Source: Bacteroidetes bacterium B1(2017) (GTDB lineage Bacteria; Bacteroidota; Bacteroidia; UKL13-3). Taken from it: a stretch of 64,000 nt of DNA. Of the stretch, positions 1 to 64,000 are shown piece by piece (position 1 is the stretch's first letter; every line of letters begins with the position of its first letter). The stretch covers positions 1,054,001 to 1,118,000 of the forward strand of contig NKJG01000001.1 of assembly GCA_002256395.1 (NCBI GenBank). The letters run 5' to 3'. The notes below the pieces were generated by a model, which worked only from the letters and a program-made list of their open reading frames with translations, was not told the DNA's origin and ran no database searches. Position numbers and translations under genes: made by a program.

Positions 1-545
1 ATATTATTAAAAAGTTCAACCCAAACATTAGCTCTCAGCGCTTGGTTCGAAGTGGGCAAGTTTCTACCCTAATATTTATGGTTATTGCCGTTTTATGGGC
101 ACCACAAATTTCCAAATCAGAATCCTTTATGGATTATATGCAAGGTGTTTTAGCTCTTATTTCACCGCCAGTTGTGGCTGTGTTTTTAGCTGGACTATTT
201 TCTACTAGAACTACATCTAATGGAGCATTTGCGGGTTTGTTAACGGGTTTCTTTATAGGTTTTGGATTTGTAATTCTTCAAGTACTTGGAAATGAATGGG
301 CAGCTTCGATTCCCTTTTTATTTAAAGCACCAATTATCTTTAGCATTTGCTTAGCAATTACCTTTTTAGTTTCTCTTTTGGGCAAGGGCAAAACAGCCGA
401 CCAATTAACTGGTCTGGTATGGAGTCCTGCTCTTTACAAACAAGAAAGCATTGAAATGAAAGGCCTTAGTTGGTATAATAATTATAGAATCCTAAGTGTT
501 CTATTGCTCCTTATAACTTTTGTGGTGGTTTATATTTTTAGATAA
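1..545 (+). CDS. Sodium/solute symporter (SSS family), C-terminal part
   Basis: The reading frame is open from the left edge, so the gene starts outside the window; about 180 residues are visible. They form four to five hydrophobic segments separated by short polar loops, with a glycine-rich stretch (GAFAGLLTGFFIGFGF) and a final membrane helix ending in VVVYIFR. A loop carrying SQRLVRSGQVST followed by a long helix is typical of the C-terminal half of sodium:sugar symporters of the SLC5/SSS type. It is an inner-membrane transporter using the Na+ gradient. The glycosidase gene begins 4 nt after its stop and the kinase overlaps that gene, so this is probably the sugar importer of the cassette. 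The substrate is inferred from neighbours only. Confidence 0.8.
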   Translation, partial: IIKKFNPNISSQRLVRSGQVSTLIFMVIAVLWAPQISKSESFMDYMQGVLALISPPVVAVFLAGLFSTRTTSNGAFAGLLTGFFIGFGFVILQVLGNEWAASIPFLFKAPIIFSICLAITFLVSLLGKGKTADQLTGLVWSPALYKQESIEMKGLSWYNNYRILSVLLLLITFVVVYIFR

Positions 546-549
546 CTAT

Positions 550-1710
550 ATGAAAGCCTATACTCATGCAATTGATGTGCTGCTAAAGGCGTGTACCCCT
601 GATGGGTTTTTAGCAAGCACTAAAAATCAAGATAATTATGCACGCGTTTGGACCAGAGATGGCGTTGTTTGCGGACTTGCCGCTTTAAGCAGTGGGAATG
701 CAGAATTAATCAAAGGATTTAAAAACACGCTCGAAACCATCTTCGCCTTTCAACATCCTGTTGGGTATTTTCCTAGCAATGTTACTCCTCATAATAAACA
801 AGTAAGTTATGGTGGTGCAGTGGGCCGAACCGATAACCCAAGTTGGGCAATAATTGGTTTGTGTTTGTACCTTAAACAAAACCCTAATGAGGAAATGAAA
901 ACTAGACTTAAAAGCCAAGTTGAAAAAGCCTTTTGGGTTCTTGATGCGTGGGAGTTTAATGGCAAACATTTAATCTATGTGCCTCTAAGTGGCGATTGGG
1001 CCGACGAGTATTGCCAACATGGGTATATCTTGTTTGATCAACTATTGCGAGTTTGGGCATTGGAACTTGCTTCCGAAATTTACAAAAACAAATTTTGGGA
1101 CTTAAAAGCACAACAAATTAGAGGTGTTCTGGAAGCAAACTACTATTCGGATTTGGTTCAATATTCTATGTTTTTACCTCTCTTAAATAGAGAGAAAAGT
1201 AACTATCCAAAAAAGTATTGGTTAATGGGATTTAACCCTGGACAAATTTATCCGCAATTTGATTTGCAAGCAAATGCACTTGCTGTTTACTTAAAGCTTG
1301 GTTCAAGCCAAACCACACAAAAGTTATTAGATTATTGTTATGAATTAGCTGCCGAAAAGCAAAGCCTATTACCTTCATTTCACCCAAGTATTACTGAGTC
1401 TGACAGCCAAATGCCTGTTCTAAGAAACAACTATGCCTATACCTTCAGAAATCTACCAAATCAGTTTCATAATGGTGGTTTATGGCCAGTTTGGAATGGC
1501 TTCTTTTTAGCGGCAATAAAAAACAAACACCCTCAACTTGAATTAGAATTAAAAAACCAACTGCACACCCTTTGTGCCACTGGCATTGATTCTAAGTGGG
1601 AGTTTAATGAATGTTTTGATGGCGAAACAAATGAGCCAAATGGCCTACCATTTTGCAGCTGGAGTGCAGCTGGATTAATATTAGCAGAGAAAGGATTTTA
1701 TGAAAATTGA
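550..1710 (+). CDS. GH100-like (alpha/alpha)6-barrel glycoside hydrolase
   Basis: About 386 residues from the ATG at 550; an in-frame ATG at 520 lies inside the symporter gene and is less likely. No signal peptide, so it acts in the cytoplasm on imported sugar. Three segments resemble neutral/alkaline invertases (GH100) and related amylo-alpha-1,6-glucosidase-like enzymes: NYARVWTRDG near the N-terminus (the Asp is the presumed catalytic acid), NQFHNGGLWPVWNG, and a C-terminal FDGETNEPNG followed by SWSAAGLILA. Placed between a sugar symporter and a PfkB kinase, sucrose cleavage giving fructose for the kinase is a reasonable guess. A glucosidase of a related family (GH15/GH63-like) is the alternative. 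The stop overlaps the next gene by 11 nt, suggesting translational coupling. Confidence 0.65.
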   Translation: MKAYTHAIDVLLKACTPDGFLASTKNQDNYARVWTRDGVVCGLAALSSGNAELIKGFKNTLETIFAFQHPVGYFPSNVTPHNKQVSYGGAVGRTDNPSWAIIGLCLYLKQNPNEEMKTRLKSQVEKAFWVLDAWEFNGKHLIYVPLSGDWADEYCQHGYILFDQLLRVWALELASEIYKNKFWDLKAQQIRGVLEANYYSDLVQYSMFLPLLNREKSNYPKKYWLMGFNPGQIYPQFDLQANALAVYLKLGSSQTTQKLLDYCYELAAEKQSLLPSFHPSITESDSQMPVLRNNYAYTFRNLPNQFHNGGLWPVWNGFFLAAIKNKHPQLELELKNQLHTLCATGIDSKWEFNECFDGETNEPNGLPFCSWSAAGLILAEKGFYEN

Positions 1711-2590
1711 TGTATTAGTAATTGGTGAACTTTTGGCGGATTTAATAAGTGATGAGTATGTAAATACGCTGTCAGCGGCAAAAACATTCCATCTTTTTCA
1801 AGGTGGTAGTCCGTCCAATTTTTGTGCTAATCTTAAATGGTTAGGAAATGAAACAGAATTAGTGGCATGCGTTGGGAATGATTCAATAGGTAATTTTCTT
1901 ACTCAATCGCTACTAAACATTGGCCTTTCTGGTTCGTATATAAATAAAAACAACTCTTTACCTAGCTCCATAGTCTTGGTAGGAAAAAGCCAAGCAAGTC
2001 CCGATTTTATTGCCTACCGTCTGGCCGATGCCCAAATAGCAGAGGTAGACTCTAGCTTAATTGCAAATTCTACTATTATTCATACTAGTGCTTTTGCATT
2101 AAGTTTAAACCCTGCTAGAACAAGTATTCTAAATGCTATGCGCGTAGCAAGTAAAGCAGGAAAATTAGTCTCTGTAGATTGGAATTTTGCTCCACAAATT
2201 TGGCATAACAACACCGGTATTGGCGTTTTTGAAGAATTATGTACAATGAATCTTCTGCTTAAATTAAGCCTTGATGACTTTATGCGCTTTTCTGGAAACT
2301 ACAAAGCTAGTGCCGAAGATGCTATGAGGTTTTTGGATAATTACACCACCAATGCCACCTGCTTAACTTGTGGTTCTAATGGTGTTTTCTATAAAAGCTC
2401 AGGAACCAATTGGCAAAAAGCCGAGGCACAAAAAATAACGGTGAAAGACACTACAGGTGCAGGAGATGCTTTTTGGGCTGGATTTATTTCTGCTTTTTTA
2501 TCTAACTCAAATCTTAATGAATGTGTTGAAAAGGGTATTCAAATAGCATCACAAAAAATACAAAAATTAGGGCCCTTGTACTGCAAATAA
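1700..2590 (+). CDS. PfkB-family carbohydrate kinase (fructokinase-like), probably frameshifted at the C-terminus
   Basis: This 296-residue protein has the PfkB/ribokinase fold signatures: GGSPSNFCANLKWLG near residue 35 (substrate and glycine hinge) and DTTGAGDAFWAGF near residue 250, whose GAGD Asp is the catalytic base. It transfers ATP phosphate to a sugar; fructose is suggested by the adjacent GH100-like enzyme. The start ATG at 1700 overlaps the upstream stop. The frame ends after KLGPLYCK at 2590. The frame shifted by one base continues from about 2571 to a TAA at 2675 and reads as an ordinary protein tail (TANNLVEWVNSRNTPNAF and on), as if one extra G had been inserted in GGG at 2570-2572. 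It could be a real truncation of a dispensable tail or a sequencing error. Confidence 0.75.
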   Translation: MKIDVLVIGELLADLISDEYVNTLSAAKTFHLFQGGSPSNFCANLKWLGNETELVACVGNDSIGNFLTQSLLNIGLSGSYINKNNSLPSSIVLVGKSQASPDFIAYRLADAQIAEVDSSLIANSTIIHTSAFALSLNPARTSILNAMRVASKAGKLVSVDWNFAPQIWHNNTGIGVFEELCTMNLLLKLSLDDFMRFSGNYKASAEDAMRFLDNYTTNATCLTCGSNGVFYKSSGTNWQKAEAQKITVKDTTGAGDAFWAGFISAFLSNSNLNECVEKGIQIASQKIQKLGPLYCK

Positions 2591-2705
2591 TTTAGTTGAA
2601 TGGGTCAACTCAAGAAACACCCCAAATGCGTTTATAGATCATTCTCGCATTTTACAAATTATTGGCGCTAGCTAACATATTTGCAAATGCTATTCGTCCT
2701 TTTCC

Positions 2706-2736
2706 TTTGACTTTCTTAATTTTTTATTTACTTTTA
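2706..2736 (+). promoter_or_regulatory. Bacteroidota-type promoter of the TPR-LuxR gene
   Basis: TTTG at 2706-2709, 19 nt spacer, then TACTTTTA at 2729-2736, a 7 of 8 match to the TAnnTTTG -7 box. Transcription would start near 2742, about 20 nt before the ATG at 2762. Confidence 0.55.
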
Positions 2737-2761
2737 ACCCTCGTTTAATCTACCGGTTACA

Positions 2762-4534
2762 ATGAAAATAATCCCCATTAGCTCTTTTAAAGCACTGGCC
2801 AAACCTTGCTTGCTAGTACTGCTTTTTATTGCAGTGGGTAAAATTAATACTAAGGCACAAAGCAAAAAAGATAGCCTTTTAGTAGTGCTTGAAACTGAAA
2901 CTAATCCTCAAACTAAAGCACAAATTTATAACGAACTTGCTCTTGAACTAAAAACTAAAGACCCTGTTGCAGCCTTTAATTATGCTAGACTTGCCCAAGC
3001 TCTTGCCACTCAAAATAATTGGAATCGAGAGTTGGGTGTATCGTATAGTGTTCAGGGCTTACTTTATTCTTATAATGATAACCTATTAGATAGCGCAGTT
3101 TATTTTAACCAAATAGCCATACCGCTATTACTGCCTTCAAAAGATAGCTTAGAGATTGCCAGAAATTATTCGCGTTTAGGAACCAATTTACTTTTGCTTT
3201 CACAGCCACAAAAAGCATCAGAATACATGCTTCAGGCAATTAAATGGTCTACCACACCTAAGGTAAAAGCAAATGCCTATAACAACTTAGGAATGATAAG
3301 TAAGAAAAAGGGCGATTTTGCAAAAGCCGTTTTTTACTACATAAATGCACTCAAAAATTACGAGCTCATTCACGAACCAATTAGCCAGGCAAGAACACTT
3401 AACAATTTAGGTTCCTTATACATTCAAAAGAAAGATTATATAAAAGCGCAGAATTGCTTCCAAGAATCAAATGCACTCATTCAAGGTATTAACGACCCAG
3501 AGATAGTGGGTCAATGCATAAGCGGTTTAGGGTTTACTGCTATTCATTTAGGTTCAAAAACAGAGGCCATACAACTCTTTTCACAAGCTGCTGAGATTTT
3601 TAAAGCCGCAGGAATGAAAGCCGATTATGGAAAACAACTTATTAACCTAGCCGATGTTCAAAGCGAAACTAAACACTATAAACTTGCTGAGAAAAACTAC
3701 TTTATTGCAGAGGAAATTCTGAAGGAATCAAAGGATAATTTTGGCTTATCTGCCATTTATAATAACCTCTCCGAATGTTACCTAAAACAAAATAAACCCA
3801 AAGAAGCTGCCAAATATTTAGAAAAGGCCTATACCTTATCTCTGGGGTATACAGATATTAACTTCAATCGTTTAATTGTTAAAAATCTAAGCAGTATCTA
3901 CGAAACCTTGGGGCAGGCAGAAAAGGCTCTTAAATACCGCAAAATTTACGAGTCGTTAAATGATGAAATGGTAAATGAGGCAGAAAATGTTAAGTACGTT
4001 GAGCTTAACCATGCCTATGAAACCAGTAAAAAGGAAAAAAAGATTGAGCAACAAACGCAACAAATTACCGAGATTAAAAGTAGTCGACAATATATAATTT
4101 ACCTCGTAGCCGCCCTTTTAATACTTGTATTAGTGGTCTTGTTTATCCTAAATAAACGTATTCAACACCAACAAAAACTAGAAGAAAACATCTCTTCTGT
4201 TGCCAAACAAATTGCCTCTCTTAAATTCGAAAACAATACCCTCCGACAAAAACTCCTAGAAACAGAAAAGGAACTTAAAACCCTTGCTCAAAAATATACC
4301 GAAGCAAAAGAAAAACTTCCCGATAATTTAGTAGGACTCTCGAAACGAGAATATGAAGTGTTGCTTTTTATTGCCGAAGGACTTTCGGATAAAGAAATTG
4401 CTGAAAAAATCTTCGTTAGTATCAATACCGTTCGAACACATGTTAGGAGAATTTACGACAAATTGGTAGTTAATAGCCGAGTGGAGGCCATAAAATTATT
4501 GAATCAATATCAGGTTTTAGCCGAAGCTTCATAA
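2762..4534 (+). CDS. Membrane TPR protein with C-terminal LuxR-type DNA-binding domain
   Basis: 590 residues. A hydrophobic N-terminus (about 13-32, ending TKAQ) is a probable signal sequence. Tetratricopeptide repeats follow from about 40 to 400 (for example NNLGSLYIQKKDYIKAQNCF). One transmembrane helix lies at about 443-462, then a coiled coil (about 465-520) and a LuxR/GerE helix-turn-helix at about 525-588 (LSKREYEVLLFIAEGLSDKE, then NTVRTHVRRIYDKL). The topology places the TPR sensor in the periplasm and the DNA-binding domain in the cytoplasm, a one-component membrane regulator common in Bacteroidota. It has its own promoter. The next genes encode secreted proteins, which may be targets, but nothing in the sequence proves that. 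Confidence 0.85.
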   Translation: MKIIPISSFKALAKPCLLVLLFIAVGKINTKAQSKKDSLLVVLETETNPQTKAQIYNELALELKTKDPVAAFNYARLAQALATQNNWNRELGVSYSVQGLLYSYNDNLLDSAVYFNQIAIPLLLPSKDSLEIARNYSRLGTNLLLLSQPQKASEYMLQAIKWSTTPKVKANAYNNLGMISKKKGDFAKAVFYYINALKNYELIHEPISQARTLNNLGSLYIQKKDYIKAQNCFQESNALIQGINDPEIVGQCISGLGFTAIHLGSKTEAIQLFSQAAEIFKAAGMKADYGKQLINLADVQSETKHYKLAEKNYFIAEEILKESKDNFGLSAIYNNLSECYLKQNKPKEAAKYLEKAYTLSLGYTDINFNRLIVKNLSSIYETLGQAEKALKYRKIYESLNDEMVNEAENVKYVELNHAYETSKKEKKIEQQTQQITEIKSSRQYIIYLVAALLILVLVVLFILNKRIQHQQKLEENISSVAKQIASLKFENNTLRQKLLETEKELKTLAQKYTEAKEKLPDNLVGLSKREYEVLLFIAEGLSDKEIAEKIFVSINTVRTHVRRIYDKLVVNSRVEAIKLLNQYQVLAEAS

Positions 4535-4667
4535 TTTAAAAAATACAGCCCCTAAAAGGCTGGTGACAGAACTTGTTCTATTAATTTGCTGAAAATCAGA
4601 GCTGTTTTTTTGGCGTAAATAGCCAAAATCATTATTACTAATGACAAGCTAAGGCTTATATATACGA

Positions 4668-4675
4668 TATTTTTG
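4668..4675 (+). promoter_or_regulatory. -7 box before the secreted BNR protein
   Basis: TATTTTTG at 4668-4675 matches TAnnTTTG perfectly, 19 nt before the ATG at 4695. I see no good TTTG at the -33 distance, so the promoter may be weak or activator-dependent. Confidence 0.5.
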
Positions 4676-4694
4676 TACCACAATCTTTTTTATT

Positions 4695-7361
4695 ATGAAA
4701 CAAAACCTATTTCTCAAGGGGCTCCTTGTACTAGTTTTGAGCCTAAGCTTAAAAGCCACCTTTAGCCAAACGGTGGTAAATGCCCCCAACGTAGAAGACG
4801 TTTGGGGTGGAAGAATTAATGCCATTGCCGGCTATTCCAAATCGTCCGATTCTGTAGGAATTTATATTGCTACTGAAAGTGCCAACTCCCTGTTTTTCAC
4901 AAGCATCTACAATCCTGCTGGTTCGGGTTTTACTTTCCGACGCTTTCGCGTCCTGCCAAGTGCCAACTCAGATGCCAACCTTGGATCAGGTATTAGCCTA
5001 ATGGATGTTCACAAAGAATCTGGAATGCTCTTCTTTGTAAATAATGGTTTGTATAGCACCAGCCCAACAGCCACATCCCTAACATTAATTGACAATGGAA
5101 ACATATCGAATTTAAAAATTAGGGATTCCATTTTAATTTATGTGAAAGGCGTTCAAATGCATTGGGGCAAAATTAATAGTGCCGGAACCTATACCGCAGA
5201 TGCAGCTTCACCTATTTCAATTGGTAGTGTTCCATCTGGAAATTTAACCATAGCCATAAACCCAAAAAACTATTTAGTGTATTTGGCCTTTGGAGGTACC
5301 TCGCCTAGTGTGATTAAAACGACAAGTGTTTTTTATAGTCTTGGTTCAGGAACTACCTTTTCTAGTCTTCCATCTGGAACCATTCCAGCAAGTACTAGTT
5401 ATACTGGCTTTGGAATTAGCCCTTCTGGGCGATTGTTTCAAGGTGGGCAATTAACCTCTGGGTTCAATAGTTACAAGGCTTTTAGATATTCAGATGATGG
5501 GCTAACTTGGACCAATGTGTCTACTTTGGTAACGGGTGTTACAGGTACAACCATGGGTTTTTCTGGAACCGAAACAAGCTACAGAGTTCATTTTGCCAAA
5601 TGCTACTCAACCGACCAAGGAAACAATTGGGTAGAATATGGCAACTCGAGTTATCAAACCCATCCAAATGATGGCGCAGTATTAGCCGACCCTAATGATA
5701 GCTTTACCGTATATATGACCACCGACCAAGGTATAGGATACTCAGTAAATGGCGGTTCGGTAATGCTTGAAATGGACCGTGGAGTAGAGGCCGTTCAGGT
5801 AAATGATATTAGCATGACTAGCGACAAAAAAACTGCTTGGATTGCTTCTAAAGCAGGCGTGCGTAAAGTTAGTAATTATACCACCACAAAGGATTGGTCG
5901 AGGGCCAAATTCCCTAATGGCGATGGCTCACCCTATTACGCTGCCGAAATGAAAACAGGCGATACTAATACCGTTTATGTAGGTAACTTAAGGGTTTACA
6001 AAACAACAGATGGAGGTACAAACTGGACACAAAAATTTAGTGCCGAAAATGCGCCTTATAGCTGGCCCCAAACAGCTATAAGAATTGAAGCAATTGAAGT
6101 GTGCCAATGGAATACAAACATTGTAATGGCAGGTTACTATTTTCAAGATTCTACTAAAGGCGGCCTTTTCTATTCACTAGATGGTGGAGATACTTGGCAA
6201 CAACAATATCTTTATGCTTCAACAGGCTATAATGATGTAGACATTTACGATATCATTTTTAATATAGAAGGAACAGATACCATTGCCTATGTGGGTGTAG
6301 AATATGATTTGAGCTACCCTACCGGACGCAGTGTATACAAACTCGTTAAATCGGGCAGCAGCTGGACAGTTAGCCAAGATATGAATGGACCAACAACTAG
6401 CACAGGTAGCCTAATTGTGGCAACTATTAGAGACCTATATAGAAGCAGCACCGGAGACACCATTTATGCCTGCGGAACCGATGCAGGAGTGAATCATCCA
6501 ATTGCCTATTATAAACCAATTACAGCCACCGGAAAATGGACGCCATTACCTACCTCTGGTTTTCCTATGACAACTGGTGAACAAGGATATGCCATTACTC
6601 AAGGGGTAGATACCATTTATGTTGCTGTTGAAAATGATGTGTACTATTTGCCTTCGCCAAGTTCAACGTGGGGCTTAGGATATAGTTACCCAGTAGGAAC
6701 CCAAATTAATTTCTTGTATTACGATGAACTTTTGGTAGGTACGGCCTCTGGTTTATATGGCCACCATACCTTTGAACAGCAAAGTAGCAACCTCGCTCTC
6801 ACCGTTTATTTTCAGGGACTTTATACTGGCGTAAGAACAATGACCCCCGCTCCGCACAATAGCAATGCCGCCCTTTCTAGCAGTGTGGCCGATACTATTA
6901 TTGTTGAGTTACATTCTGCCACAGCACCCTATGCCTACGTTACAAGTGATACTGCTTTGTTAAGTACTGCTGGTTTAGCTAATCTAAGCTTTGCCTCTTC
7001 AACTAGCGGAACGTCTTATTACCTTGTTGTAAAACATCGTAATTCAATAGAAACGTGGAGCGCCTCTCCTGTATCAATGAACTCTAGTGCTACCTACGAT
7101 TTTAGTACTGCAGCAACTAAAGCCTATGGTAATAATTTAAAACTTATGGGATCGGGTATCTATGCCATTTATAGCGGTGATATTAACCAGGATGGAACGA
7201 TTGATTTTAGCGATTACCCTAGCCTTGATTTAGGGAATATAAATGGTTCAACAGGCTACCGAGCCACCGACTTAAACGGTGATGGTACGGTTGATTTTAG
7301 TGATTACCCTTTAATTGACCTGAACAGCGCAAACGGAGTTAGCGTGCAACAACCAAATTAA
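4695..7361 (+). CDS. Large secreted protein with BNR/sortilin-like repeats and a dockerin-like EF-hand tail
   Basis: 888 residues with a signal peptide (cleavage after about residue 25, TFSQ). The body contains several Asp-box/BNR-type motifs, TTDGGTNWTQK and SLDGGDTWQQQ among them, typical of seven-bladed propellers of the sialidase/Vps10 type; no catalytic sialidase residues can be claimed. The last 60 residues (from about 827) hold two calcium-loop repeats, GDINQDGTIDFSD and DLNGDGTVDFSD, resembling type I dockerin EF-hands. Such tails occur on exported Bacteroidota proteins. I do not see a standard T9SS sorting domain, so export beyond the periplasm is uncertain. It is followed after 33 nt by a T9SS-tagged protein, probably in one transcript. 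Likely a surface or extracellular protein; function unknown. Confidence 0.75.
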   Translation: MKQNLFLKGLLVLVLSLSLKATFSQTVVNAPNVEDVWGGRINAIAGYSKSSDSVGIYIATESANSLFFTSIYNPAGSGFTFRRFRVLPSANSDANLGSGISLMDVHKESGMLFFVNNGLYSTSPTATSLTLIDNGNISNLKIRDSILIYVKGVQMHWGKINSAGTYTADAASPISIGSVPSGNLTIAINPKNYLVYLAFGGTSPSVIKTTSVFYSLGSGTTFSSLPSGTIPASTSYTGFGISPSGRLFQGGQLTSGFNSYKAFRYSDDGLTWTNVSTLVTGVTGTTMGFSGTETSYRVHFAKCYSTDQGNNWVEYGNSSYQTHPNDGAVLADPNDSFTVYMTTDQGIGYSVNGGSVMLEMDRGVEAVQVNDISMTSDKKTAWIASKAGVRKVSNYTTTKDWSRAKFPNGDGSPYYAAEMKTGDTNTVYVGNLRVYKTTDGGTNWTQKFSAENAPYSWPQTAIRIEAIEVCQWNTNIVMAGYYFQDSTKGGLFYSLDGGDTWQQQYLYASTGYNDVDIYDIIFNIEGTDTIAYVGVEYDLSYPTGRSVYKLVKSGSSWTVSQDMNGPTTSTGSLIVATIRDLYRSSTGDTIYACGTDAGVNHPIAYYKPITATGKWTPLPTSGFPMTTGEQGYAITQGVDTIYVAVENDVYYLPSPSSTWGLGYSYPVGTQINFLYYDELLVGTASGLYGHHTFEQQSSNLALTVYFQGLYTGVRTMTPAPHNSNAALSSSVADTIIVELHSATAPYAYVTSDTALLSTAGLANLSFASSTSGTSYYLVVKHRNSIETWSASPVSMNSSATYDFSTAATKAYGNNLKLMGSGIYAIYSGDINQDGTIDFSDYPSLDLGNINGSTGYRATDLNGDGTVDFSDYPLIDLNSANGVSVQQPN

Positions 7362-7394
7362 TTTAGCCTAATAAACCTTTAAAGAAATTATCAT

Positions 7395-9854
7395 ATGAAA
7401 TATTTACATATAGCACTTGTTTCTCTTTGCCTCCTTTGGGCCGGCAAAGCCAATAGTCAGGCCGTTCTATCCAATTTTGAATTAAGGATGGAAAATGGTC
7501 AATTCAATAATCCTTCGGCCTACCAATTTGATGTGTATCTATACAATAACAGCGCAAGCAGTTTTGAATTACGTGCAGGAACAGTTTCGTTTTGGATTAA
7601 CGCCACTTGGCGAAACGCTGGAACCATAACTCCTAGCATTGTTTCGAGTAGTTTAGTGGCAGGCCAACAAACAGGCACCTCTGCCTATACAAATGGTAGC
7701 ACCGACTTTTTTAGAAAATCTATATCGGCAGCAACTTCTGGAAGCGGAACCTCCATTGCTGCAAATACAAAAGTTAAATTGTTTACCATTCTGTTTACTA
7801 ATTCAAGCTCGTTTGCCTCTGGTTCAACTCCCAATTTTGCCTGGAAATTTTCGGGAACAAATGCCTGCGGATTTACCTATACCGACACGACAACTACCGC
7901 ATCGGCAATTGCTGTAAATTCTACCACGGTTACCGCTACACAAAGCAATTGCTTTACACCTACGTATTGGACAGGCTCGCAGTGGAATGCTGGTTCAACT
8001 ACTGCGGGTGCGGCAAGTACCGCCGTTCCTACTTCAAGTAAGGATGCTGTTATTTATAGTGGCACCTATTCTGGCGCATTACTCTGCAGAAACTATGCCT
8101 TATATGCCGGTACAACCCATACACTTGGCTCATCAACACTTGAAGCAACCGGAAACATTAATACAATAGGAACGTTTAGTGCAAGCTCTGGAACCATTAA
8201 TCTTACAGGTGTTTCAAGCAATCAAACTTCCAATCAAAGCATTACAGGAAATAGCATTACCGTTGCAAATTTAGGTTTTGGAACAAGCGGAAATGGTGGC
8301 ACTAAAACATTAGTTGCTAGAATTTCTGTCTCAGATGTAGTTACTCAAAGTGGTAGTGCTATATTGGCCTCAAACGGTAATTTAACTTTACTTTCAAGTG
8401 CATCTGGTACCGCCCGAATAGCTACTTTAAGCTCAGGAACAGATATAACTGGTAACATTAAAGTTGAACGCTACATTCCTGCTAGCTATAGAAGATATAG
8501 GTATTTAAGTTCTCCTGTGGTGGGTGGCACAACTTTGCAATGGCGCGATAATGGTGCTAGCACAGCAGGAAGAGGCATTCACATTACTGGCTCCACAGGT
8601 ACCGTTGACCCCTCTCTTAATAATGGAACAAGTGCCTATAAATATACCGAAAACCTAAGCGCTGGAGGCAGTGATATAAATAGCAAATGGCAAGCGGTTG
8701 ATGGAAATACTGGGCTAACAAACGGTCAAGGTTATAATGTTTTTGTGCGCGGCGATAGAACAAAAAACCTACTGCTTGCAACAGACACTGTTCCAAATAA
8801 TACTACTATATGGGTTAGTGGCACATACCCTGTTAGCCCTGTTACTCTACCTGTAACATATAACCCTACATTAGGAAACGGTTGGAATTTGGTAGGAAAC
8901 CCTTTCCCAAGTACCATTGATTGGGATGCTGTTTCGGGCTGGACAAAAACCAATATAGGCAATGCTATTTACATTTATAACACAACTGCAAACACCTTTG
9001 GAACCTACGATGGAACTACTAGTACAAATGGAGTTACAAGATATATTTCAAGTGGCCAAGCTTTCTTTATTCAAGCAAATGCAAGCTCGCCAGCCTTATC
9101 TGTTTCAGAATCAGCTAAGGTAGCAGCCCTTGGTTCGAACCTATTTAAAGGACCAGAGCTAAATTGCTTAAGAATTAAATTGTCTCAAGATGCTAGCGCT
9201 TGGGACGAAACAGTCATACGATTTATGGACAATAAAGTGGATTCATTTAATGCGAATGAAGATGTTCGTAAACTTCCAAATTCAACCCTTAATTTAGGTT
9301 CCTACTTTGGCCCCGAAACCTATGCCATTGTTAACTATTTAAACAAATCAAGTTTAGGTAATAAAACAGTGCCCCTACAAGCAAAAGTAAAAACACCAGG
9401 AACCTATACATTAAGCTTTTCGCAGGTTGCAGATTTTGATGCAAATGTGGAATTGTTTTTAAAGGATAATTACAAAAACACCAGCACCAATTTACGCCTA
9501 AACAACACGTATGTATTAGATATGGATACTACTTCTGCTGCCATGGCCGACGGGCGTTTGGAGATAATTTTTTCTACTAAAGCAAATGGTGTAAATGCCT
9601 TATTAGCCGAACCAAAAACACATGTTCTTGTTTATCCAAATCCAGCTAAAGAAAGTATTCATTTAAGCTTATCAGCAGGAAGTTTTGAGGCGGCTACCAT
9701 TAAGGTATTTACAGCCACTGGTGCCATAGTTTATCAAGGAATACATTCTGGAAATGCGGTTGAATTAAACATTGAAAACCTAAGCGAAGGAATGTACTTT
9801 ATTACAGTAGAAACAAATAAAAACCAACGGTTAAATACCAAGTTTAGTAAATAA
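7395..9854 (+). CDS. Secreted protein with T9SS type A C-terminal sorting domain
   Basis: 819 residues. The signal peptide ends near residue 21 (GKANSQA). A long Ser/Thr/Gly/Asn-rich body follows with beta-rich repeats and a segment around NGWNLVGNPFPSTIDW that recurs in Bacteroidota T9SS cargo. The C-terminal 75 residues form a type A sorting domain: VYPNPAKESIHLSL, then IKVFTATGAIVYQG and NLSEGMYFITVET. Such proteins cross the outer membrane by the T9SS and are processed to the surface or medium. No enzymatic motif is recognised. It sits in a probable operon with the BNR/dockerin-like protein upstream and the small membrane protein 4 nt downstream. Confidence 0.85.
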   Translation: MKYLHIALVSLCLLWAGKANSQAVLSNFELRMENGQFNNPSAYQFDVYLYNNSASSFELRAGTVSFWINATWRNAGTITPSIVSSSLVAGQQTGTSAYTNGSTDFFRKSISAATSGSGTSIAANTKVKLFTILFTNSSSFASGSTPNFAWKFSGTNACGFTYTDTTTTASAIAVNSTTVTATQSNCFTPTYWTGSQWNAGSTTAGAASTAVPTSSKDAVIYSGTYSGALLCRNYALYAGTTHTLGSSTLEATGNINTIGTFSASSGTINLTGVSSNQTSNQSITGNSITVANLGFGTSGNGGTKTLVARISVSDVVTQSGSAILASNGNLTLLSSASGTARIATLSSGTDITGNIKVERYIPASYRRYRYLSSPVVGGTTLQWRDNGASTAGRGIHITGSTGTVDPSLNNGTSAYKYTENLSAGGSDINSKWQAVDGNTGLTNGQGYNVFVRGDRTKNLLLATDTVPNNTTIWVSGTYPVSPVTLPVTYNPTLGNGWNLVGNPFPSTIDWDAVSGWTKTNIGNAIYIYNTTANTFGTYDGTTSTNGVTRYISSGQAFFIQANASSPALSVSESAKVAALGSNLFKGPELNCLRIKLSQDASAWDETVIRFMDNKVDSFNANEDVRKLPNSTLNLGSYFGPETYAIVNYLNKSSLGNKTVPLQAKVKTPGTYTLSFSQVADFDANVELFLKDNYKNTSTNLRLNNTYVLDMDTTSAAMADGRLEIIFSTKANGVNALLAEPKTHVLVYPNPAKESIHLSLSAGSFEAATIKVFTATGAIVYQGIHSGNAVELNIENLSEGMYFITVETNKNQRLNTKFSK

Positions 9855-9858
9855 AGAA

Positions 9859-10293
9859 ATGGATAAGCATACTTGTTTATTTCAGGTGAGTGCTAAACAA
9901 AAGGCAAAGAAATTTGCCTTATACTTTCTTTTACTCTGTTTAAGTTTTGCCCTACACTCAATTATTCATACCGAAATTATTAAGCGTACGGCAAAACTTA
10001 AATATGGAGTAGGCTACATCTATTCCTATGCTATTAGCCCAACTGGCAAGCTGGAGCTGCATTATTCTTATAAAAATAAAGAAGGAATCTATTTCCAAAC
10101 AGGCACCTTTTTAATGAACAAATTAGGCAACAACATAAACCCTCAAAGCTTTAAGGGAGCCTGTTGTTTAGTGCAATATTTTGATAGAGACCCAAAGATT
10201 TCTCAGGTTCTCTTATCCAATTTATTGCCTATACAAAGTCTTCTTAATTTTGGCGTGGAGTATGATATAAAAGATTCCTTAAATAAGCCCTAA
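9859..10293 (+). CDS. Small membrane-anchored protein of unknown function
   Basis: 144 residues. A basic N-terminus (SAKQKAKK) precedes one hydrophobic segment at about residues 19-36, so a single-pass inner-membrane protein with a periplasmic C-terminal part is likely. That part is beta-rich (GVGYIYSYAISPTGKLELHY) and carries adjacent cysteines (KGACCLVQYF). I recognise no family. It begins 4 nt after the T9SS protein and converges with the pirin gene, so it is the last gene of this transcript. Confidence 0.6.
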   Translation: MDKHTCLFQVSAKQKAKKFALYFLLLCLSFALHSIIHTEIIKRTAKLKYGVGYIYSYAISPTGKLELHYSYKNKEGIYFQTGTFLMNKLGNNINPQSFKGACCLVQYFDRDPKISQVLLSNLLPIQSLLNFGVEYDIKDSLNKP

Positions 10294-10311
10294 ACCTATT
10301 TAATAATCTTG

Positions 10312-11457
10312 CTAAGCTGGCCTTTCTTCATGCCCATCGGCATGCTTAGCAAACCTACCCAAGGTTCTTTCGTGCACTTGGTCGTATCTGCTCCAAGGCC
10401 AGCCGCCAAATTGGGTGCGGTGATAATCTTCAAATGCTTGGTTTATTTCGTCTTTCGTATTCATTACAAAGGGACCATATTGGATAACATGTTCACCAAT
10501 AGGCTTGCCTTGTAAAACTAATATACTTGTTTCCCCAGCTCCGCTTTCTAGGGTTAATTCCATATCTGGTTCAAGCGTTACAGCATGATATCTTGTGATA
10601 CTTTCACCATTAATTTTAAGCGTGCTACCTTCATAAAAATAAAGTGTTCTGTTCACTCCATTGCTGGCAGCTGGCAGGTTAATGCTAGCACCTTCTTGCA
10701 TTAATATATTCCAAACGGCAACTTCATGATCGGGAGCTGATGCCCAAGAGTTTGGTGGTGGACTTAATGCTTTATGTTTCCCAAAATTACCCGCCATTAC
10801 CTCAACAAGTGTTTTCTTACCTGCATTATCAACATGGTTAATTTTAGGAATCTTTTCGCCCCACAGCATTTTAAAATGGGGCTCTACCATTTTGTCTTTT
10901 GCTGGTAGGTTCAGCCATATCTGAAATAGCTCTAACGGATTTTCTTTGTCTTGGTTTAATAAAGGAAACATCTCAGAATGCTGTACTCCTTTTCCTGCCG
11001 TCATCCATTGCACATCGCCATTTCCATAACGGCCTGCTGCGCCTAATGAATCGGCGTGGTCTACCAAGCCTTTTCTAACTACGGTTATGGTTTCAAAACC
11101 TCTATGTGGATGACCCGGAAAGCCCGGAACCGTTTGCCCATGATACATTCTGTAGCCATCTTTTATGATAAAATCATCGCCCATGCTTCTGCCCACAAAG
11201 GCCGAAGGTGGCGGACCTAATGTTTCTGTTCCCTTTGGAAATTGGTCTTCGTGGTGAACACAAAACAAAAACGGATCTGCCGTTTCCCACATAAAGCCCA
11301 TGGGTTTAATCTGTTTAATTGGATTTCTCTTTTCCATACTTCCGTCTTCCATTTTTTCTACAATTTTTGCGGCTCCAACAAAAGGCGCACTAAGCAATGC
11401 CCCTAAGCCAATAGATACTCTCGATAAAAAACTTCTTCTAGCTAATTTGTCTTTCAT
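10312..11457 (-). CDS. Pirin family protein with Tat-type signal sequence
   Basis: 381 residues. The pirin bicupin N-terminal signature HPHRGFETITVVRKG with the metal-binding histidines is present, as are GKGVQHSEMFP and a C-terminal cupin half (PFVMNTKDEINQAFEDY). Pirins are Fe(II)-containing cupins, some acting as quercetin dioxygenases and some as regulators. This copy starts with ARRSFLSRVSIGLGALLSAP, a twin-arginine motif before a hydrophobic stretch, so it is probably exported folded to the periplasm, whereas most pirins are cytoplasmic. The start at 11457 lies only a few bases after the predicted transcription start. An enzyme role on a phenolic or other ligand is inference. Confidence 0.85.
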   Translation of the reverse strand: MKDKLARRSFLSRVSIGLGALLSAPFVGAAKIVEKMEDGSMEKRNPIKQIKPMGFMWETADPFLFCVHHEDQFPKGTETLGPPPSAFVGRSMGDDFIIKDGYRMYHGQTVPGFPGHPHRGFETITVVRKGLVDHADSLGAAGRYGNGDVQWMTAGKGVQHSEMFPLLNQDKENPLELFQIWLNLPAKDKMVEPHFKMLWGEKIPKINHVDNAGKKTLVEVMAGNFGKHKALSPPPNSWASAPDHEVAVWNILMQEGASINLPAASNGVNRTLYFYEGSTLKINGESITRYHAVTLEPDMELTLESGAGETSILVLQGKPIGEHVIQYGPFVMNTKDEINQAFEDYHRTQFGGWPWSRYDQVHERTLGRFAKHADGHEERPA

Positions 11458-11464
11458 ACAGGTC

Positions 11465-11472
11465 CAAATGTA
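11465..11472 (-). promoter_or_regulatory. -7 box of the pirin gene
   Basis: On the minus strand this reads TACATTTG, a perfect TAnnTTTG match 7 nt before the ATG at 11457, so the transcript would be almost leaderless. A TTTG occurs further upstream (11497-11500), but the 24 nt spacing is longer than usual. Confidence 0.45.
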
Positions 11473-11511
11473 TTACTTTGAAGGTATTTGTTTTGTCAAA
11501 AAAAACAAGTT

Positions 11512-14223
11512 CTATGGCTCTAATTTCAACTCTATATCAAACTCAAAATGCCCCTCTTGGTAGGCTTTATAATTGGTGTGCCAATAGTTATTAAACACAT
11601 ATAAAAACAAGGTCGACGTGTTTTGGTTTTCTCTACTCCACACTTTTGACCCATTGGTTTTATCTTCATTTATTATTCCGCCAACTTCGTATAAGGCAAC
11701 CTGCGGGCAAGATATGCTTAGGTTCAAACCTTTGCCAATAAGCTTTACTTTATCTTCTACACAAATAAACTCTTTATTAGAACCCGCCAATTGCGTTTCT
11801 GGGTAACTCAACCAATGAGTCTTATTTCCATAATAAATACTCTTATTTCCTAAGGCAAAAGGAAGGGCGATATGCATGCTTTCTTTGTTCTTCTCAATTT
11901 GTTTATCAAAGCTATAGCGACAAACTATACGCCCCTCTTTTTTATATAAGATATAGTATATGCTAAGATTCGTTAAAGAGGGTAAACTCCCCTTTACAAG
12001 TATCTCTTCTACCAATTCGTTATTACGTATTGGTTCAATACTAATGGCGCTTAATCTATTTGTTTTACTTGGGTTAATGCCCAACATATAAATAGGTTCA
12101 AACAGGCCATACTCCAAATTATCCGATATAATATTATTGCCCTTTACAAGCAGTGTTTTTAGGCCTCCATGTGAAGGGTCAATTTCCATTTTCTCTATTT
12201 GGTTCGAAGCAACAGCGCTACTTGCAGGTTCTTTATAAACGATTCCTAAGCCTTTAGAAATTTTGTTATAATAAAACTCTGCCGAGTCTAAAAAGGCTTT
12301 CTTTATGCGCCATTGCTCTGTGGTAAAAGCAATCTCGGGATCTGAAATACTACACCAAGAACCCCAGGTATGTTCATGAAACAAAACCACATTTTTATGC
12401 ACTAAATAAAATTCATTCTCATACTTCAACTTTGCCTTGCTGCTTTTACATGCCTCCTCTAAAGCAAGGGTTTTTTGAACCAAGCTGCGCATGGCCATTT
12501 CTTCCTTTGCGGTAGAATAGGCCCCGTCTTCCCAATACGGACTTATCTCTCCAGTATACGTAGGCAATTGGCTTTGATGCTCTGTTTCAAATTTTTGATA
12601 CAAGGTATTAAGCGAGGCAATATGTAATTGCGGAACCAAAAATTGCTTGTTCCATTGCTTTACAAAATCGCATAATAAGGTGTCAACTGGGCCATTATCA
12701 CTAATTTTAGTATAGCGCAATTGAACATCTTCATACGGGTAATTGCTTGCTAATAATTCTTGGCAATAATCAGAAATGCGTTGCTCCCACGTTTCTTGTT
12801 TCGTTGCATCAGGAATGCCATGAAAATAGGAATACCCCTTCCCTGCTGTCCATACTAACAATCGCTTTGTACTTGCGCTATCCGGCTTCCAATAAAAGGC
12901 CTTATCGCCTTGTTGCTCTATTACCGAACCAACTCTATCGCCTTTATCGGCTAATGAACCAACATAATTAGGGCCAAATGAAAGGTATGGAATACCATTG
13001 TTTACATACGAATTAAACCCCGAGTAGGATAGACCTGGAATATCGGTGGTCATTACGTTGCTAATTTTTATGCCGTTTGTGGCTTGTAGTTTTTTGGCAT
13101 ATTCTAAGGCCCAATCCAATTCTTTGGGCTGAGCCAAACCGGTAAGTATATTGGCATAATTGGCCGATAAAACAATATTGCCACTCTTCACATAAGTGAT
13201 AAATTGCTCCTTTTCGCTCTCGCTTGCCACACGTAAAAAATTCTCTACCGCCCATAAAGATTCTATATGCCAATACGGTTGTTCGCGTGCATATTTATTT
13301 ACCGCAATCCATTTAATTGCGCTACGTATATTTCTATTTTGAATTTGCTCTACCTCTGTTTGAAGATGAGAATACCCTATATCATTATGCGAATGATGAA
13401 TAATATTAAACACATAATTATGGATGGGTTTTAATTCAATACTTGCATACACCGTATCGGTTCTGTTTAAAACACACACAACCTTATCAACTCCTGTTGT
13501 TACTGGGTTATAGGCTGCTACACTTAGTTTATTATATCCCTCCTTTACAACAAATTGATGGTGTATTCCACCTATAAGAACTTGAAAACTTGAACTACCT
13601 TTATACGGGTTATCTAATAAAATATTAACCTGTCTTTTTTGATCTTCACGTAAAACCAAATTTGTTGCTTGAATATCTACCTGCAACTTTTTAGCATACA
13701 TAAAAACCATTAACCAATCGCGGCTATTTTGATTTTGACCTTCTATAGAAAATACTGCTTTCTCTTTAACTAATTTAGAGGGTACGGTAATAAACAATTT
13801 ACCAAAACCATCCTTATTTAAATCGTATTCTTGTTGCACAAACTCAAAGCCTGAACCCTGTGTATTTTGGCCCACATACCTATAGTTTCCAAGCTCCTTC
13901 ATTTGCGTGGTTAGGGTAAACAAGCGCTCTCCATTTAACGTAATATCAAACAAACGCGCGCCGCTACTCGTACCTGTTGAATGACCAATTAGTACCTCAT
14001 AACAAACCCTATCTTTCTTGCCAGAATACGTTGGAGCTAGCCAAGAAACAGGCATTTTTCCAAGCGTGCGCGTAAGCATAGCCTTAGGCGCAAATTGATG
14101 TAAGGGCGAGAAATACATAATTTCTTCGCCAACAACTTTGCTTTGGTAACCCTGCAAGGTATCTGCCTTTTGAGCCAAACAAGGCAAAGCACTAACACAT
14201 AATATAAAAAGGAGCTTCTTCAT
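11512..14223 (-). CDS. GH38-like secreted glycoside hydrolase (alpha-mannosidase-like)
   Basis: 903 residues with a signal peptide (MKKLLFILCVSALPCLAQ). Near residue 275 is HHSHNDIGYSHLQTEVEQ, matching the HxD zinc-binding start of GH38 enzymes. Near residue 391, MTTDIPGLSYSG supplies a candidate nucleophile Asp, and HEHTWGSWC near 620 supplies a further histidine ligand candidate. The C-terminal third is beta-rich as in GH38. The family hydrolyses alpha-mannosidic bonds by a retaining mechanism, but this is a divergent member, so the substrate is not certain. It lies 46 nt downstream of the SPFH gene and may be cotranscribed with it. Location is periplasm or outer surface; no T9SS domain is seen. 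Confidence 0.7.
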   Translation of the reverse strand: MKKLLFILCVSALPCLAQKADTLQGYQSKVVGEEIMYFSPLHQFAPKAMLTRTLGKMPVSWLAPTYSGKKDRVCYEVLIGHSTGTSSGARLFDITLNGERLFTLTTQMKELGNYRYVGQNTQGSGFEFVQQEYDLNKDGFGKLFITVPSKLVKEKAVFSIEGQNQNSRDWLMVFMYAKKLQVDIQATNLVLREDQKRQVNILLDNPYKGSSSFQVLIGGIHHQFVVKEGYNKLSVAAYNPVTTGVDKVVCVLNRTDTVYASIELKPIHNYVFNIIHHSHNDIGYSHLQTEVEQIQNRNIRSAIKWIAVNKYAREQPYWHIESLWAVENFLRVASESEKEQFITYVKSGNIVLSANYANILTGLAQPKELDWALEYAKKLQATNGIKISNVMTTDIPGLSYSGFNSYVNNGIPYLSFGPNYVGSLADKGDRVGSVIEQQGDKAFYWKPDSASTKRLLVWTAGKGYSYFHGIPDATKQETWEQRISDYCQELLASNYPYEDVQLRYTKISDNGPVDTLLCDFVKQWNKQFLVPQLHIASLNTLYQKFETEHQSQLPTYTGEISPYWEDGAYSTAKEEMAMRSLVQKTLALEEACKSSKAKLKYENEFYLVHKNVVLFHEHTWGSWCSISDPEIAFTTEQWRIKKAFLDSAEFYYNKISKGLGIVYKEPASSAVASNQIEKMEIDPSHGGLKTLLVKGNNIISDNLEYGLFEPIYMLGINPSKTNRLSAISIEPIRNNELVEEILVKGSLPSLTNLSIYYILYKKEGRIVCRYSFDKQIEKNKESMHIALPFALGNKSIYYGNKTHWLSYPETQLAGSNKEFICVEDKVKLIGKGLNLSISCPQVALYEVGGIINEDKTNGSKVWSRENQNTSTLFLYVFNNYWHTNYKAYQEGHFEFDIELKLEP

Positions 14224-14269
14224 AGTTGAAACACTTATAAAGAAAAGTTAGAGAATAAAGTCCTAAAAA

Positions 14270-15193
14270 CTATGGCTTCAGTTCTTGCTTAACCATCATG
14301 GCTTGTATTTGGCGCATGGTTTTTTCCATCCCATCTGGACTGCCATCTAAGAAAATAACATTGCCTTTTCCATACTCTGCAAAGTTCTTAACGGCTTCTG
14401 TCCACATGCTAAATAAAATAACATTCGTATCTAAATTGGCTTGCTTCATTTCTTCGGCGGCATTGCTCATACCCTTGGCAACCGCTTCTCTAAATAAGGC
14501 CACACCCTCACCTCTAAGCAAGGCTGCTTGCTTTTCGGCTTCGGCAGATATTTTAATTGCATTACCCTCTGCTTCGGCAGCTTTGGTTTTTGTAATTAAT
14601 AGTGCCTGACCTTCATTTTCGGCAGCTGCTTTTAAGTTGTTTGATGCTACCACTTTACTCATACTCTCAATAATGGCTTGATCAAAGGTGATATCATTAA
14701 TCTGAAGATCTTGTAAATGGTAACCCCAAGTAGAAAGGGTATGGTCTATTTGATCTTTCACAAAATCTACAATCTCTTTGCGTGAAGCTAAAACTTCTGC
14801 TTGTTTTTTGGAGGCCACAAACGCTCTAATGCTACCTTCAATGGTGCGAATTAACGCTTGCATTAAATCCTTTTCGCTAAAAAACTTAAAGGCTACACGT
14901 TGTATGGTTTCATCCTCTTGATCCATAACGCTAAACAAAAGCATCGATTTAAAATACACATTTGCTTGGTCAATGGTAACCGCTTGAAACTCCAATTCTA
15001 CCGAACGGTTTTGAATAGAAATCTTTTTATACACCTGCTCAATTATTGGAATTTTTAGGTTCAAACCCGGCTGCATAATGCGCTTGTATTTACCAAACAC
15101 AGTAATAACGGTTACAGTACCTTGTTGCACTGTTTGTAGGCCTGTAAAAAGTATTAAGGCAACTAAAATAAAAATGATAACGAGTACGTACAT
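14270..15193 (-). CDS. SPFH/band-7 (stomatin/prohibitin-like) membrane protein
   Basis: 307 residues. One N-terminal transmembrane helix (about 1-22) is followed by the SPFH domain: GTVTVITVFGKYKRIMQPGLNLKIP, cut here as GTVTVITVFGKYK and MQPGLNLKIP. An Ala/Glu/Lys-rich coiled coil follows at about 185-235 (AAAENEGQALLITKTKAAEA), as in stomatin and HflC-like proteins. Members form oligomeric membrane scaffolds, often tied to membrane microdomains or protease control. No NfeD-type partner gene is adjacent; the downstream neighbour is the GH38-like gene. Confidence 0.85.
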   Translation of the reverse strand: MYVLVIIFILVALILFTGLQTVQQGTVTVITVFGKYKRIMQPGLNLKIPIIEQVYKKISIQNRSVELEFQAVTIDQANVYFKSMLLFSVMDQEDETIQRVAFKFFSEKDLMQALIRTIEGSIRAFVASKKQAEVLASRKEIVDFVKDQIDHTLSTWGYHLQDLQINDITFDQAIIESMSKVVASNNLKAAAENEGQALLITKTKAAEAEGNAIKISAEAEKQAALLRGEGVALFREAVAKGMSNAAEEMKQANLDTNVILFSMWTEAVKNFAEYGKGNVIFLDGSPDGMEKTMRQIQAMMVKQELKP

Positions 15194-15396
15194 AATCTGC
15201 GTAATTTTTTTGTAAAATGAGTTGGGCTGTTTTGCTTAACGTAAGAAAAACTATCTGCAATTAAGAGGAAATTCGGGCTATTTCAAACAAAAAAACAAAT
15301 TCAATTGTTTTGCATGATTTCAACTTAAAATCTCTTAAAGGTTTTTGAGTTAGTCATTTAAAAATCGGGGAAGTCAGATTTATTACTATAGGACAC

Positions 15397-15404
15397 TATC
15401 TTTG
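15397..15404 (+). promoter_or_regulatory. -7 box of the giant beta-helix gene
   Basis: TATCTTTG at 15397-15404, a perfect TAnnTTTG, 38 nt before the ATG at 15443. A clear -33 TTTG is not seen. The remainder of the 249-nt gap to the divergent SPFH gene shows nothing else I can name. Confidence 0.5.
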
Positions 15405-15442
15405 TCTAATTAGAATTAAAAAAACATTAATTAAAACAACAT

Positions 15443-18400
15443 ATGAAAACTAAATTACTCTATCTATCTAAAGGCCTTGTAGGAACAATTTTGTTCCTCC
15501 TCATAGGCACTTTTCAATTGGGGGCTCAGGCCTTGTCTGGCACTTATTCTATCCCAGGAAACTATGCCTCCATTGAAGCTGCCATTGCTGCTTTAAATAC
15601 CAATGGCGTGAGTGGAGCAGTAACCTTTAATATTGGAGCAGGTTCTTCGTATACAGAATTTCCCACCTCCACTTTGGTTTTGGGAAGTGCTACATTAAAT
15701 GCAACAACCTCAAACACCAATACCATCACTTTTCAAAAGGCAGCAACGGCAACAGCCAATCCATTAATAACAGCTTATGCTGGAACTAAGTTAGCCACAT
15801 CTGCCGACTCAATTGATGGTATTTGGGCAATTGCAGGTACCGATTTTGTGACGATTAATGGCATTGATTTGCTTGACCCAACGAGCAATACCACCCCAAC
15901 TACCTGCATGGAATTTGGATACGGTTTGTATAAATTAAACGTAAACGATGGGGTAAATAATACCACCATAAGAAACTGTGTAATTACCTTAAATAGATTA
16001 AATGTAACCGCACCTCCGGCTGGTGCTAGGAGTAATATTGGTGGGTCTACAGGTATAGATATGATAAACGCAACCCGACAAGTAGTAAATACCGCCTTGG
16101 TTCAAACAGCCGTATCTGGTGCAAACTCAAACAATAAATTCTATTCAAACACTATTCAAAACTGTAATTTCGGTATTGCTTTGGCAGGTGCCACTGTTGC
16201 TTCTCCATATACACTTGCTGATTTTAATAATGATATTGGAGGTAACTCTTACTTAACAGGAAATAATATTATCAATTTTGGTGGAGGTGTTGGTGCTACC
16301 ATTCAATGCGGTGCAACTTATATTAGCAACCAATACAATGCAAATATTTCATATAACAATATCAACAACAACGATGGCTCGGGTGTAAATCATCCAGTAA
16401 CCAACCGTGGAATTTGGTTGTTTGGAAATTCACCAGGAGCAAGTATCAATGTTAACTATAACACAATTACCATTAAAAGCGGTGCAGCAACGGGTTCCAT
16501 TAATTGGTGTATAGATATGGAAATGGCACAAACAGGAGCCAATGGAAATACCATTAATATTAACAACAATCAATTACTTAATTGTACAAGTGCCACTGGT
16601 TCAACAGTTGCCTTTACGGGTATTTGGGCAAACTCTGCTCCAACAACCATGAACATTAACAACAATTATTTCTATGGATTTACCTATAATGGAACTGCAG
16701 CCTCTCAAGTAGCATGTATCCTTAATCAGTTGGCTGGTGTTGGAACATTAAATATTAATAACAATAGTATAGATTCTACAACCTTACTTGGAGCATCGGG
16801 TGCGTTTTATAATATTGTATCAACAGCTGCTACTCTTACTGCAACCAATATCAACGGAAACACAATTACTAGAACTACTTTAAATTCTATCGGAGCAGGT
16901 TCTCAAACAATGTATCCTATTTTTAATTCGGGTACAACCCCTGTAGTAAATATAATAGGAAACACCATAAACAACCTTACTAGAAATGGAACAACGGGTG
17001 GCACTACCATTGGTATATATCCATCCAGTGGAACCATTCAAAATGTTAGAAAAAACACCGTTTCTAATATGTCTATTAATGGAACAGGAGCTACATCTAC
17101 CATGTATGGTATTCAAACAAGTTTAGGTGTATTAAATATTGATAGTAATATTGTCTTTAATTTATCTGTAAATAAAGTATCTGGAACAGGTGCTTTGTAT
17201 GGTATCTATAATATTTCATCGCCTACCAACGAAACTTTCTCTAATAATCAAATATACAACCTTACTCACTTAGGAACCGGCTTGGTATATGGTATTTATG
17301 CCTTTACCACCACGGGTGTTAGAACTGTTAGAGACAATACCATTTATAATTTAACAGGGAATGGAGGGAATGTGGTTGGTTTATTAATGCTATCGAGTTC
17401 TCCAACCATTACTAGAAATAAAATTTATAGTTTACGAAGCAATGGTGCCACTACCGGAACCGTTTTTGGCATTTCTTTAACTAGTTTAGGTACCTCTGGT
17501 ATTGCTACCATATCAAACAATTTAATTGATAGTTTAATAGCACCAAATTACAGTGGAACAACCGATGCCATTAGAGGTATTAGCTCAACTATTACAACCG
17601 CTACAACAAGTCTTAGAATTTATTATAATACCATCCGATTAGGTGCTACCACAGGTGGTGCCAACTTCTCTTCGTCGGGTATATTTTTTACGGGCGGAAC
17701 AGTAGCTACTACTGCAACGCTTGATTTAAGAAACAATATTATTGTTAACAATTCAACTCCTATAGGAACAGGCTTAAGTGTGGCTTTAAGAAACTCAACC
17801 ACCACTTTTAGCAACTACGCAAGCACCTCTAACAATAACTTGTTTTATGCGGGTACACCAGGTGTGGCCAACTTAATTTATTATGATGGCGTTAATTCCG
17901 ATCAAACCATTGCTGCATTCAAAAGCAGATTAGTTTCTTTTGAACAAGCCTCGTTTACCGAGAACCCAACTTTTATTAGCAGCATTGGCTCTTCACCAGA
18001 TTTCTTGCACTTAGATTTATCAACGCCTACCCGGTGCGAAAGTGGTGCGGCAAATATTGCTGGTATTACCACCGATTTTGACAATGCGGTTCGTCAAGGA
18101 AATGCTGGTTACCTAGGTAGTGGAGCCGCTCCTGATGTGGGTGCAGATGAAGGCAACTTCCCTGGCATTAGCATGGTGTTAGATTCAATTATGGTGGATC
18201 AAATTACTGCTGCAGTTCCTATTAACTCTACAAACCAACAAATAGTTGCCATACGAGTTCATACCTCAAACAGCTTTGCTCCGTTTACCTTGAGCTCACT
18301 AAAACTAAACACCTCTGGCACTACTAGTGTAAATGATATTCAAAACGCCAAGGTGTACTTTACAGGAAATAGTGCTGCTTTTAATACCAGCACACAATTT

Positions 18401-21400
18401 GGTTCAACCGTTGTTGCTCCTAATGGTACATTTTATATTAACGGTACTAGAACATTAGCCTCTGGAGCCAACTATTTTTGGGTAACCTATGATACCAAAG
18501 CAACAGCTACTGCAAACAATTTTATTGATGTAAGAGTAGATAGTTTAGTAATAGGTGGTACTAATATGGCACCTGCTAATGGCGACCCAATTGGCTCAAG
18601 AAAAATTCTTGCTCCTCTTAACGGAACCTATAACGTGGGCTTGGGTCAAACCTACCCTAGCATTACTGCTGCAAATGCCGATCTAGGAGCTTTGGGCGTA
18701 TCTGGTCCTGTTACCTTTGTTTTAAAAGATGTGATGTATAACGCAGCATCTGGTGAGGTTTTCCCAATAGTTATGAATGCCTATGCTGGTTCTTCTGCTA
18801 CCAATACTGTAAGCATTAGACCTGATGCGGGTGTTTACTCAACTATTGAAGGCAATAACGCTGGCGCTGCACTTGATTTAAATGGAATAAATAACTTTAT
18901 TCTAGATGGTAGACCAGGCGCAACGGGTGGCTTTGTGAGTGGAAATAATTTAATTGTTTCTAACACCAATGGTATTGGTATGGCCATTAGGTTTAATAAC
19001 GAAGCTTCTGCCAACAGAATTCTTTATTGCGATTTGCGTTCAAACAATACCACCGCACCAGGAACCATTAATGCAGGTGTTGTTAACTTTGGCGCAAGCT
19101 CAGGTTTAAATGGAAACGATAACAACACCATTAAGTTTTGCGATATTCATGAGCTAACTGGTGGTAATCCAACCATTGCCATTTCTTCTATTGGCTCTGC
19201 AGTAAGTGTGGCCGCAAACAATGATGGAAACCTAGTGGATAGCTGTAATATTTATAATTTCTTCAATCCAAGCATTGCAACTGCAGCTATTTATGTTGGT
19301 GCTAACAACAGCACTTGGACCATTAATGCAAATAAGTTTTATCAAACTGCTACTATTACCACAACTGGTACTCAAACCCACCGCATTTTATGGGTAACTC
19401 CAAATGTGACATCTTTAACTTCTGCTAGTGGTTTTAATATTACTAATAACGTAATTGGATATACCTCTGCAAACGGAACAGGAACCTACACCATGGCCGG
19501 TACCTCATCGTATCAGTTTTATGCTATGGATATTTCTGTTGGTTTAGGTGCAGCAACCTCGGTTCAAAACAATACCATCACTAACTTTTCTTTTACCAGT
19601 GGCTTTTCTGGAAATGGCACATATGGAATTAACGTAGCTAATGGAAATGTAAACGTGGGTACTGTTACCGGTAACCTCTTTGGATCAACCACTACCAATG
19701 GCGCATTTACCTTTACAACTACCACAACCAATGGCGGTTTAATAGCCTTCCGCTCAGGTGCGGGTGGTACCATAAATTTCTCTAATAATATTGCTTCAGG
19801 AATTGATTTAATAAGTAATAGTACAACCTTATACACCAGCTTCAACGGTATTGCTGGTTCTGGTGGTGCTAATTTAATTATTAACAACAATACCATTGGT
19901 AGCCCAAGTTTAGCCAACAGTATTAATGTTGTTTCTACCTCTGCAACCGCAACAGCTGCTTCTCCTACAAGGGGTATTATTTGCAATAGCGGAACAGCAG
20001 GTGTTATTAATACAATTACCAATAATACTATTGCCAATATCAACTCAAACTATGCGGCAACAGGTACTCAAGCAACCAGTTTGGTAGGTATTGCCGTTAC
20101 AACAGGAACAAGCATAATTACAGGTAATACAATCAAAAATCTTACTACAGCTACCCAAACAACTGCAGGTGGTAGTACCAGTGCAATTGTGGGTATTGCG
20201 TATACCTCAACCACTGCTCCTACCACTATTACTAACAACTCAATTAGTGCCTTGGTATTAACCGGTACCTCAACCACTGCCGCTGTGCAAGCAGAAGCTA
20301 TGTTTTATTCTGGACCAACAACAGGTACTAACATAGTAAGCCGTAATTTGGTGCATAGCATGTCTATGAACGCATCTAATCCCAATGTTTACTTAACAGG
20401 TTTTGATGTGGCAAATGGTATTGGAAACTTCCAAAACAACATGATTCGTTTAGGATATGATTCAATAGGTGTAGATGTTCTTTCTCCTGCCATTTTTAGA
20501 GGTATCTCTAAAAACTCGGGTAGCTTTAACTTCTACAACAATTCAGTATTTATTGGCGGTAATGGAATTACAACTGGAGCCTCCAATACCTTTGCTTTTC
20601 AAAGAACAGGCACAGGCGTAGATATTGTTAGAAACAATGTTTTTGTCAATAACCGCTCTAATTCAGGTGCAACAGGTAAACACTACCAAGTATTCTTATT
20701 AAATAATACCACCATTACCCAAAATAATAATGTGTATTACGGCAATGGTACTGGTGCTGTATTTGCTACGTTAAACAATGGAGCTAGTGATGTTATTTCT
20801 TATTCATCTGGTTGGTTAGCGTCTGATTTAAATAGCGTATATGCTAACCCACAATTTATTAATGCAACGGGTTCGGCAAGCACGGGAGATTTACATATAA
20901 GCACAACCCTAGCTACACCTGTTGAAGCTAGTGGAGCAGTAATTGCAGCTGTTACGGATGATTACGATGGGCAAGCTCGTTCTGGTTTAACTCCTACAGA
21001 TATTGGTGCCGACGCTGGTAACTTTGTTCCACTAGATTTGTTTGCTCCTGTGTTTGGAAACTTTACCGTTTCTAACACTTCTTCTACAGGGGATAGAATT
21101 TTTACTGTAAACATTACAGATTTAACTGGTGTGCCTTTAGCTTCTGGCTCTGAACCAAGAGTGTATTTCAAAAAGTTTGCTACCGGTACTTGGTCTTCTA
21201 CAGCTGCAACAAGAACAAGTGGGAATGCCCAAAACGGAACCTATAACTTTACCATTTCTCAAAGTGCTTTAGGTGGCTTGAGCCTGAACGATTCGGTGTA
21301 TTTCTTCCTAATTGCACAAGATTCGGCTGCGGCCACAAACATTGCCTCTTTCCCTGGTGGAGCATCTGCTAGCAATGTTGGTACTATAACCAACCCTCCT

Positions 21401-24400
21401 GCAAGTTTCTTATCATACAAAATTGTAGGTGGAATAAGTGGAAGTATAAACGTGGGTATAGGTCAAACCTACACCTCTCTTACCGGCGTAGGCGGTTTAT
21501 TTGAAGCTATAAATAATGGTTCCATTACAAGCAATATCACAGCAGTTATTACCAGTGATTTAACAGAAGATGGAACAAACGGTTTGAACCAAATAAATGA
21601 AACAGGCCTTGGAAATTACACTGTATCGATAGTCCCTGATGGCACTACCGAACGATTAATTGCGGGTTCTTTTGCTGGCGGTTTAATAAGATTCAATGGT
21701 GCAGATAGAGTAAAAATTGATGGTAGATTTGCTGGATCCGGTAGGTACTTAAGAATTAGAAACAGAGTTCTTGGCGGCTATACTATTAATATGCAAAACG
21801 ATGCACTTAGAGATACCGTTACATATTGCCATATCGAAAGTGTAAATAACACTGTTGGTACCGTTACTTTTTTAGGAACAACAGGCACAATTGGTAACGA
21901 TTCAAATGCCATTACCTATTGCATTATTAGAGATACCCTTGGTACCATTTCTACGAGCAATATTCCTAATACCGGGTTTTTTAGTCAGGGTACTGCTGGC
22001 ATTGGAAACGATTACAACACCTTTGCCAATAACGAAATTGCCAATTTTGGTTTTAACGGTATGAACCTAAGTACCACAGCGGGCGACTTCTGGAATATTG
22101 CTAACAATAGTTTTTATCAAACTATTGCAAAAGCTAATGCCATGAATATTCTCCAAATTGATGGTGGTAATGGACTAACTATAACAGGAAACAGCATTGG
22201 TGGATCAAATGCGGTAAGAGGCGGAACAGCTTTTACAACAACTTCTACAACCACTCCAAATATTGTTGGCTTAAGAATAAACAATGCAGTAACCACTGCA
22301 AACATTAGCAACAATACGTTTTCAAACATTGCCAGTATTCAAGCAGTAAACTTAATTTCAATATCTGCTGGAACAGCAACTATTAATAACAATACGTTTG
22401 GTGGTGCTGCTCAAGCTTATGATACTATCCAAAATGGGTTCGACAATGGAATTATTACTGTAACAGGTGGTACCGTTACTATCACAAACAATTTAATAGG
22501 AAATGTAAATTACTACGACAATGCAGGAGATAGAACAAGCGGTATTACCATTTCTGGCGGAACCGTTGTTGCTGCAGGAAATACCATTAGAGATTTACGC
22601 TCCAATTCAAGTGGAACAGCCTTTACCTTTTTGGTAAATGGAATCCAAATTAGTGGTGGAACAAACCATAACATAGAGAACAATACCATTTATAATATTG
22701 TAAATACCAACACAGGCGCTTCTGCCTATACAGCAACCGGTATTACCTTAAATTCTGGAACCAACGTAACTATCCAACGTAATAGAATTTATAATATCTG
22801 GGGACTTGGAACAGGAACAGGTGCTTCTTCAAACCAAGTGTTTGGTATCTATAATGCCAATACATTAAACAGTACTATTCTTAACAACCAAATTAGCATA
22901 GGAAATAATACCATTGGCGAAACAAGAGTTTATGGTATACAAGATGTGTCTGGTTCGGGAAATGACTTGGTATATAACAATACCATTTTTGTTACCGGAA
23001 CTACATTGGGTGGTTCAAATAATTCGTATTGTTTACAAAGAACGGGGTTGGGTGCTATAAGCAGTTTTAACAATATCTTTTATAATAAAAGAACAAGTAC
23101 TGGAACAGGGTTTAATTATGCTACCGGAACCAATTCATTAACAGGAATTGCACCTTCTACAACTAATTACAACCTTTATGTAGTAAATGATACTACCAAA
23201 GTTGCCGAATCGCCATTGGGGGTTGCCAACAGTGCTTCTATCTTTAACACTCTTTATACAAGTGTAAATACCTATTCTTCTAATTGGTATGCCTTGTCAA
23301 GTGCCGTACCTGCTCAAACCATGTTTACCGATACACTTACAGGAAACTTAGGAATTGTTAGTACCAATGCAAATGCATGGTATGCAAATGGAAAAGGTTT
23401 GCCATTAGCTGCTGTTAGCAACGATTATAACAATAGCGCACGTTCTACAACTATAGCAGGTGGAGCTACAGATTTAGGTTCAACCAATTTTATTCCTACC
23501 TCTACACCTCCTGCCGCAACTGCTAGCGCAGCTCCAGCACCTAATACCACAACAACCTATACGTTTGCTGGCCGTATGGTGGCAAGTATAAATTGGGGCA
23601 CTACAGGAACTGTTCCAACTAGTGTAAGTGTAGTATATTATACCGGAACCAATGCTCCTAATTTATTGGCATCAAAAACCCAATACAATGCCTACTATGC
23701 AATTACAGCTATAGGTGGTGCGGGTTATACCTATGGAATTAGTCTTATTTCAGATTCGGCTACTTTTGGAAATGTTGCGGGAACAAACGCGAGCAAAATT
23801 GCTAGATATACTGGTACTACTTGGAATTTGATTTCCAATTCTTCGGCAACTGCTTTTAACGGAAACATGCTAACAACAGGCAATAACCAAACAGTTTTTG
23901 GCAATTTTGCTGGAACCGATTTCCTTAACAATCCTTTGCCAGTTGAGATGTTAAACTTTAATGCATCGCTCCTTAATTCAGATGTATTATTGAATTGGGC
24001 AACTAGTTCAGAAAAAAACAATAAGGGTTTTGAAGTTGAAAAATCAAGTGATGGTGTTTCATTTACAAACATTGGTTTTGTAAAAGGAGCTTCAAATTCT
24101 TCCACTACACAAACCTATAAGCACCTAGATGCAAATGCCTTTGAGAATGCACCAAGCACTGCACTTTACTATCGCTTAAAACAAGTAGACCAGGATGGCA
24201 AATACACTTATTCTAAGGTAGCAATAGTTTCTAAAGATGTTAAAGAATCTAAACAAGTTGTTGTTTTCCCTAATCCGTTTACTACACACTTTGACCTAGT
24301 ACTTACTGGTGCAAAAAATGAGACCATTACTATTGAAACAAGCAACATAGAAGGTAAGCAGGTAAATAGCCAAGTAAAAACCTTAAACGAAACAGGCGTA

Positions 24401-24505
24401 AACGTGCTTAGCACCCAAAACCTAGAATCATTACCTGCTGGTATTTACTTTGTGAGAGTTACACATTTGGATACCATTCAAGTATTTAAACTAGTGAAAA
24501 ACTAA
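15443..24505 (+). CDS. Giant (3020-residue) secreted parallel beta-helix protein with T9SS type A sorting domain
   Basis: The signal peptide ends at about residue 29 (LGAQA). Three large modules share the opening pattern GTYxxxxxYxSIxAA followed by VSGxVTF: near 32, near 1060 (GTYNVGLGQTYPSITAANAD) and near 2000 (SINVGIGQTYTSLTGVGG). Each is followed by hundreds of residues of short N/T/G/I repeats (NNNxI, ISNNTI, ITGNTI) typical of right-handed parallel beta-helices. Linkers lie at about 909-1050 and at 1867-1990, the latter with an immunoglobulin-like look. A segment from about 2832 (PVEMLNFNASLLNSDVLLNW) precedes the sorting domain at about 2941-3020 (VFPNPFTTHFDLVL to PAGIYFVRVTHLD). It is exported to the surface or medium by the T9SS. 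Adhesin or polysaccharide-binding/lyase-like roles are possible; no catalytic residues are assigned. Confidence 0.85.
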   Translation: MKTKLLYLSKGLVGTILFLLIGTFQLGAQALSGTYSIPGNYASIEAAIAALNTNGVSGAVTFNIGAGSSYTEFPTSTLVLGSATLNATTSNTNTITFQKAATATANPLITAYAGTKLATSADSIDGIWAIAGTDFVTINGIDLLDPTSNTTPTTCMEFGYGLYKLNVNDGVNNTTIRNCVITLNRLNVTAPPAGARSNIGGSTGIDMINATRQVVNTALVQTAVSGANSNNKFYSNTIQNCNFGIALAGATVASPYTLADFNNDIGGNSYLTGNNIINFGGGVGATIQCGATYISNQYNANISYNNINNNDGSGVNHPVTNRGIWLFGNSPGASINVNYNTITIKSGAATGSINWCIDMEMAQTGANGNTININNNQLLNCTSATGSTVAFTGIWANSAPTTMNINNNYFYGFTYNGTAASQVACILNQLAGVGTLNINNNSIDSTTLLGASGAFYNIVSTAATLTATNINGNTITRTTLNSIGAGSQTMYPIFNSGTTPVVNIIGNTINNLTRNGTTGGTTIGIYPSSGTIQNVRKNTVSNMSINGTGATSTMYGIQTSLGVLNIDSNIVFNLSVNKVSGTGALYGIYNISSPTNETFSNNQIYNLTHLGTGLVYGIYAFTTTGVRTVRDNTIYNLTGNGGNVVGLLMLSSSPTITRNKIYSLRSNGATTGTVFGISLTSLGTSGIATISNNLIDSLIAPNYSGTTDAIRGISSTITTATTSLRIYYNTIRLGATTGGANFSSSGIFFTGGTVATTATLDLRNNIIVNNSTPIGTGLSVALRNSTTTFSNYASTSNNNLFYAGTPGVANLIYYDGVNSDQTIAAFKSRLVSFEQASFTENPTFISSIGSSPDFLHLDLSTPTRCESGAANIAGITTDFDNAVRQGNAGYLGSGAAPDVGADEGNFPGISMVLDSIMVDQITAAVPINSTNQQIVAIRVHTSNSFAPFTLSSLKLNTSGTTSVNDIQNAKVYFTGNSAAFNTSTQFGSTVVAPNGTFYINGTRTLASGANYFWVTYDTKATATANNFIDVRVDSLVIGGTNMAPANGDPIGSRKILAPLNGTYNVGLGQTYPSITAANADLGALGVSGPVTFVLKDVMYNAASGEVFPIVMNAYAGSSATNTVSIRPDAGVYSTIEGNNAGAALDLNGINNFILDGRPGATGGFVSGNNLIVSNTNGIGMAIRFNNEASANRILYCDLRSNNTTAPGTINAGVVNFGASSGLNGNDNNTIKFCDIHELTGGNPTIAISSIGSAVSVAANNDGNLVDSCNIYNFFNPSIATAAIYVGANNSTWTINANKFYQTATITTTGTQTHRILWVTPNVTSLTSASGFNITNNVIGYTSANGTGTYTMAGTSSYQFYAMDISVGLGAATSVQNNTITNFSFTSGFSGNGTYGINVANGNVNVGTVTGNLFGSTTTNGAFTFTTTTTNGGLIAFRSGAGGTINFSNNIASGIDLISNSTTLYTSFNGIAGSGGANLIINNNTIGSPSLANSINVVSTSATATAASPTRGIICNSGTAGVINTITNNTIANINSNYAATGTQATSLVGIAVTTGTSIITGNTIKNLTTATQTTAGGSTSAIVGIAYTSTTAPTTITNNSISALVLTGTSTTAAVQAEAMFYSGPTTGTNIVSRNLVHSMSMNASNPNVYLTGFDVANGIGNFQNNMIRLGYDSIGVDVLSPAIFRGISKNSGSFNFYNNSVFIGGNGITTGASNTFAFQRTGTGVDIVRNNVFVNNRSNSGATGKHYQVFLLNNTTITQNNNVYYGNGTGAVFATLNNGASDVISYSSGWLASDLNSVYANPQFINATGSASTGDLHISTTLATPVEASGAVIAAVTDDYDGQARSGLTPTDIGADAGNFVPLDLFAPVFGNFTVSNTSSTGDRIFTVNITDLTGVPLASGSEPRVYFKKFATGTWSSTAATRTSGNAQNGTYNFTISQSALGGLSLNDSVYFFLIAQDSAAATNIASFPGGASASNVGTITNPPASFLSYKIVGGISGSINVGIGQTYTSLTGVGGLFEAINNGSITSNITAVITSDLTEDGTNGLNQINETGLGNYTVSIVPDGTTERLIAGSFAGGLIRFNGADRVKIDGRFAGSGRYLRIRNRVLGGYTINMQNDALRDTVTYCHIESVNNTVGTVTFLGTTGTIGNDSNAITYCIIRDTLGTISTSNIPNTGFFSQGTAGIGNDYNTFANNEIANFGFNGMNLSTTAGDFWNIANNSFYQTIAKANAMNILQIDGGNGLTITGNSIGGSNAVRGGTAFTTTSTTTPNIVGLRINNAVTTANISNNTFSNIASIQAVNLISISAGTATINNNTFGGAAQAYDTIQNGFDNGIITVTGGTVTITNNLIGNVNYYDNAGDRTSGITISGGTVVAAGNTIRDLRSNSSGTAFTFLVNGIQISGGTNHNIENNTIYNIVNTNTGASAYTATGITLNSGTNVTIQRNRIYNIWGLGTGTGASSNQVFGIYNANTLNSTILNNQISIGNNTIGETRVYGIQDVSGSGNDLVYNNTIFVTGTTLGGSNNSYCLQRTGLGAISSFNNIFYNKRTSTGTGFNYATGTNSLTGIAPSTTNYNLYVVNDTTKVAESPLGVANSASIFNTLYTSVNTYSSNWYALSSAVPAQTMFTDTLTGNLGIVSTNANAWYANGKGLPLAAVSNDYNNSARSTTIAGGATDLGSTNFIPTSTPPAATASAAPAPNTTTTYTFAGRMVASINWGTTGTVPTSVSVVYYTGTNAPNLLASKTQYNAYYAITAIGGAGYTYGISLISDSATFGNVAGTNASKIARYTGTTWNLISNSSATAFNGNMLTTGNNQTVFGNFAGTDFLNNPLPVEMLNFNASLLNSDVLLNWATSSEKNNKGFEVEKSSDGVSFTNIGFVKGASNSSTTQTYKHLDANAFENAPSTALYYRLKQVDQDGKYTYSKVAIVSKDVKESKQVVVFPNPFTTHFDLVLTGAKNETITIETSNIEGKQVNSQVKTLNETGVNVLSTQNLESLPAGIYFVRVTHLDTIQVFKLVKN

Positions 24506-24550
24506 TCCTTTAATATCTGCAGCAAAACGCTGCTTCAAGCTCCTAACAAG

Positions 24551-24592
24551 AAAGCCTGGGCTCCTGAAAAAGGTGCTCAGGCTTCTTTTTTT
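24551..24592 (+). terminator. Intrinsic terminator of the giant gene
   Basis: AAGCCTGGGCTCC (24552-24564) pairs with GGTGCTCAGGCTT (24572-24584) with two mismatches, followed by a run of T to 24592. It lies 46 nt after the stop codon. Confidence 0.85.
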
Positions 24593-24676
24593 GTGAACCT
24601 GTTTAGAAAATTTGGAAGCAAAACTACCTATTGTGGGTTATTGCGCAGAACAAAGGGATTCAATTACACCAAAAAG

Positions 24677-24783
24677 TGTTTTTAGTTTAGCTAGTGAACA
24701 AATATCATTTAGCAAAAAGTGTTTATGAATTAGAAAATACTGTTTTTGATTTAGCTAAGGAGCAAATATCATTTAGCAAAAAG
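24677..24783 (+). repeat. Two 43-nt direct repeats in the non-coding region
   Basis: Copy 1 is 24677-24719 and copy 2 is 24741-24783, starting 64 nt apart with 5 mismatches by eye. Both end in CAAATATCATTTAGCAAAAAG. This is part of the 638-nt gap (24506-25143), which has no convincing reading frame. Function unknown. Confidence 0.75.
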
Positions 24784-24789
24784 GGAATT

Positions 24790-24910
24790 GATAATAGCTA
24801 AACAACTATTATCAAGCGCAAAAATGTTGGAACAATTCTTTAAAAATCTCCTCGCTAATCCAAAAATGCTTCGTACAATTAGTAATTTGCTAATTGAATT
24901 TAGCAAATTA
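24790..24910. repeat. Perfect AT-rich inverted repeats
   Basis: GATAATAG (24790-24797) with CTATTATC (24806-24813), and TAATTTGCTAA (24883-24893) with TTAGCAAATTA (24900-24910, loop of 6). Neither is followed by a T run long enough to call a terminator. The TTTAGCAAA core also appears in the direct repeats just upstream, so these elements may share an origin. Confidence 0.55.
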
Positions 24911-24949
24911 GGGTTTGATAATAGCTCATGAGCTGAATTAATTTAGAGC

Positions 24950-25010
24950 TTCGACAAGCTCAGCTACCTTTCGACAAGCTCAGCAAGGTCCCTGAGCCTG
25001 TCGAAGGGCT
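24950..25010. repeat. REP-like palindromic element (TTCGACAAGCTCAGC family)
   Basis: Direct copies of TTCGACAAGCTCAGC at 24950-24964 and 24970-24984, then the near-inverse CCTGAGCCTGTCGAA at 24991-25005, so the second and third can fold into a stem. This GC-richer palindrome stands out from the AT-rich surroundings. Similar CCTTCGACAAGCTCAG palindromes are dispersed in intergenic regions of many genomes. Only this cluster is seen in the window. Confidence 0.8.
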
Positions 25011-25143
25011 AGTCCCTATATGTCACCATTCTCCAAGCCCTCCCCCTCACGCCTTCACGCTTTTTCCCCTCTTTACACAAACAATTTCAAATTTTAGCTA
25101 ATTCTTCCATCATTTCCTTAATATTGTGCTACAAGAAAAGCAT

Positions 25144-26451
25144 ATGATTTCAAGCATACTATTTTTGGTTCTTACAGGCATTGCCTCCTATTTCTTTGCC
25201 AAAAACCTAAGCAAAATTCGTCGCAACATATTACTAGGAAAGAATATAGACCTTAGCGACAACAAACCTCTAAGATGGAAAACCATGCTGCGCGTGGCTT
25301 TTGGTCAGAGCAAAATGAAAGCGAGGCCAGTTCCGTTTGTGCTGCATTTTATCGTGTATGCAGGCTTTATTCTCATTAACATAGAAGTTTTAGAAATACT
25401 CATCGATGGTATTTTTGGTACCCATAGAGTGCTTTCTTTCCTTGGACCATTGTATAATTTAGCTATCGGATTCTTCGAAATCTTAGCCTTTGGGGTATTG
25501 GTTTCGTGTATTATTTTCCTTTGCAGAAGATACGTAGTTAAAATTGCTCGTTTCCAAAGTCCAGAATTAAAAGGCTTTGCCAACCAAGATGCTGCTACCA
25601 TTCTATTTATCGAAATTGTATTAATGGCTGCCCTTCTTAAAATGAACGCCGCCGATCAAGTGCTTCAAACAAGAGGACTTGAGCACTATATTAAAGCAGG
25701 TTCATTCCCTATTAGCTCTTGGCTTTTTGTGCCTATTTACCAAAACTTTAGCACCGAGTGGTTAGTTGCTTTTGAACGCATTGCTTGGTGGTTCCATATC
25801 ATTGGCATTTTCATTTTTATGAACTACTTGCCATATAGCAAGCACTTCCATGTTATCATGGCTTTCCCTAATACTTGGTATTCTAATTTAAAAGCGAAAG
25901 GTAATTTAAACAATATGGCTTCGGTTACGCAAGAGGTTAAGCTTATGCTCGATCCAAGCGCCGTTGCTCCAGAAGGCTACGAACCACCTACCAGCTTTGG
26001 TGTAAAGGATGTAACTGATTTAACTTGGAAAAACTTAATGGATGCTTATACCTGCACTGAGTGCGGTAGATGCACCAGTGTTTGTCCGCAAAACCAAACA
26101 GGCAAAGCACTTTCGCCGCGCAAAATTATGATGGATACCCGCGATAGATTAGAAGAAGTGGGTAAAAACATAGATGCCAATAAAGGAACTTTTGTAGACG
26201 ATTCTAAGAACTTGCACAGCTATATTACAGAAGCCGAACTGTGGGCGTGTAATACCTGTAACGCTTGCGTAGAAGCCTGCCCAGTGAACATTAATCCAAT
26301 GGAAATTATTGTTGAAATGCGTAGGTATAAAGTAATGGAACAAAGCTCTGCACCGGCTTCAATTAACAGCATGTTTACCAATATGGAAAACAACCAAGCT
26401 CCTTGGCAATTTAGTCCAATGGACAGAGCTAATTGGACACAAGAAGATTAA
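25144..26451 (+). CDS. Membrane iron-sulfur oxidoreductase subunit with NarI-like helices and two [4Fe-4S] motifs
   Basis: 435 residues from the ATG at 25144; an in-frame TTG at 25126 is possible but unneeded. The N-terminal 250 residues contain about five transmembrane helices with histidines able to bind haem b (ARPVPFVLHFIVYAGF, RIAWWFHIIGIFIF), as in NarI-like domains. A soluble part holds two ferredoxin motifs, CTECGRCTSVCP at about 304-315 and CNTCNACVEACP at about 369-380. It is followed after 40 nt by a CCG-domain protein. Together they look like a split form of the membrane Hdr/GlpC-type or ETF:menaquinone oxidoreductase proteins that pass electrons to the quinone pool. The electron donor is inferred, not shown. 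Confidence 0.8.
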   Translation: MISSILFLVLTGIASYFFAKNLSKIRRNILLGKNIDLSDNKPLRWKTMLRVAFGQSKMKARPVPFVLHFIVYAGFILINIEVLEILIDGIFGTHRVLSFLGPLYNLAIGFFEILAFGVLVSCIIFLCRRYVVKIARFQSPELKGFANQDAATILFIEIVLMAALLKMNAADQVLQTRGLEHYIKAGSFPISSWLFVPIYQNFSTEWLVAFERIAWWFHIIGIFIFMNYLPYSKHFHVIMAFPNTWYSNLKAKGNLNNMASVTQEVKLMLDPSAVAPEGYEPPTSFGVKDVTDLTWKNLMDAYTCTECGRCTSVCPQNQTGKALSPRKIMMDTRDRLEEVGKNIDANKGTFVDDSKNLHSYITEAELWACNTCNACVEACPVNINPMEIIVEMRRYKVMEQSSAPASINSMFTNMENNQAPWQFSPMDRANWTQED

Positions 26452-26491
26452 TTACACTTACATTTTTTAAAGACATTTCATACGTTAATAT

Positions 26492-27280
26492 ATGAGCGAT
26501 TTTAAAGTACGTACCATGGCCGATATGATGGCCGCAGGTGAAGAAGTAGAGGTTTTGTTTTGGGTAGGCTGCGCTGGAAGTTTTGATGAACGTGCACAAA
26601 AAATTACCAAAGCGGTTGCTAAAATTCTGCACGCTGCTTCTATTAAATTTGCTATCCTAGGTACAGAAGAAGCATGTACTGGCGACCCTGCCAAGCGCGC
26701 TGGTAACGAGTTCTTGTTTCAAATGATGGCCATGCAAAACATTGAATTAATGAATGCATACGACATCAAAAAAATTGTTACTGCTTGTCCTCATTGCTTT
26801 AATACCCTAAAAAACGAATACCCTGCCTTGGGTGGTAATTATGAGGTGGTGCATCATACAACTTTAATTAACCAACTTTTGGCCGATGGAAAGATAAGCA
26901 TTCAAGGGGGTGCCTTTGCCGGCCAACGCATTACTTACCACGATAGCTGTTATCTTGGTAGAGCAAATAATATTTACGAAGCACCAAGAGAAATTATTGC
27001 CAAATTAGATGCTGCGTTAATTGAAATGAAACGTAGCAAGGCTAATGGTTTATGCTGTGGTGCCGGTGGTGCGCAAATGTTTAAAGAAGCAGAAGAAGGT
27101 AAAAAAGAGGTGAACCTTGAACGTGCCGATGATATCTTGGAAGCCAATCCTGGTATTGTTGCAGCTGCTTGTCCTTTCTGTATGACCATGCTGAGAGATG
27201 GTGTTAAACACCACAATAAAGAAGCAGAAATTGAAGTAAAAGACATTGCCGAATTAGTGGCAAATGCCATGGATTTATAA
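26492..27280 (+). CDS. CCG-domain iron-sulfur oxidoreductase subunit (HdrD/GlpC/LutA-like)
   Basis: 262 residues, soluble. Two cysteine-rich CCG-type modules are visible: an N-terminal one with VTACPHCFNTLKNEYP and YHDSCYLGRANN, and a C-terminal one with GLCCGAGGAQMF and AAACPFCMTML. Such domains bind a [4Fe-4S] cluster in heterodisulfide reductase and glycolate/lactate oxidase subunits. It probably docks on the membrane subunit encoded just upstream and takes part in two-electron transfer to quinone. The gene ends 27280 and is followed by a short hairpin (GTCCTT/AAGGAC, 27281-27295) with no clear T run. Confidence 0.85.
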   Translation: MSDFKVRTMADMMAAGEEVEVLFWVGCAGSFDERAQKITKAVAKILHAASIKFAILGTEEACTGDPAKRAGNEFLFQMMAMQNIELMNAYDIKKIVTACPHCFNTLKNEYPALGGNYEVVHHTTLINQLLADGKISIQGGAFAGQRITYHDSCYLGRANNIYEAPREIIAKLDAALIEMKRSKANGLCCGAGGAQMFKEAEEGKKEVNLERADDILEANPGIVAAACPFCMTMLRDGVKHHNKEAEIEVKDIAELVANAMDL

Positions 27281-27309
27281 GTCCTTTTTAAGGACCTAAA
27301 AATAAAAAG

Positions 27310-27341
27310 TTTGCTTTTTAAAAATCCTTGCCATTTATTTG
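27310..27341 (+). promoter_or_regulatory. Probable promoter of the methionine leader/operon
   Basis: TTTG at 27310-27313, 20 nt, then TTTATTTG at 27334-27341 (7 of 8 to TAnnTTTG). Transcription would begin about 6 nt later, leaving only a few bases before the first leader ATG at 27353. The TTTG also forms the loop of a small AAAAAG/CTTTTT hairpin. Confidence 0.45.
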
Positions 27342-27352
27342 CTCCAACAAAA

Positions 27353-27409
27353 ATGAACAAACAAACTATGTATATGATGATGATGTGCCGCCTACCTGAG
27401 GGGAACTAA
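27353..27409 (+). CDS. Methionine leader peptide 1 (18 residues)
   Basis: The frame reads MNKQTMYMMMMCRLPEGN and stop: six Met in 18 residues, four of them consecutive ATG codons at 27374-27385. It begins a few bases after the predicted transcription start and is preceded by an A-rich stretch (CAACAAAA), like other starts here. Its codons for Leu-Pro-Glu-Gly (CTGAGGGG, 27396-27403) are complementary to the 5' arm of the terminator at 27432. The peptide itself probably has no function; translation speed through the Met codons is the signal. It is upstream of methionine biosynthesis genes. Confidence 0.85.
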   Translation: MNKQTMYMMMMCRLPEGN

Positions 27410-27431
27410 ATTAGTATATACCTAATAATAG

Positions 27432-27467
27432 AAAAGCCTCTCAGATAAACTCTGAGGGGCTTTTTTT
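27432..27467 (+). terminator. Attenuator terminator 1
   Basis: AAAAGCCTCTCAGA (27432-27445) pairs with TCTGAGGGGCTTTT (27451-27464), loop TAAAC, T run to 27467. The arm CCTCTCAG (27437-27444) can instead pair with CTGAGGGG inside leader 1: 8 bp with one G-U. Confidence 0.9.
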
Positions 27468-27483
27468 ATTTCTAACAAACAAC

Positions 27484-27573
27484 ATGAACAAGAATACTCA
27501 ATTAATGCAACTAAACTCAATGATGATGATGCAAGCCATGCAACATCAGCGGGGAGTGTATGTTCTTAATTGA
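27484..27573 (+). CDS. Methionine leader peptide 2 (29 residues)
   Basis: The frame reads MNKNTQLMQLNS, MMMM, QAMQHQRGVYVLN and stop: seven Met in 29 residues, again with four consecutive ATG codons (27520-27531). It begins with MNK-T like leader 1 and shares the AACAAC-ATG context with leader 1 and with the structural gene at 27688, which suggests duplication of one attenuator unit. The segment GCGGGG (27549-27554) can pair with TCCCGC in the 5' arm of terminator 2; GGGAG with CTCCC is a second register. Confidence 0.85.
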   Translation: MNKNTQLMQLNSMMMMQAMQHQRGVYVLN

Positions 27574-27601
27574 TCCAATTTACTAGCTAATTGGCAATTA
27601 A
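27566..27601 (+). other. Hairpin between leader 2 and its terminator
   Basis: TTAATTG (27566-27572) and CCAATT (27575-27580) pair with AATTGG (27589-27594) and CAATTAA (27595-27601), giving 13 bp with a 2-nt bulge and 8-nt loop. It begins inside the last codons of leader 2. Likely a pause or spacer hairpin that a ribosome at the stop codon would disrupt; this is inference. Confidence 0.65.
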
Positions 27602-27640
27602 AAAAAGCCCTCCCGCAATACGCAGGAGGGCTTTTTTTTT
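27601..27640 (+). terminator. Attenuator terminator 2
   Basis: GCCCTCC (27607-27613) pairs with GGAGGGC (27625-27631), extended outward by A/T pairs (27601-27606 with 27632-27637) and followed by a run of nine T. It ends 47 nt before the ATG of the methionine gene, so it can only act on this transcript. Confidence 0.9.
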
Positions 27641-27687
27641 GGCTCAACCCAACACACATTTTTTAACACACATAAAATAAAAACAAC

Positions 27688-28884
27688 ATGACAACACAAC
27701 AACTAAGCACACAGATCATCCATTCTATTCCAGTTGATCCACTAACAGGAGCTATTAGTGTTCCTATCTATCAAACTTCCACCTTTGTGCAAGAAGCACC
27801 CGGCGTTCACAAAGGCTTTGATTATTCTAGAACAAATAATCCAACCCGCAAAATCTTAGAAGACATTCTTACCAACCTAGAACAAGGCGATGCTGGTTTT
27901 GCCTTTGCTAGCGGACTTGCAGCGGTAGATGCCGTATTAAAATTGCTGAAAGCAGGCGATGAAATTTTAGCTGTAGACGATATCTATGGAGGCTCGTTTA
28001 GAATCTTTACGCATATCTATCAGAAATTTGGTATTACAGTTAAGTATATCAACACCACAGATATTACCGAAGTAATTGAACACATAAGCGAGCAAACAAA
28101 GTTTATTTGGATAGAAACTCCCACCAACCCCACACTTAAGGTTTCTGATATTAGAGCTATCTCAGCCATCGCAAAAACTGTTGATGCGCTATTGGTTGTA
28201 GACAATACCTTTGCCTCACCTGCTTTGCAACAACCCATTTTGTTAGGTGCAGATATAGTAATTCATAGCGCAACAAAATACTTGGGTGGACATAGTGATA
28301 TTATTGCAGGTGCCGTAATTACTAAGACTCCCGAGCTAAGCGAAAAAATAAAGTTTATTCAAAATGCCTCTGGAACTATCCTTGCGCCATTTGATTCTTG
28401 GTTGCTTATTAGAGGCATTGAAACCCTTCCATTACGCATACAAAAGCATTGCGAAAACGCGGTTCAAATTGCTAATTATTTAAAATCAGAGCCCCTTATT
28501 GATAAGCTGTATTACCCTGGTTTAGCATCGCACCACAACCATCTAATTGCTAAAAAACAACAAAGTGCTTTTGGTTCGGTAATATCCTTTACCCTTAAAA
28601 CAGATACCCTTGAAGCCGCGCAAGAATTTGTTTGTGAAACCCAATTATTTAAACTCGCCGAAAGCCTTGGTGGTGTTAAAAGTTTGCTCTGTCACCCCGC
28701 ACAAATGACACATAAATCTATTCCTGCACCAACTAGGCAAGCGGCAGGAGTAGCCGATTCTTTGATACGCCTATCGGTTGGTTTAGAAGATGCAACAGAC
28801 TTAATAAATGATCTTAAACAAGCATTTAAAAAAGTTGCGCTGAACCAAAAAAAGACAGAAATACTAACAAACACTTTAGCGTAA
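27688..28884 (+). CDS. metB: Cystathionine gamma-synthase / O-acylhomoserine sulfhydrylase type PLP enzyme
   Basis: 398 residues of the Cys/Met-metabolism PLP family. Conserved blocks: YSRTNNPTRKILE near the N-terminus, FASGLAAVDAVL, ETPTNPTLKVSD, VDNTFASPALQQP, and HSATKYLGGHSD, in which Lys197 is the Schiff-base lysine. Members join O-acyl-homoserine with cysteine or sulfide, or cleave cystathionine. The Met-leader attenuators upstream and the homoserine dehydrogenase 9 nt downstream point to the biosynthetic direction (gamma-synthase or sulfhydrylase) rather than a lyase. The exact substrate cannot be told from sequence, so the symbol is tentative. Confidence 0.85.
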   Translation: MTTQQLSTQIIHSIPVDPLTGAISVPIYQTSTFVQEAPGVHKGFDYSRTNNPTRKILEDILTNLEQGDAGFAFASGLAAVDAVLKLLKAGDEILAVDDIYGGSFRIFTHIYQKFGITVKYINTTDITEVIEHISEQTKFIWIETPTNPTLKVSDIRAISAIAKTVDALLVVDNTFASPALQQPILLGADIVIHSATKYLGGHSDIIAGAVITKTPELSEKIKFIQNASGTILAPFDSWLLIRGIETLPLRIQKHCENAVQIANYLKSEPLIDKLYYPGLASHHNHLIAKKQQSAFGSVISFTLKTDTLEAAQEFVCETQLFKLAESLGGVKSLLCHPAQMTHKSIPAPTRQAAGVADSLIRLSVGLEDATDLINDLKQAFKKVALNQKKTEILTNTLA

Positions 28885-28893
28885 AATAAGACC

Positions 28894-30171
28894 ATGACTA
28901 AGAAACTAACTATTGGCCTATTTGGCTACGGCTGCGTAGGTTCGGGGCTATTTAAGGTGCTGAACCAAGTGCCCAATTTGACGATACAAATCAAAACTAT
29001 TTGTGTTAAAAACAAAGGCAAAACAAGAGACATTGCTCCTTCTCATTTTACCTTTGATAAGAACCAAATAATAAATGATCCAGAAATTAATTTGGTGGTA
29101 GAATTAATAGATAATGCCGAGGAAGCATTTGAAATAGTTCATGCTGCCTTAAGCAATGGAAAGGCGGTGGTTACGGCCAACAAAAAAATGTTGGCTCAGC
29201 ATTTTCAAACACTCACTAATTTATCAAAAGAAAAAAACGCTGCACTCTTATATGAGGCCGCGGTGGCAGGTGCAATTCCAATTATTAGAACCCTAGAAGA
29301 ATACTATAAAAACGATTCTATAACACGTATTGAAGGTATCTTAAACGGCACTAGCAATTTAATTGTAAGTAAAACTCAAAATCCAAAGTACACCTATGCT
29401 AGTGCCTTAGAGGAGGCGCAAAAACAAGGCTTCGCAGAGTCAAACCCAAAATTAGATGTAGAAGGATTTGATTCGAAATTTAAGCTCTGCCTATTACTTG
29501 CACACGCCTATGGTTTGATAGTAAACCCAGAGGAGATTGTTACACTTGGAATTCAAAACTTACTTCCATGCGACAGCAACTTTGCGCGTGAAAAAAACCA
29601 ATGCATTAAACTTATTGCCCATGCTTCTATAAAGGAAGGTAAAATAACGGCCTTTGTAGTGCCTCGATTAGTGCCACCTTCAAGCCTTTTTTCAGAGGTA
29701 AAAAATGAATTTAATGGCATTCAAGTCGACTCTGATTTTACAGATACACAATTTTTCATTGGCAAAGGTGCGGGCCATTTACCTACCGCAGCGGCAGTGC
29801 TTTCAGACATTTCTGCTCTTCAAAATACCTATGTGTATCCATTAACTAAACTACAAAAGGCAAGCAAACTTTCGCTTCATACGCATGCTGTGCTTAGGGT
29901 ATATCTAAGATATGTAAATCCCGAAACCTTAGGCCAAATTAGGTTTCAAACAATAGAACAAAAATATCAACGTTCAACGCATACCTATGTTATTGGAAAG
30001 ATTGCTCTCAAGGAATTACTCGCCTTGCAATTAAGAGCTCATCCCGATGTGTTTGTTGCCGAAATAAGCGCAACAAACTTGGTTCAAAAATCTCTACAAG
30101 AAGATAGTACTCATGAACGCTGGGATCAACATTCTGACGTGTTCTTAGAGAGTATTCCCTTGTTAGCTTAA
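28894..30171 (+). CDS. hom: Homoserine dehydrogenase
   Basis: 425 residues. The N-terminal NAD(P)-binding motif is GLFGYGCVGSGLF; ANKKMLA and EAAVAGAIPIIRTLEEY mark the substrate domain, and ILNGTSNLIV with LDVEGFDSKFKLCLLLAHA follow in the conserved catalytic region. It reduces aspartate semialdehyde to homoserine, the branch point to methionine and threonine. The C-terminal 100 residues could be a regulatory domain but I cannot call a clean ACT motif. It is cotranscribed with the metB-like gene and so falls under the Met attenuator. This suggests a methionine-dedicated isozyme. Its 3' end overlaps the convergent alkB gene by 4 nt. Confidence 0.9.
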   Translation: MTKKLTIGLFGYGCVGSGLFKVLNQVPNLTIQIKTICVKNKGKTRDIAPSHFTFDKNQIINDPEINLVVELIDNAEEAFEIVHAALSNGKAVVTANKKMLAQHFQTLTNLSKEKNAALLYEAAVAGAIPIIRTLEEYYKNDSITRIEGILNGTSNLIVSKTQNPKYTYASALEEAQKQGFAESNPKLDVEGFDSKFKLCLLLAHAYGLIVNPEEIVTLGIQNLLPCDSNFAREKNQCIKLIAHASIKEGKITAFVVPRLVPPSSLFSEVKNEFNGIQVDSDFTDTQFFIGKGAGHLPTAAAVLSDISALQNTYVYPLTKLQKASKLSLHTHAVLRVYLRYVNPETLGQIRFQTIEQKYQRSTHTYVIGKIALKELLALQLRAHPDVFVAEISATNLVQKSLQEDSTHERWDQHSDVFLESIPLLA

Positions 30172-30752
30172 TAAATTTTTCGAAACGTTAAATTAATTCT
30201 TGGCAAACACGCCTTACTGCTTTTGGGTATGGCGTGTTGCCAAGAATGTTGCATCTCTCCACCCATTACAAGCAAACTTCCTTGCCCTAAATTTAGGTTC
30301 AAACCAAGGCCTTTCTGTTGTTTGTGCTTTACCTTAAACAGCCTATTTGCACCCACGCTTAAGGAGGCAATTACAGGGTTTATTCCTAATTCCTTTTCGT
30401 CATCCGAATGCCAGCCCATGCTGTCGTTTCCGTCGCGGTAAAGGTTAAGCAAAACACTATTAAAGGTGTGCCCCGTGGCAAGCTCTATTTTCTGCTTTAT
30501 TTCCTCTATTAAAGGGCTAAAGGGTTTCGGTTCGAGCCGAATACCAGAATACGTATAGCTAACATTTCCATACCAAGCACTTAGCCTAGGTTGTGCAAGT
30601 AGCTTTCCAAAAATTTTAATATGATACAGCTGCCAATCGATTTCCTTTTCTAGCTTATTATAAAAATCCGCCGCCTCTTGCTCACCAATAAAATTGGGCA
30701 ACAGAAACAACTCACCATTCTGTGGTAATAAATTAATTGCTGCTACTTTCAA
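30168..30752 (-). CDS. alkB: AlkB-like 2-oxoglutarate/Fe(II) dioxygenase
   Basis: 194 residues, the length of short AlkB homologues. The iron-binding HxD is in SMGWHSDDEKELG and the 2-oxoglutarate-binding arginines in LPRINLTFR; LLNLYRDGNDSMGWH is the standard preceding block. These enzymes remove alkyl groups from DNA or RNA bases by oxidative demethylation in the cytoplasm. It is the last gene of a tightly packed minus-strand group, overlapping the bestrophin gene by 20 nt. Confidence 0.9.
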   Translation of the reverse strand: MKVAAINLLPQNGELFLLPNFIGEQEAADFYNKLEKEIDWQLYHIKIFGKLLAQPRLSAWYGNVSYTYSGIRLEPKPFSPLIEEIKQKIELATGHTFNSVLLNLYRDGNDSMGWHSDDEKELGINPVIASLSVGANRLFKVKHKQQKGLGLNLNLGQGSLLVMGGEMQHSWQHAIPKSSKACLPRINLTFRKIY

Positions 30753-31590
30753 GGCTAGTAAATTCGGTAATAGTCTGCTCTATTTTATCTGCCATACTAT
30801 CTAAGTCAAGGTCATTTGCCTCTTCTCCAAAGGGGTTTTCTATTTCCTCTGCAATTAATTCTAAACTAGCTAAAACATAAAATACAAAGCTTACAACCAA
30901 CACAATTCCGTATTCAAATTCTTTAATAAACCCATACGGCATGGTAATAATATAAATGAAAATAAACTTCTTCAAAAACAAGCTGTAACTATACGGAATT
31001 GGGGTGTTTTTAATGCGTTCACAAGCACCACAAATATCCGAATAGCCATATAGCTCTGTGTTTATCCAAAGCAAGTGAGTGTCGCTTAGCAAACCCTCCT
31101 CTTTCAACTTCAAAACAGCATTTGTTATTTTAGTAACAACATAATTGGGACCATGAACATGCTTAGGAATTCGAGAATCGTCAATTGACTTGCCCCTTAA
31201 GTGCAAGGCCAAAACCCTTGGATATACCTTCATCCATTCAAGTAATTCTATATATTGGGTATTGGTTTTATCTTTAAGTAAACCTCCCAATTTTATTTGC
31301 AAACTTCTGGTGTTGTTTATGAGAGCTCCCCAATATTTGCGAGCTTCCCACCACCTATCATAAGCTGTATTTGTTCTAAAAACTAAAAGTATAGAAAGTA
31401 CAAAACCCAATATAGAATGCAAGGCCGAACTTGTTTTAAAATGCAACTGCCAAACTTCTATTTCTAAATAAGCCATTATAAACGAATAGCCCATCAAACA
31501 AATAATTACCCAAAATAACTTCCTAAAAGTATCGCTTTTATGAAACTTAAAAATTAAACCAAACCAGTCTTTAGGATTATAATTTACCAT
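30733..31590 (-). CDS. Bestrophin-family anion channel (UPF0187)
   Basis: 285 residues with four main hydrophobic segments. The family blocks are visible: SALHSILGFVLSILLVFRTNTAYDRWWEARKYWG cut here as LGFVLSILLVFRTN and YDRWWEARKYWG, and a C-terminal IAEEIENPFGEEANDLDLDS. Bacterial bestrophins form pentameric ligand- or ion-gated channels in the inner membrane. The gene overlaps both neighbours (20 and 14 nt), so translation is probably coupled. No functional link with alkB is obvious. Confidence 0.9.
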   Translation of the reverse strand: MVNYNPKDWFGLIFKFHKSDTFRKLFWVIICLMGYSFIMAYLEIEVWQLHFKTSSALHSILGFVLSILLVFRTNTAYDRWWEARKYWGALINNTRSLQIKLGGLLKDKTNTQYIELLEWMKVYPRVLALHLRGKSIDDSRIPKHVHGPNYVVTKITNAVLKLKEEGLLSDTHLLWINTELYGYSDICGACERIKNTPIPYSYSLFLKKFIFIYIITMPYGFIKEFEYGIVLVVSFVFYVLASLELIAEEIENPFGEEANDLDLDSMADKIEQTITEFTSLESSSN

Positions 31591-31906
31591 CGTTTGTGTT
31601 AATTTTTTCTTTGCCCGCTACAATCTCAAAATACATTCTAAAATCACTTAGTAAACTGTACAATGGATACTCAAAAGTGGCCGGTTTGTTTTTTTCAAAA
31701 AAGAAATGACCAACCCACGCAAATCCGTATCCTGCAATTGGACAAAGCCATAGCATTTCAATTTTATGGAACAAAAATGCCCCCATTAAAAACACAAAAA
31801 ATAAGGTGGTTCCAATTACATGCAATAAACGGCATGTTTTGTTTTGATGTTCACTTAAATAATACGGGTAAAACTCGTTTAAACTGGTATATTTCTTTTC
31901 TTTCAT
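31577..31906 (-). CDS. Mpo1-like (DUF962) membrane protein
   Basis: 109 residues. It shows the family pattern YLSEHQNKTCRLLHVIGT at the N-terminus and GYGFAWVGHFFFEKNKPATF, with conserved histidines and two hydrophobic helices between. The yeast relative Mpo1 is an iron-dependent dioxygenase in fatty acid alpha-oxidation; in bacteria the role is unproven. It overlaps the lipoprotein gene upstream by 4 nt and bestrophin downstream by 14 nt. Confidence 0.8.
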   Translation of the reverse strand: MKEKKYTSLNEFYPYYLSEHQNKTCRLLHVIGTTLFFVFLMGAFLFHKIEMLWLCPIAGYGFAWVGHFFFEKNKPATFEYPLYSLLSDFRMYFEIVAGKEKINTNDGKL

Positions 31907-32424
31907 CTTGTTTCATTTATCCCCGAAAGCATATATTTTAATACTCCCTTGGTTCGGTTCAAATCTCGCTTAAAGGTATCAAAAAAATACAACTCATATT
32001 TATCTACCCAAACAATATGATTGGTATTGATATATTTGGCCTCCATGTTTAAAGTAAGCGTCTTGCTCATAACAGAATAGATATAATAATCTGTGCTGGT
32101 TCCCTTATTTGCATAGTTTATTCCTGTATTAAAGGAAGAGTCTAAGCTCATTTCTAAAACCACCTCATATTGTGGGTTTTTAGTTGTGTACCTATACCCC
32201 TCTTTACCTAATCTCTTTATACAATATTCCCTAACCTCCTCTTCAAAAACAGCATTAAGTTTTTGCGGAGCTTGGTTTATTATTTTAATCGTTACGGTTC
32301 CTCGTTTTTTTTCTGCATGAACCTTGTTTCTGTATAAATACCGCTCATTGCAGGCACTAAAAAGAAGGCTGAAACCTACTACTAGGTTCAAAAAGTAAAG
32401 CAGGGAAGGTTTCTTTAAAGGCAT
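31903..32424 (-). CDS. Putative lipoprotein of unknown function
   Basis: 173 residues. A type II signal peptide ends in LLFSAC, making Cys25 the likely lipidated residue. The mature part is beta-rich with a central EEVREYCIKRLGKEGYRYTTKN segment and NMEAKYINTNHIVWVDKYEL near the C-terminus, somewhat like small periplasmic DUF4136-type lipoproteins, though I do not claim that family. First gene of the overlapping minus-strand group ending in alkB. Confidence 0.65.
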   Translation of the reverse strand: MPLKKPSLLYFLNLVVGFSLLFSACNERYLYRNKVHAEKKRGTVTIKIINQAPQKLNAVFEEEVREYCIKRLGKEGYRYTTKNPQYEVVLEMSLDSSFNTGINYANKGTSTDYYIYSVMSKTLTLNMEAKYINTNHIVWVDKYELYFFDTFKRDLNRTKGVLKYMLSGINETR

Positions 32425-32515
32425 AACCTCCCAAATCTCGTAAATAAATTTTAATCCTCAAGCATCTTTCTCTTTTACCAAATTGTAATTTTTTCCTGCC
32501 ACTTACTAATTTGAC

Positions 32516-32546
32516 ATTGCCGACAAAACCTCATTTATTACATTTG
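32516..32546 (+). promoter_or_regulatory. Promoter of the 221-residue secreted protein
   Basis: ATTG at 32516-32519, 19 nt, then TACATTTG at 32539-32546 (perfect TAnnTTTG). The ATG at 32585 is 38 nt further on. Confidence 0.6.
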
Positions 32547-32584
32547 AATCGCAACAACCCCCACTTACCCTAGTTCGCACAAAT

Positions 32585-33250
32585 ATGAAACGTTTTTATT
32601 TAAAGAGTCTTTTTCTCTTTTTTTTGCTTTTTCTCTGCTTTCATAGCAGCACTTTTGCTTTGGTGTTAGGACAATTTCGTGTTCATTCAATTGATTCGCC
32701 AGCCGTTGAAGATGTTGGTTTTTCAAAATACAACAACAAAACAAAACTTCTTAAATTCACTAAATACGTAGAAAAACCAATTCCATTAAAGGTTTGGCTC
32801 GATACTTCCGCTTACTTTTATTTTTCGGATACCGCAGAAAAAGATCGCTTTCGTTTCTCTGTTATTGGAGATTATGAGTATACAGCCATTGTATACATCC
32901 AAATACTATCTTCAAAAGGTGTATGTGTGTATAAAGATTCTTTTTCTTTAATGAATCTGTTGGCTATGTATATTGATGGAGGCGGGTATTATGGCACCCG
33001 AACCCAAAAGGAACGCGCCATAAAAGAATACGCAGAAACACTATTGAGCGAATACAATATTGAAGGTGCTTTGGAATTACTTCCCGAAAGATTAGAGCCA
33101 GATTTTACTATCCCCGAAAACCATCAAATGCTTGCCACCAATGGGGCACAGAAATTCTTTTCGTATTCCAAAAAATCAGATACAAACACCTTTATAGGCT
33201 TCGACCCTGTTCAAGGATATGCCTTAAAGTTTTATGAAACCCAGGATTAA
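32585..33250 (+). CDS. Secreted or periplasmic protein of unknown function
   Basis: 221 residues with a strongly hydrophobic signal peptide (phenylalanine- and leucine-rich, about 6-27). The mature region has alternating charged and beta-prone segments and YIDGGGYYGTRTQKERAIKE near the middle; no family is recognised. It has its own promoter and converges with the CoA-transferase gene, whose stop is only 4 nt away. Confidence 0.6.
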   Translation: MKRFYLKSLFLFFLLFLCFHSSTFALVLGQFRVHSIDSPAVEDVGFSKYNNKTKLLKFTKYVEKPIPLKVWLDTSAYFYFSDTAEKDRFRFSVIGDYEYTAIVYIQILSSKGVCVYKDSFSLMNLLAMYIDGGGYYGTRTQKERAIKEYAETLLSEYNIEGALELLPERLEPDFTIPENHQMLATNGAQKFFSYSKKSDTNTFIGFDPVQGYALKFYETQD

Positions 33251-33254
33251 TCTG

Positions 33255-34535
33255 TTATTTTAAGAAGCGCTCAAAGGTTGCTTTTTCAAGCATCTCTCTA
33301 TCGTCGGGATGGGCAATACTGGTAAGCATTTCGGCTCTTTGCTCCATGTTTTTACCATATAAATTTACTGCCCCATATTCGGTTACTACCCAATGAATAT
33401 GGCCTCTTGTGGTTACTACTCCAGCGCCTTGTTTTAATACGGGTGTGATCCTAGATATACCTTTAGCTGTTCTAGAGGGCAAGGCAATAATTGGCTTTCC
33501 GCCTTCTGATAAAGCCGCACCTCTAATAAAATCCATTTGTCCGCCAATACCAGAATATTGATACATACCAATTGAATCGGCGCAAACTTGCCCTGTAATA
33601 TCAATTTCTATGGCACTATTAATCGCTGTTACGCGTGGGTTCAAACTTAAAATACGGGGATCGTTTACATAGCTAATATCCATTCCTTTTACAATTGGAT
33701 TATCATCCACAAAATCATATAAACGCCTTGTACCAATTAAGAATCCAGTAACACAATATCCATTCACAATCTTCTTTTGGCTATTATTAATAACTCCTCT
33801 TTTAATTAATTCAATGGCTCCGTCAGAGAACATTTCGGTATGCAATCCTAAATTTCTATGTGAGTATAAATTGCGCAATACATTATCTGGGATGGTGCCA
33901 ATACCCAATTGCAAGGTTGCTCCATCTTCAACAAGCTCTGCCACATTACGTCCAATTTGCTCACAAGCAGGGTCGCTTCCTTCTGAGTAGCTTACTTCGG
34001 GCAAAGCATCTGTAACCTCCACTGCATAATCAATCATCGAAAAAGGAATAAATGCATCCCCATGCATACGAGGCATATTTGGATTAATTTGAGCTATGAT
34101 TATTTTGGCTTTATAGGCTGCACTTCTAGCTACGTCTACAGAGGTTCCTAAACTTACAAAACCATGCTTATCTGGAGGAGATACGTGCAATAATGCTACA
34201 TCTAAAGGTAAAAAATCTTCGTTAAAAAGCTTCGGAATTTCACTTAAAAACACAGGCACATAATCTCCCCTATTTGAGTTAACCGCTTTACGCACCGACT
34301 CTGAAACAAATAATGAGTTTATGAAAAAATGCCCTTCTAAACCAGGGTCGTTTAAATCAAAACCCAGGGTGCTTATACTTACTAATTCTACCTTACGCAA
34401 TTCGTCTTTTCTATCCATTAAGGCCTGAACCAAAGAAAGGGGTGTGGCCGCACTTCCATGAATAAATACGCGAGTGTTTGATTGTATGTGACGCACAGCT
34501 TCTTGCGCTGTCACAAATTTTGTTTGCTTATTCAT
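33255..34535 (-). CDS. Acetyl-CoA hydrolase/CoA-transferase (4-hydroxybutyrate CoA-transferase type)
   Basis: 426 residues, the usual length. Recognisable blocks: LQLGIGTIPDNVL, GFLIGTRRLYDFVDDNP, the GGQMDFIRGAALSEGGKP region, and HIHWVVTEYGAVNLYGK near the C-terminus. The Glu of the TEYG segment matches a conserved family position. The enzyme moves CoA between acyl groups, typically acetyl-CoA and a short carboxylate. Cytoplasmic. It lies 73 nt downstream of the ECF sigma group and may be transcribed on its own. Confidence 0.85.
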   Translation of the reverse strand: MNKQTKFVTAQEAVRHIQSNTRVFIHGSAATPLSLVQALMDRKDELRKVELVSISTLGFDLNDPGLEGHFFINSLFVSESVRKAVNSNRGDYVPVFLSEIPKLFNEDFLPLDVALLHVSPPDKHGFVSLGTSVDVARSAAYKAKIIIAQINPNMPRMHGDAFIPFSMIDYAVEVTDALPEVSYSEGSDPACEQIGRNVAELVEDGATLQLGIGTIPDNVLRNLYSHRNLGLHTEMFSDGAIELIKRGVINNSQKKIVNGYCVTGFLIGTRRLYDFVDDNPIVKGMDISYVNDPRILSLNPRVTAINSAIEIDITGQVCADSIGMYQYSGIGGQMDFIRGAALSEGGKPIIALPSRTAKGISRITPVLKQGAGVVTTRGHIHWVVTEYGAVNLYGKNMEQRAEMLTSIAHPDDREMLEKATFERFLK

Positions 34536-34608
34536 GGCGCAAATATACTTTTAGGCAAGCACTCCAAACAAACAAATAATTATGATTTTTATTGGCGCAA
34601 AGGCTGAT

Positions 34609-35073
34609 TTAATTCTGCTTCCCGCCGCGTTGTTCTTTTAATTGTTTTAACAATTCTTTCTTAAACTCCTGCTCTGCTAAAAACAATTTCACAACTTTCT
34701 GGCTGGGTATTACCTTTTTAAACTCTGTGGTATATTTCTTTAACAATTCTACTTCTGCTGCCCTATAAGCAATCATATCATTCAGTGCTTTTTCAGCATC
34801 TGCATTGCTCATATTATCTACGTCGCTGGTTTCTTCCATAACCTTGCCTCTATACCCTTTACGGCTTTTTTCCATTTCGTCGCTAAACTTATTATATACT
34901 GGCCAAAACTTTTGAGCCTCCTCTGGTGTGAGGTTTAATTTTTGGGTAATAAAACCAATTTTCATGGCTTCAATTTTTTCTCTCTTTGCTCCACCTCCAC
35001 CTTGTTGGGCTTTGGTAATTCCAATACTGCCCAATAATACTAGGCAAAAAATTAGTACTTGCTTCTTCATCAT
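34609..35073 (-). CDS. Spy/CpxP-like small periplasmic protein of an ECF sigma operon
   Basis: 154 residues with a signal peptide (SIGITKAQ) followed by a mainly helical, charged region: LNLTPEEAQKFWPVYNKFSD resembles the LTxxQ-type repeats of Spy/CpxP. Such proteins commonly follow ECF sigma factor and anti-sigma-like genes in Bacteroidota, and may act as periplasmic chaperone or stress sensor. The gene begins 9 nt after the anti-sigma-like gene. Confidence 0.7.
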   Translation of the reverse strand: MMKKQVLIFCLVLLGSIGITKAQQGGGGAKREKIEAMKIGFITQKLNLTPEEAQKFWPVYNKFSDEMEKSRKGYRGKVMEETSDVDNMSNADAEKALNDMIAYRAAEVELLKKYTTEFKKVIPSQKVVKLFLAEQEFKKELLKQLKEQRGGKQN

Positions 35074-35082
35074 TCTATCTCC

Positions 35083-35616
35083 TTATAATTCGTTTATGAG
35101 TATCTCTTCATCTGTTTCTAGTAACAATTCATTGGTTGCTTTGTCTGTGCCTCCCGATAGTTTTTCAAGTTCATTGCACCATCCTGCATCACACAACAAA
35201 TCTTCATTTATATCACTCTCCAGTAAATGATTGGCAACATCTTCTGTTGAAATTTGTTGCGAAGTAAGCTCGGAGTGATTCTCGTTTGGTTTAAAAAAAA
35301 CAAAATTTAACGCAATTAATAATACTGCTGCAGCACTACTTGCCCATATATACCAACTCTGCGCAGCAATAGGAATTACGCGTGCTTCCTGCCGTTTTTC
35401 TAGTTTTGATAAAACCTCGTTTTCAAGGTTCTCAAAATAATTTGCAGGCATTCCAAAACCTAATTCAGAAATTTCTTTCTCTCTTATTTCTATGTCTTCC
35501 TCTTCACTCATTAAAGAATATTCAAGTCCCTCGAAATACCCTTCTGGTACTTCAAAGCCACCCGCCACAGGCAAGTTTCTTAAATACGATTCGCTATCTT
35601 TAATTTCTTGGTTCAT
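35083..35616 (-). CDS. Single-pass membrane protein, probable anti-sigma factor
   Basis: 177 residues. The N-terminal half carries two copies of a PxxYFExLE motif (VPEGYFEGLEYSLM and MPANYFENLENEVL) that often marks cytoplasmic parts of sigma-associated proteins in Bacteroidota. One transmembrane helix lies at about 87-110 and an acidic C-terminal part follows. It is located 23 nt after the ECF sigma gene. Binding of the sigma factor is inferred from position. Confidence 0.65.
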   Translation of the reverse strand: MNQEIKDSESYLRNLPVAGGFEVPEGYFEGLEYSLMSEEEDIEIREKEISELGFGMPANYFENLENEVLSKLEKRQEARVIPIAAQSWYIWASSAAAVLLIALNFVFFKPNENHSELTSQQISTEDVANHLLESDINEDLLCDAGWCNELEKLSGGTDKATNELLLETDEEILINEL

Positions 35617-35639
35617 ATAATTTTAGATGCTAATAAACA

Positions 35640-36200
35640 TCATTGGTTTAACGACTTCTTAAGTATTTCTTCAATTTTCTTTACCGCAATATGGTACGAT
35701 GCTTTTAAGGCTCCAACACTTGTTCCTAAAATAGCTTCCATTTCTTCATATTTCAGGTTTTCATAATATTTCATATTAAAAACCAAACGCTGTTTTTCGG
35801 GTAAAGTTAGTATGGCCTGCTGCAACAACAACTCAACTTTGTTGCCATTAAAATATGTTTCTGCAACTAGTTTTTCTCCCAGTTGATCTTGAAACCCTTC
35901 CATACTACTTGTTAAATTGCTTTTCTTTTTTTGCAAAAATGCCAGGGCTTCATTGGTGGCAATTCTATACAGCCAAGTATAAAATTGACTGTCCTCTCTA
36001 AACGAGTCAAGCTTTTCCCAAACCTTAATAAAGGTGTTCTGAACCACGTCATCGGCATCATCGTGACTTATTACTATTCGCCTAACATGCCAATATGTTT
36101 TTCTGCTATAGCGCTGCAACAACAGTCTAAACGCTGCCTGCTTTTGCGAGGCTTGTTTAAATTGGGCTATTAATTCCTTGTCTGTTGGCTCTGTGCTCAT
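35640..36200 (-). CDS. ECF-family RNA polymerase sigma factor (sigma-70 type)
   Basis: 186 residues from the ATG at 36200 (MSTEPTDKEL); a longer frame up to 36236 gives a non-typical N-terminus. Sigma region 2 is visible as DDADDVVQNTFIKVWEKLDSF and TWLYRIATNEALAFL; region 4 as LPEKQRLVFNMKYYENLKYE followed by the helix-turn-helix of MEAILGTSVGALKASYHIAV. It starts a three-gene minus-strand operon with the anti-sigma-like and Spy-like genes, an envelope-stress style arrangement. Confidence 0.9.
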   Translation of the reverse strand: MSTEPTDKELIAQFKQASQKQAAFRLLLQRYSRKTYWHVRRIVISHDDADDVVQNTFIKVWEKLDSFREDSQFYTWLYRIATNEALAFLQKKKSNLTSSMEGFQDQLGEKLVAETYFNGNKVELLLQQAILTLPEKQRLVFNMKYYENLKYEEMEAILGTSVGALKASYHIAVKKIEEILKKSLNQ

Positions 36201-36272
36201 GTAAAGATCTTGTCCTTCTCTGACGCAAAATAGCACAAAAGGTTTAAGCCTCCCCGAAATTATTTTTGTATT

Positions 36273-36728
36273 CTAGGCCATTTTTTGAAGTCCTGCCTTG
36301 TATAAAAAGGCAACTTCATTCGCTAATCGTTTAATTTCTGTATGATAAATAATATCATAGGCTCCATGGTTTACCAAACTAATATTTAAGGGTGCATTAA
36401 AGTCGGGAGCCAACACAATAACAGGCATATTTGGTGCATATAAGTGTGTTTGATCCAATACGCTTATGGCATCAAAGCCTTCCATGGTTCTTCCTGAGAT
36501 AATAACATTGGGCTTATTATATTTTAGCTCAAAGTTTAAATCATGTACATTGTCTATTCGCCTCAAAAAATGAAGAACACTCGAGTCTTCCATTATTTTT
36601 TCTACCATGCGAATTACCGATGAATTTGTCTCAACTAATAAGACTTTAATTTCCCAAAATGGACTCATAGTTTCAGTTTGAAGTAAAGGTTGGTTGGTTT
36701 GAATCTGTGAAGTGCTGAGTATATTCAT
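36273..36728 (-). CDS. Degenerate receiver-domain protein (pseudo-receiver)
   Basis: 151 residues, with a receiver fold pattern from about residue 26: IKVLLVETNSSVIRMVEKI, PNVIISGRTMEGFDAISVL, MPVIVLAPDFN and HGAYDIIYHTEIKRLANEV. The phospho-acceptor Asp is replaced by Gly in IISGRT, the acidic pair after strand 1 is ET, the Ser/Thr of strand 4 is Ala and the Lys of strand 5 is not conserved. It therefore cannot be phosphorylated in the usual way and probably works as a protein-interaction module. The start may instead be the internal ATG at 36668. It sits upstream of the ECF sigma gene on the same strand, 72 nt away. Confidence 0.65.
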   Translation of the reverse strand: MNILSTSQIQTNQPLLQTETMSPFWEIKVLLVETNSSVIRMVEKIMEDSSVLHFLRRIDNVHDLNFELKYNKPNVIISGRTMEGFDAISVLDQTHLYAPNMPVIVLAPDFNAPLNISLVNHGAYDIIYHTEIKRLANEVAFLYKAGLQKMA

Positions 36729-36841
36729 GGGTTTTCGGCAATTATTCTGTTTTTCTTCGTTCTTAATCTGCTGATATAGGCCAAAGCAAATGCCAAATAT
36801 TTTTTGAACAAACTTTCCCCTTTTTTATCGACTTTCGTTTT

Positions 36842-39616
36842 ATGAGAAAGTTTCTATTTAGTTTTTTCCTAGTGTGGGCAATTTCCCCCTCTCTTTTGGC
36901 TCAAACCGAAACCGAATGGCTTAGCGGATATAAAACAGAAAAAGACACGCTAACCTTTTTGTTTTCTGAGGAAGTTTACCATATTAAATCAAGCGGATTT
37001 GTGGTTACAGGTGCGTTTAGAGGATGGAGCCAAGATTTAAAAGACCCCTCTTGGGCTCTTAAGCCTGTTGGAAATGGATATTGGAAACTAAGTGTATATA
37101 ATCCCAATTATTCAACAATTAAACCTGCTATGCCTTTTAAATTTAGAACTCAGGATGGTAAGTGGATGGACCCTCCTAAAACAGCACCAAACCTTGATGG
37201 AGGAAACCTAGTATTTATGAAGGGCTTTGAACCTCTTTCTGTTGAAGCTAACTTGGTTTCGAATGAGCAAATTCATGTGTTAATTAAAGGCCTGAACCTA
37301 AAAACAAGTGGTGGTTTTAATGCCTCAAGTTTTACGCTCTATGATGCAAGCGGTCAGATTATTCCAATTAAAGGAATTCAAAGCACTACCAGCTATTTAA
37401 TGGACGAAAAAACGGGTGTCATGAGCTTCGTTTCAAACGACCCAATTGATATTACTCTACTACCCAAAACACCCATAGATAAGCGTCGTGTATATCATCT
37501 CCAAATACCTTCCCTAAATCAAACTGTTTTATGCTCCTACGATGCTTGGTTCAAAACGCTAAAAAGCGATAAAGAATTGGGTGCTAATATTTCTGCTGAT
37601 GGCAAATCAACCTCCTTTAGAGTTTTTGCTCCCAGAGCAACAGGTTTGCGCTTGTATTTATACGCTTCCAAAAACCAAAAAACAGCCGATGAAACAATTC
37701 AAATGACCGTAGATTCAATGGGGGTTTGGGAAGCTATTTTGCCCAAAAACCTAGATGGTGTTTGGTATGATTTTACCGTACACGGGTTTTTAGACCCAGG
37801 AAATTCCTTTTATGAAACCAACCCCGTGCATATAAGCGATCCATATGCCCGCATAAGCGACGATTCTTTTGGAAAGTGTCGAGTGGCTAAAAAAACAAGG
37901 CCAGCAAAACCGCTAAAGAATGGCAGACCAAAACTTGAAAACGTAATGGCCTATGAAGTACATGTGCAAGATTTTACCGATTTGCTTCCTGTGAATGACT
38001 CACTTAAAGGAACCATTACTGCGATGGGTATTTCGGGATTAAAAAACAGCAAGGGCAAGGCAATTGGATTTGATTACCTAACTCAATTAGGAATAAACAC
38101 GGTGCACTTAATGCCTGTTCAAGAAATGCTTCATTGGCCAAACGATGAATGGGAAACAGCCTTTAAAGACGACCCTTACATGATTGAACAAGGTGTAAAC
38201 AAAGAGAACTATGATTGGGGTTATCGCACCTCACACAGCTTCGCTATTGAAACTAGATATCGCCAAAAGGGCACCGAACCTGGCGCCGAACGCGAACAGT
38301 TTAGAGATTTGGTTCAGAAATTTCACGAAAAAAACATGGCGGTTATTGTTGACTTTGTGTTTAACCATACGGCCGAAAATATGGATGGAAGATCTTACCT
38401 CTTTCACTTTAATGCTTTTGATAAACAATATTATTATAGAACCAAAAACCTAGATCATATTGGAGAATACGGCAACGAAACAAAAAGTGAAAACCGCTAT
38501 ATGACCCAACGTTGGATTATTGACCAATGCAAAAGTTTTATTGAGGAGTTTGGGGTGGATGGATTTAGAATTGACCTAGCTGGGCAAACCGATCAACAGA
38601 CATTGCTTAAACTAAAAAGCGAATTACCTGAGGACATTATTATTTATGGTGAACCATGGATAGATAGTAACGACCCTGCTTATAATAAAAATCCCGATTG
38701 GCATTGGTACAAAGAAGATGCACCCATTTGCTATTTTAATGACGATACAAGAAACACCTATAAAGGACCTGTTTTTGAACTTAATCACAAAGAAACGGAT
38801 AGAGGTTGGGCGGGAGGTAATGCCTCACTACGCGATGACGTAAAGCTTGGTTTAACCTGTGGATTTCCAACTCAAAAAAACATCAATAGCGCCATTAATT
38901 ATTTAGATATTCATGATAATTTTACTTTGGCAGACCAGTTTGCCACAAGCGGTTTCGATGGTAGATTTGGCGTGGATGAGCTTAATTATAAAATTGCCGC
39001 AACTCTTTTGTTTACTACTCCTGGGCCACTTGTACTCCATGGCGGTTCAGAAATGATGCGAAGCAAAGGGCTTGCACCTCTCAAAGAAATAGTAAAAGAA
39101 ATACCAAGTGGAAAAATTTATTTCCATGGGAAAAGAGATACGTATAATGTGCGTAATGCAAACCATTTTATATGGGAAAATGTAGGGAAAACTTTCACTA
39201 AGAAAAACAAGCCAAACCCAACTATTGCATACGAAAATGCCGATTACCAAAACATGATTAATTATTGGAAGGGTTTAATTGAAATTCGCAAACGCTACCT
39301 GTTTTCGTCTCCCGCTTTTCAGGCAGAAAGCACACAGCCTTATCAATTACCAAGCAACGCATTTACCTTTATTGAGCCAAAAGACGAACATTTACTTGGT
39401 TACTTTATTGATGGGAAGGTTTTTGTTATGCTCAATACTGGTAAAAAAATGCATGAACTAAACGTTGAGTTTCCAAAAGGCAAATGGCTCCTAGTGGGCA
39501 ATGCAGATGAAATTGCCTTAGATGCTGGCTTCGCTCAATATCACGAAACCACAAATGGTGGCAATAGAAAACTAATTATTGAACCTAATTCAATTTATAT
39601 TTGGGTGCGCGAATAG
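36842..39616 (+). CDS. pulA: Secreted type I pullulanase-like GH13 enzyme
   Basis: 924 residues with a signal peptide (cleaved near SLLAQ). After N-terminal beta domains, a CBM48-like segment starts near 256 (SFRVFAPRATGLRLYLY). The GH13 barrel has all four conserved regions: VDFVFNHT, GFRIDLAG (nucleophile Asp near 577), IIYGEPW (acid/base Glu near 604) and YLDIHDN (Asp near 693). VNKENYDWGYRTSHSF is typical of pullulanases. It debranches alpha-1,6 bonds in pullulan, starch or glycogen, probably in the periplasm, as no T9SS or lipoprotein signal is seen. Its end overlaps the convergent gene by 22 nt. Confidence 0.85.
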   Translation: MRKFLFSFFLVWAISPSLLAQTETEWLSGYKTEKDTLTFLFSEEVYHIKSSGFVVTGAFRGWSQDLKDPSWALKPVGNGYWKLSVYNPNYSTIKPAMPFKFRTQDGKWMDPPKTAPNLDGGNLVFMKGFEPLSVEANLVSNEQIHVLIKGLNLKTSGGFNASSFTLYDASGQIIPIKGIQSTTSYLMDEKTGVMSFVSNDPIDITLLPKTPIDKRRVYHLQIPSLNQTVLCSYDAWFKTLKSDKELGANISADGKSTSFRVFAPRATGLRLYLYASKNQKTADETIQMTVDSMGVWEAILPKNLDGVWYDFTVHGFLDPGNSFYETNPVHISDPYARISDDSFGKCRVAKKTRPAKPLKNGRPKLENVMAYEVHVQDFTDLLPVNDSLKGTITAMGISGLKNSKGKAIGFDYLTQLGINTVHLMPVQEMLHWPNDEWETAFKDDPYMIEQGVNKENYDWGYRTSHSFAIETRYRQKGTEPGAEREQFRDLVQKFHEKNMAVIVDFVFNHTAENMDGRSYLFHFNAFDKQYYYRTKNLDHIGEYGNETKSENRYMTQRWIIDQCKSFIEEFGVDGFRIDLAGQTDQQTLLKLKSELPEDIIIYGEPWIDSNDPAYNKNPDWHWYKEDAPICYFNDDTRNTYKGPVFELNHKETDRGWAGGNASLRDDVKLGLTCGFPTQKNINSAINYLDIHDNFTLADQFATSGFDGRFGVDELNYKIAATLLFTTPGPLVLHGGSEMMRSKGLAPLKEIVKEIPSGKIYFHGKRDTYNVRNANHFIWENVGKTFTKKNKPNPTIAYENADYQNMINYWKGLIEIRKRYLFSSPAFQAESTQPYQLPSNAFTFIEPKDEHLLGYFIDGKVFVMLNTGKKMHELNVEFPKGKWLLVGNADEIALDAGFAQYHETTNGGNRKLIIEPNSIYIWVRE

Positions 39617-40425
39617 GGTGTTGTTTGCTGTGCTTTTTCTAATGCCCTAAAGTGCGCCTCACACTCTTCTAAGCTCGATAACTTCTGGGTTTTTACAAAC
39701 ACGTTTTCTCTTATTTGTTCTAAATCAATATCTGTAAACTCTAAAAGTCCAGCAAGGCTTTCAATCGTTTTGTGTTGAGTTGCAACCGGTACTATTGCGG
39801 TACCCAAAAACTCGTTTATGACAAGTTCATCTTGGTGTTCAAAAAGGCCAACAAATTTATCTACAGAACTTCTTTCTCTAAAATAAATATGCCCGCTTAA
39901 ATTTTTGTTTTGAACCCAATAAAAGAGCTGATTAAAGTTGTGGCTCCCGCCGTATTTGCCATTAGAATAGTAGTTTTCAACAGTAACAAAAAGTACTCGA
40001 ATCTTTTTAGCCTCATGTATAAAGGGCCTAGTATACGTCCAATTATCATATTGGCTTAGCAAAAGTGTTTTGCTTAATAAATCAATCTCTTCTTCGGTTA
40101 AATCTAAATAAGTAAATCCTTTTCGCTTAAAACTATTTAATAGAAACTCCTTATCACGCTCTTCTTCTTGAAAAAAAGTCTTTATTTCCTCCTCTGTTTT
40201 TATTCTATTTAATTGTACTTCATCAATAATAATTTCATCGTTCTCTAGCTCTTCCAAACTTAATTTCTGACCCGATTCACCATCATAATAAAACTCATCG
40301 TCGAGCCTTGCCCTTAATGCAGCTTCTTCTTCCTTTTCCTCCTTTGTTTTTCGGGTGGAAATTAATAATACTAACCCTGCAAAGCCTATTATAATACCAT
40401 AGGGTAAAAAAGCCCATAAATCCAT
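39595..40425 (-). CDS. Membrane-anchored protein of unknown function
   Basis: 276 residues. One N-terminal transmembrane helix (about 4-22) is followed by a Glu/Lys-rich helical segment (about 26-100) and a folded domain of about 160 residues containing YYSNGKYGGSHNFNQLFYW. No family recognised. The cytoplasmic side is likely for the charged part. It is downstream of glyA, with a terminator-like hairpin between them, and its 3' end overlaps the pullulanase gene. Confidence 0.6.
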   Translation of the reverse strand: MDLWAFLPYGIIIGFAGLVLLISTRKTKEEKEEEAALRARLDDEFYYDGESGQKLSLEELENDEIIIDEVQLNRIKTEEEIKTFFQEEERDKEFLLNSFKRKGFTYLDLTEEEIDLLSKTLLLSQYDNWTYTRPFIHEAKKIRVLFVTVENYYSNGKYGGSHNFNQLFYWVQNKNLSGHIYFRERSSVDKFVGLFEHQDELVINEFLGTAIVPVATQHKTIESLAGLLEFTDIDLEQIRENVFVKTQKLSSLEECEAHFRALEKAQQTTPYSRTQI

Positions 40426-40474
40426 GGTTACGAATGTTTAATTGTGTGAGCTAAAGTAGGTAAATTTTTAAAAC

Positions 40475-40505
40475 AATAAAGCCCACCAAAATGGTAGGCT
40501 TTATT
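40475..40505 (-). terminator. Probable terminator of glyA
   Basis: AATAAAGCC (40475-40483) pairs with GGCTTTATT (40497-40505), with an inner ACC/GGT. On the minus strand it is followed by TTGTTTTAAAAATTT, an imperfect T tract. Confidence 0.65.
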
Positions 40506-40543
40506 GAAATTATTTGACCACCAAAACGGTGATTTAATGATGT

Positions 40544-41815
40544 TTATTTATACAGTGGAAAACCCGCCATTAAATTATTTACATCCTTTCTTACTTCAGC
40601 CAAAATAGTGTCGTTGTCGGCATTCATAAGCACTTTGTCAATTAAGCTAACAATAGTTCCCATGTTTTCTTCGCGTAAAAAACGGCTGGTAATAGCTGCT
40701 GTACCTACTCTAATTCCAGAGGTTACAAATGGCGATTTATCGTCAAAAGGAACCATGTTCTTGTTGATGGTAATTTCTGCTTTAATCAATGCGTTTTCTG
40801 CGGCCTTACCACTAATGTTTTTGTTTCTTAAATCAATTAACATTAAATGGTTGTCTGTGCCTCCGCTAATAATTTTATACCCCAAATCAACAAAGGCATT
40901 TGCCATGGCACTTGCATTTGATTTTACTTGTTTAATATATGTTTTATAATCATCAGATAGTGCCTCGCCAAAGGCAACAGCTTTAGCAGCAATTACATGT
41001 TCTAATGGACCACCTTGGGTACCAGGAAACACAGCTCCATCCAAAATGGCGCTCATCATTTTTGGTTCACCTTTAGGTGTTGTTTGACCCCATGGATTTT
41101 CAAAATCTTGACCCATCATAATAATACCCCCTCTTGGGCCACGCAAAGTTTTGTGTGTGGTGGATGTTACAATGTGGCAATGCTTCATTGGATTGTTTAA
41201 TAAACCACCTGCAATTAATCCGGCTGGATGCGAAATATCTGCTAATAGCAAGGCTCCAACTTCATCAGCTATTTTACGCAAATGAGCATAGTCCCAATCG
41301 CGACTGTATGCAGAGGCGCCGCAAATAATTAATTTCGGCATCTCACGTTTGGCAATTTCTTCCACTTTATTCCAGTCAATTAAACCGCTATCCGGCTCAA
41401 CACCATAAAAACTTGGGCGATATAATTTTCCTGAAAAGTTAACTGGGGAACCATGTGTTAAATGGCCTCCGTGTGATAAATCAAATCCTAATATTTTATC
41501 TCCTGGGTTCAGACAGCCCAACATAACTGCCGCATTTGCTTGTGCGCCACTATGAGGTTGTACATTTGCCCAAGCCGCTCCAAATAGTTTCTTTAAGCGC
41601 TCAATGGCCAAATTTTCTACTATATCCACCACCTCACACCCTCCATAATATCTTTTCCCCGGCAATCCTTCGGCATATTTATTGGTTAATACAGAACCCA
41701 TTGCCTCCATTACTTGGCGACTTACAAAGTTCTCGGAAGCAATTAGTTCAAGGCCGTGTTCTTGTCGGTGCAATTCCTTTTCAATTAAATTGAAAATTTC
41801 AATGTCTCTATTCAT
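40544..41815 (-). CDS. glyA: Serine hydroxymethyltransferase
   Basis: 423 residues, the normal bacterial length. Diagnostic blocks: [15 protein letters not shown] is shortened to the family [10 protein letters not shown], then [18 protein letters not shown], and the PLP-lysine motif [14 protein letters not shown] (Lys near 222). It interconverts serine and glycine, charging tetrahydrofolate with a one-carbon unit; cytoplasmic, PLP-dependent. It diverges from the nucleotidyltransferase gene and has a hairpin terminator downstream. It is close to, but not cotranscribed with, the SerB/SerA-like fusion gene. Confidence 0.97.
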
Positions 41816-41849
41816 AATAAGTATGGTAAGTAAGCCTGCAAAATAGTAT

Positions 41850-41882
41850 TTTGGAACAAACTAATAAAATAGATTATTTTTG
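41850..41882 (+). promoter_or_regulatory. Promoter of the nucleotidyltransferase gene
   Basis: TTTG at 41850-41853, 21 nt, TATTTTTG at 41875-41882 (perfect TAnnTTTG). Start near 41889, ATG at 41928. Confidence 0.65.
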
Positions 41883-41927
41883 TCTCTTCACTTTTTGGTT
41901 CGATCCAATATTTGAATATATAAATCC

Positions 41928-42920
41928 ATGAAAGCAATTATTCCTGTAGCGGGCATTGGCACGCGTTTAAGACCACACACTCATACACAGCCAAAAGCGC
42001 TAATTCCTATAGCTGGTAAGCCTATTCTAGCCCACATTACCGAAAGCTTGATAGATGCCGGCATTAAAGATTTTGTGTTTATTATTGGCTACTTAGGCGA
42101 TAAAATAGAGCAATATATTCAACAACACTACCCTGAAATAAATGCTGAATTTGTTATTCAAACAACTGGTAAAGGTGTTGGCCATGCCATTTGGCTAGCA
42201 AAAGATTGCGTAAAACCGCATGAAGAAATCTTAATTGTGTTTGGAGATACCATTATTGATGCCGATTTAAAAGAGATTTGCGCAACCAATGGCAATTCTT
42301 TAGGTATTAAAAAAGTGGAAGACCCGCGTCTTTTTGGTGTGGCAGAAATAGACAAAGACGGTAAAATTTTGCGTGTTATTGAAAAGCCATCGATTCCTAA
42401 AAGTAATATGGCGCTTGTGGGCGTATATAAAATTAAAGATAGCGCAGAGTTACTTGATGCACTAGATACTAACGTAGCCAAAAAATTTAAACCGCATGGC
42501 GAGTTTACGCTAACAGATGCCATTACACAAATGATTGACAAGGGAATTGAGTTTAACTCCTTTGGCGTTTCGAATTGGTTTGATTGCGGTAAAAAAGAAA
42601 TTCTTTTAGAAACAAACTCTCTACTTCTAAAGCGCCTTAATTACGATACCTCTAAATATATTTTTGAAAACACTATTGTAATTCCTCCCGTATTTATTGG
42701 TGAAGGGTGTAAAATTAGCAACTCTATAATTGGGCCAAATGTGTCGGTTGGTGAGCATGCTATCTTAAATTATGCTACTATTAATGATTCAATTATTGGA
42801 CCTTATGCGCAAATAGAATTTGCTATTTTGCATCGTTCGCTAATTGGAAACGACGCGTTGTTAAAGGGAATGAGCCAAAGTCTTAATATTGGCGATAGTA
42901 CCGAAATTAACTTTGGCTAA
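41928..42920 (+). CDS. Sugar-phosphate nucleotidyltransferase (NDP-sugar pyrophosphorylase)
   Basis: 330 residues. The N-terminal signature is GIGTRLRPHTHTQPKALIPI with the GxGTRLxPxTxxxPK motif; HAIWLAKD and VFGDTIIDADL continue the nucleotide-binding core, ending with the metal-binding NWFDCGKKE region. From about 245 the chain has left-handed beta-helix hexapeptides (FIGEGCKISNSIIGPNVSVG). It makes an NDP-sugar from NTP and a sugar-1-phosphate, probably a dTDP- or UDP-glucose type donor for surface polysaccharide. The sugar and nucleotide cannot be fixed from sequence. The stop overlaps the convergent fusion gene by 4 nt. Confidence 0.85.
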   Translation: MKAIIPVAGIGTRLRPHTHTQPKALIPIAGKPILAHITESLIDAGIKDFVFIIGYLGDKIEQYIQQHYPEINAEFVIQTTGKGVGHAIWLAKDCVKPHEEILIVFGDTIIDADLKEICATNGNSLGIKKVEDPRLFGVAEIDKDGKILRVIEKPSIPKSNMALVGVYKIKDSAELLDALDTNVAKKFKPHGEFTLTDAITQMIDKGIEFNSFGVSNWFDCGKKEILLETNSLLLKRLNYDTSKYIFENTIVIPPVFIGEGCKISNSIIGPNVSVGEHAILNYATINDSIIGPYAQIEFAILHRSLIGNDALLKGMSQSLNIGDSTEINFG

Positions 42921-44728
42921 TATAAAACTCTAAACTTAATTGTTTCGGCAACAGCTTTTAAATCCTCTAGGGCTTTAGGAGAATATTCTTTGCCTACATC
43001 GGTAATTACATACCCCAATTGCTCATTGGTTTTTAAATATTGGCCACTAATGTTAATTTTATGTGCTGCCAATATTCCATTAATTTGAGCAAGTACTCCT
43101 GGTTTGTTTTTATGGATATGTATGAACCGGTGAGATTGTTGCAATTCGGGCAAGTTTAAGGATGGAAAATTCAAACTTCCTCGTGTACTACCTGTATTCA
43201 CAAAATCAATTACCTTTTCGCTTAGCATTTGAGCAATGTTTGTTTGCGTTTGTCTGGTGGCTAATCTGTTTTGGAAGGTGCATAAGACATTGCCCTGTTT
43301 GGGCCATATAATGCCTTTTGCTTTTCCTAAAACATCTATCCCAAAACCAGCCAATTTACCACTATCAACAGCTGCTAAACAAGCCGGTATATCAATGCTA
43401 GTATCATAACTTAAACTAAGCAAAATGGCTCCTGTTTGAACCTGCTTTATTTCCTTAGCCCCAATCAGGCATGCCCCTCCAAATCGTTTACCTGCAGTAA
43501 GCACAAGTAGCTCACTCTTTCGAAGTAAATCTGGCAAATGTTTTACCTTTTTAGCATTTCCTATGGGTGGCTTTTCATCTACATCATAATAACTAACATC
43601 TATTCCCATATGCTCACACATTACAGAGAGCATGGAGCCGCTATGACCATAGCCAATTATGCCTAAGCGTTTACCATGTAGCTCTTCTCCTAAATTTCTG
43701 TTTAGTTGTAAAAGCATCAGTAAAGCCAATTCAGAAACGCTTCGAGTATGGGCATAATTGCTGCCAAATACAGCAATTCCTTGTTCTGCCCACTTTTGTG
43801 CTATGCTAGTCTCACTCATCTCACCCCATACACCCGCGCAAAGTAGTTTGCTGTTTTTGGTCTGAACCAACTTTAAATTTGCATCCGACGAAAACAACAT
43901 TAAATGCGATTGCGAAAGGTGCTTATTAAGCTCTTCTTTGCCAATGATAAGAGGCAACTTCTCCAGTCTATAACCCTCTTCTTTTAAACTTTTCTCCGCT
44001 AAAAAGGTTTCTTCTCCCCACAAACATGCCTTTAAACGTGTTTTAGGATAAGACACAGACATGGGTAGTTTTTGGGTAAATAATATTTCGTCTAAACTAG
44101 GTGCAATCCATTCCGATCGCTCTAACACCTTTTTACGAGAAACATTTTCTGTATACGCAAAAAACTTATGTGCTAAACCAGCTTCATACACTTGATAATC
44201 TGTAAACCCATCTCCAATTATGACAATGTTACCTTGCAGTTTTAATTGCTTCAGAAGCTTCACTTTTCCGTTTTCTTGGGCCAGTAAATTTTTCTCATCT
44301 GCACCAATTATATTGTTGTTTTTATCAAACACAAATGTGTTGGCATAAACCTGTTCGGGTTCAATAAAATACGGTTTTACAACGGGTACAATAAACTCCT
44401 TAAACCCACCCGAAACAATAATAACCCGGCCCTTGCTTTCTTTAAAAAATTGCTTGTTTCTACTAAAAGATGCGCTCACTCTTTTACGCAATCTATTAAC
44501 CAACATGTTTACATGATACTTCTTTGCAGATAACAAGGCAATTCTAGCTCGCAACGATTTGTTAAAAGGCATGCTACCATCCATGGCTAAATCTGTTAGC
44601 TGCCTAATTTTCTCTAGTATTAAGTCCTTCTCTGGATCGTTTGCCAAACTAATTTCAGCCAACTCTTCCATGGCCTCTACTTGTGTAAAGGTGCTATCAA
44701 AATCAAATATATAATACGTAGGTTTCAT
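42917..44728 (-). CDS. Fusion: SerB-like HAD phosphatase, catalytically degenerate PGDH domain and ACT domain
   Basis: 603 residues in three parts. Residues 1-210 are a SerB-like HAD phosphatase with FDFDSTFT, IIVSGGFKEF and IGDGFTDY, all catalytic aspartates present. Residues about 230-510 resemble D-3-phosphoglycerate dehydrogenase: TRSVSELALLMLLQLNRNLG and the NAD motif GIIGYGHSGS are kept. The catalytic residues equivalent to E. coli SerA Arg240, Glu269 and His292 are Tyr441, Ala470 and Gln486. Residues about 530-603 are an ACT domain with the serine-binding pattern HIHKNKPGVLAQIN and INISGQYL. Likely a phosphoserine phosphatase with a serine-sensing scaffold; an active dehydrogenase elsewhere would be required. 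Confidence 0.8.
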   Translation of the reverse strand: MKPTYYIFDFDSTFTQVEAMEELAEISLANDPEKDLILEKIRQLTDLAMDGSMPFNKSLRARIALLSAKKYHVNMLVNRLRKRVSASFSRNKQFFKESKGRVIIVSGGFKEFIVPVVKPYFIEPEQVYANTFVFDKNNNIIGADEKNLLAQENGKVKLLKQLKLQGNIVIIGDGFTDYQVYEAGLAHKFFAYTENVSRKKVLERSEWIAPSLDEILFTQKLPMSVSYPKTRLKACLWGEETFLAEKSLKEEGYRLEKLPLIIGKEELNKHLSQSHLMLFSSDANLKLVQTKNSKLLCAGVWGEMSETSIAQKWAEQGIAVFGSNYAHTRSVSELALLMLLQLNRNLGEELHGKRLGIIGYGHSGSMLSVMCEHMGIDVSYYDVDEKPPIGNAKKVKHLPDLLRKSELLVLTAGKRFGGACLIGAKEIKQVQTGAILLSLSYDTSIDIPACLAAVDSGKLAGFGIDVLGKAKGIIWPKQGNVLCTFQNRLATRQTQTNIAQMLSEKVIDFVNTGSTRGSLNFPSLNLPELQQSHRFIHIHKNKPGVLAQINGILAAHKINISGQYLKTNEQLGYVITDVGKEYSPKALEDLKAVAETIKFRVLY

Positions 44729-44751
44729 GCTTCCTTAATGCTGTAAAAATA

Positions 44752-44784
44752 AAAAGAGCAACCCGTTTGTCGAATTGCTCTTTT
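44752..44784 (-). terminator. Terminator of the 228-residue T9SS protein gene
   Basis: AAAAGAGCAA (44752-44761) pairs perfectly with TTGCTCTTTT (44775-44784). On the minus strand the stem is followed by TATTTTTA, so transcription from 45493 would end before the fusion gene. Confidence 0.8.
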
Positions 44785-44806
44785 CCAAAATATTATGAAC
44801 AAGTGC

Positions 44807-45493
44807 TTATTGTTTCAAGAATTTTTGAACAATTAAACCCTTATCTGTTTGCGCATATAATACATATAATCCATTGCTTAACTCAGACACATTAATGCTA
44901 TTTTGCATTACATCTCCTTCTGATGCTAATCTTCCGGCCAAATCATAAACCTTATAAGAGCTTGGGTTAACGCCTTCAATAAACAAGTTTGTGGTAGCTG
45001 GTATTGGAAATAATCGATAGCTATGTGCACTTAGTTTTTTAATACCTACTCCACTACCGTTAAAGTCAATTATTACACGCATCAAATCTCTTCCATAGCT
45101 TAAATTGCTGGTGGTACAGCCCACCAAATTTCCAAGCTTAATATAAAAATCTCTCTCACCAAACGTGGTTGTGTTCGGAGTAAAATTATATTTTAATACT
45201 CGTTGGTTCGATCTGTCGTAAATATTTGTTCCACTAAGAAAGGTACATTTTTGTGGTGCGAAATTAAAATCTACACCATTTACTGCAGTACCATTAATAG
45301 CTGTAATATCCGCTCCAACCGAAAACGTTAAGGTATCGTTGTTGGGCGTCCAAACGGCTAGTTCAACCCCTGCACTATCATCATCATGATTCCAGTTATC
45401 TAAATCCAATGGATTTGTAAAACCAAATCTTAACTGTGCTTGCGAAAACAATCCAGTTAATAATAACGCGGCTATAAGTACTGTTTTTTTCAT
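44807..45493 (-). CDS. Small secreted protein with T9SS type A sorting domain
   Basis: 228 residues. The signal peptide is MKKTVLIAALLLTGLFSQAQ. A short beta-rich domain of about 130 residues follows, with FTNPLDLDNWNHDDDSAG and two cysteines. The C-terminus is a sorting domain (LFPIPATTNLFIEG, YKVYDLAGRLASEG, LSNGLYVLYAQT). It is therefore cargo of the type IX secretion system. Function of the passenger is unknown; its small size is unusual compared with the giant cargo proteins in this window. Confidence 0.8.
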   Translation of the reverse strand: MKKTVLIAALLLTGLFSQAQLRFGFTNPLDLDNWNHDDDSAGVELAVWTPNNDTLTFSVGADITAINGTAVNGVDFNFAPQKCTFLSGTNIYDRSNQRVLKYNFTPNTTTFGERDFYIKLGNLVGCTTSNLSYGRDLMRVIIDFNGSGVGIKKLSAHSYRLFPIPATTNLFIEGVNPSSYKVYDLAGRLASEGDVMQNSINVSELSNGLYVLYAQTDKGLIVQKFLKQ

Positions 45494-45519
45494 TCGTTTC
45501 TTCTCTTAAAGTTTTGGTT

Positions 45520-45527
45520 CAAACCTA
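45520..45527 (-). promoter_or_regulatory. -7 box of the small T9SS protein gene
   Basis: Reads TAGGTTTG on the minus strand, a perfect TAnnTTTG, 26 nt before the ATG at 45493. A CTTG lies 22 nt further upstream (45550-45553). The box overlaps a GGTTCAAACC palindrome-like word at 45516-45525. Confidence 0.55.
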
Positions 45528-45596
45528 CCCTATGCGAACATTAGGATTACAAGTTTACTAAAATATTTGATGGAAAAAAACCAAAAAAGGTTGCAT

Positions 45597-47228
45597 TTAA
45601 CGGATTCTGATTTTTTGCCCTGGAACTACTCGCTCGTTCATAGGGTGGTTGAGCTCCTTAATTTGAACCGCACTAACCCCATATTTACGCGCAATTCCAT
45701 AGAGTGTTTCACCTTTTTCTACGATGTGATATACCTCCTCAGTGCTTGTATTTACAGCCGCTTTCGCAGATTCTGTTTTTTGAACTGGTACTACCACAAG
45801 CTCTTGTCCAACATAAATTGTTTCGTTAGTTAAGTTGTTCGTTGCCTTTAAATCGGCCACATTCATCCCATAAAGATGGGCTATGCTAAATAGTGTTTCA
45901 CTTTGTCGTACCACGTGCACTCCTGGTATTGCTTGAGGCTCTTTTGTGTCTGCGCTTCTAATTGCTGGGTTTATAATTAGTCGCTGTCCTACCTCTATTG
46001 AATCTTTTTCTAGCGCATTTAAATATTTAATGGCATCCACTCTAACACCATATTTTTTGCCTATTCCATAAAGGGTTTCACCCTTTTGCACCGTATGAAA
46101 AAAGCTTAGGTTCTCTTTAAACGTATGTAAAGTATCTGCCACATTGCTAATTTCTACTGGTTTTTGGGTGGCAATATTCTGAGCGGGGTTGTCGTAAACA
46201 GTTTGATTATATTGAGTATCTACTTTTGCTGGCTCAACAACCGCAACGGGTTTACTTGGTTCAACACTAACCTTAACCGTATCTTTTAATGCCGGCGCTT
46301 TTTCGCGTTTGTTTCTCAAGAAAATCTGCTCTCCTTCTTTTGGCTCCTGACCTTCTAAAAGTAAATTGCGCTCCAATAGTTTATCCAACCTAATAGCATA
46401 GCGTTGACTTATCCAATGCATATTCTGATTTCCTGCCACAAGGTGGTAAAGACTGTCGCTTTTGGCCTTTTTTGCCTTTAAATAAATGGTGTCGCCAGCA
46501 TGGCAAACAGCGTCTTTATTTAAATCATTATACCTATAAAGGTGGTACACTTTTACATCATAATCTAAGGCTATTTGAGCGAAACTTTCATTGGGTTTGG
46601 CTACTATTCCAGGAACCCCATTGTTTACAAATTCCTTTCCGTAACTTTTTACAGCTTCTGCCTTTTCTTCTTTCAATTCGCGGTCTTCTTCTTCACTTAA
46701 CTTTACCCCATCAAATCTATTTAACTTGTGGCGTTCAATAAAGGTAATTAACAATTCTGCATATTGAGGATTAGTGGCATAACCTGCCTTTTTTAAGCCA
46801 GCAGCCCAAGATTTATAATCTGTTTGCTCCAAATCAAATAAGAATGCATAGCGAGTATTTTTCATTAGAAAGTCTGAGTGATCTCTGTAACTATCTATCG
46901 CTGCGTCGTATTTTCTAAAACATTCTTGTGGGGCATCATCGTCTTCATAAATGGTTTTCCCCGTCCAACTAACCTTACATTTTATTCCAAAATGATTGTT
47001 TGCTTCTACCGCCAAACGGCTGTTTCCATTGCCACTTTCGAGTATGCCCTGAGCCAAAGTAATTGACGCAGGTATTTTACTTCTATACATTTCATCAATG
47101 GCTATGGCATTATATTTTTCAATGTATTGCTCAACTGTCATTTTGGGGGCAACAACCGGGGCATCGGTTTGAGCCAACAGCGAAAGCGGTAAATAGGCGA
47201 GTAAAAATAGGAGTGGCAGTATTCTCAT
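45597..47228 (-). CDS. Glucosaminidase (GH73-type) with LysM repeats
   Basis: 543 residues from the ATG at 47228, which gives a clean signal peptide (MRILPLLFLLAYLPLSLLAQ); the frame is open further upstream. Residues about 30-170 are a FlgJ/GH73 glucosaminidase domain: SITLAQGILESGNGNS carries the catalytic Glu, then NNHFGIKC and GYATNPQYAELL. Three clear LysM modules follow at about 376, 437 and 497 (VQKGETLYGIGKKYGV, VRQSETLFSIAHLYGM, VEKGETLYGIARKYGV) and a weaker one lies nearer the middle. LysM binds peptidoglycan. The enzyme cuts beta-1,4 bonds after GlcNAc in the cell wall, acting in the periplasm in growth or division. Confidence 0.9.
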   Translation of the reverse strand: MRILPLLFLLAYLPLSLLAQTDAPVVAPKMTVEQYIEKYNAIAIDEMYRSKIPASITLAQGILESGNGNSRLAVEANNHFGIKCKVSWTGKTIYEDDDAPQECFRKYDAAIDSYRDHSDFLMKNTRYAFLFDLEQTDYKSWAAGLKKAGYATNPQYAELLITFIERHKLNRFDGVKLSEEEDRELKEEKAEAVKSYGKEFVNNGVPGIVAKPNESFAQIALDYDVKVYHLYRYNDLNKDAVCHAGDTIYLKAKKAKSDSLYHLVAGNQNMHWISQRYAIRLDKLLERNLLLEGQEPKEGEQIFLRNKREKAPALKDTVKVSVEPSKPVAVVEPAKVDTQYNQTVYDNPAQNIATQKPVEISNVADTLHTFKENLSFFHTVQKGETLYGIGKKYGVRVDAIKYLNALEKDSIEVGQRLIINPAIRSADTKEPQAIPGVHVVRQSETLFSIAHLYGMNVADLKATNNLTNETIYVGQELVVVPVQKTESAKAAVNTSTEEVYHIVEKGETLYGIARKYGVSAVQIKELNHPMNERVVPGQKIRIR

Positions 47229-47325
47229 GGTATAATCACAAAAGTACAATTCAAATACACCTTAGCACCAACCTATTGCCCACAATTATTGGGTGTTGTA
47301 TACAATTGTGTGCATTGTAAAAAAC

Positions 47326-47362
47326 AGAAGGAGTAGCTCCTTATTCAAGAGCTACTCCTTCT
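47326..47362 (-). terminator. Terminator of the outer-membrane protein gene
   Basis: AGAAGGAGTAGCTC (47326-47339) pairs perfectly over 14 bp with GAGCTACTCCTTCT (47349-47362). On the minus strand it is followed by GTTTTTTAC. Confidence 0.9.
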
Positions 47363-47385
47363 ATTAAAAACCCTCAATTTACCTG

Positions 47386-48369
47386 TTATATTCCTTTTAG
47401 CTTTGCACCAATATGAATGCCCATTCCTGCGCTAACAAAGAACTTTTCATCTGGTCTGCCCGGTTGTTGTCCAACTTCTGCCTTAAAACTAAAACCGGCC
47501 ATTCTTCCAAGCTCTGCTTTCCAACCAAATCGCCAACCCAAAACGCTTCTCTTGTTCTCAGAAATATTAATATCTATTCCATCCAATTGGCCCTGGCGAG
47601 AATTGGGTTTTAAGTGGTAATTAACCACTGGGGTAAATAATAAATCTGCATAAAAATTCATGAGCTTAACATTGCCCTTTAACTTGTACATATCTGGTTG
47701 CACACGTAAATTCACTATAGATTTAAAATCAATACCCGCGTATATTCCAAGCGCATTCATGGTATAGTTTACCGTTTCAAAATTTACATTATCAAACACA
47801 AATTTCAGGTTTCCATTCGCATCCTTGTATTGAATGTCGTTCTCGCCTCTTACCTTTAAAATGTCGTTGTCTACTTGGCAGTTATTATAAAAGTTTTGAA
47901 GGCCTCCATGAACAGCCCAAATCCTTTTAAACTTAGCAGGAACCATTATGTATCTTGTATGAACATAGTTTCCAGTTGTTACACTGCTTAATACAACCCG
48001 TGCTTTTCTTGTTTTATAACCGGTGCTTAAATTATACGCTCCTCCCACCTGTAAGGACCAATATTTCTTAAGCCCCTCAGGCGCAAATACTCCGCCAGCA
48101 TTATCATCCGAATACCCTTTTTTATAATCAATATCTAGTTGCAATTTTGATCCAACCAAAGCATTTGCAAAAAGATTAAATCCTAGACCCGTATTTGGAT
48201 CATAAGAAATTGCATCAAAGGCATTTAAACCGATAAACAGATTTTTGTAATCCGGATCGTCGGTTACGATAGTATACTTGACGTTTTGTGAATGTGCCTG
48301 TTTAGGAATAAAACTAAGTCCAATTCCTATCAAAAAAAATACGCTTGTTGTAAGTAATCTTGCTTTCAT
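47386..48369 (-). CDS. Putative outer-membrane beta-barrel protein
   Basis: 327 residues with a signal peptide (cleaved near KQAHSQ). The mature part alternates aromatic and polar residues in short strands, ending with VSAGMGIHIGAKLKGI, as expected for an outer-membrane barrel. No porin family is claimed. Expressed as a single gene: its own perfect terminator lies downstream, and the divergent response-regulator gene starts 142 nt away. Confidence 0.65.
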   Translation of the reverse strand: MKARLLTTSVFFLIGIGLSFIPKQAHSQNVKYTIVTDDPDYKNLFIGLNAFDAISYDPNTGLGFNLFANALVGSKLQLDIDYKKGYSDDNAGGVFAPEGLKKYWSLQVGGAYNLSTGYKTRKARVVLSSVTTGNYVHTRYIMVPAKFKRIWAVHGGLQNFYNNCQVDNDILKVRGENDIQYKDANGNLKFVFDNVNFETVNYTMNALGIYAGIDFKSIVNLRVQPDMYKLKGNVKLMNFYADLLFTPVVNYHLKPNSRQGQLDGIDINISENKRSVLGWRFGWKAELGRMAGFSFKAEVGQQPGRPDEKFFVSAGMGIHIGAKLKGI

Positions 48370-48455
48370 AATTGTTTAATTAATTTGTTGCAACAAAACT
48401 AGCTTAGAGGCAAATAGCCTAAAATACCCTCGCATGGGTAAATTGCATCCGTGCT

Positions 48456-48487
48456 ATTGGGTATTTATTAGGTTTATGCTACTTTCG
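48456..48487 (+). promoter_or_regulatory. Promoter that fixes the response-regulator start
   Basis: ATTG at 48456-48459, 20 nt, then TACTTTCG at 48480-48487 (7 of 8 to TAnnTTTG). Transcription would start near 48493, downstream of the ATG codons at 48434 and 48476, so the first usable start is the GTG at 48512. Confidence 0.5.
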
Positions 48488-48511
48488 CTTATATATCAAT
48501 CCCCAAAAACA

Positions 48512-49150
48512 GTGACCAAGGTTTCAATAATTCTAGTAGACGACCATCAAATAATGCTAGATGGAATGAAGGCGCTGCTTTTGAATAATTCTCAATTTGA
48601 GGTGGTAGCCCAAACTACAAATCCAAACGATGCTATTCAATTAATTAAAGACCATAATGCGCAACTGCTTATAACAGATATTAATATGAAAGAGCTGTCG
48701 GGCATTGAATTATGTAAGCAGGCAAAGGCCCAATTTCCATCCATTAAAGTGCTTGCTCTATCCATGTTTGGTGATAAAGAAACAATTACCCAAATGTTAG
48801 AAGCTGGCGTAGATGGGTATCTGCTTAAAAACACAGGAACGGATGAATTAATTTCGGCTTTAACCAAACTAATGAGTGGCCAAGTATTCTTTAGTAACGA
48901 TGTTACTTTAGAAATGCTAAAAACCATCACTCAACCAAAGTTGGTTCAAACCGAAACCATAAACCTTACTCCTAGAGAAGTTGAAATTGTAACGCTTATT
49001 TCTACAGAATTAAACAATGCTCAAATTGGTGAAAAATTATTTATTAGCGAGCGCACCGTTGAAACTCATCGCAAAAATATTTTCAGAAAAACAAATACCA
49101 AAAGCGTCGCAGGCCTTATTAAATATGCTATTGATAAGAAAATAATTTAA
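48512..49150 (+). CDS. NarL/LuxR-type response regulator
   Basis: 212 residues from a GTG start at 48512 (VTKVSIILVDDHQ). The frame is open to an ATG at 48434, but the predicted promoter lies inside that extension and the extra residues do not match the family. The receiver domain has the DDHQ acidic pair and phospho-acceptor Asp56 in LLITDINMKELSG, with Lys in GYLLKNTG. The LuxR helix-turn-helix is LTPREVEIVTLISTELNNAQ followed by SERTVETHRKNIFRK. It is likely phosphorylated by the TPR histidine kinase at 50316, with a lipoprotein gene in between. Confidence 0.9.
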   Translation: MTKVSIILVDDHQIMLDGMKALLLNNSQFEVVAQTTNPNDAIQLIKDHNAQLLITDINMKELSGIELCKQAKAQFPSIKVLALSMFGDKETITQMLEAGVDGYLLKNTGTDELISALTKLMSGQVFFSNDVTLEMLKTITQPKLVQTETINLTPREVEIVTLISTELNNAQIGEKLFISERTVETHRKNIFRKTNTKSVAGLIKYAIDKKII

Positions 49151-49257
49151 TCATTTTGAGACCCCATCCGTGCTAGTACTTAGTTAAATTTACCCCCCTA
49201 TGGGTATTTTATCAAAGCTAGATACCAATCATTTTTGTGACATAAATAATTACAAAA

Positions 49258-50280
49258 ATGAAATCACTAGCACCATCTATTCAAATTAGTTTTGTTCTGT
49301 TTTTTTTGATCCTACTTTTCGCATGTGGCTCTCCAAAACTTTCGAGCTATGCAACAAAAACAGATTTAAAAAGCAAGGCTAATTTCGACTTTAACGCAAA
49401 CAAAATTAGAGACAATGGTAAAGGCTTTTGTGTAGACATGAAAGCCCTAGGCAAAATGCCTAAACGCGTTGCCCTTGTAAGCTTCTACGTAAGCGACCCT
49501 GGTTTAACAAAAACAACTAAATCCCCTTCAACATCAACCTGGAACACAACCAATACAGGTGATGAAAATGCCAGAATATTTGCGAATGAATATTATGCAC
49601 AAAGCGTTCAAACTCTTAAATCAACATTCAAAGAATATGGTATAGAAATACTATGCCCAAGTGAGTTTTTAACAAATGAAAATCAAAAAAACGCCTATCA
49701 TAATTTTGTGGTTCAACATACCACTATGAATAAAGTGGGAGAAGCATTCAGTAAGTTTTCCAAAAACTCAAATAGCAATAGCACCACCATTGAAACAGAC
49801 CAAGCTGCTGACGGATTTGAATTAATAAAAATAAATAAGCGTGAACAATCCGACCCTAAAAAGAAAAGTGTTGAAAAGCAAAATCTTGCTTCCAGCCTAG
49901 ACGGAAAAATGATTGAATCTGTTGGCTACGAACTCTGCAAATCACTTGGTGTTGATGCCGTTTTAATTGTTTACAACAACCAACTTTGCGACGAAAAGTG
50001 GAGTAAATCTAGATTCTGGATGAGTGCGGTAAACATGCAATTGTTTGGACCAAACCCCACCCCACTTAAAGAGGGTAAACGCGATGGAAATGGCTATAGT
50101 AAAGGCTTATTTTACTGTGGCGTTAGAATGCAATTCTCGAAAGGATTATTAATTAATCCAAAAATTAAAGACGAAAAAGCTTTGGCAATAAACAACAATA
50201 ACAACAAGCTTGCCTACAACAACATGATTGCAGGTTGCTCAAACAAAATTGGATCCTATCTTAAAAAGGAACTTAAGTAA
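49258..50280 (+). CDS. Lipoprotein of unknown function in a two-component locus
   Basis: 340 residues. A lipoprotein signal ends in LLFAC (Cys23). The mature part has MPKRVALVSFYVSDPG near the N-terminus and SLGVDAVLIVYNNQLCDEKW later, a pattern loosely like lipoproteins with a CsgG-type fold; I do not claim that family. An Asn-rich run (AINNNNNKLAYNN) is near the C-terminus. It lies between the response regulator and the histidine kinase, 35 nt before the kinase, so it could be part of the sensed or controlled function. Confidence 0.65.
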   Translation: MKSLAPSIQISFVLFFLILLFACGSPKLSSYATKTDLKSKANFDFNANKIRDNGKGFCVDMKALGKMPKRVALVSFYVSDPGLTKTTKSPSTSTWNTTNTGDENARIFANEYYAQSVQTLKSTFKEYGIEILCPSEFLTNENQKNAYHNFVVQHTTMNKVGEAFSKFSKNSNSNSTTIETDQAADGFELIKINKREQSDPKKKSVEKQNLASSLDGKMIESVGYELCKSLGVDAVLIVYNNQLCDEKWSKSRFWMSAVNMQLFGPNPTPLKEGKRDGNGYSKGLFYCGVRMQFSKGLLINPKIKDEKALAINNNNNKLAYNNMIAGCSNKIGSYLKKELK

Positions 50281-50315
50281 GTGCTTTTTTGTACTTTTAT
50301 TGCAGAATTAGTTTC

Positions 50316-52265
50316 ATGCGCATACTTAAACCTCTTTTATTTGTTTGCATTTGGTTTTCATTTGCACCTGTTTGGGCTCAAACAGATAGCCTTGTAAAGG
50401 CTTTAGAATCGTGTAAAGTTGATACTATAAAACTTAAGCTCCTTACCGATTTAAATTGGGAATATCTTGGAACTAATTTAGCTAAATCCCAAGAATATGC
50501 AGAACAAGAGCTTGAACTAGCGCAACAAATAAATAACAAAACCTATATCGCTCAGGCGTATAACGATTTTGGAATTGTATGCATTAAAAAAAGCAATTTT
50601 AAAGAGGGTTTAAACTGGCACAAAAAAGCGCTTGAAATAAGGCTTACTCTTTACAATCCATTAGATATTGCTTCGAGTTATAGTAAAATTGGTTATTGCT
50701 ATTCTGAGTTGGATCTTTATGGACTTGCGCTCCAAAATCAATTGCTCGCACTTAAAATTTATCGCCAACTTAATGATAAAGTTAAAACCGCTTTTACTCT
50801 TAATAACCTATGCTATTTATACACTAACCTGTACAATTGGGACAAAGAAATTGAACTGGCAAATCAAGCGTACTCCATAGGTTTAGAGTTAAACGATGAA
50901 AATATAAAGGCCGTGGCTTTAAACAATATTGGTAGTGCCTTTGAAAAGAAAAAAGACTATAAAAGTGCCATTCGGTATAAACTAATTGCCCTCAAAGCCT
51001 TTGAAAAACTTGAGGATAGCACAAGTATGGCTACCATGATGAACAATGTGGGCTACTACTACAGAAACATGGGCAAAGACCAAGAAGCCGAAAAGTACTA
51101 TGTAACGGGTCTTAAAATTGCCGACAAACTTAATGATAAAAATAGCATGGCTATTTTTTACTCAAATATTGGGGCCTTAAATATTGATAAAGGCAACTAT
51201 TCATTAGCTAATGAATACCTACTTAAGGCCGAACAACTTTGTTTAAGTCAGTCTGTTTTTAGTACTCTCATTCCTGTTTATAAGGCTTTGGGCGACCTCA
51301 ATGCGCTTCAAGGGAAGGGCAAAAAGGCAAGAGAATATTATGATATATACTCCCAACTAAAGGATAGTTTGTTTTCAAACGATATGGCCAAACAGTTTTC
51401 TTCTATGCAAACTCGATACGAAACAAATGAAAAGGAAGCTGCAAACAAATTGCTTCAAACAGAAAATGAACTAACTAAACTAGAACTTAAACGAAGTAAT
51501 ATCATTAAATGGAGCCTTATTGTTGGTCTGGTTCTTATAATTTTATTGTTCACATTATTCTACCAAAACTACACCTTTAAGCAAAAACAACTTCTTGACG
51601 CCGAACGTCTACAACAGCAGCAAATGCGCTCGCAAGCAGTATTAGAAGCAGAGGAAAAAGAACGCCAACGCATTGCCCGCGACTTACACGATGGACTTGG
51701 ACAACGCCTAAGTGCAACCAAGCTAAACATTGCAGGTCTTATGCCACTTATCCAAAATCATACCCCAGACCAAGAGCTCCTTTTAGGTAATGCCTTGAAC
51801 CTATTAGACGAATCGGTGAAAGAGGTGCGAAGTATTTCTCATAATCTCCTTTCAAATGGTTTAATAAAGCTGGGTTTAATAAGCGCGGTAAAAGAGTTTG
51901 TAAATCAAATTAATACTCCGGCAGGCCTTAAAATTAACCTAGAAACAATAGGCCTAGAAGAGCGTTTAGACCCAACTATTGAAAATGTTCTTTATAGGGT
52001 CTTGCAAGAAATTGTAAACAACATTATTAAACATGCTTTTGCTACTCAAGTGAGCATTCAAATTATTAAACACGAAGGTGAACTTAGTCTCTTGGTAGAA
52101 GATAATGGAATAGGCTTCAACCCCATTTTGGTTCGCCAAAATGAAACCGGTATTGGTTTAAAAAACATTGAAACTCGCATTGAATACATAGGAGGAAACG
52201 TCTTCTTCGACTCAACCCCAGGCAAAGGAACTACTGTAAGTATTGAGGTGCCACTAAGCATTTAA
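50316..52265 (+). CDS. TPR-containing NarX/DesK-type sensor histidine kinase
   Basis: 649 residues from the ATG at 50316, which opens a signal peptide (MRILKPLLFVCIWFSFAPVW). Six or so TPR repeats fill about 35-360 (for example NDFGIVCIKKSNFKEGLNWH). A transmembrane helix at about 398-415 (LIVGLVLIILLFTLFY) leads to a coiled coil and a HisKA_3 box with the phospho-acceptor His near 458 (RDLHDGLGQRLSATK). The HATPase domain has LQEIVNNIIKHAF, EDNGIGFNP and GIGLKNIETR. It autophosphorylates and passes phosphate to the NarL-type regulator upstream. The TPR sensor part is predicted periplasmic. Confidence 0.9.
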   Translation: MRILKPLLFVCIWFSFAPVWAQTDSLVKALESCKVDTIKLKLLTDLNWEYLGTNLAKSQEYAEQELELAQQINNKTYIAQAYNDFGIVCIKKSNFKEGLNWHKKALEIRLTLYNPLDIASSYSKIGYCYSELDLYGLALQNQLLALKIYRQLNDKVKTAFTLNNLCYLYTNLYNWDKEIELANQAYSIGLELNDENIKAVALNNIGSAFEKKKDYKSAIRYKLIALKAFEKLEDSTSMATMMNNVGYYYRNMGKDQEAEKYYVTGLKIADKLNDKNSMAIFYSNIGALNIDKGNYSLANEYLLKAEQLCLSQSVFSTLIPVYKALGDLNALQGKGKKAREYYDIYSQLKDSLFSNDMAKQFSSMQTRYETNEKEAANKLLQTENELTKLELKRSNIIKWSLIVGLVLIILLFTLFYQNYTFKQKQLLDAERLQQQQMRSQAVLEAEEKERQRIARDLHDGLGQRLSATKLNIAGLMPLIQNHTPDQELLLGNALNLLDESVKEVRSISHNLLSNGLIKLGLISAVKEFVNQINTPAGLKINLETIGLEERLDPTIENVLYRVLQEIVNNIIKHAFATQVSIQIIKHEGELSLLVEDNGIGFNPILVRQNETGIGLKNIETRIEYIGGNVFFDSTPGKGTTVSIEVPLSI

Positions 52266-52290
52266 AACACTCATTTGCTTTATACGTTTC

Positions 52291-52330
52291 AAAACCTAAA
52301 TTTGCCTTCTAAGGCTTTTAGGTTTTTTTT
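52291..52330 (+). terminator. Terminator after the histidine kinase
   Basis: AAAACCTAAA (52291-52300) pairs with TTTAGGTTTT (52317-52326), with an inner GCCTT/AAGGC stem, followed by T to 52330. It separates the two-component operon from dsbD. Confidence 0.9.
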
Positions 52331-52380
52331 AAGGCTATTCTCGATTTCTTTTCGTTATAGCCAAAATCATTTATACGATT

Positions 52381-54507
52381 ATGCTAAGTTTACGCAACTC
52401 TCTTATTCTACTTATTCTTATTGGATTGCGCCCCCTTTTGGGTTGGTCTCAATTACAACAAAAACCTGTTTGGGACCTCAAAACCAGCAAAACAGAAGTA
52501 AAAGCAGGCGAAGAAATTGAACTCATCTTTACCAGTAAAATTCAAAAAGATTGGTATATGTATTCCAACGATTTTAGTGGGGATGTTGGGCCTGTAGTTG
52601 CATTCTTTGATTTCGCTAAACACCCAAGCTACCAGCTTGTTGGCAAGCTTAAGCCCGTTGGTAATCACAAACATTTTGATGATGTTTTTGGCGGCGAAGT
52701 GTCAACCTTTGTGGGCAAAGCAGAGTTTCGCCAAAAAGTAAAAATCCTGAAAGCAAATCCAATAATTAAGGTGGCTGTTGAGTTTCAAGAATGCTCTCAG
52801 GTTACCGGTATGTGCGTACTTTTTGATGATAACCTAGAGTTCAAAAATATTAAAGTTACTGGTGCTCCCGTTGCAGCTACAACCCAAACAGTAGTTGCCG
52901 AGCCAGAAACTACTACTCCAGAAAAATCGGTTCAAACCGAAGCAAAAGATACAACAGCAGCAATAGCGGCGGCCCCTAGCACGCCTGGCAACAACAATGC
53001 ATGCGATTATAAAAACATGCAAGTGCCAAACGATTCTTACATAAAAGATAATGGCAAAAAGGGCGATTTAGACGGTAGTAATGAGTCTTTGTTGGGCTTT
53101 ATGATTTATGCCTTTCTTTTTGGTTTAGGTGCTATTATGACTCCTTGTGTGTTTCCTATGATACCAATGACCGTAACATTCTTTACTAAACACCAAGATC
53201 ATGGACGCTTTAAAGCATTTGTATTTGGGCTGTTTATCATATTAATTTATACCATTGTTGGAACGCTTGTAGCCATCTTTATGGGACCAGATTTTGCAAA
53301 TTGGCTCAGCACACATTGGCTTCCTAATATCTTATTCTTCTTGATTTTTATAGTATTTGCCGCCTCCTTCTTGGGTATGTTTGAAATTACTTTACCTCAT
53401 GGCCTAGTAAATTCCATGGACTCCAAATCAAGTATGTCGTCATATGGAGGTATTTTCTTTATGGCTTTTACCATGGTGCTTGTTTCGTTTTCTTGCACTG
53501 GGCCTCTTGTTGGTAACATTCTTATTCAAGCATTTGGCGGAACCTACCTTAGGCCAATTGCGGGCATGTTTGCCTTCTCTTTAGCTTTTGCAATTCCTTT
53601 CACTCTTTTTGCTATTTTCCCTCAATGGCTAAGCTCATTACCTAAATCTGGTGGCTGGTTAAACTCAGTTAAAGTTGTTTTAGGTTTTATTGAATTAGCG
53701 CTCGCTTTTAAATTCCTTTCTACCGCCGATACTGTTTACCATTGGGGTTTATTAAACCGCGATGTATACATTGCCATTTGGATTGTTATTGCCATCATGC
53801 TAGGCCTTTATTTAATGGGTAAATTCATGACCGCCCACGACAGCCCGCTTGCAAGTGTAAGCGTGCCAAGGTTGTTCTTAGCTATTGGCTCTTTTTCTTT
53901 TGCGGTATATTTATTCCCAGGTTTATTTGGTGCTCCTTTAAGCGCAATTTCCGGGTACCTCCCTCCTCAACATACCTTAGCTTTTGATTTATACACTTCT
54001 AAAGATAACAAGAACAATATCAACCAAGAAATTAAGCACGAAAAATTATTTCACTTGCCACATAACTTAAAAGGGTTCTTTGATTATTGCCAAGCTCTTG
54101 AATATAGCAAAAAAGCAAATAAGCCAGTGTTTATTGACTTTACCGGACACGGTTGTGTAAATTGTCGTAAAATGGAAGCAAATGTTTGGAGCAACCCAGA
54201 TGTGCTTAAAATGCTTAACGACGACTATATTGTGGTGGCGCTTTATGCCGATGAAAAAGAATCTTTGCCAGAAAACGAATGGTATGTTTCGCCATACGAC
54301 AACAAGGAAAAGAAAGAAATTGGCAAACAAAATTTAGACCTTCAAATTCGTAAATTCAACGCAAACGCACAGCCGCTATATGTATTAATCGATGGCGCAG
54401 AAAATATGCTAGCATACCCCCGCTCTTACAATGAAAGCGTACCCGAGTTTGTTGAATTCCTAAAAAAAGGAAAAGAAACCTATAAAAAAATTCATCCTCA
54501 ACCTTAA
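52381..54507 (+). CDS. dsbD: Thiol:disulfide interchange protein DsbD
   Basis: 708 residues with the three DsbD domains. The signal peptide is followed by an N-terminal periplasmic domain (about 25-165) with paired cysteines in FQECSQVTGMCVLFDD. The membrane domain (about 235-540, eight helices) has its two key cysteines in IMTPCVFPMIP and VSFSCTGPLVGN. The C-terminal thioredoxin domain has GHGCVNCRKME (cysteines near 591 and 594). It carries electrons from cytoplasmic thioredoxin across the membrane to periplasmic thiol proteins. The linker around 185-215 is Ala/Thr-rich and variable. gmhA begins 12 nt downstream. Confidence 0.95.
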   Translation: MLSLRNSLILLILIGLRPLLGWSQLQQKPVWDLKTSKTEVKAGEEIELIFTSKIQKDWYMYSNDFSGDVGPVVAFFDFAKHPSYQLVGKLKPVGNHKHFDDVFGGEVSTFVGKAEFRQKVKILKANPIIKVAVEFQECSQVTGMCVLFDDNLEFKNIKVTGAPVAATTQTVVAEPETTTPEKSVQTEAKDTTAAIAAAPSTPGNNNACDYKNMQVPNDSYIKDNGKKGDLDGSNESLLGFMIYAFLFGLGAIMTPCVFPMIPMTVTFFTKHQDHGRFKAFVFGLFIILIYTIVGTLVAIFMGPDFANWLSTHWLPNILFFLIFIVFAASFLGMFEITLPHGLVNSMDSKSSMSSYGGIFFMAFTMVLVSFSCTGPLVGNILIQAFGGTYLRPIAGMFAFSLAFAIPFTLFAIFPQWLSSLPKSGGWLNSVKVVLGFIELALAFKFLSTADTVYHWGLLNRDVYIAIWIVIAIMLGLYLMGKFMTAHDSPLASVSVPRLFLAIGSFSFAVYLFPGLFGAPLSAISGYLPPQHTLAFDLYTSKDNKNNINQEIKHEKLFHLPHNLKGFFDYCQALEYSKKANKPVFIDFTGHGCVNCRKMEANVWSNPDVLKMLNDDYIVVALYADEKESLPENEWYVSPYDNKEKKEIGKQNLDLQIRKFNANAQPLYVLIDGAENMLAYPRSYNESVPEFVEFLKKGKETYKKIHPQP

Positions 54508-54519
54508 TTCTTATTTAAA

Positions 54520-55092
54520 ATGAATAGTATTAAACAACATTTTAGCGAAGCGCAAGACGTATTAACTCGCTTCCTAGCGGATGATAAAAACTTCGAAAAC
54601 ATTGAAGCTGCTGGACAAATTATGGTTGATTCAATTAAAAATGGTGGCAAAATACTTAGCTGTGGAAATGGCGGAAGTATGTGTGATGCCATGCATTTTG
54701 CCGAAGAACTTACAGGTAAATACAGAAACGACAGACCAGCCATTGGTGCAATTTCTATGAGCGACGTTAGCCATATGGCCTGTGTTGGAAACGACTATGG
54801 CTACGATTTTGTTTTCAGCAGATACCTCGAAGCTGTTGGTCGTCCAGGAGATGTTTTGTTAGGAATCTCTACAAGTGGCAATAGTAAAAACGTTCTGAAC
54901 GCAATGGAAGTTGCCCGCAAAAAAGGTATTAAAATTGTTGGTCTTACCGGAAAAGATGGCGGCAAAATGGCGGGCCAGTGCGATGTCGAAATTCGTGCAC
55001 CCCACAGTAACTACGCCGATAGAGCACAAGAAATTCATATCAAATGCATTCACTCACTTATCGATTATATTGAGCGCAATTTGTTCTCTTAA
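54520..55092 (+). CDS. gmhA: Phosphoheptose isomerase
   Basis: 190 residues, very close to E. coli GmhA by eye. Blocks: [75 protein letters not shown] and [17 protein letters not shown]. It is a SIS-domain enzyme converting sedoheptulose 7-phosphate to D-glycero-D-manno-heptose 7-phosphate, the first step to LPS-core heptose. The Zn-binding His and Glu of the family are present. Probably cotranscribed with dsbD. The other heptose genes are not in the window. Confidence 0.95.
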
Positions 55093-55202
55093 AAAATAAT
55101 TTCCTTTCTTCACTCGCCTTACCTATTTTGCAAATTAGTATATCGTTCAGTGTGGCTAAACACAAATGAACAATATCTGAACATTAATCAGTTAAACTAA
55201 AC

Positions 55203-56903
55203 GTGCAAATCCGCTCCATTTTCCGTCGAAAAACTATTGCCAATATTTTGTCCGATCACGAGTTGGCACAAAAAAGTGGTCATCAACTTACACGTACTCT
55301 TGGCTTCAAAGACCTTACCGCAATGGGTATTGCGGCCATTATTGGTGCGGGAATTTTTAGCACCATAGGTAATGCAAGTTTCAACGGCGGACCAGCAGTT
55401 GTAACACTTTTTATTTTTACCGCCATTGCTTGTGGTTTCTCGGCCATGTGTTATGCCGAATTTGCCTCAGTAATTCCAATTAGTGGTAGTGCATACACAT
55501 ACGCCTACGCGGCCTTTGGCGAACTTGTTGCCTGGATTATTGGGTGGGCCCTTATAGTTGAATATGCCATCGGAAATATTGTGGTTGCCATAAGTTGGAG
55601 CGATTATTTTACTGGCCTAATGGCGGGACTTGGCTGGCATATCCCAGAGTATTTTAGCATGGATTACCTTTCTGCTAAACGCGGCTTTGTCGAGGCAAGT
55701 TCTCTCCTTACCTCAAACACTCCTCTTGGGTCAAGCCTACAAGAAGCCTATACTGCTTGGTCTAATGCACCCATTTTATTTGGACAAAAAATAATTTTAG
55801 ACCTTCCTGCTGTTGCAATTGTTTTGGCCATTACAGCGCTAATTTTTAGAGGGGTTAAAGAAACTAAAAACGCATCCAACATAATGGTGGGTATTAAGCT
55901 GCTTGTTGTTATAATGGTAATTATTGTAGGCGCTTTTTATGTGAACCCAGATAATTGGTCGCCGTTTTCTCCAAATGGAATGGAGGGTGTAATGAAAGGC
56001 GTTTCCTCCGTATTCTTTGCTTATATAGGTTTTGATGCCCTTGCCACAACCGCCGAAGAATGTAAAGACCCAAAAAAAGATTTGCCTAAGAGCATGGTGG
56101 CTTCTCTAATTATTTGCACCATACTGTATATTCTAATTGCGCTTGTTCTTACGGGAATGGTAAGTTACAAAGAATTGGGTGTTGGTGATCCACTTGCATT
56201 TGTATTCGAAAAAGTTAATCTCCCTTGGATGCAAGGCATTGTTGCTGTTAGCGCTGTTATTGCTATGGCCAGTGTGTTATTGGTTTTCCAAAATGGTCAA
56301 CCGCGCATTTGGATGAGCATGAGCAGGGATGGTCTTTTGCCCAAAAAATTTAGCGCCATTCACCCTCGCTTTAAAACCCCATGGTTCGCTACAATTATTA
56401 CAGGTATTTTGGTAGCTGTTCCTGCCCTATTTATGAATTTACGCGAAGTAACAGATCTTTCAAGCATCGGAACTCTTTTTGCTTTTGTGCTTGTAAATGC
56501 TGGGGTTATTAAAATGGAAAGCCATAAAAGCGAATACCACACAGGCTTTAGAGTGCCCTACATAAATGGAAAATATTGGGTACCTGCCCTCTTTGTTTTA
56601 ATTATTACCTCTGTTTTTCTATATCGCCAAGACCATTTTATAGAGTTCTTTGCCTTCAATAATTTTTGGCACCAAATTCCTATGCTTTCTTTTGTAGTGC
56701 TTTCTTTTTTTATGGCGCTCTTTAGTTATCTAAGAAACTATTCTCTTATCCCTGTGCTTGGCCTTTGTAGTAATTTTTATTTAATGACAGAGCTAGGCCT
56801 ATCAAACTGGATTGGCTTCAGTGTATGGCTTGTTTTAGGGCTAGTTATCTATTTTTCCTTTGGGGTAAATAACAGTGTTCTATTAAAAAAAGCACATACC
56901 TAG
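55203..56903 (+). CDS. APC-family amino-acid permease
   Basis: 566 residues with about 12 transmembrane helices. The first helix has the family signature LTAMGIAAIIGAGIFSTIG, and ISGSAYTYAYAAFGELVAWI marks helix 3. FFAYIGFDALATTAEECKDP is the CAT-like segment before helix 7, and FQNGQPRIWMSMSRDGLLPK follows. It imports, or exchanges, amino acids across the inner membrane; cationic amino acids are the usual substrate of this subgroup. The GTG at 55203 is the only plausible start before the first helix, giving a basic N-terminus (RSIFRRKTIANILSD). Confidence 0.9.
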   Translation: MQIRSIFRRKTIANILSDHELAQKSGHQLTRTLGFKDLTAMGIAAIIGAGIFSTIGNASFNGGPAVVTLFIFTAIACGFSAMCYAEFASVIPISGSAYTYAYAAFGELVAWIIGWALIVEYAIGNIVVAISWSDYFTGLMAGLGWHIPEYFSMDYLSAKRGFVEASSLLTSNTPLGSSLQEAYTAWSNAPILFGQKIILDLPAVAIVLAITALIFRGVKETKNASNIMVGIKLLVVIMVIIVGAFYVNPDNWSPFSPNGMEGVMKGVSSVFFAYIGFDALATTAEECKDPKKDLPKSMVASLIICTILYILIALVLTGMVSYKELGVGDPLAFVFEKVNLPWMQGIVAVSAVIAMASVLLVFQNGQPRIWMSMSRDGLLPKKFSAIHPRFKTPWFATIITGILVAVPALFMNLREVTDLSSIGTLFAFVLVNAGVIKMESHKSEYHTGFRVPYINGKYWVPALFVLIITSVFLYRQDHFIEFFAFNNFWHQIPMLSFVVLSFFMALFSYLRNYSLIPVLGLCSNFYLMTELGLSNWIGFSVWLVLGLVIYFSFGVNNSVLLKKAHT

Positions 56904-56975
56904 TTCGCTCGCGAAACCGCTAAACGATAAATTTTACCGTTTCAGCAAACAATTTCAAGCTTTCGTCTATTATAC

Positions 56976-57006
56976 ATTGTGTGGTAACATGGCTTGCATA
57001 GCTTTG
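56976..57006 (+). promoter_or_regulatory. Promoter that fixes the TonB receptor start
   Basis: ATTG at 56976-56979, 19 nt, TAGCTTTG at 56999-57006 (perfect TAnnTTTG). The predicted RNA start near 57012 is downstream of the ATG codons at 56977 and 56989, leaving the TTG at 57040 as the likely start. Confidence 0.6.
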
Positions 57007-57039
57007 CCCAAATTTTTGAACCTAATTAATTATTCTCTT

Positions 57040-59430
57040 TTGAAAAACAAGTTATTCCTACCTCTCTTTCTTCTGCTAGCGATTGCTTTTAACAGCCAAG
57101 CACAAAAAAGAAACCCGACCATTAGCGGAAACATCACCGATTCCAAAAATGGAGAGGAGCTCATTGGGGCCACCATTTCTGTTCCAGCTCTTAAAATTGG
57201 AACTACAACAAACGCATATGGCTTCTATTCACTCGCCCTGCCTCCAGGTAACCACGAAGTTGAGTTTACCTACGTGGGGTATCTTACACAAAAGAAAACC
57301 ATCAACCTTCAGGCAGATACGCATATCGACCTTGAGCTTACTGAGTCTAAAAAGGAATTGAACGAAATTGTAATTAAAACCGATAAAGTTACCACCGACA
57401 ATGTAACCTCAAACAAAATGAGTGTTATTAAAATTGATGTGAAACAGGTAAAACAAATCCCCATTCTAATGGGTGAAGTGGATATTATAAAAGCTATTCA
57501 ACTACTTCCAGGCGTTCAATCTGCTGGCGATGGTAGCACAAATTTTATTGTTCGTGGCGGTAATATAGATCACAACCTTGTTCTTCTTGATGAGGCTGTT
57601 GTTTACAATCCTTCACATGTGCTTGGTTTCTTCTCAACCTTTAACGGCGATGCCGTGAAAGATTTTGAATTATATAAAGGCGGAATACCTGCTCAATATG
57701 GCGGCCGTTTAGCAAGTGTTTTAGATGTGCACATGAAAGATGGTAACACAAAAAAACTAGGTGTTACCGGCGGTATAGGCGTGCTTTCTTCTAGATTAAC
57801 CGTTGAAGCACCAATTATTAAAAACAAGTCTTCGTTTTTAATATCAGGACGTAGAAGTTATTTTGATGTGTTTTTCCCTCTTTCTTCTCAGCTTAAGGAT
57901 GTTACAGCCTATTTCGGCGATTTAAACATTAAACTAAACTATGAAATAAGTGATAAAGACAAGCTTTTTCTATCTGGATATTTCGGAAAAGACGCCCTTG
58001 GTTTCGGAAGTTTTGCCGGCTTTGGTTGGGGAAACAATACGGGTACGCTAAGATGGAATCACGTATTTAATAGCCGTCTTTTTGTAAATACCAGCTTAGT
58101 ATATAGCCGCTACAATTATAATTTTGATATTAACCTTAGCGAAAACCTAAACTTCACCCGCTCAAATTATATTGATGATTTGAACCTAAAAGTGGATGGT
58201 AACTATTTTGCAAATGCAAATAGCAATTTCAAATTTGGTGTGAAACTTAATAACTATGTTTTCCTTCCTGGTAAAATTGATAAAATAAAAGAGGCCTCCA
58301 TTATTGAGCCGCAATCATTACCAAAGAAAAAGGCCATCGAACAAGATATTTACGCCTCACATAGCTTTAAATTTGGTGCTCGCTTTAGTGCTGAGTATGG
58401 CGCCCGTCTTTCTATCTTTTCTAATATTGGCGATGGTAGAAGTATTAATTATGTGAATGGTACACCAACATTTGTAGAAAATGGCTTCATAAAAGAAAGC
58501 GCCAAAGACTCTAAAAACCCATATACATACTACAGTAGCGGTGAAATTTATAAAACTAATTATGGGTTCGAACCAAGGCTTAATTTAACCTATTTGCTAA
58601 ACTCAAGCAGCTCACTTAAGGCTTCCTATAATCGCATGTTTCAATATATGCACCTAATTCAAAACATTACCGCATCTACTGGTCAAGAGTTTTGGACACC
58701 TACAGATAATTATATAAAACCCCAAATGTCGGATCAAATTGCCATTGGGTATTTTAGAAATTTTATGGACAATAAAATTGAGTTTTCTGTAGAGGGTTAT
58801 TACAAAAAACTCAAAAACACCGTAGAACTAAGAGAAGGCGCCGATATTCAATTTAACGAGGCTATTGAGGCGCAAGTTGTTGCTGGCCAAGGAAGAGCTT
58901 ATGGACTAGAGTTTTTTGCTAGAAAGCAAACAGGAAAAACCACCGGTTGGATTGGATATACCCTGGCAAAAAGTGAACGCCAAGCCGATAATATTAATAA
59001 AGGAAATTGGTACTCTTTCCGCTTCGATAGAACTAATTATTTAACCATCGTTCTGAACCAACAGCTAAATGATAGGCTCAGCATTTCGGGTAACTTTATT
59101 TATGCAACTGGTGAGGCTTTCTCTCAAGCAAGCCAAAGGTATTCGGTGTTTGGTTCAACTCAACAATCCGTTTCCATTTATTACGGTGAAAGAAACGGCT
59201 CTCGCTTCCCTGCCTACCATCGCGCAGATGTTTCTTTAACCATTGGTCGCAAAAAACGCCCAGGAAGAGTTTATAAAAACGAAAGTGATGTGGTTATCGC
59301 TGTCTACAATGTATATGGTCGCAAAAACGCCTATACACTTAGTTACGACACACTAAATAATGTTCCAGTTATATACAAATGGTATCTATTCACCTTTGTT
59401 CCATCTATTACTTACAATTTCAAATTCTAA
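57040..59430 (+). CDS. TonB-dependent receptor with CarboxypepD_reg-like N-terminal domain
   Basis: 796 residues from a TTG at 57040 (LKNKLFLPLFLLLAIAFNSQ, a clean signal peptide). ATG codons at 56977 and 56989 are in frame but precede the predicted transcription start. The N-terminal regulatory domain (about 30-105) has ISGNITDSKNGEELIGATIS and ATISVPALKIGTTTNAYGFY. A plug domain (about 140-260) has LLPGVQSAGDGSTNFIVRGG, and a C-terminal beta-barrel follows. It imports a large ligand across the outer membrane with TonB energy. No SusD gene follows; the next gene is a DUF4249 lipoprotein, a known alternative partner arrangement. Confidence 0.9.
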   Translation: MKNKLFLPLFLLLAIAFNSQAQKRNPTISGNITDSKNGEELIGATISVPALKIGTTTNAYGFYSLALPPGNHEVEFTYVGYLTQKKTINLQADTHIDLELTESKKELNEIVIKTDKVTTDNVTSNKMSVIKIDVKQVKQIPILMGEVDIIKAIQLLPGVQSAGDGSTNFIVRGGNIDHNLVLLDEAVVYNPSHVLGFFSTFNGDAVKDFELYKGGIPAQYGGRLASVLDVHMKDGNTKKLGVTGGIGVLSSRLTVEAPIIKNKSSFLISGRRSYFDVFFPLSSQLKDVTAYFGDLNIKLNYEISDKDKLFLSGYFGKDALGFGSFAGFGWGNNTGTLRWNHVFNSRLFVNTSLVYSRYNYNFDINLSENLNFTRSNYIDDLNLKVDGNYFANANSNFKFGVKLNNYVFLPGKIDKIKEASIIEPQSLPKKKAIEQDIYASHSFKFGARFSAEYGARLSIFSNIGDGRSINYVNGTPTFVENGFIKESAKDSKNPYTYYSSGEIYKTNYGFEPRLNLTYLLNSSSSLKASYNRMFQYMHLIQNITASTGQEFWTPTDNYIKPQMSDQIAIGYFRNFMDNKIEFSVEGYYKKLKNTVELREGADIQFNEAIEAQVVAGQGRAYGLEFFARKQTGKTTGWIGYTLAKSERQADNINKGNWYSFRFDRTNYLTIVLNQQLNDRLSISGNFIYATGEAFSQASQRYSVFGSTQQSVSIYYGERNGSRFPAYHRADVSLTIGRKKRPGRVYKNESDVVIAVYNVYGRKNAYTLSYDTLNNVPVIYKWYLFTFVPSITYNFKF

Positions 59431-59445
59431 TTACCCCAATATAAT

Positions 59446-60249
59446 ATGAAAAAAATCGCATATAGCTTTTTAGCAACCATACTGCTCCTTGGGGCTTGCA
59501 AAGAACAAATAGATATAGAAACCAAAGACGCTAATCCTCTTTTGGTGGTCGAAGGTGAGGTTACGACAGAGGTGGATAGTTCCTATGTTAAATTATCCCT
59601 GAGCACAAACTATTTCGCCTCCCTAGAAATCCCTATCGTTAAAACCGCAACAGTAACTGTTAATGGGGTTCCTTTTAATTTTGTTCCTTCCCAAAACGTT
59701 TATCGACCAGCTAGCGGTTATGTTGGTAAAACAGATTCTGTATACAACCTATTAGTTAGCTACGACAATAAAACATATACGGCTAGAACTACACTCGAAA
59801 GAATGTTTAGAGTAGATAGTTTTTTCCAAACATGGAAAGAAGCTGAAGGCTTTCTCCCAGCAGGATACTCTATTAGCTACGCGGGTTTCGACAGTAGACC
59901 ACAAACTAAATATACCTATTTCATAAACGGTTATTTTGATACAATTGCACAACGAGATAGCTTCGATAACAACAAAGTTTTATTTGATAATAGCCAAACC
60001 CCAGTTAACAAACCATACGTGTTCGAAATCCCTTTTGCTAGGTTTAATTCGGGCGACGAATACATTGCTATTTTCCGTTCTGTAGACAAAAACATGAACG
60101 ACTTTATTTTTGCATATGGCAATCAAAACCCAAATATCCCTGGCCCTTTTCAAACTCCTCCTGCTAATCTACCAACAAATATTACTGGTGGCGGACTAGG
60201 TTATTTTACTGGCTACGACGTAGTCCGATGGCGATATAAAGTTAAATAA
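59446..60249 (+). CDS. DUF4249 lipoprotein, partner of the TonB receptor
   Basis: 267 residues. The lipoprotein signal ends in LLLGAC (Cys18). The mature part has the DUF4249 pattern, PLLVVEGEVTTEVDSSYVKL near the start and a C-terminal region ending in TGYDVVRWRYKVK. It begins 15 nt after the receptor gene. In Bacteroidota such proteins follow carboxypeptidase-regulatory-domain receptors and probably sit in the outer membrane as an accessory lipoprotein; the ligand is unknown. Confidence 0.85.
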   Translation: MKKIAYSFLATILLLGACKEQIDIETKDANPLLVVEGEVTTEVDSSYVKLSLSTNYFASLEIPIVKTATVTVNGVPFNFVPSQNVYRPASGYVGKTDSVYNLLVSYDNKTYTARTTLERMFRVDSFFQTWKEAEGFLPAGYSISYAGFDSRPQTKYTYFINGYFDTIAQRDSFDNNKVLFDNSQTPVNKPYVFEIPFARFNSGDEYIAIFRSVDKNMNDFIFAYGNQNPNIPGPFQTPPANLPTNITGGGLGYFTGYDVVRWRYKVK

Positions 60250-60307
60250 TCGACATGCTTTAAGGCTTTTTTTAGAATATTAGCACCCATTTAACGTTTC
60301 ATTCTTT

Positions 60308-60315
60308 TAGCTTTG
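60308..60315 (+). promoter_or_regulatory. -7 box directly before the 60320 gene
   Basis: TAGCTTTG at 60308-60315, perfect TAnnTTTG, ending only 4 nt before the ATG at 60320. The transcript would be leaderless or would start at the second ATG (60326). No clear -33 box. Confidence 0.5.
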
Positions 60316-60319
60316 TACT

Positions 60320-60994
60320 ATGAGAATGAAACGTTTGTTTTTTATGGCCTTTGCCCTTTCGTCGCTGCTAGCAAGTGCACAAGTAGATAGCACAGATTAC
60401 AACGATGACGACATCTCTATGGAGTGGCTAAAACCTTCCGATGATGAAAAATCTCGTTTGGGCATTATCATGGGTACGCAAATTTGTACCCTAACAGGAA
60501 CGGCTTTGCCCGATAATAAACCAATGTTTGGTTTGCTTGGCGGGGGTTATGGCCGAATAAATTTTAGAGGGGGGTGGTCTATTCAACAAGAACTTCAAGT
60601 CTCGTTTAGAGGAAGCAATTTTAAGGCAAACCCGGGTGATGTGGGTTCCTTCCGATTCTTATATTTAGATGTGCCTCTGCTTGTTTTTAAACAACTCGGA
60701 AATAAAAGCAAACATAAAATTGGTGTAGGTGCCCAGTATTCTAACCTTATAAATGGCCTTATGTATTTGGATAAAAAATCATATCCAACAGCCCAAGCCC
60801 CTAAACTAGATAAAAACGATTGGGCTGCTGTTCTTGCCTATCAATATCAATTTGAATATTTTGCCCTCCAATGTGCCGTAAAATCTGGTTTTAGAAATCT
60901 AAATTTGGGCTACGCCTGGCCCGATTTAGGAAAACCTTTAAATAATAACGGAACTCTCAATAACTTCGCGGTCGAACTAAATATAATTTTTTAG
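60320..60994 (+). CDS. Putative outer-membrane beta-barrel protein (PorT-like)
   Basis: 224 residues, with a signal peptide (LSSLLASAQ) and ATG at 60320 or 60326. The mature chain has an acidic start (DSTDYNDDDIS), then barrel-like strands such as GLLGGGYGRINFRGGWSIQQ and QELQVSFRG, ending FAVELNIIF with a terminal Phe as in many outer-membrane proteins. Similar small barrels are annotated PorT-like in Bacteroidota. It is separated from pyrF by only 1 nt, so the two are translated from one transcript. Confidence 0.65.
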   Translation: MRMKRLFFMAFALSSLLASAQVDSTDYNDDDISMEWLKPSDDEKSRLGIIMGTQICTLTGTALPDNKPMFGLLGGGYGRINFRGGWSIQQELQVSFRGSNFKANPGDVGSFRFLYLDVPLLVFKQLGNKSKHKIGVGAQYSNLINGLMYLDKKSYPTAQAPKLDKNDWAAVLAYQYQFEYFALQCAVKSGFRNLNLGYAWPDLGKPLNNNGTLNNFAVELNIIF

Positions 60995-60995
60995 A

Positions 60996-61799
60996 ATGTA
61001 TACCCGTGAAAAGCTAATTGCCCAAATACGCCAAAAGAAGTCTTTCTTATGCGTTGGACTTGATACAGACAGCACAAAAATTCCTAAACACCTTCTTTCA
61101 GAGCCCGATCCAATTTTTGCCTTCAATAAAGCCATTATCGACGCAACTAAAGACTATTGTGTGTCGTATAAAATTAATACCGCCTTCTTCGAAGCGGATG
61201 GCGCAAAAGGTTGGGAAAGTATGCAACGCACCTTTGATTATCTTCCCAAAGATTGTTTCTCTATTGCCGATGCTAAAAGAGGTGATATTGGTAATACAAG
61301 CAATCAATACGCAAAAGCTTTTTTTCAAACCTTAAATGCCAACTCAGTAACTCTGGCGCCCTATATGGGCAACGATTCTATTGCGCCTTTTTTTGAATAT
61401 CCGGGTAAATGGGGTATCGTTTTAGCCCTTACATCCAACCCTGGTAGTGCCGATTACGAGCAACAAAAAATTGGAAACGAATTCCTCTTCGAAAAGGTAA
61501 TTTCAAATACATGCAAAATCGGTGCAGAGGAAAATTTAATGTTCGTTGTAGGCGCCACGAAACCTCAAGAATTTACCATCATTCGTAAACACGCTCCTAA
61601 CCACTTTCTGCTCGTTCCTGGAGTAGGTGCACAAGGTGGAAGCTTAGAGGAGGTTGTTAAATATGGTAAAAACAAAGACATTGGCTTGCTAATTAACGCT
61701 TCAAGAAGTATTATTTATGCCTCTTCGGGTACTAATTTTGCGGAAGCCGCTGCAAAAGAAGCTCAAACGCTGCAAGCCCAAATGGCCAACTTAATTTAA
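60996..61799 (+). CDS. pyrF: Orotidine 5'-phosphate decarboxylase (type 2)
   Basis: 267 residues, the longer type 2 form. Key blocks: FLCVGLDTDSTKIPKHL, VSYKINTAFFEADGAKGWE, and FSIADAKRGDIGNTSNQYA with the catalytic Lys and Asp residues, then VPGVGAQGG. It decarboxylates OMP to UMP, the last step of pyrimidine synthesis. The start ATG lies 1 nt after the barrel gene stop, and the Dcu transporter follows after 4 nt. Confidence 0.95.
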   Translation: MYTREKLIAQIRQKKSFLCVGLDTDSTKIPKHLLSEPDPIFAFNKAIIDATKDYCVSYKINTAFFEADGAKGWESMQRTFDYLPKDCFSIADAKRGDIGNTSNQYAKAFFQTLNANSVTLAPYMGNDSIAPFFEYPGKWGIVLALTSNPGSADYEQQKIGNEFLFEKVISNTCKIGAEENLMFVVGATKPQEFTIIRKHAPNHFLLVPGVGAQGGSLEEVVKYGKNKDIGLLINASRSIIYASSGTNFAEAAAKEAQTLQAQMANLI

Positions 61800-61803
61800 A
61801 GCC

Positions 61804-63111
61804 ATGTTTTGGGTTCAATTATCGGTTCTTCTTACCCTTATTTTGTTTGGTTCGCAAATGAAGGGAGTTGGACTTGGATTGATGGGCGCTTTAGGTACGC
61901 TTATTTTCGTTTATGGTTTTAATTTACCTATCGGAAAAGCCCCCATCGATGTAATGCTAATAATCTTGTGTGTGGTTACTGCTACCTCATCCCTTCAAGC
62001 AAGTGGCGGTATGGATTACCTAATTAGTATTGCCGAAAACATTATTCGTAAAAACCCAAAACACATAACGTTTGTTGGGCCTTTTGTAACGTTTGTTTTT
62101 ACCCTTTTGGCTGGTACCGCACATATTAGCTATTCCTTATTACCTATCATTTCTGAGGTTTCTCTCAAAAAACGTGTTCGCCCAGAACGGCCATTAAGTA
62201 TTTCGGTTGTTGCGGCTCATTTTGGCATTACTGCTAGCCCCATTAGCGCTGCTAGCGTGGGTATGCTTGGTGAGCTAAATACTATTCAAGGAAATACCCT
62301 TGGTTTAATTGACGTCCTGTCGGTGGTGTTTCCAGCAACTTTAATTGGTTTGTTTTTTGGTGCGCTTGTGGCCAATAATTTGGGTAAAGAGCTTGATAAA
62401 GACCCTATCTTTCTTGAAAAACTAAAAGACCCTGTTTTTTCAAACTCCCTAAAAGAATTACATGAAAATTCTAGCAAACACTCTTTTTCAAAAACCTCTA
62501 AATACTCGGTATGGGTGTTTCTTTTGGGTGTCGTTCTTATTGTCCTCTTCGGCGTTTTTCCATCCATTAAAAAAACAAGTATGGCCGAATCTATAGAGCT
62601 TATTATGCTTTGTGTTGCTTTAGTAAATGTGTTTATTGCTAAAGTAAATCCTGTACAAATTTCTCAGGGAAGTATTTTTAAAACGGGCTCTCAAGCTGTC
62701 CTTTGTATATTTGGCGTAGTTTGGATGAGCGATACCTTCGTTTCTGCCAACCAAACATTCTTAACCGAAAGTCTTCATGTAGCCATTGCAAATTATCCTT
62801 GGCTCTTCTCTTTTGCTATATTTTTTGCCGCAACCCTGCTATTTAGTCAAGCTGCAACAGTTAAAGCTATCATGCCTCTTGGCATTAAATTAGGTATTTT
62901 ACCTGCCTCCTTAATATCTATGTACCCTGCCGTAAATGCCGATTTTGTAATCCCTAGCTACCCAACTCTGGTGGCCGCAATAAATTTTGATAAAACCGGA
63001 ACCACTAAGATTGGCAAGTATTTGTTAAACCATAGTTTTATGCTTCCTGGGCTTGTGACAACTATAGTGACCATTTTAAGCGCTTTCTTGTTGTCAAGTA
63101 TCATCTTGTAG
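61804..63111 (+). CDS. Anaerobic C4-dicarboxylate transporter (DcuA/DcuB family)
   Basis: 435 residues with about 10-12 transmembrane helices. Family blocks: LQASGGMDYLISIAENIIRK, FVTFVFTLLAGTAHISYSLL, VRPERPLSISVVAAHFGITA followed by SPISAASVGML, and YPAVNADFVIPSYPTLVAAI. Dcu proteins exchange fumarate, succinate, malate or aspartate across the inner membrane. It is coupled to pyrF by a 4-nt gap, which is unusual; aspartate uptake would feed pyrimidine synthesis, but that is only inference. A strong bidirectional terminator follows. Confidence 0.9.
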   Translation: MFWVQLSVLLTLILFGSQMKGVGLGLMGALGTLIFVYGFNLPIGKAPIDVMLIILCVVTATSSLQASGGMDYLISIAENIIRKNPKHITFVGPFVTFVFTLLAGTAHISYSLLPIISEVSLKKRVRPERPLSISVVAAHFGITASPISAASVGMLGELNTIQGNTLGLIDVLSVVFPATLIGLFFGALVANNLGKELDKDPIFLEKLKDPVFSNSLKELHENSSKHSFSKTSKYSVWVFLLGVVLIVLFGVFPSIKKTSMAESIELIMLCVALVNVFIAKVNPVQISQGSIFKTGSQAVLCIFGVVWMSDTFVSANQTFLTESLHVAIANYPWLFSFAIFFAATLLFSQAATVKAIMPLGIKLGILPASLISMYPAVNADFVIPSYPTLVAAINFDKTGTTKIGKYLLNHSFMLPGLVTTIVTILSAFLLSSIIL

Positions 63112-63179
63112 GTTTTAAGCTAAATCGTGGCTTAAATCGCCTATATTTCTTTTTTGGCGGAACTTTTTTCTAACAAAAA

Positions 63180-63213
63180 GGGCCCAGCTTTGCTGGGCCC
63201 CGAAATTTTTTTT
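63180..63213. terminator. Bidirectional terminator
   Basis: GGGCCCAGC (63180-63188), loop TTT, GCTGGGCCC (63192-63200), with a T run to 63213 on the plus strand and CCCTTTTTG on the minus strand. It serves both the Dcu gene and the convergent deoxyhypusine-synthase-like gene. Confidence 0.9.
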
Positions 63214-63226
63214 CTATAAGTTGGGC

Positions 63227-64000
63227 TTACCAACCTAAAATATAGGCAAACATTAAAGGCGCAACAATTGTAGCGTCACTCTCAACAATAAATTTTGGTG
63301 TGTGAATATCTAACTTACCCCAAGTAATCTTCTCATTAGGTACTGCCCCACTATACGATCCATAAGAAGTGGTCGAATCGCTTATCTGACAGAAATAACT
63401 CCAAAAAGGAATATTCTGCATCTCCATATCTTGATACAACATTGGAACAACACAAATAGGAAAATCTCCCGCAATTCCACCACCTATTTGAAAAAATCCT
63501 ATCCCTTTTCCTTCTGAGTTTTTAACATACCAATCTGCTAACCAAGCCATATACTCAATACCTGATTTCATGGTTACTGCTTTAATTTCATTCTTGATTA
63601 CATACGAAGCAAAAATATTACCCATCGTAGAATCCTCCCAACCTGGAACAACTATTGGTAAATTAGCCTTTGCTGCTGCCAGCATCCACGAATCTTTTGG
63701 ATCAATTTCATAGTATTGCTCTAACTCACCACTTAATAAAATTTTATACATAAACTCATGCGGGAAAAATCTCTCGCCTGCAGTATCAGCATCCTTCCAA
63801 ATTTTATGAATATGCTTTTGCAATCTTCTAAATGCTTCCTCTTCAGGAATACAAGTATCAGTTACTCGGTTATAATGGTTTTCTAGTAAATCCCATTCGT
63901 CTTGTGGCGACAAATCTCTGTAATTTGGAACACGCTTATAATGCGAATGCGCAACCAAATTCATAATGTCTTCTTCTAAATTTGCTCCTGTACACGAAAT
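63227..64000 (-). CDS. Deoxyhypusine-synthase-like protein, C-terminal part
   Basis: The frame stays open to the right edge (ISCTGANLEED precedes the first Met at 63964), so the gene begins outside the window; 258 residues are visible. SCTGANLEED and NLVAHSHYKRVPNYRD match the deoxyhypusine synthase family, and ITWGKLDIHTPKFIVESDAT carries the Lys equivalent to the catalytic lysine. Eukaryotic and archaeal enzymes modify eIF5A using spermidine and NAD. Bacteria lack eIF5A, and bacterial homologues may use another acceptor, for example making homospermidine-like products. Convergent with the Dcu gene. Confidence 0.9.
   Translation of the reverse strand: MSCTGANLEEDIMNLVAHSHYKRVPNYRDLSPQDEWDLLENHYNRVTDTCIPEEEAFRRLQKHIHKIWKDADTAGERFFPHEFMYKILLSGELEQYYEIDPKDSWMLAAAKANLPIVVPGWEDSTMGNIFASYVIKNEIKAVTMKSGIEYMAWLADWYVKNSEGKGIGFFQIGGGIAGDFPICVVPMLYQDMEMQNIPFWSYFCQISDSTTSYGSYSGAVPNEKITWGKLDIHTPKFIVESDATIVAPLMFAYILGW

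Follow-up and report, generated by a model that had tools for sequence, protein, structure and literature searches.

Paired methionine-rich leader frames and intrinsic terminators ahead of metB-like and hom genes: a probable tandem attenuator in Bacteroidota

The locus lies within a 64-kb stretch of DNA that was analysed as a whole and is called the window here; all features described at the locus are on the plus strand. A gene with CCG cysteine-rich domains (Pfam PF02754; 26492-27280) is followed by a metB-like gene for a Cys/Met PLP enzyme (27688-28884), on the same strand, and by hom, encoding homoserine dehydrogenase (28894-30171; NF004976, 323.3 bits, exceeding the cut-off of 205). The best NCBIfam matches of the metB-like gene are cystathionine gamma-lyase/synthase models, but all 25 matches shown score below the model cut-offs, so that its exact reaction is not settled. 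Upstream of the leader region, the window also holds an ORF of 3020 residues (15443-24505), apparently a secreted repeat protein.

The gap between the end of the upstream gene at 27280 and metB at 27688 is 407 nt long and holds two short ORFs and their hairpins. Leader ORF 1 (27353-27409; peptide MNKQTMYMMMMCRLPEGN) has 18 codons with 6 Met, including four consecutive ATG codons (27374-27385) that are followed by one Cys codon. Leader ORF 2 (27484-27573; peptide MNKNTQLMQLNSMMMMQAMQHQRGVYVLN) has 29 codons with 7 Met, including again four ATG codons in a row (27520-27531) and one more Met codon at 27538-27540. Both frames were read from the sequence and start MNK-T, and an earlier note on this DNA had their counts and coordinates right. 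That note had also placed an intrinsic terminator behind each leader and the metB-like and hom genes after them, and both statements hold. Terminator 1 (27430-27466) was returned by the hairpin scan and has a folding energy of -19.5 kcal/mol. The core stem of terminator 2 (27599-27640) spans 27607-27631, and its T tract ends at 27640; the isolated hairpin has -20.0 kcal/mol and is absent from the list produced by a simple terminator scan. The two leader-plus-terminator stretches fold with z = -4.99 and -5.04 relative to shuffles, and 47 nt separate the T tract of terminator 2 from the metB start.

A promoter-like element, TTTG-N20-TTTATTTG (27310-27341), lies 11 nt 5' of leader 1 and scores 9/10; we take it to be a promoter of the Bacteroidota -33/-7 type, using a consensus from general knowledge. 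Scores of at least 9 were obtained in 86/2000 random 75-nt stretches of the window. The best score 5' of leader 2 is only 5, so one promoter and a single transcript would serve both leaders. Across 12 leader starts, the promoter score was 9 in seven, 8 in three, 7 in one and 5 in one, the last being the window's leader 2. Leader 1 could also be read as a longer frame from an upstream TTG; this was set aside, as the ATG at 27353 better fits the promoter-like element, and antisense short ORFs behind the mirror image of terminator 2 were set aside as well.

The runs of ATG codons are hard to obtain by chance in this gap. Dinucleotide shuffling of the 407 nt (n = 20,000) gave one (ATG)4 run in a single shuffle and two runs in none, and sequences from a second-order Markov model with parameters taken from the gap had at least one run in 123/20,000 cases and two runs in 0/20,000. 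The whole genome has eight listed matches to (ATG)4, two of them overlapping, which correspond to seven places. Judged by eye, the five places other than the leaders fall inside longer coding frames, four of them encoding Asp runs in another frame and one encoding Met in frame. When intergenic ATG-started ORFs of 7-45 aa with a terminator after them were scanned across the 64-kb window, leaders 1 and 2 were the only ones with a run of three or more identical amino acids.

Both leaders contain candidate antiterminator arms. In leader 1, CTGAGGGG (27396-27403) is complementary to the 5' arm of terminator 1, CCTCTCAG (27437-27444), with a duplex energy of -14.3 kcal/mol (p = 0.018, 1000 shuffles). 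The pair of leader 2, CGGGGAG (27550-27556) with CCTCCCG (27609-27615), has -12.9 kcal/mol and p = 0.069 versus shuffles. Both tails form a stronger duplex with their own terminator than across units (leader 1, -14.3 vs -9.2 kcal/mol; leader 2, -12.9 vs -7.9 kcal/mol). The predicted fold of the nascent RNA ending at the terminator loop is the antiterminator, and the predicted fold once the RNA up to just past the stop codon is removed is the terminator. For naked nascent RNA of leader 1, i.e., in the absence of a ribosome, the antiterminator pair has a probability of approximately 0.99, and a protecting or pause hairpin of the E. coli trp type was not found in this fold. Read-through, not termination, is therefore predicted for untranslated leader 1 RNA, and we do not class this unit as a trp-type four-segment attenuator. 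The nascent RNA of leader 2 gives pair probabilities of 0.23-0.95 in two registers. In the fold models, the leader 1 antiterminator clearly overlaps its leader and excludes the terminator, and that of leader 2 is probable only. Equilibrium folding of the full-length transcript favours the terminator, and does so (at -25.1 kcal/mol) also when a ribosome is stalled on it, so the antiterminator must form first and the order of formation matters, as it does in other attenuators.

The earlier note had proposed that the two leaders arose by duplication. An alignment of the two blocks does score 94, where the best of 300 mononucleotide shuffles reached 66, but the similarity consists largely of shared functional parts (the ATG run and the terminator), and common constraint explains it equally well; duplication is thus not shown.

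We propose, with a probability of roughly 0.85, that 27353-27640 comprises two serial ribosome-mediated transcription attenuators that control metB-hom via the supply of Met-tRNA. Tandem Met-codon attenuation, put forward in the earlier note, is the best-supported reading: the codons, terminators, spacing and leader 1 antiterminator fit it, and the pattern recurs before sulfur genes elsewhere. The codons, the terminators, the leader 1 antiterminator and the distribution are computed; from them we infer translation of the leaders, its coupling to transcription, the methionine response and the logic of the series. In the proposed mechanism, an antiterminator in the last codons of each leader would pair with the 5' arm of the leader's own terminator. 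When Met-tRNA is plentiful, the ribosome would reach the stop codon and cover the antiterminator, allowing the terminator to form; when it is scarce, the ribosome would halt in the ATG run, the antiterminator would form first and the polymerase would pass. Since naked leader 1 RNA already folds as the antiterminator, the switch would be on by default and turned off by translation. Methionine starvation also hits initiation, and a working Met-codon switch must therefore not need initiation to turn on. The predicted default-on fold of leader 1 would meet this problem, with poor initiation under fMet shortage pushing towards the on state as well. With serial units, the read-through of one would be multiplied by that of the other, so that the operon would leak less and respond more steeply.

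A strong MetB orthologue (E<=1e-145) is present in 7/64 genomes of the family, and G011 has a MetB fragment at a contig end. In G015, which belongs to the same genus, the conservation that the earlier note had suggested checking is partial. Before metB, this genome has a leader, MINQQNMRMHSMCFLSEGPLACMR, with Met codons, CTGAGGGG, the matching terminator (the counterpart of terminator 1) and a further terminator; its upstream region has no ATG run and no counterpart of leader 2. The Met codons of G015 are interspersed rather than repeated, and the antiterminator pair is kept. The pattern CTGAGGGG-N20-50-CCTCTCAG occurs in 2/64 family genomes, both times at this metB leader. G041, from another genus, is the same DNA as metB relative L009 where the two were compared. 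Its metB is preceded by two Met/His/Cys-rich short ORFs (-442 to -110; at -442 and -179 in L009), and no intrinsic terminator was found there. The other four MetB-bearing family genomes (G029, G033, G034 and G042) have a SAM-I riboswitch before metB.

SAM-I, which senses SAM directly, is the usual element at this position. An Rfam search of the 64-kb window gave no match at gathering score to SAM-I (RF00162), SAM-II (RF01726), T-box or any other family. By contrast, a covariance model built from eight Rfam-called SAM-I sequences places SAM-I upstream in 75/77 usable metB relatives (table counted by hand), these being the best 80 of 463 less L010, L060 and L079, which have too little upstream DNA. 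The model was used in place of a regular expression that found 35 and missed many. A terminator mostly follows SAM-I at these loci, and in L040, SAM-I lies approximately 760 nt upstream. The two relatives without SAM-I are L009 (G041) and L076. Across the family, 42/64 genomes have SAM-I above the cut-off; the genome of the window has a single match, before a split metH, and the same holds for G015 (genes assigned by Pfam). An ancestral SAM-I riboswitch thus seems to have given way to Met leaders at metB-hom. We infer this direction from the presence of SAM-I in nearly all relatives, which makes replacement the simpler course. In three genomes with Met/Cys leaders (L262, L263 and L264), a scan with the SAM-I model that covered 90/91 metX stretches (L312 was left out) places SAM-I within the cluster, directly upstream of metX.

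As a separate observation, SAM-II (RF01726) occurs in opposite orientation to nearby Met/Cys leader operons, at L160:2973-3033 (G041), L265:5563-5622, L262:3454-3560 and L263:5653-5756. In G041, SAM-II lies just before metK and SAM-I before a homocysteine methyltransferase gene. The neighbourhood in this genome would combine two riboswitch types, SAM-I and SAM-II, with a Met and a Cys leader.

The earlier note had recommended a search of related genomes for similar leaders. We found metX matches at E<=1e-40 in 100/247 genomes of the class and, for 91 of the 100, read neighbourhoods no longer than 7.1 kb, plus 30 shorter loci. The label metX rests on E-values, since TIGR01392 had no match above its curated cut-off in any genome; the metX of G041 is low at 171 bits, and five genomes of family f54 have 155-179 bits. 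Leaders coded for Met and/or Cys and followed by a terminator are present, often in pairs, in 11/100 metX-bearing genomes, plus G041. The figure of 11/100 is a lower bound for these neighbourhoods, since the thresholds miss weak cases and only metX neighbourhoods were read. The tandem that the earlier note called unusual is thus real in the window but no lone oddity, as similar and often paired Met/Cys leaders exist in other Bacteroidia. Two leaders in series are found in G116 and G067 (MM..MCCCC and MMCCCC), and likewise in G147, G209, G126, G251 and G277, the first of G251 and of G277 being poor in Met and Cys; G161, G111, G133 and G088 have one leader found. The second leader of G147, the first of G277 and the Cys leader of G041 were identified by eye and not by script. 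Rfam searches on the leaders of 13 loci gave no match at gathering score. L039, L280 and L310 were considered weak and not counted: L039 and L280 have three Met/Cys each, with L280 far from its terminator, and L310 has 13 aa.

The genes behind these leaders point to sulfur metabolism. In G041, a Met-coded leader comes first and a Cys-coded one second, both with terminators of their own, ahead of metX-thrA-metY, where metY is our own label for what Pfam calls a Cys/Met PLP enzyme. A MetY-like gene (33-39% to the G041 protein) is downstream in G147, G111, G126, G161 and G209, and a nitrite/sulfite reductase family gene, probably a sulfite reductase, in G116, G133, G067 and G088; G251 has an OsmC-like gene. 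The tail of the first G041 leader, TCCGCAGAGG, is the same in L265 and almost the same in L262. Taken with the low metX score that G041 shares with the five f54 genomes, this may point to joint movement of operon and attenuator. At L072:3320-3490, a very Cys-rich leader ending in TCCCCYMQMTCCGCC and its terminator are followed by a DUF4395 gene and a tRNA gene, with no evident sulfur biosynthesis gene behind the leader. L303 and L306 (G133 and G088) have Cys leaders of the CCCSAMCCC type before the nitrite/sulfite reductase gene; their distance from stop codon to terminator is unusually long (59 and 57 nt), and no antiterminator was found in them.

Across 174 loci, MMM runs occur in 5/48 intergenic short ORFs closely before a terminator vs 0/2392 others (p = 2.4e-9), and CCC runs in 5/48 vs 37/2392 (p = 0.0012). 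These values are optimistic, as are the pooled ones below, because the thresholds were picked after earlier scans, the loci lie round metB/metX and include the window (two of the five MMM cases), and some of the genomes appear related. None of the 18 other amino acids has a run of three among the 48 terminator-linked ORFs, a number that gives little power for amino acids other than Met and Cys. A looser tally of 98 short ORFs with a terminator gave Leu 8, Cys 8, Ile 7, Met 5, Lys 4, Ser 4, Gln 3 plus a few others; only Met and Cys are left once runs of three and a nearer terminator are required. Among 24 Met/Cys elements, which had been selected for leader and terminator, 21 have 21-33 nt between stop codon and terminator. 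An antiterminator is found at p<0.05 in 14 and at p<0.01 in 7, a pooled significance that is overstated since some genomes look related (G116/G067, G126/G161 and G133/G088). Near misses are leader 2 of the window (0.069), the second leader of G116 (0.053) and L072 (0.089), and clear misses are both leaders of G277, those of G133, G088 and G111, and the second ones of G209 and G041.

Several other explanations bear on the same data. The signal could be mainly cysteine, or a general slow-down of translation, with the Met codons only helping. MetB uses cysteine, a Cys codon directly follows the Met run of leader 1, and many related leaders are coded for both amino acids or mainly for Cys. For this locus we nonetheless consider such a signal unlikely, since leader 2 has no Cys codon and leader 1 has one against six Met. 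It is distinctly unlikely that the leaders act via translation (reinitiation or start-site occlusion) or via Rho instead of attenuation at intrinsic terminators, as each window leader is followed, at the usual spacing, by a strong terminator. The weak antiterminator of leader 2 and the G041 metB, with its Met/His/Cys-rich ORFs and no evident intrinsic terminator, would agree with such a mode, but terminator 2 ends 47 nt 5' of metB and termination would therefore precede any reinitiation.

Another possibility is that the terminators only end the transcript of the upstream gene and that the ATG runs are an (ATG)n microsatellite without regulatory role. That gene does end at 27280 on the same strand, (ATG)4 exists at five other places in the genome, and G015 lacks the run. 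We regard this as very unlikely, however, because two terminators are present, each preceded by a Met-rich ORF whose tail is complementary to it; because the Met codons of G015 are interspersed, form no repeat and still come with the antiterminator pair; because MMM in intergenic short ORFs was found only before terminators; and because sulfur genes elsewhere are preceded by the same layout. Finally, an undescribed metabolite-binding riboswitch with incidental short ORFs would suit a position at which related operons have SAM-I, yet it is scarcely credible given the lack of an Rfam gathering-score match in the window, the Met/Cys specificity of the codon runs and the little sequence left besides leader, antiterminator and terminator.

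Beyond the serial Met-tRNA attenuators proposed for the window, a broader picture can be drawn, to which we give somewhat less than even odds: Met/Cys attenuators would be widespread in Bacteroidota, often serial and on by default. They would read the charging of elongator and initiator Met-tRNA and swap with SAM riboswitches on shared operons, and their serial terminators would sharpen the response or combine Met and Cys signals. With SAM-I at metH and Met leaders at metB-hom, sensors of SAM and of Met-tRNA would split one pathway between them. SAM-I and Met leaders seem to have swapped on one operon, which would be a clean case of one RNA sensor replacing another, and the paired Met/Cys leaders would offer a testable example of serial terminators as a logic device.

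Methionine control in bacteria is generally attributed to SAM riboswitches, T-boxes or repressors, and leader-peptide transcription attenuators are known for the trp, his, leu, thr, ilv and phe operons. Canestrari 2020 reportedly deals with cysteine leaders of Actinobacteria, and Lopatovskaya 2010 is said to cover attenuation across bacteria. Like the trp, his, leu, thr, ilv and phe attenuators, the window has short ORFs rich in codons for the product, an antiterminator/terminator pair and an intrinsic terminator before the operon; unlike them, it has Met codons, two serial units and a leader 1 without a protecting hairpin. SAM-I (RF00162) occupies the same place before metB relatives, yet is absent from the window leader. 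Swaps between a riboswitch or T-box and a leader peptide have been described, according to excerpts of one study (PMC2965389). No methionine leader-peptide attenuator is described among the open PMC matches listed, as far as their excerpts go; these mostly exclude the subscription literature, where an earlier mention is possible. The tandem attenuators of Salmonella mgtCBR respond to two signals, ATP and proline, and are called a singular example in the excerpted source (PMC3641672). They too have two short ORFs per leader, each acting on transcription (PMC3641672). In the window, by contrast, the two leaders are both coded for Met and precede a biosynthetic operon. The cysteine leaders of Actinobacteria likewise are short ORFs that precede a sulfur operon and contain codons for a sulfur amino acid, but in the portions available they are cysteine only, have no conserved terminator hairpins and are accompanied by no conserved structure before methionine operons (PMC1262725). 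In Rhodobacterales, uORFC-8-2 before cysS has Cys codons and then an intrinsic terminator; it differs in phylum, in preceding a tRNA synthetase gene and in being described, in the extract at hand, as one uORF (PMC8632094). Within the same phylum, short ORFs in 5' UTRs are said to resemble attenuation leaders in Flavobacterium psychrophilum, before amino acid biosynthesis operons (PMC9723704), and in Bacteroides thetaiotaomicron (PMC7366714), with no Met or Cys case named in the extracts of these two papers. Set against these systems, what would be new here is the proposed methionine specificity, the serial arrangement, the predicted default-on folding and the apparent exchange with SAM-I.
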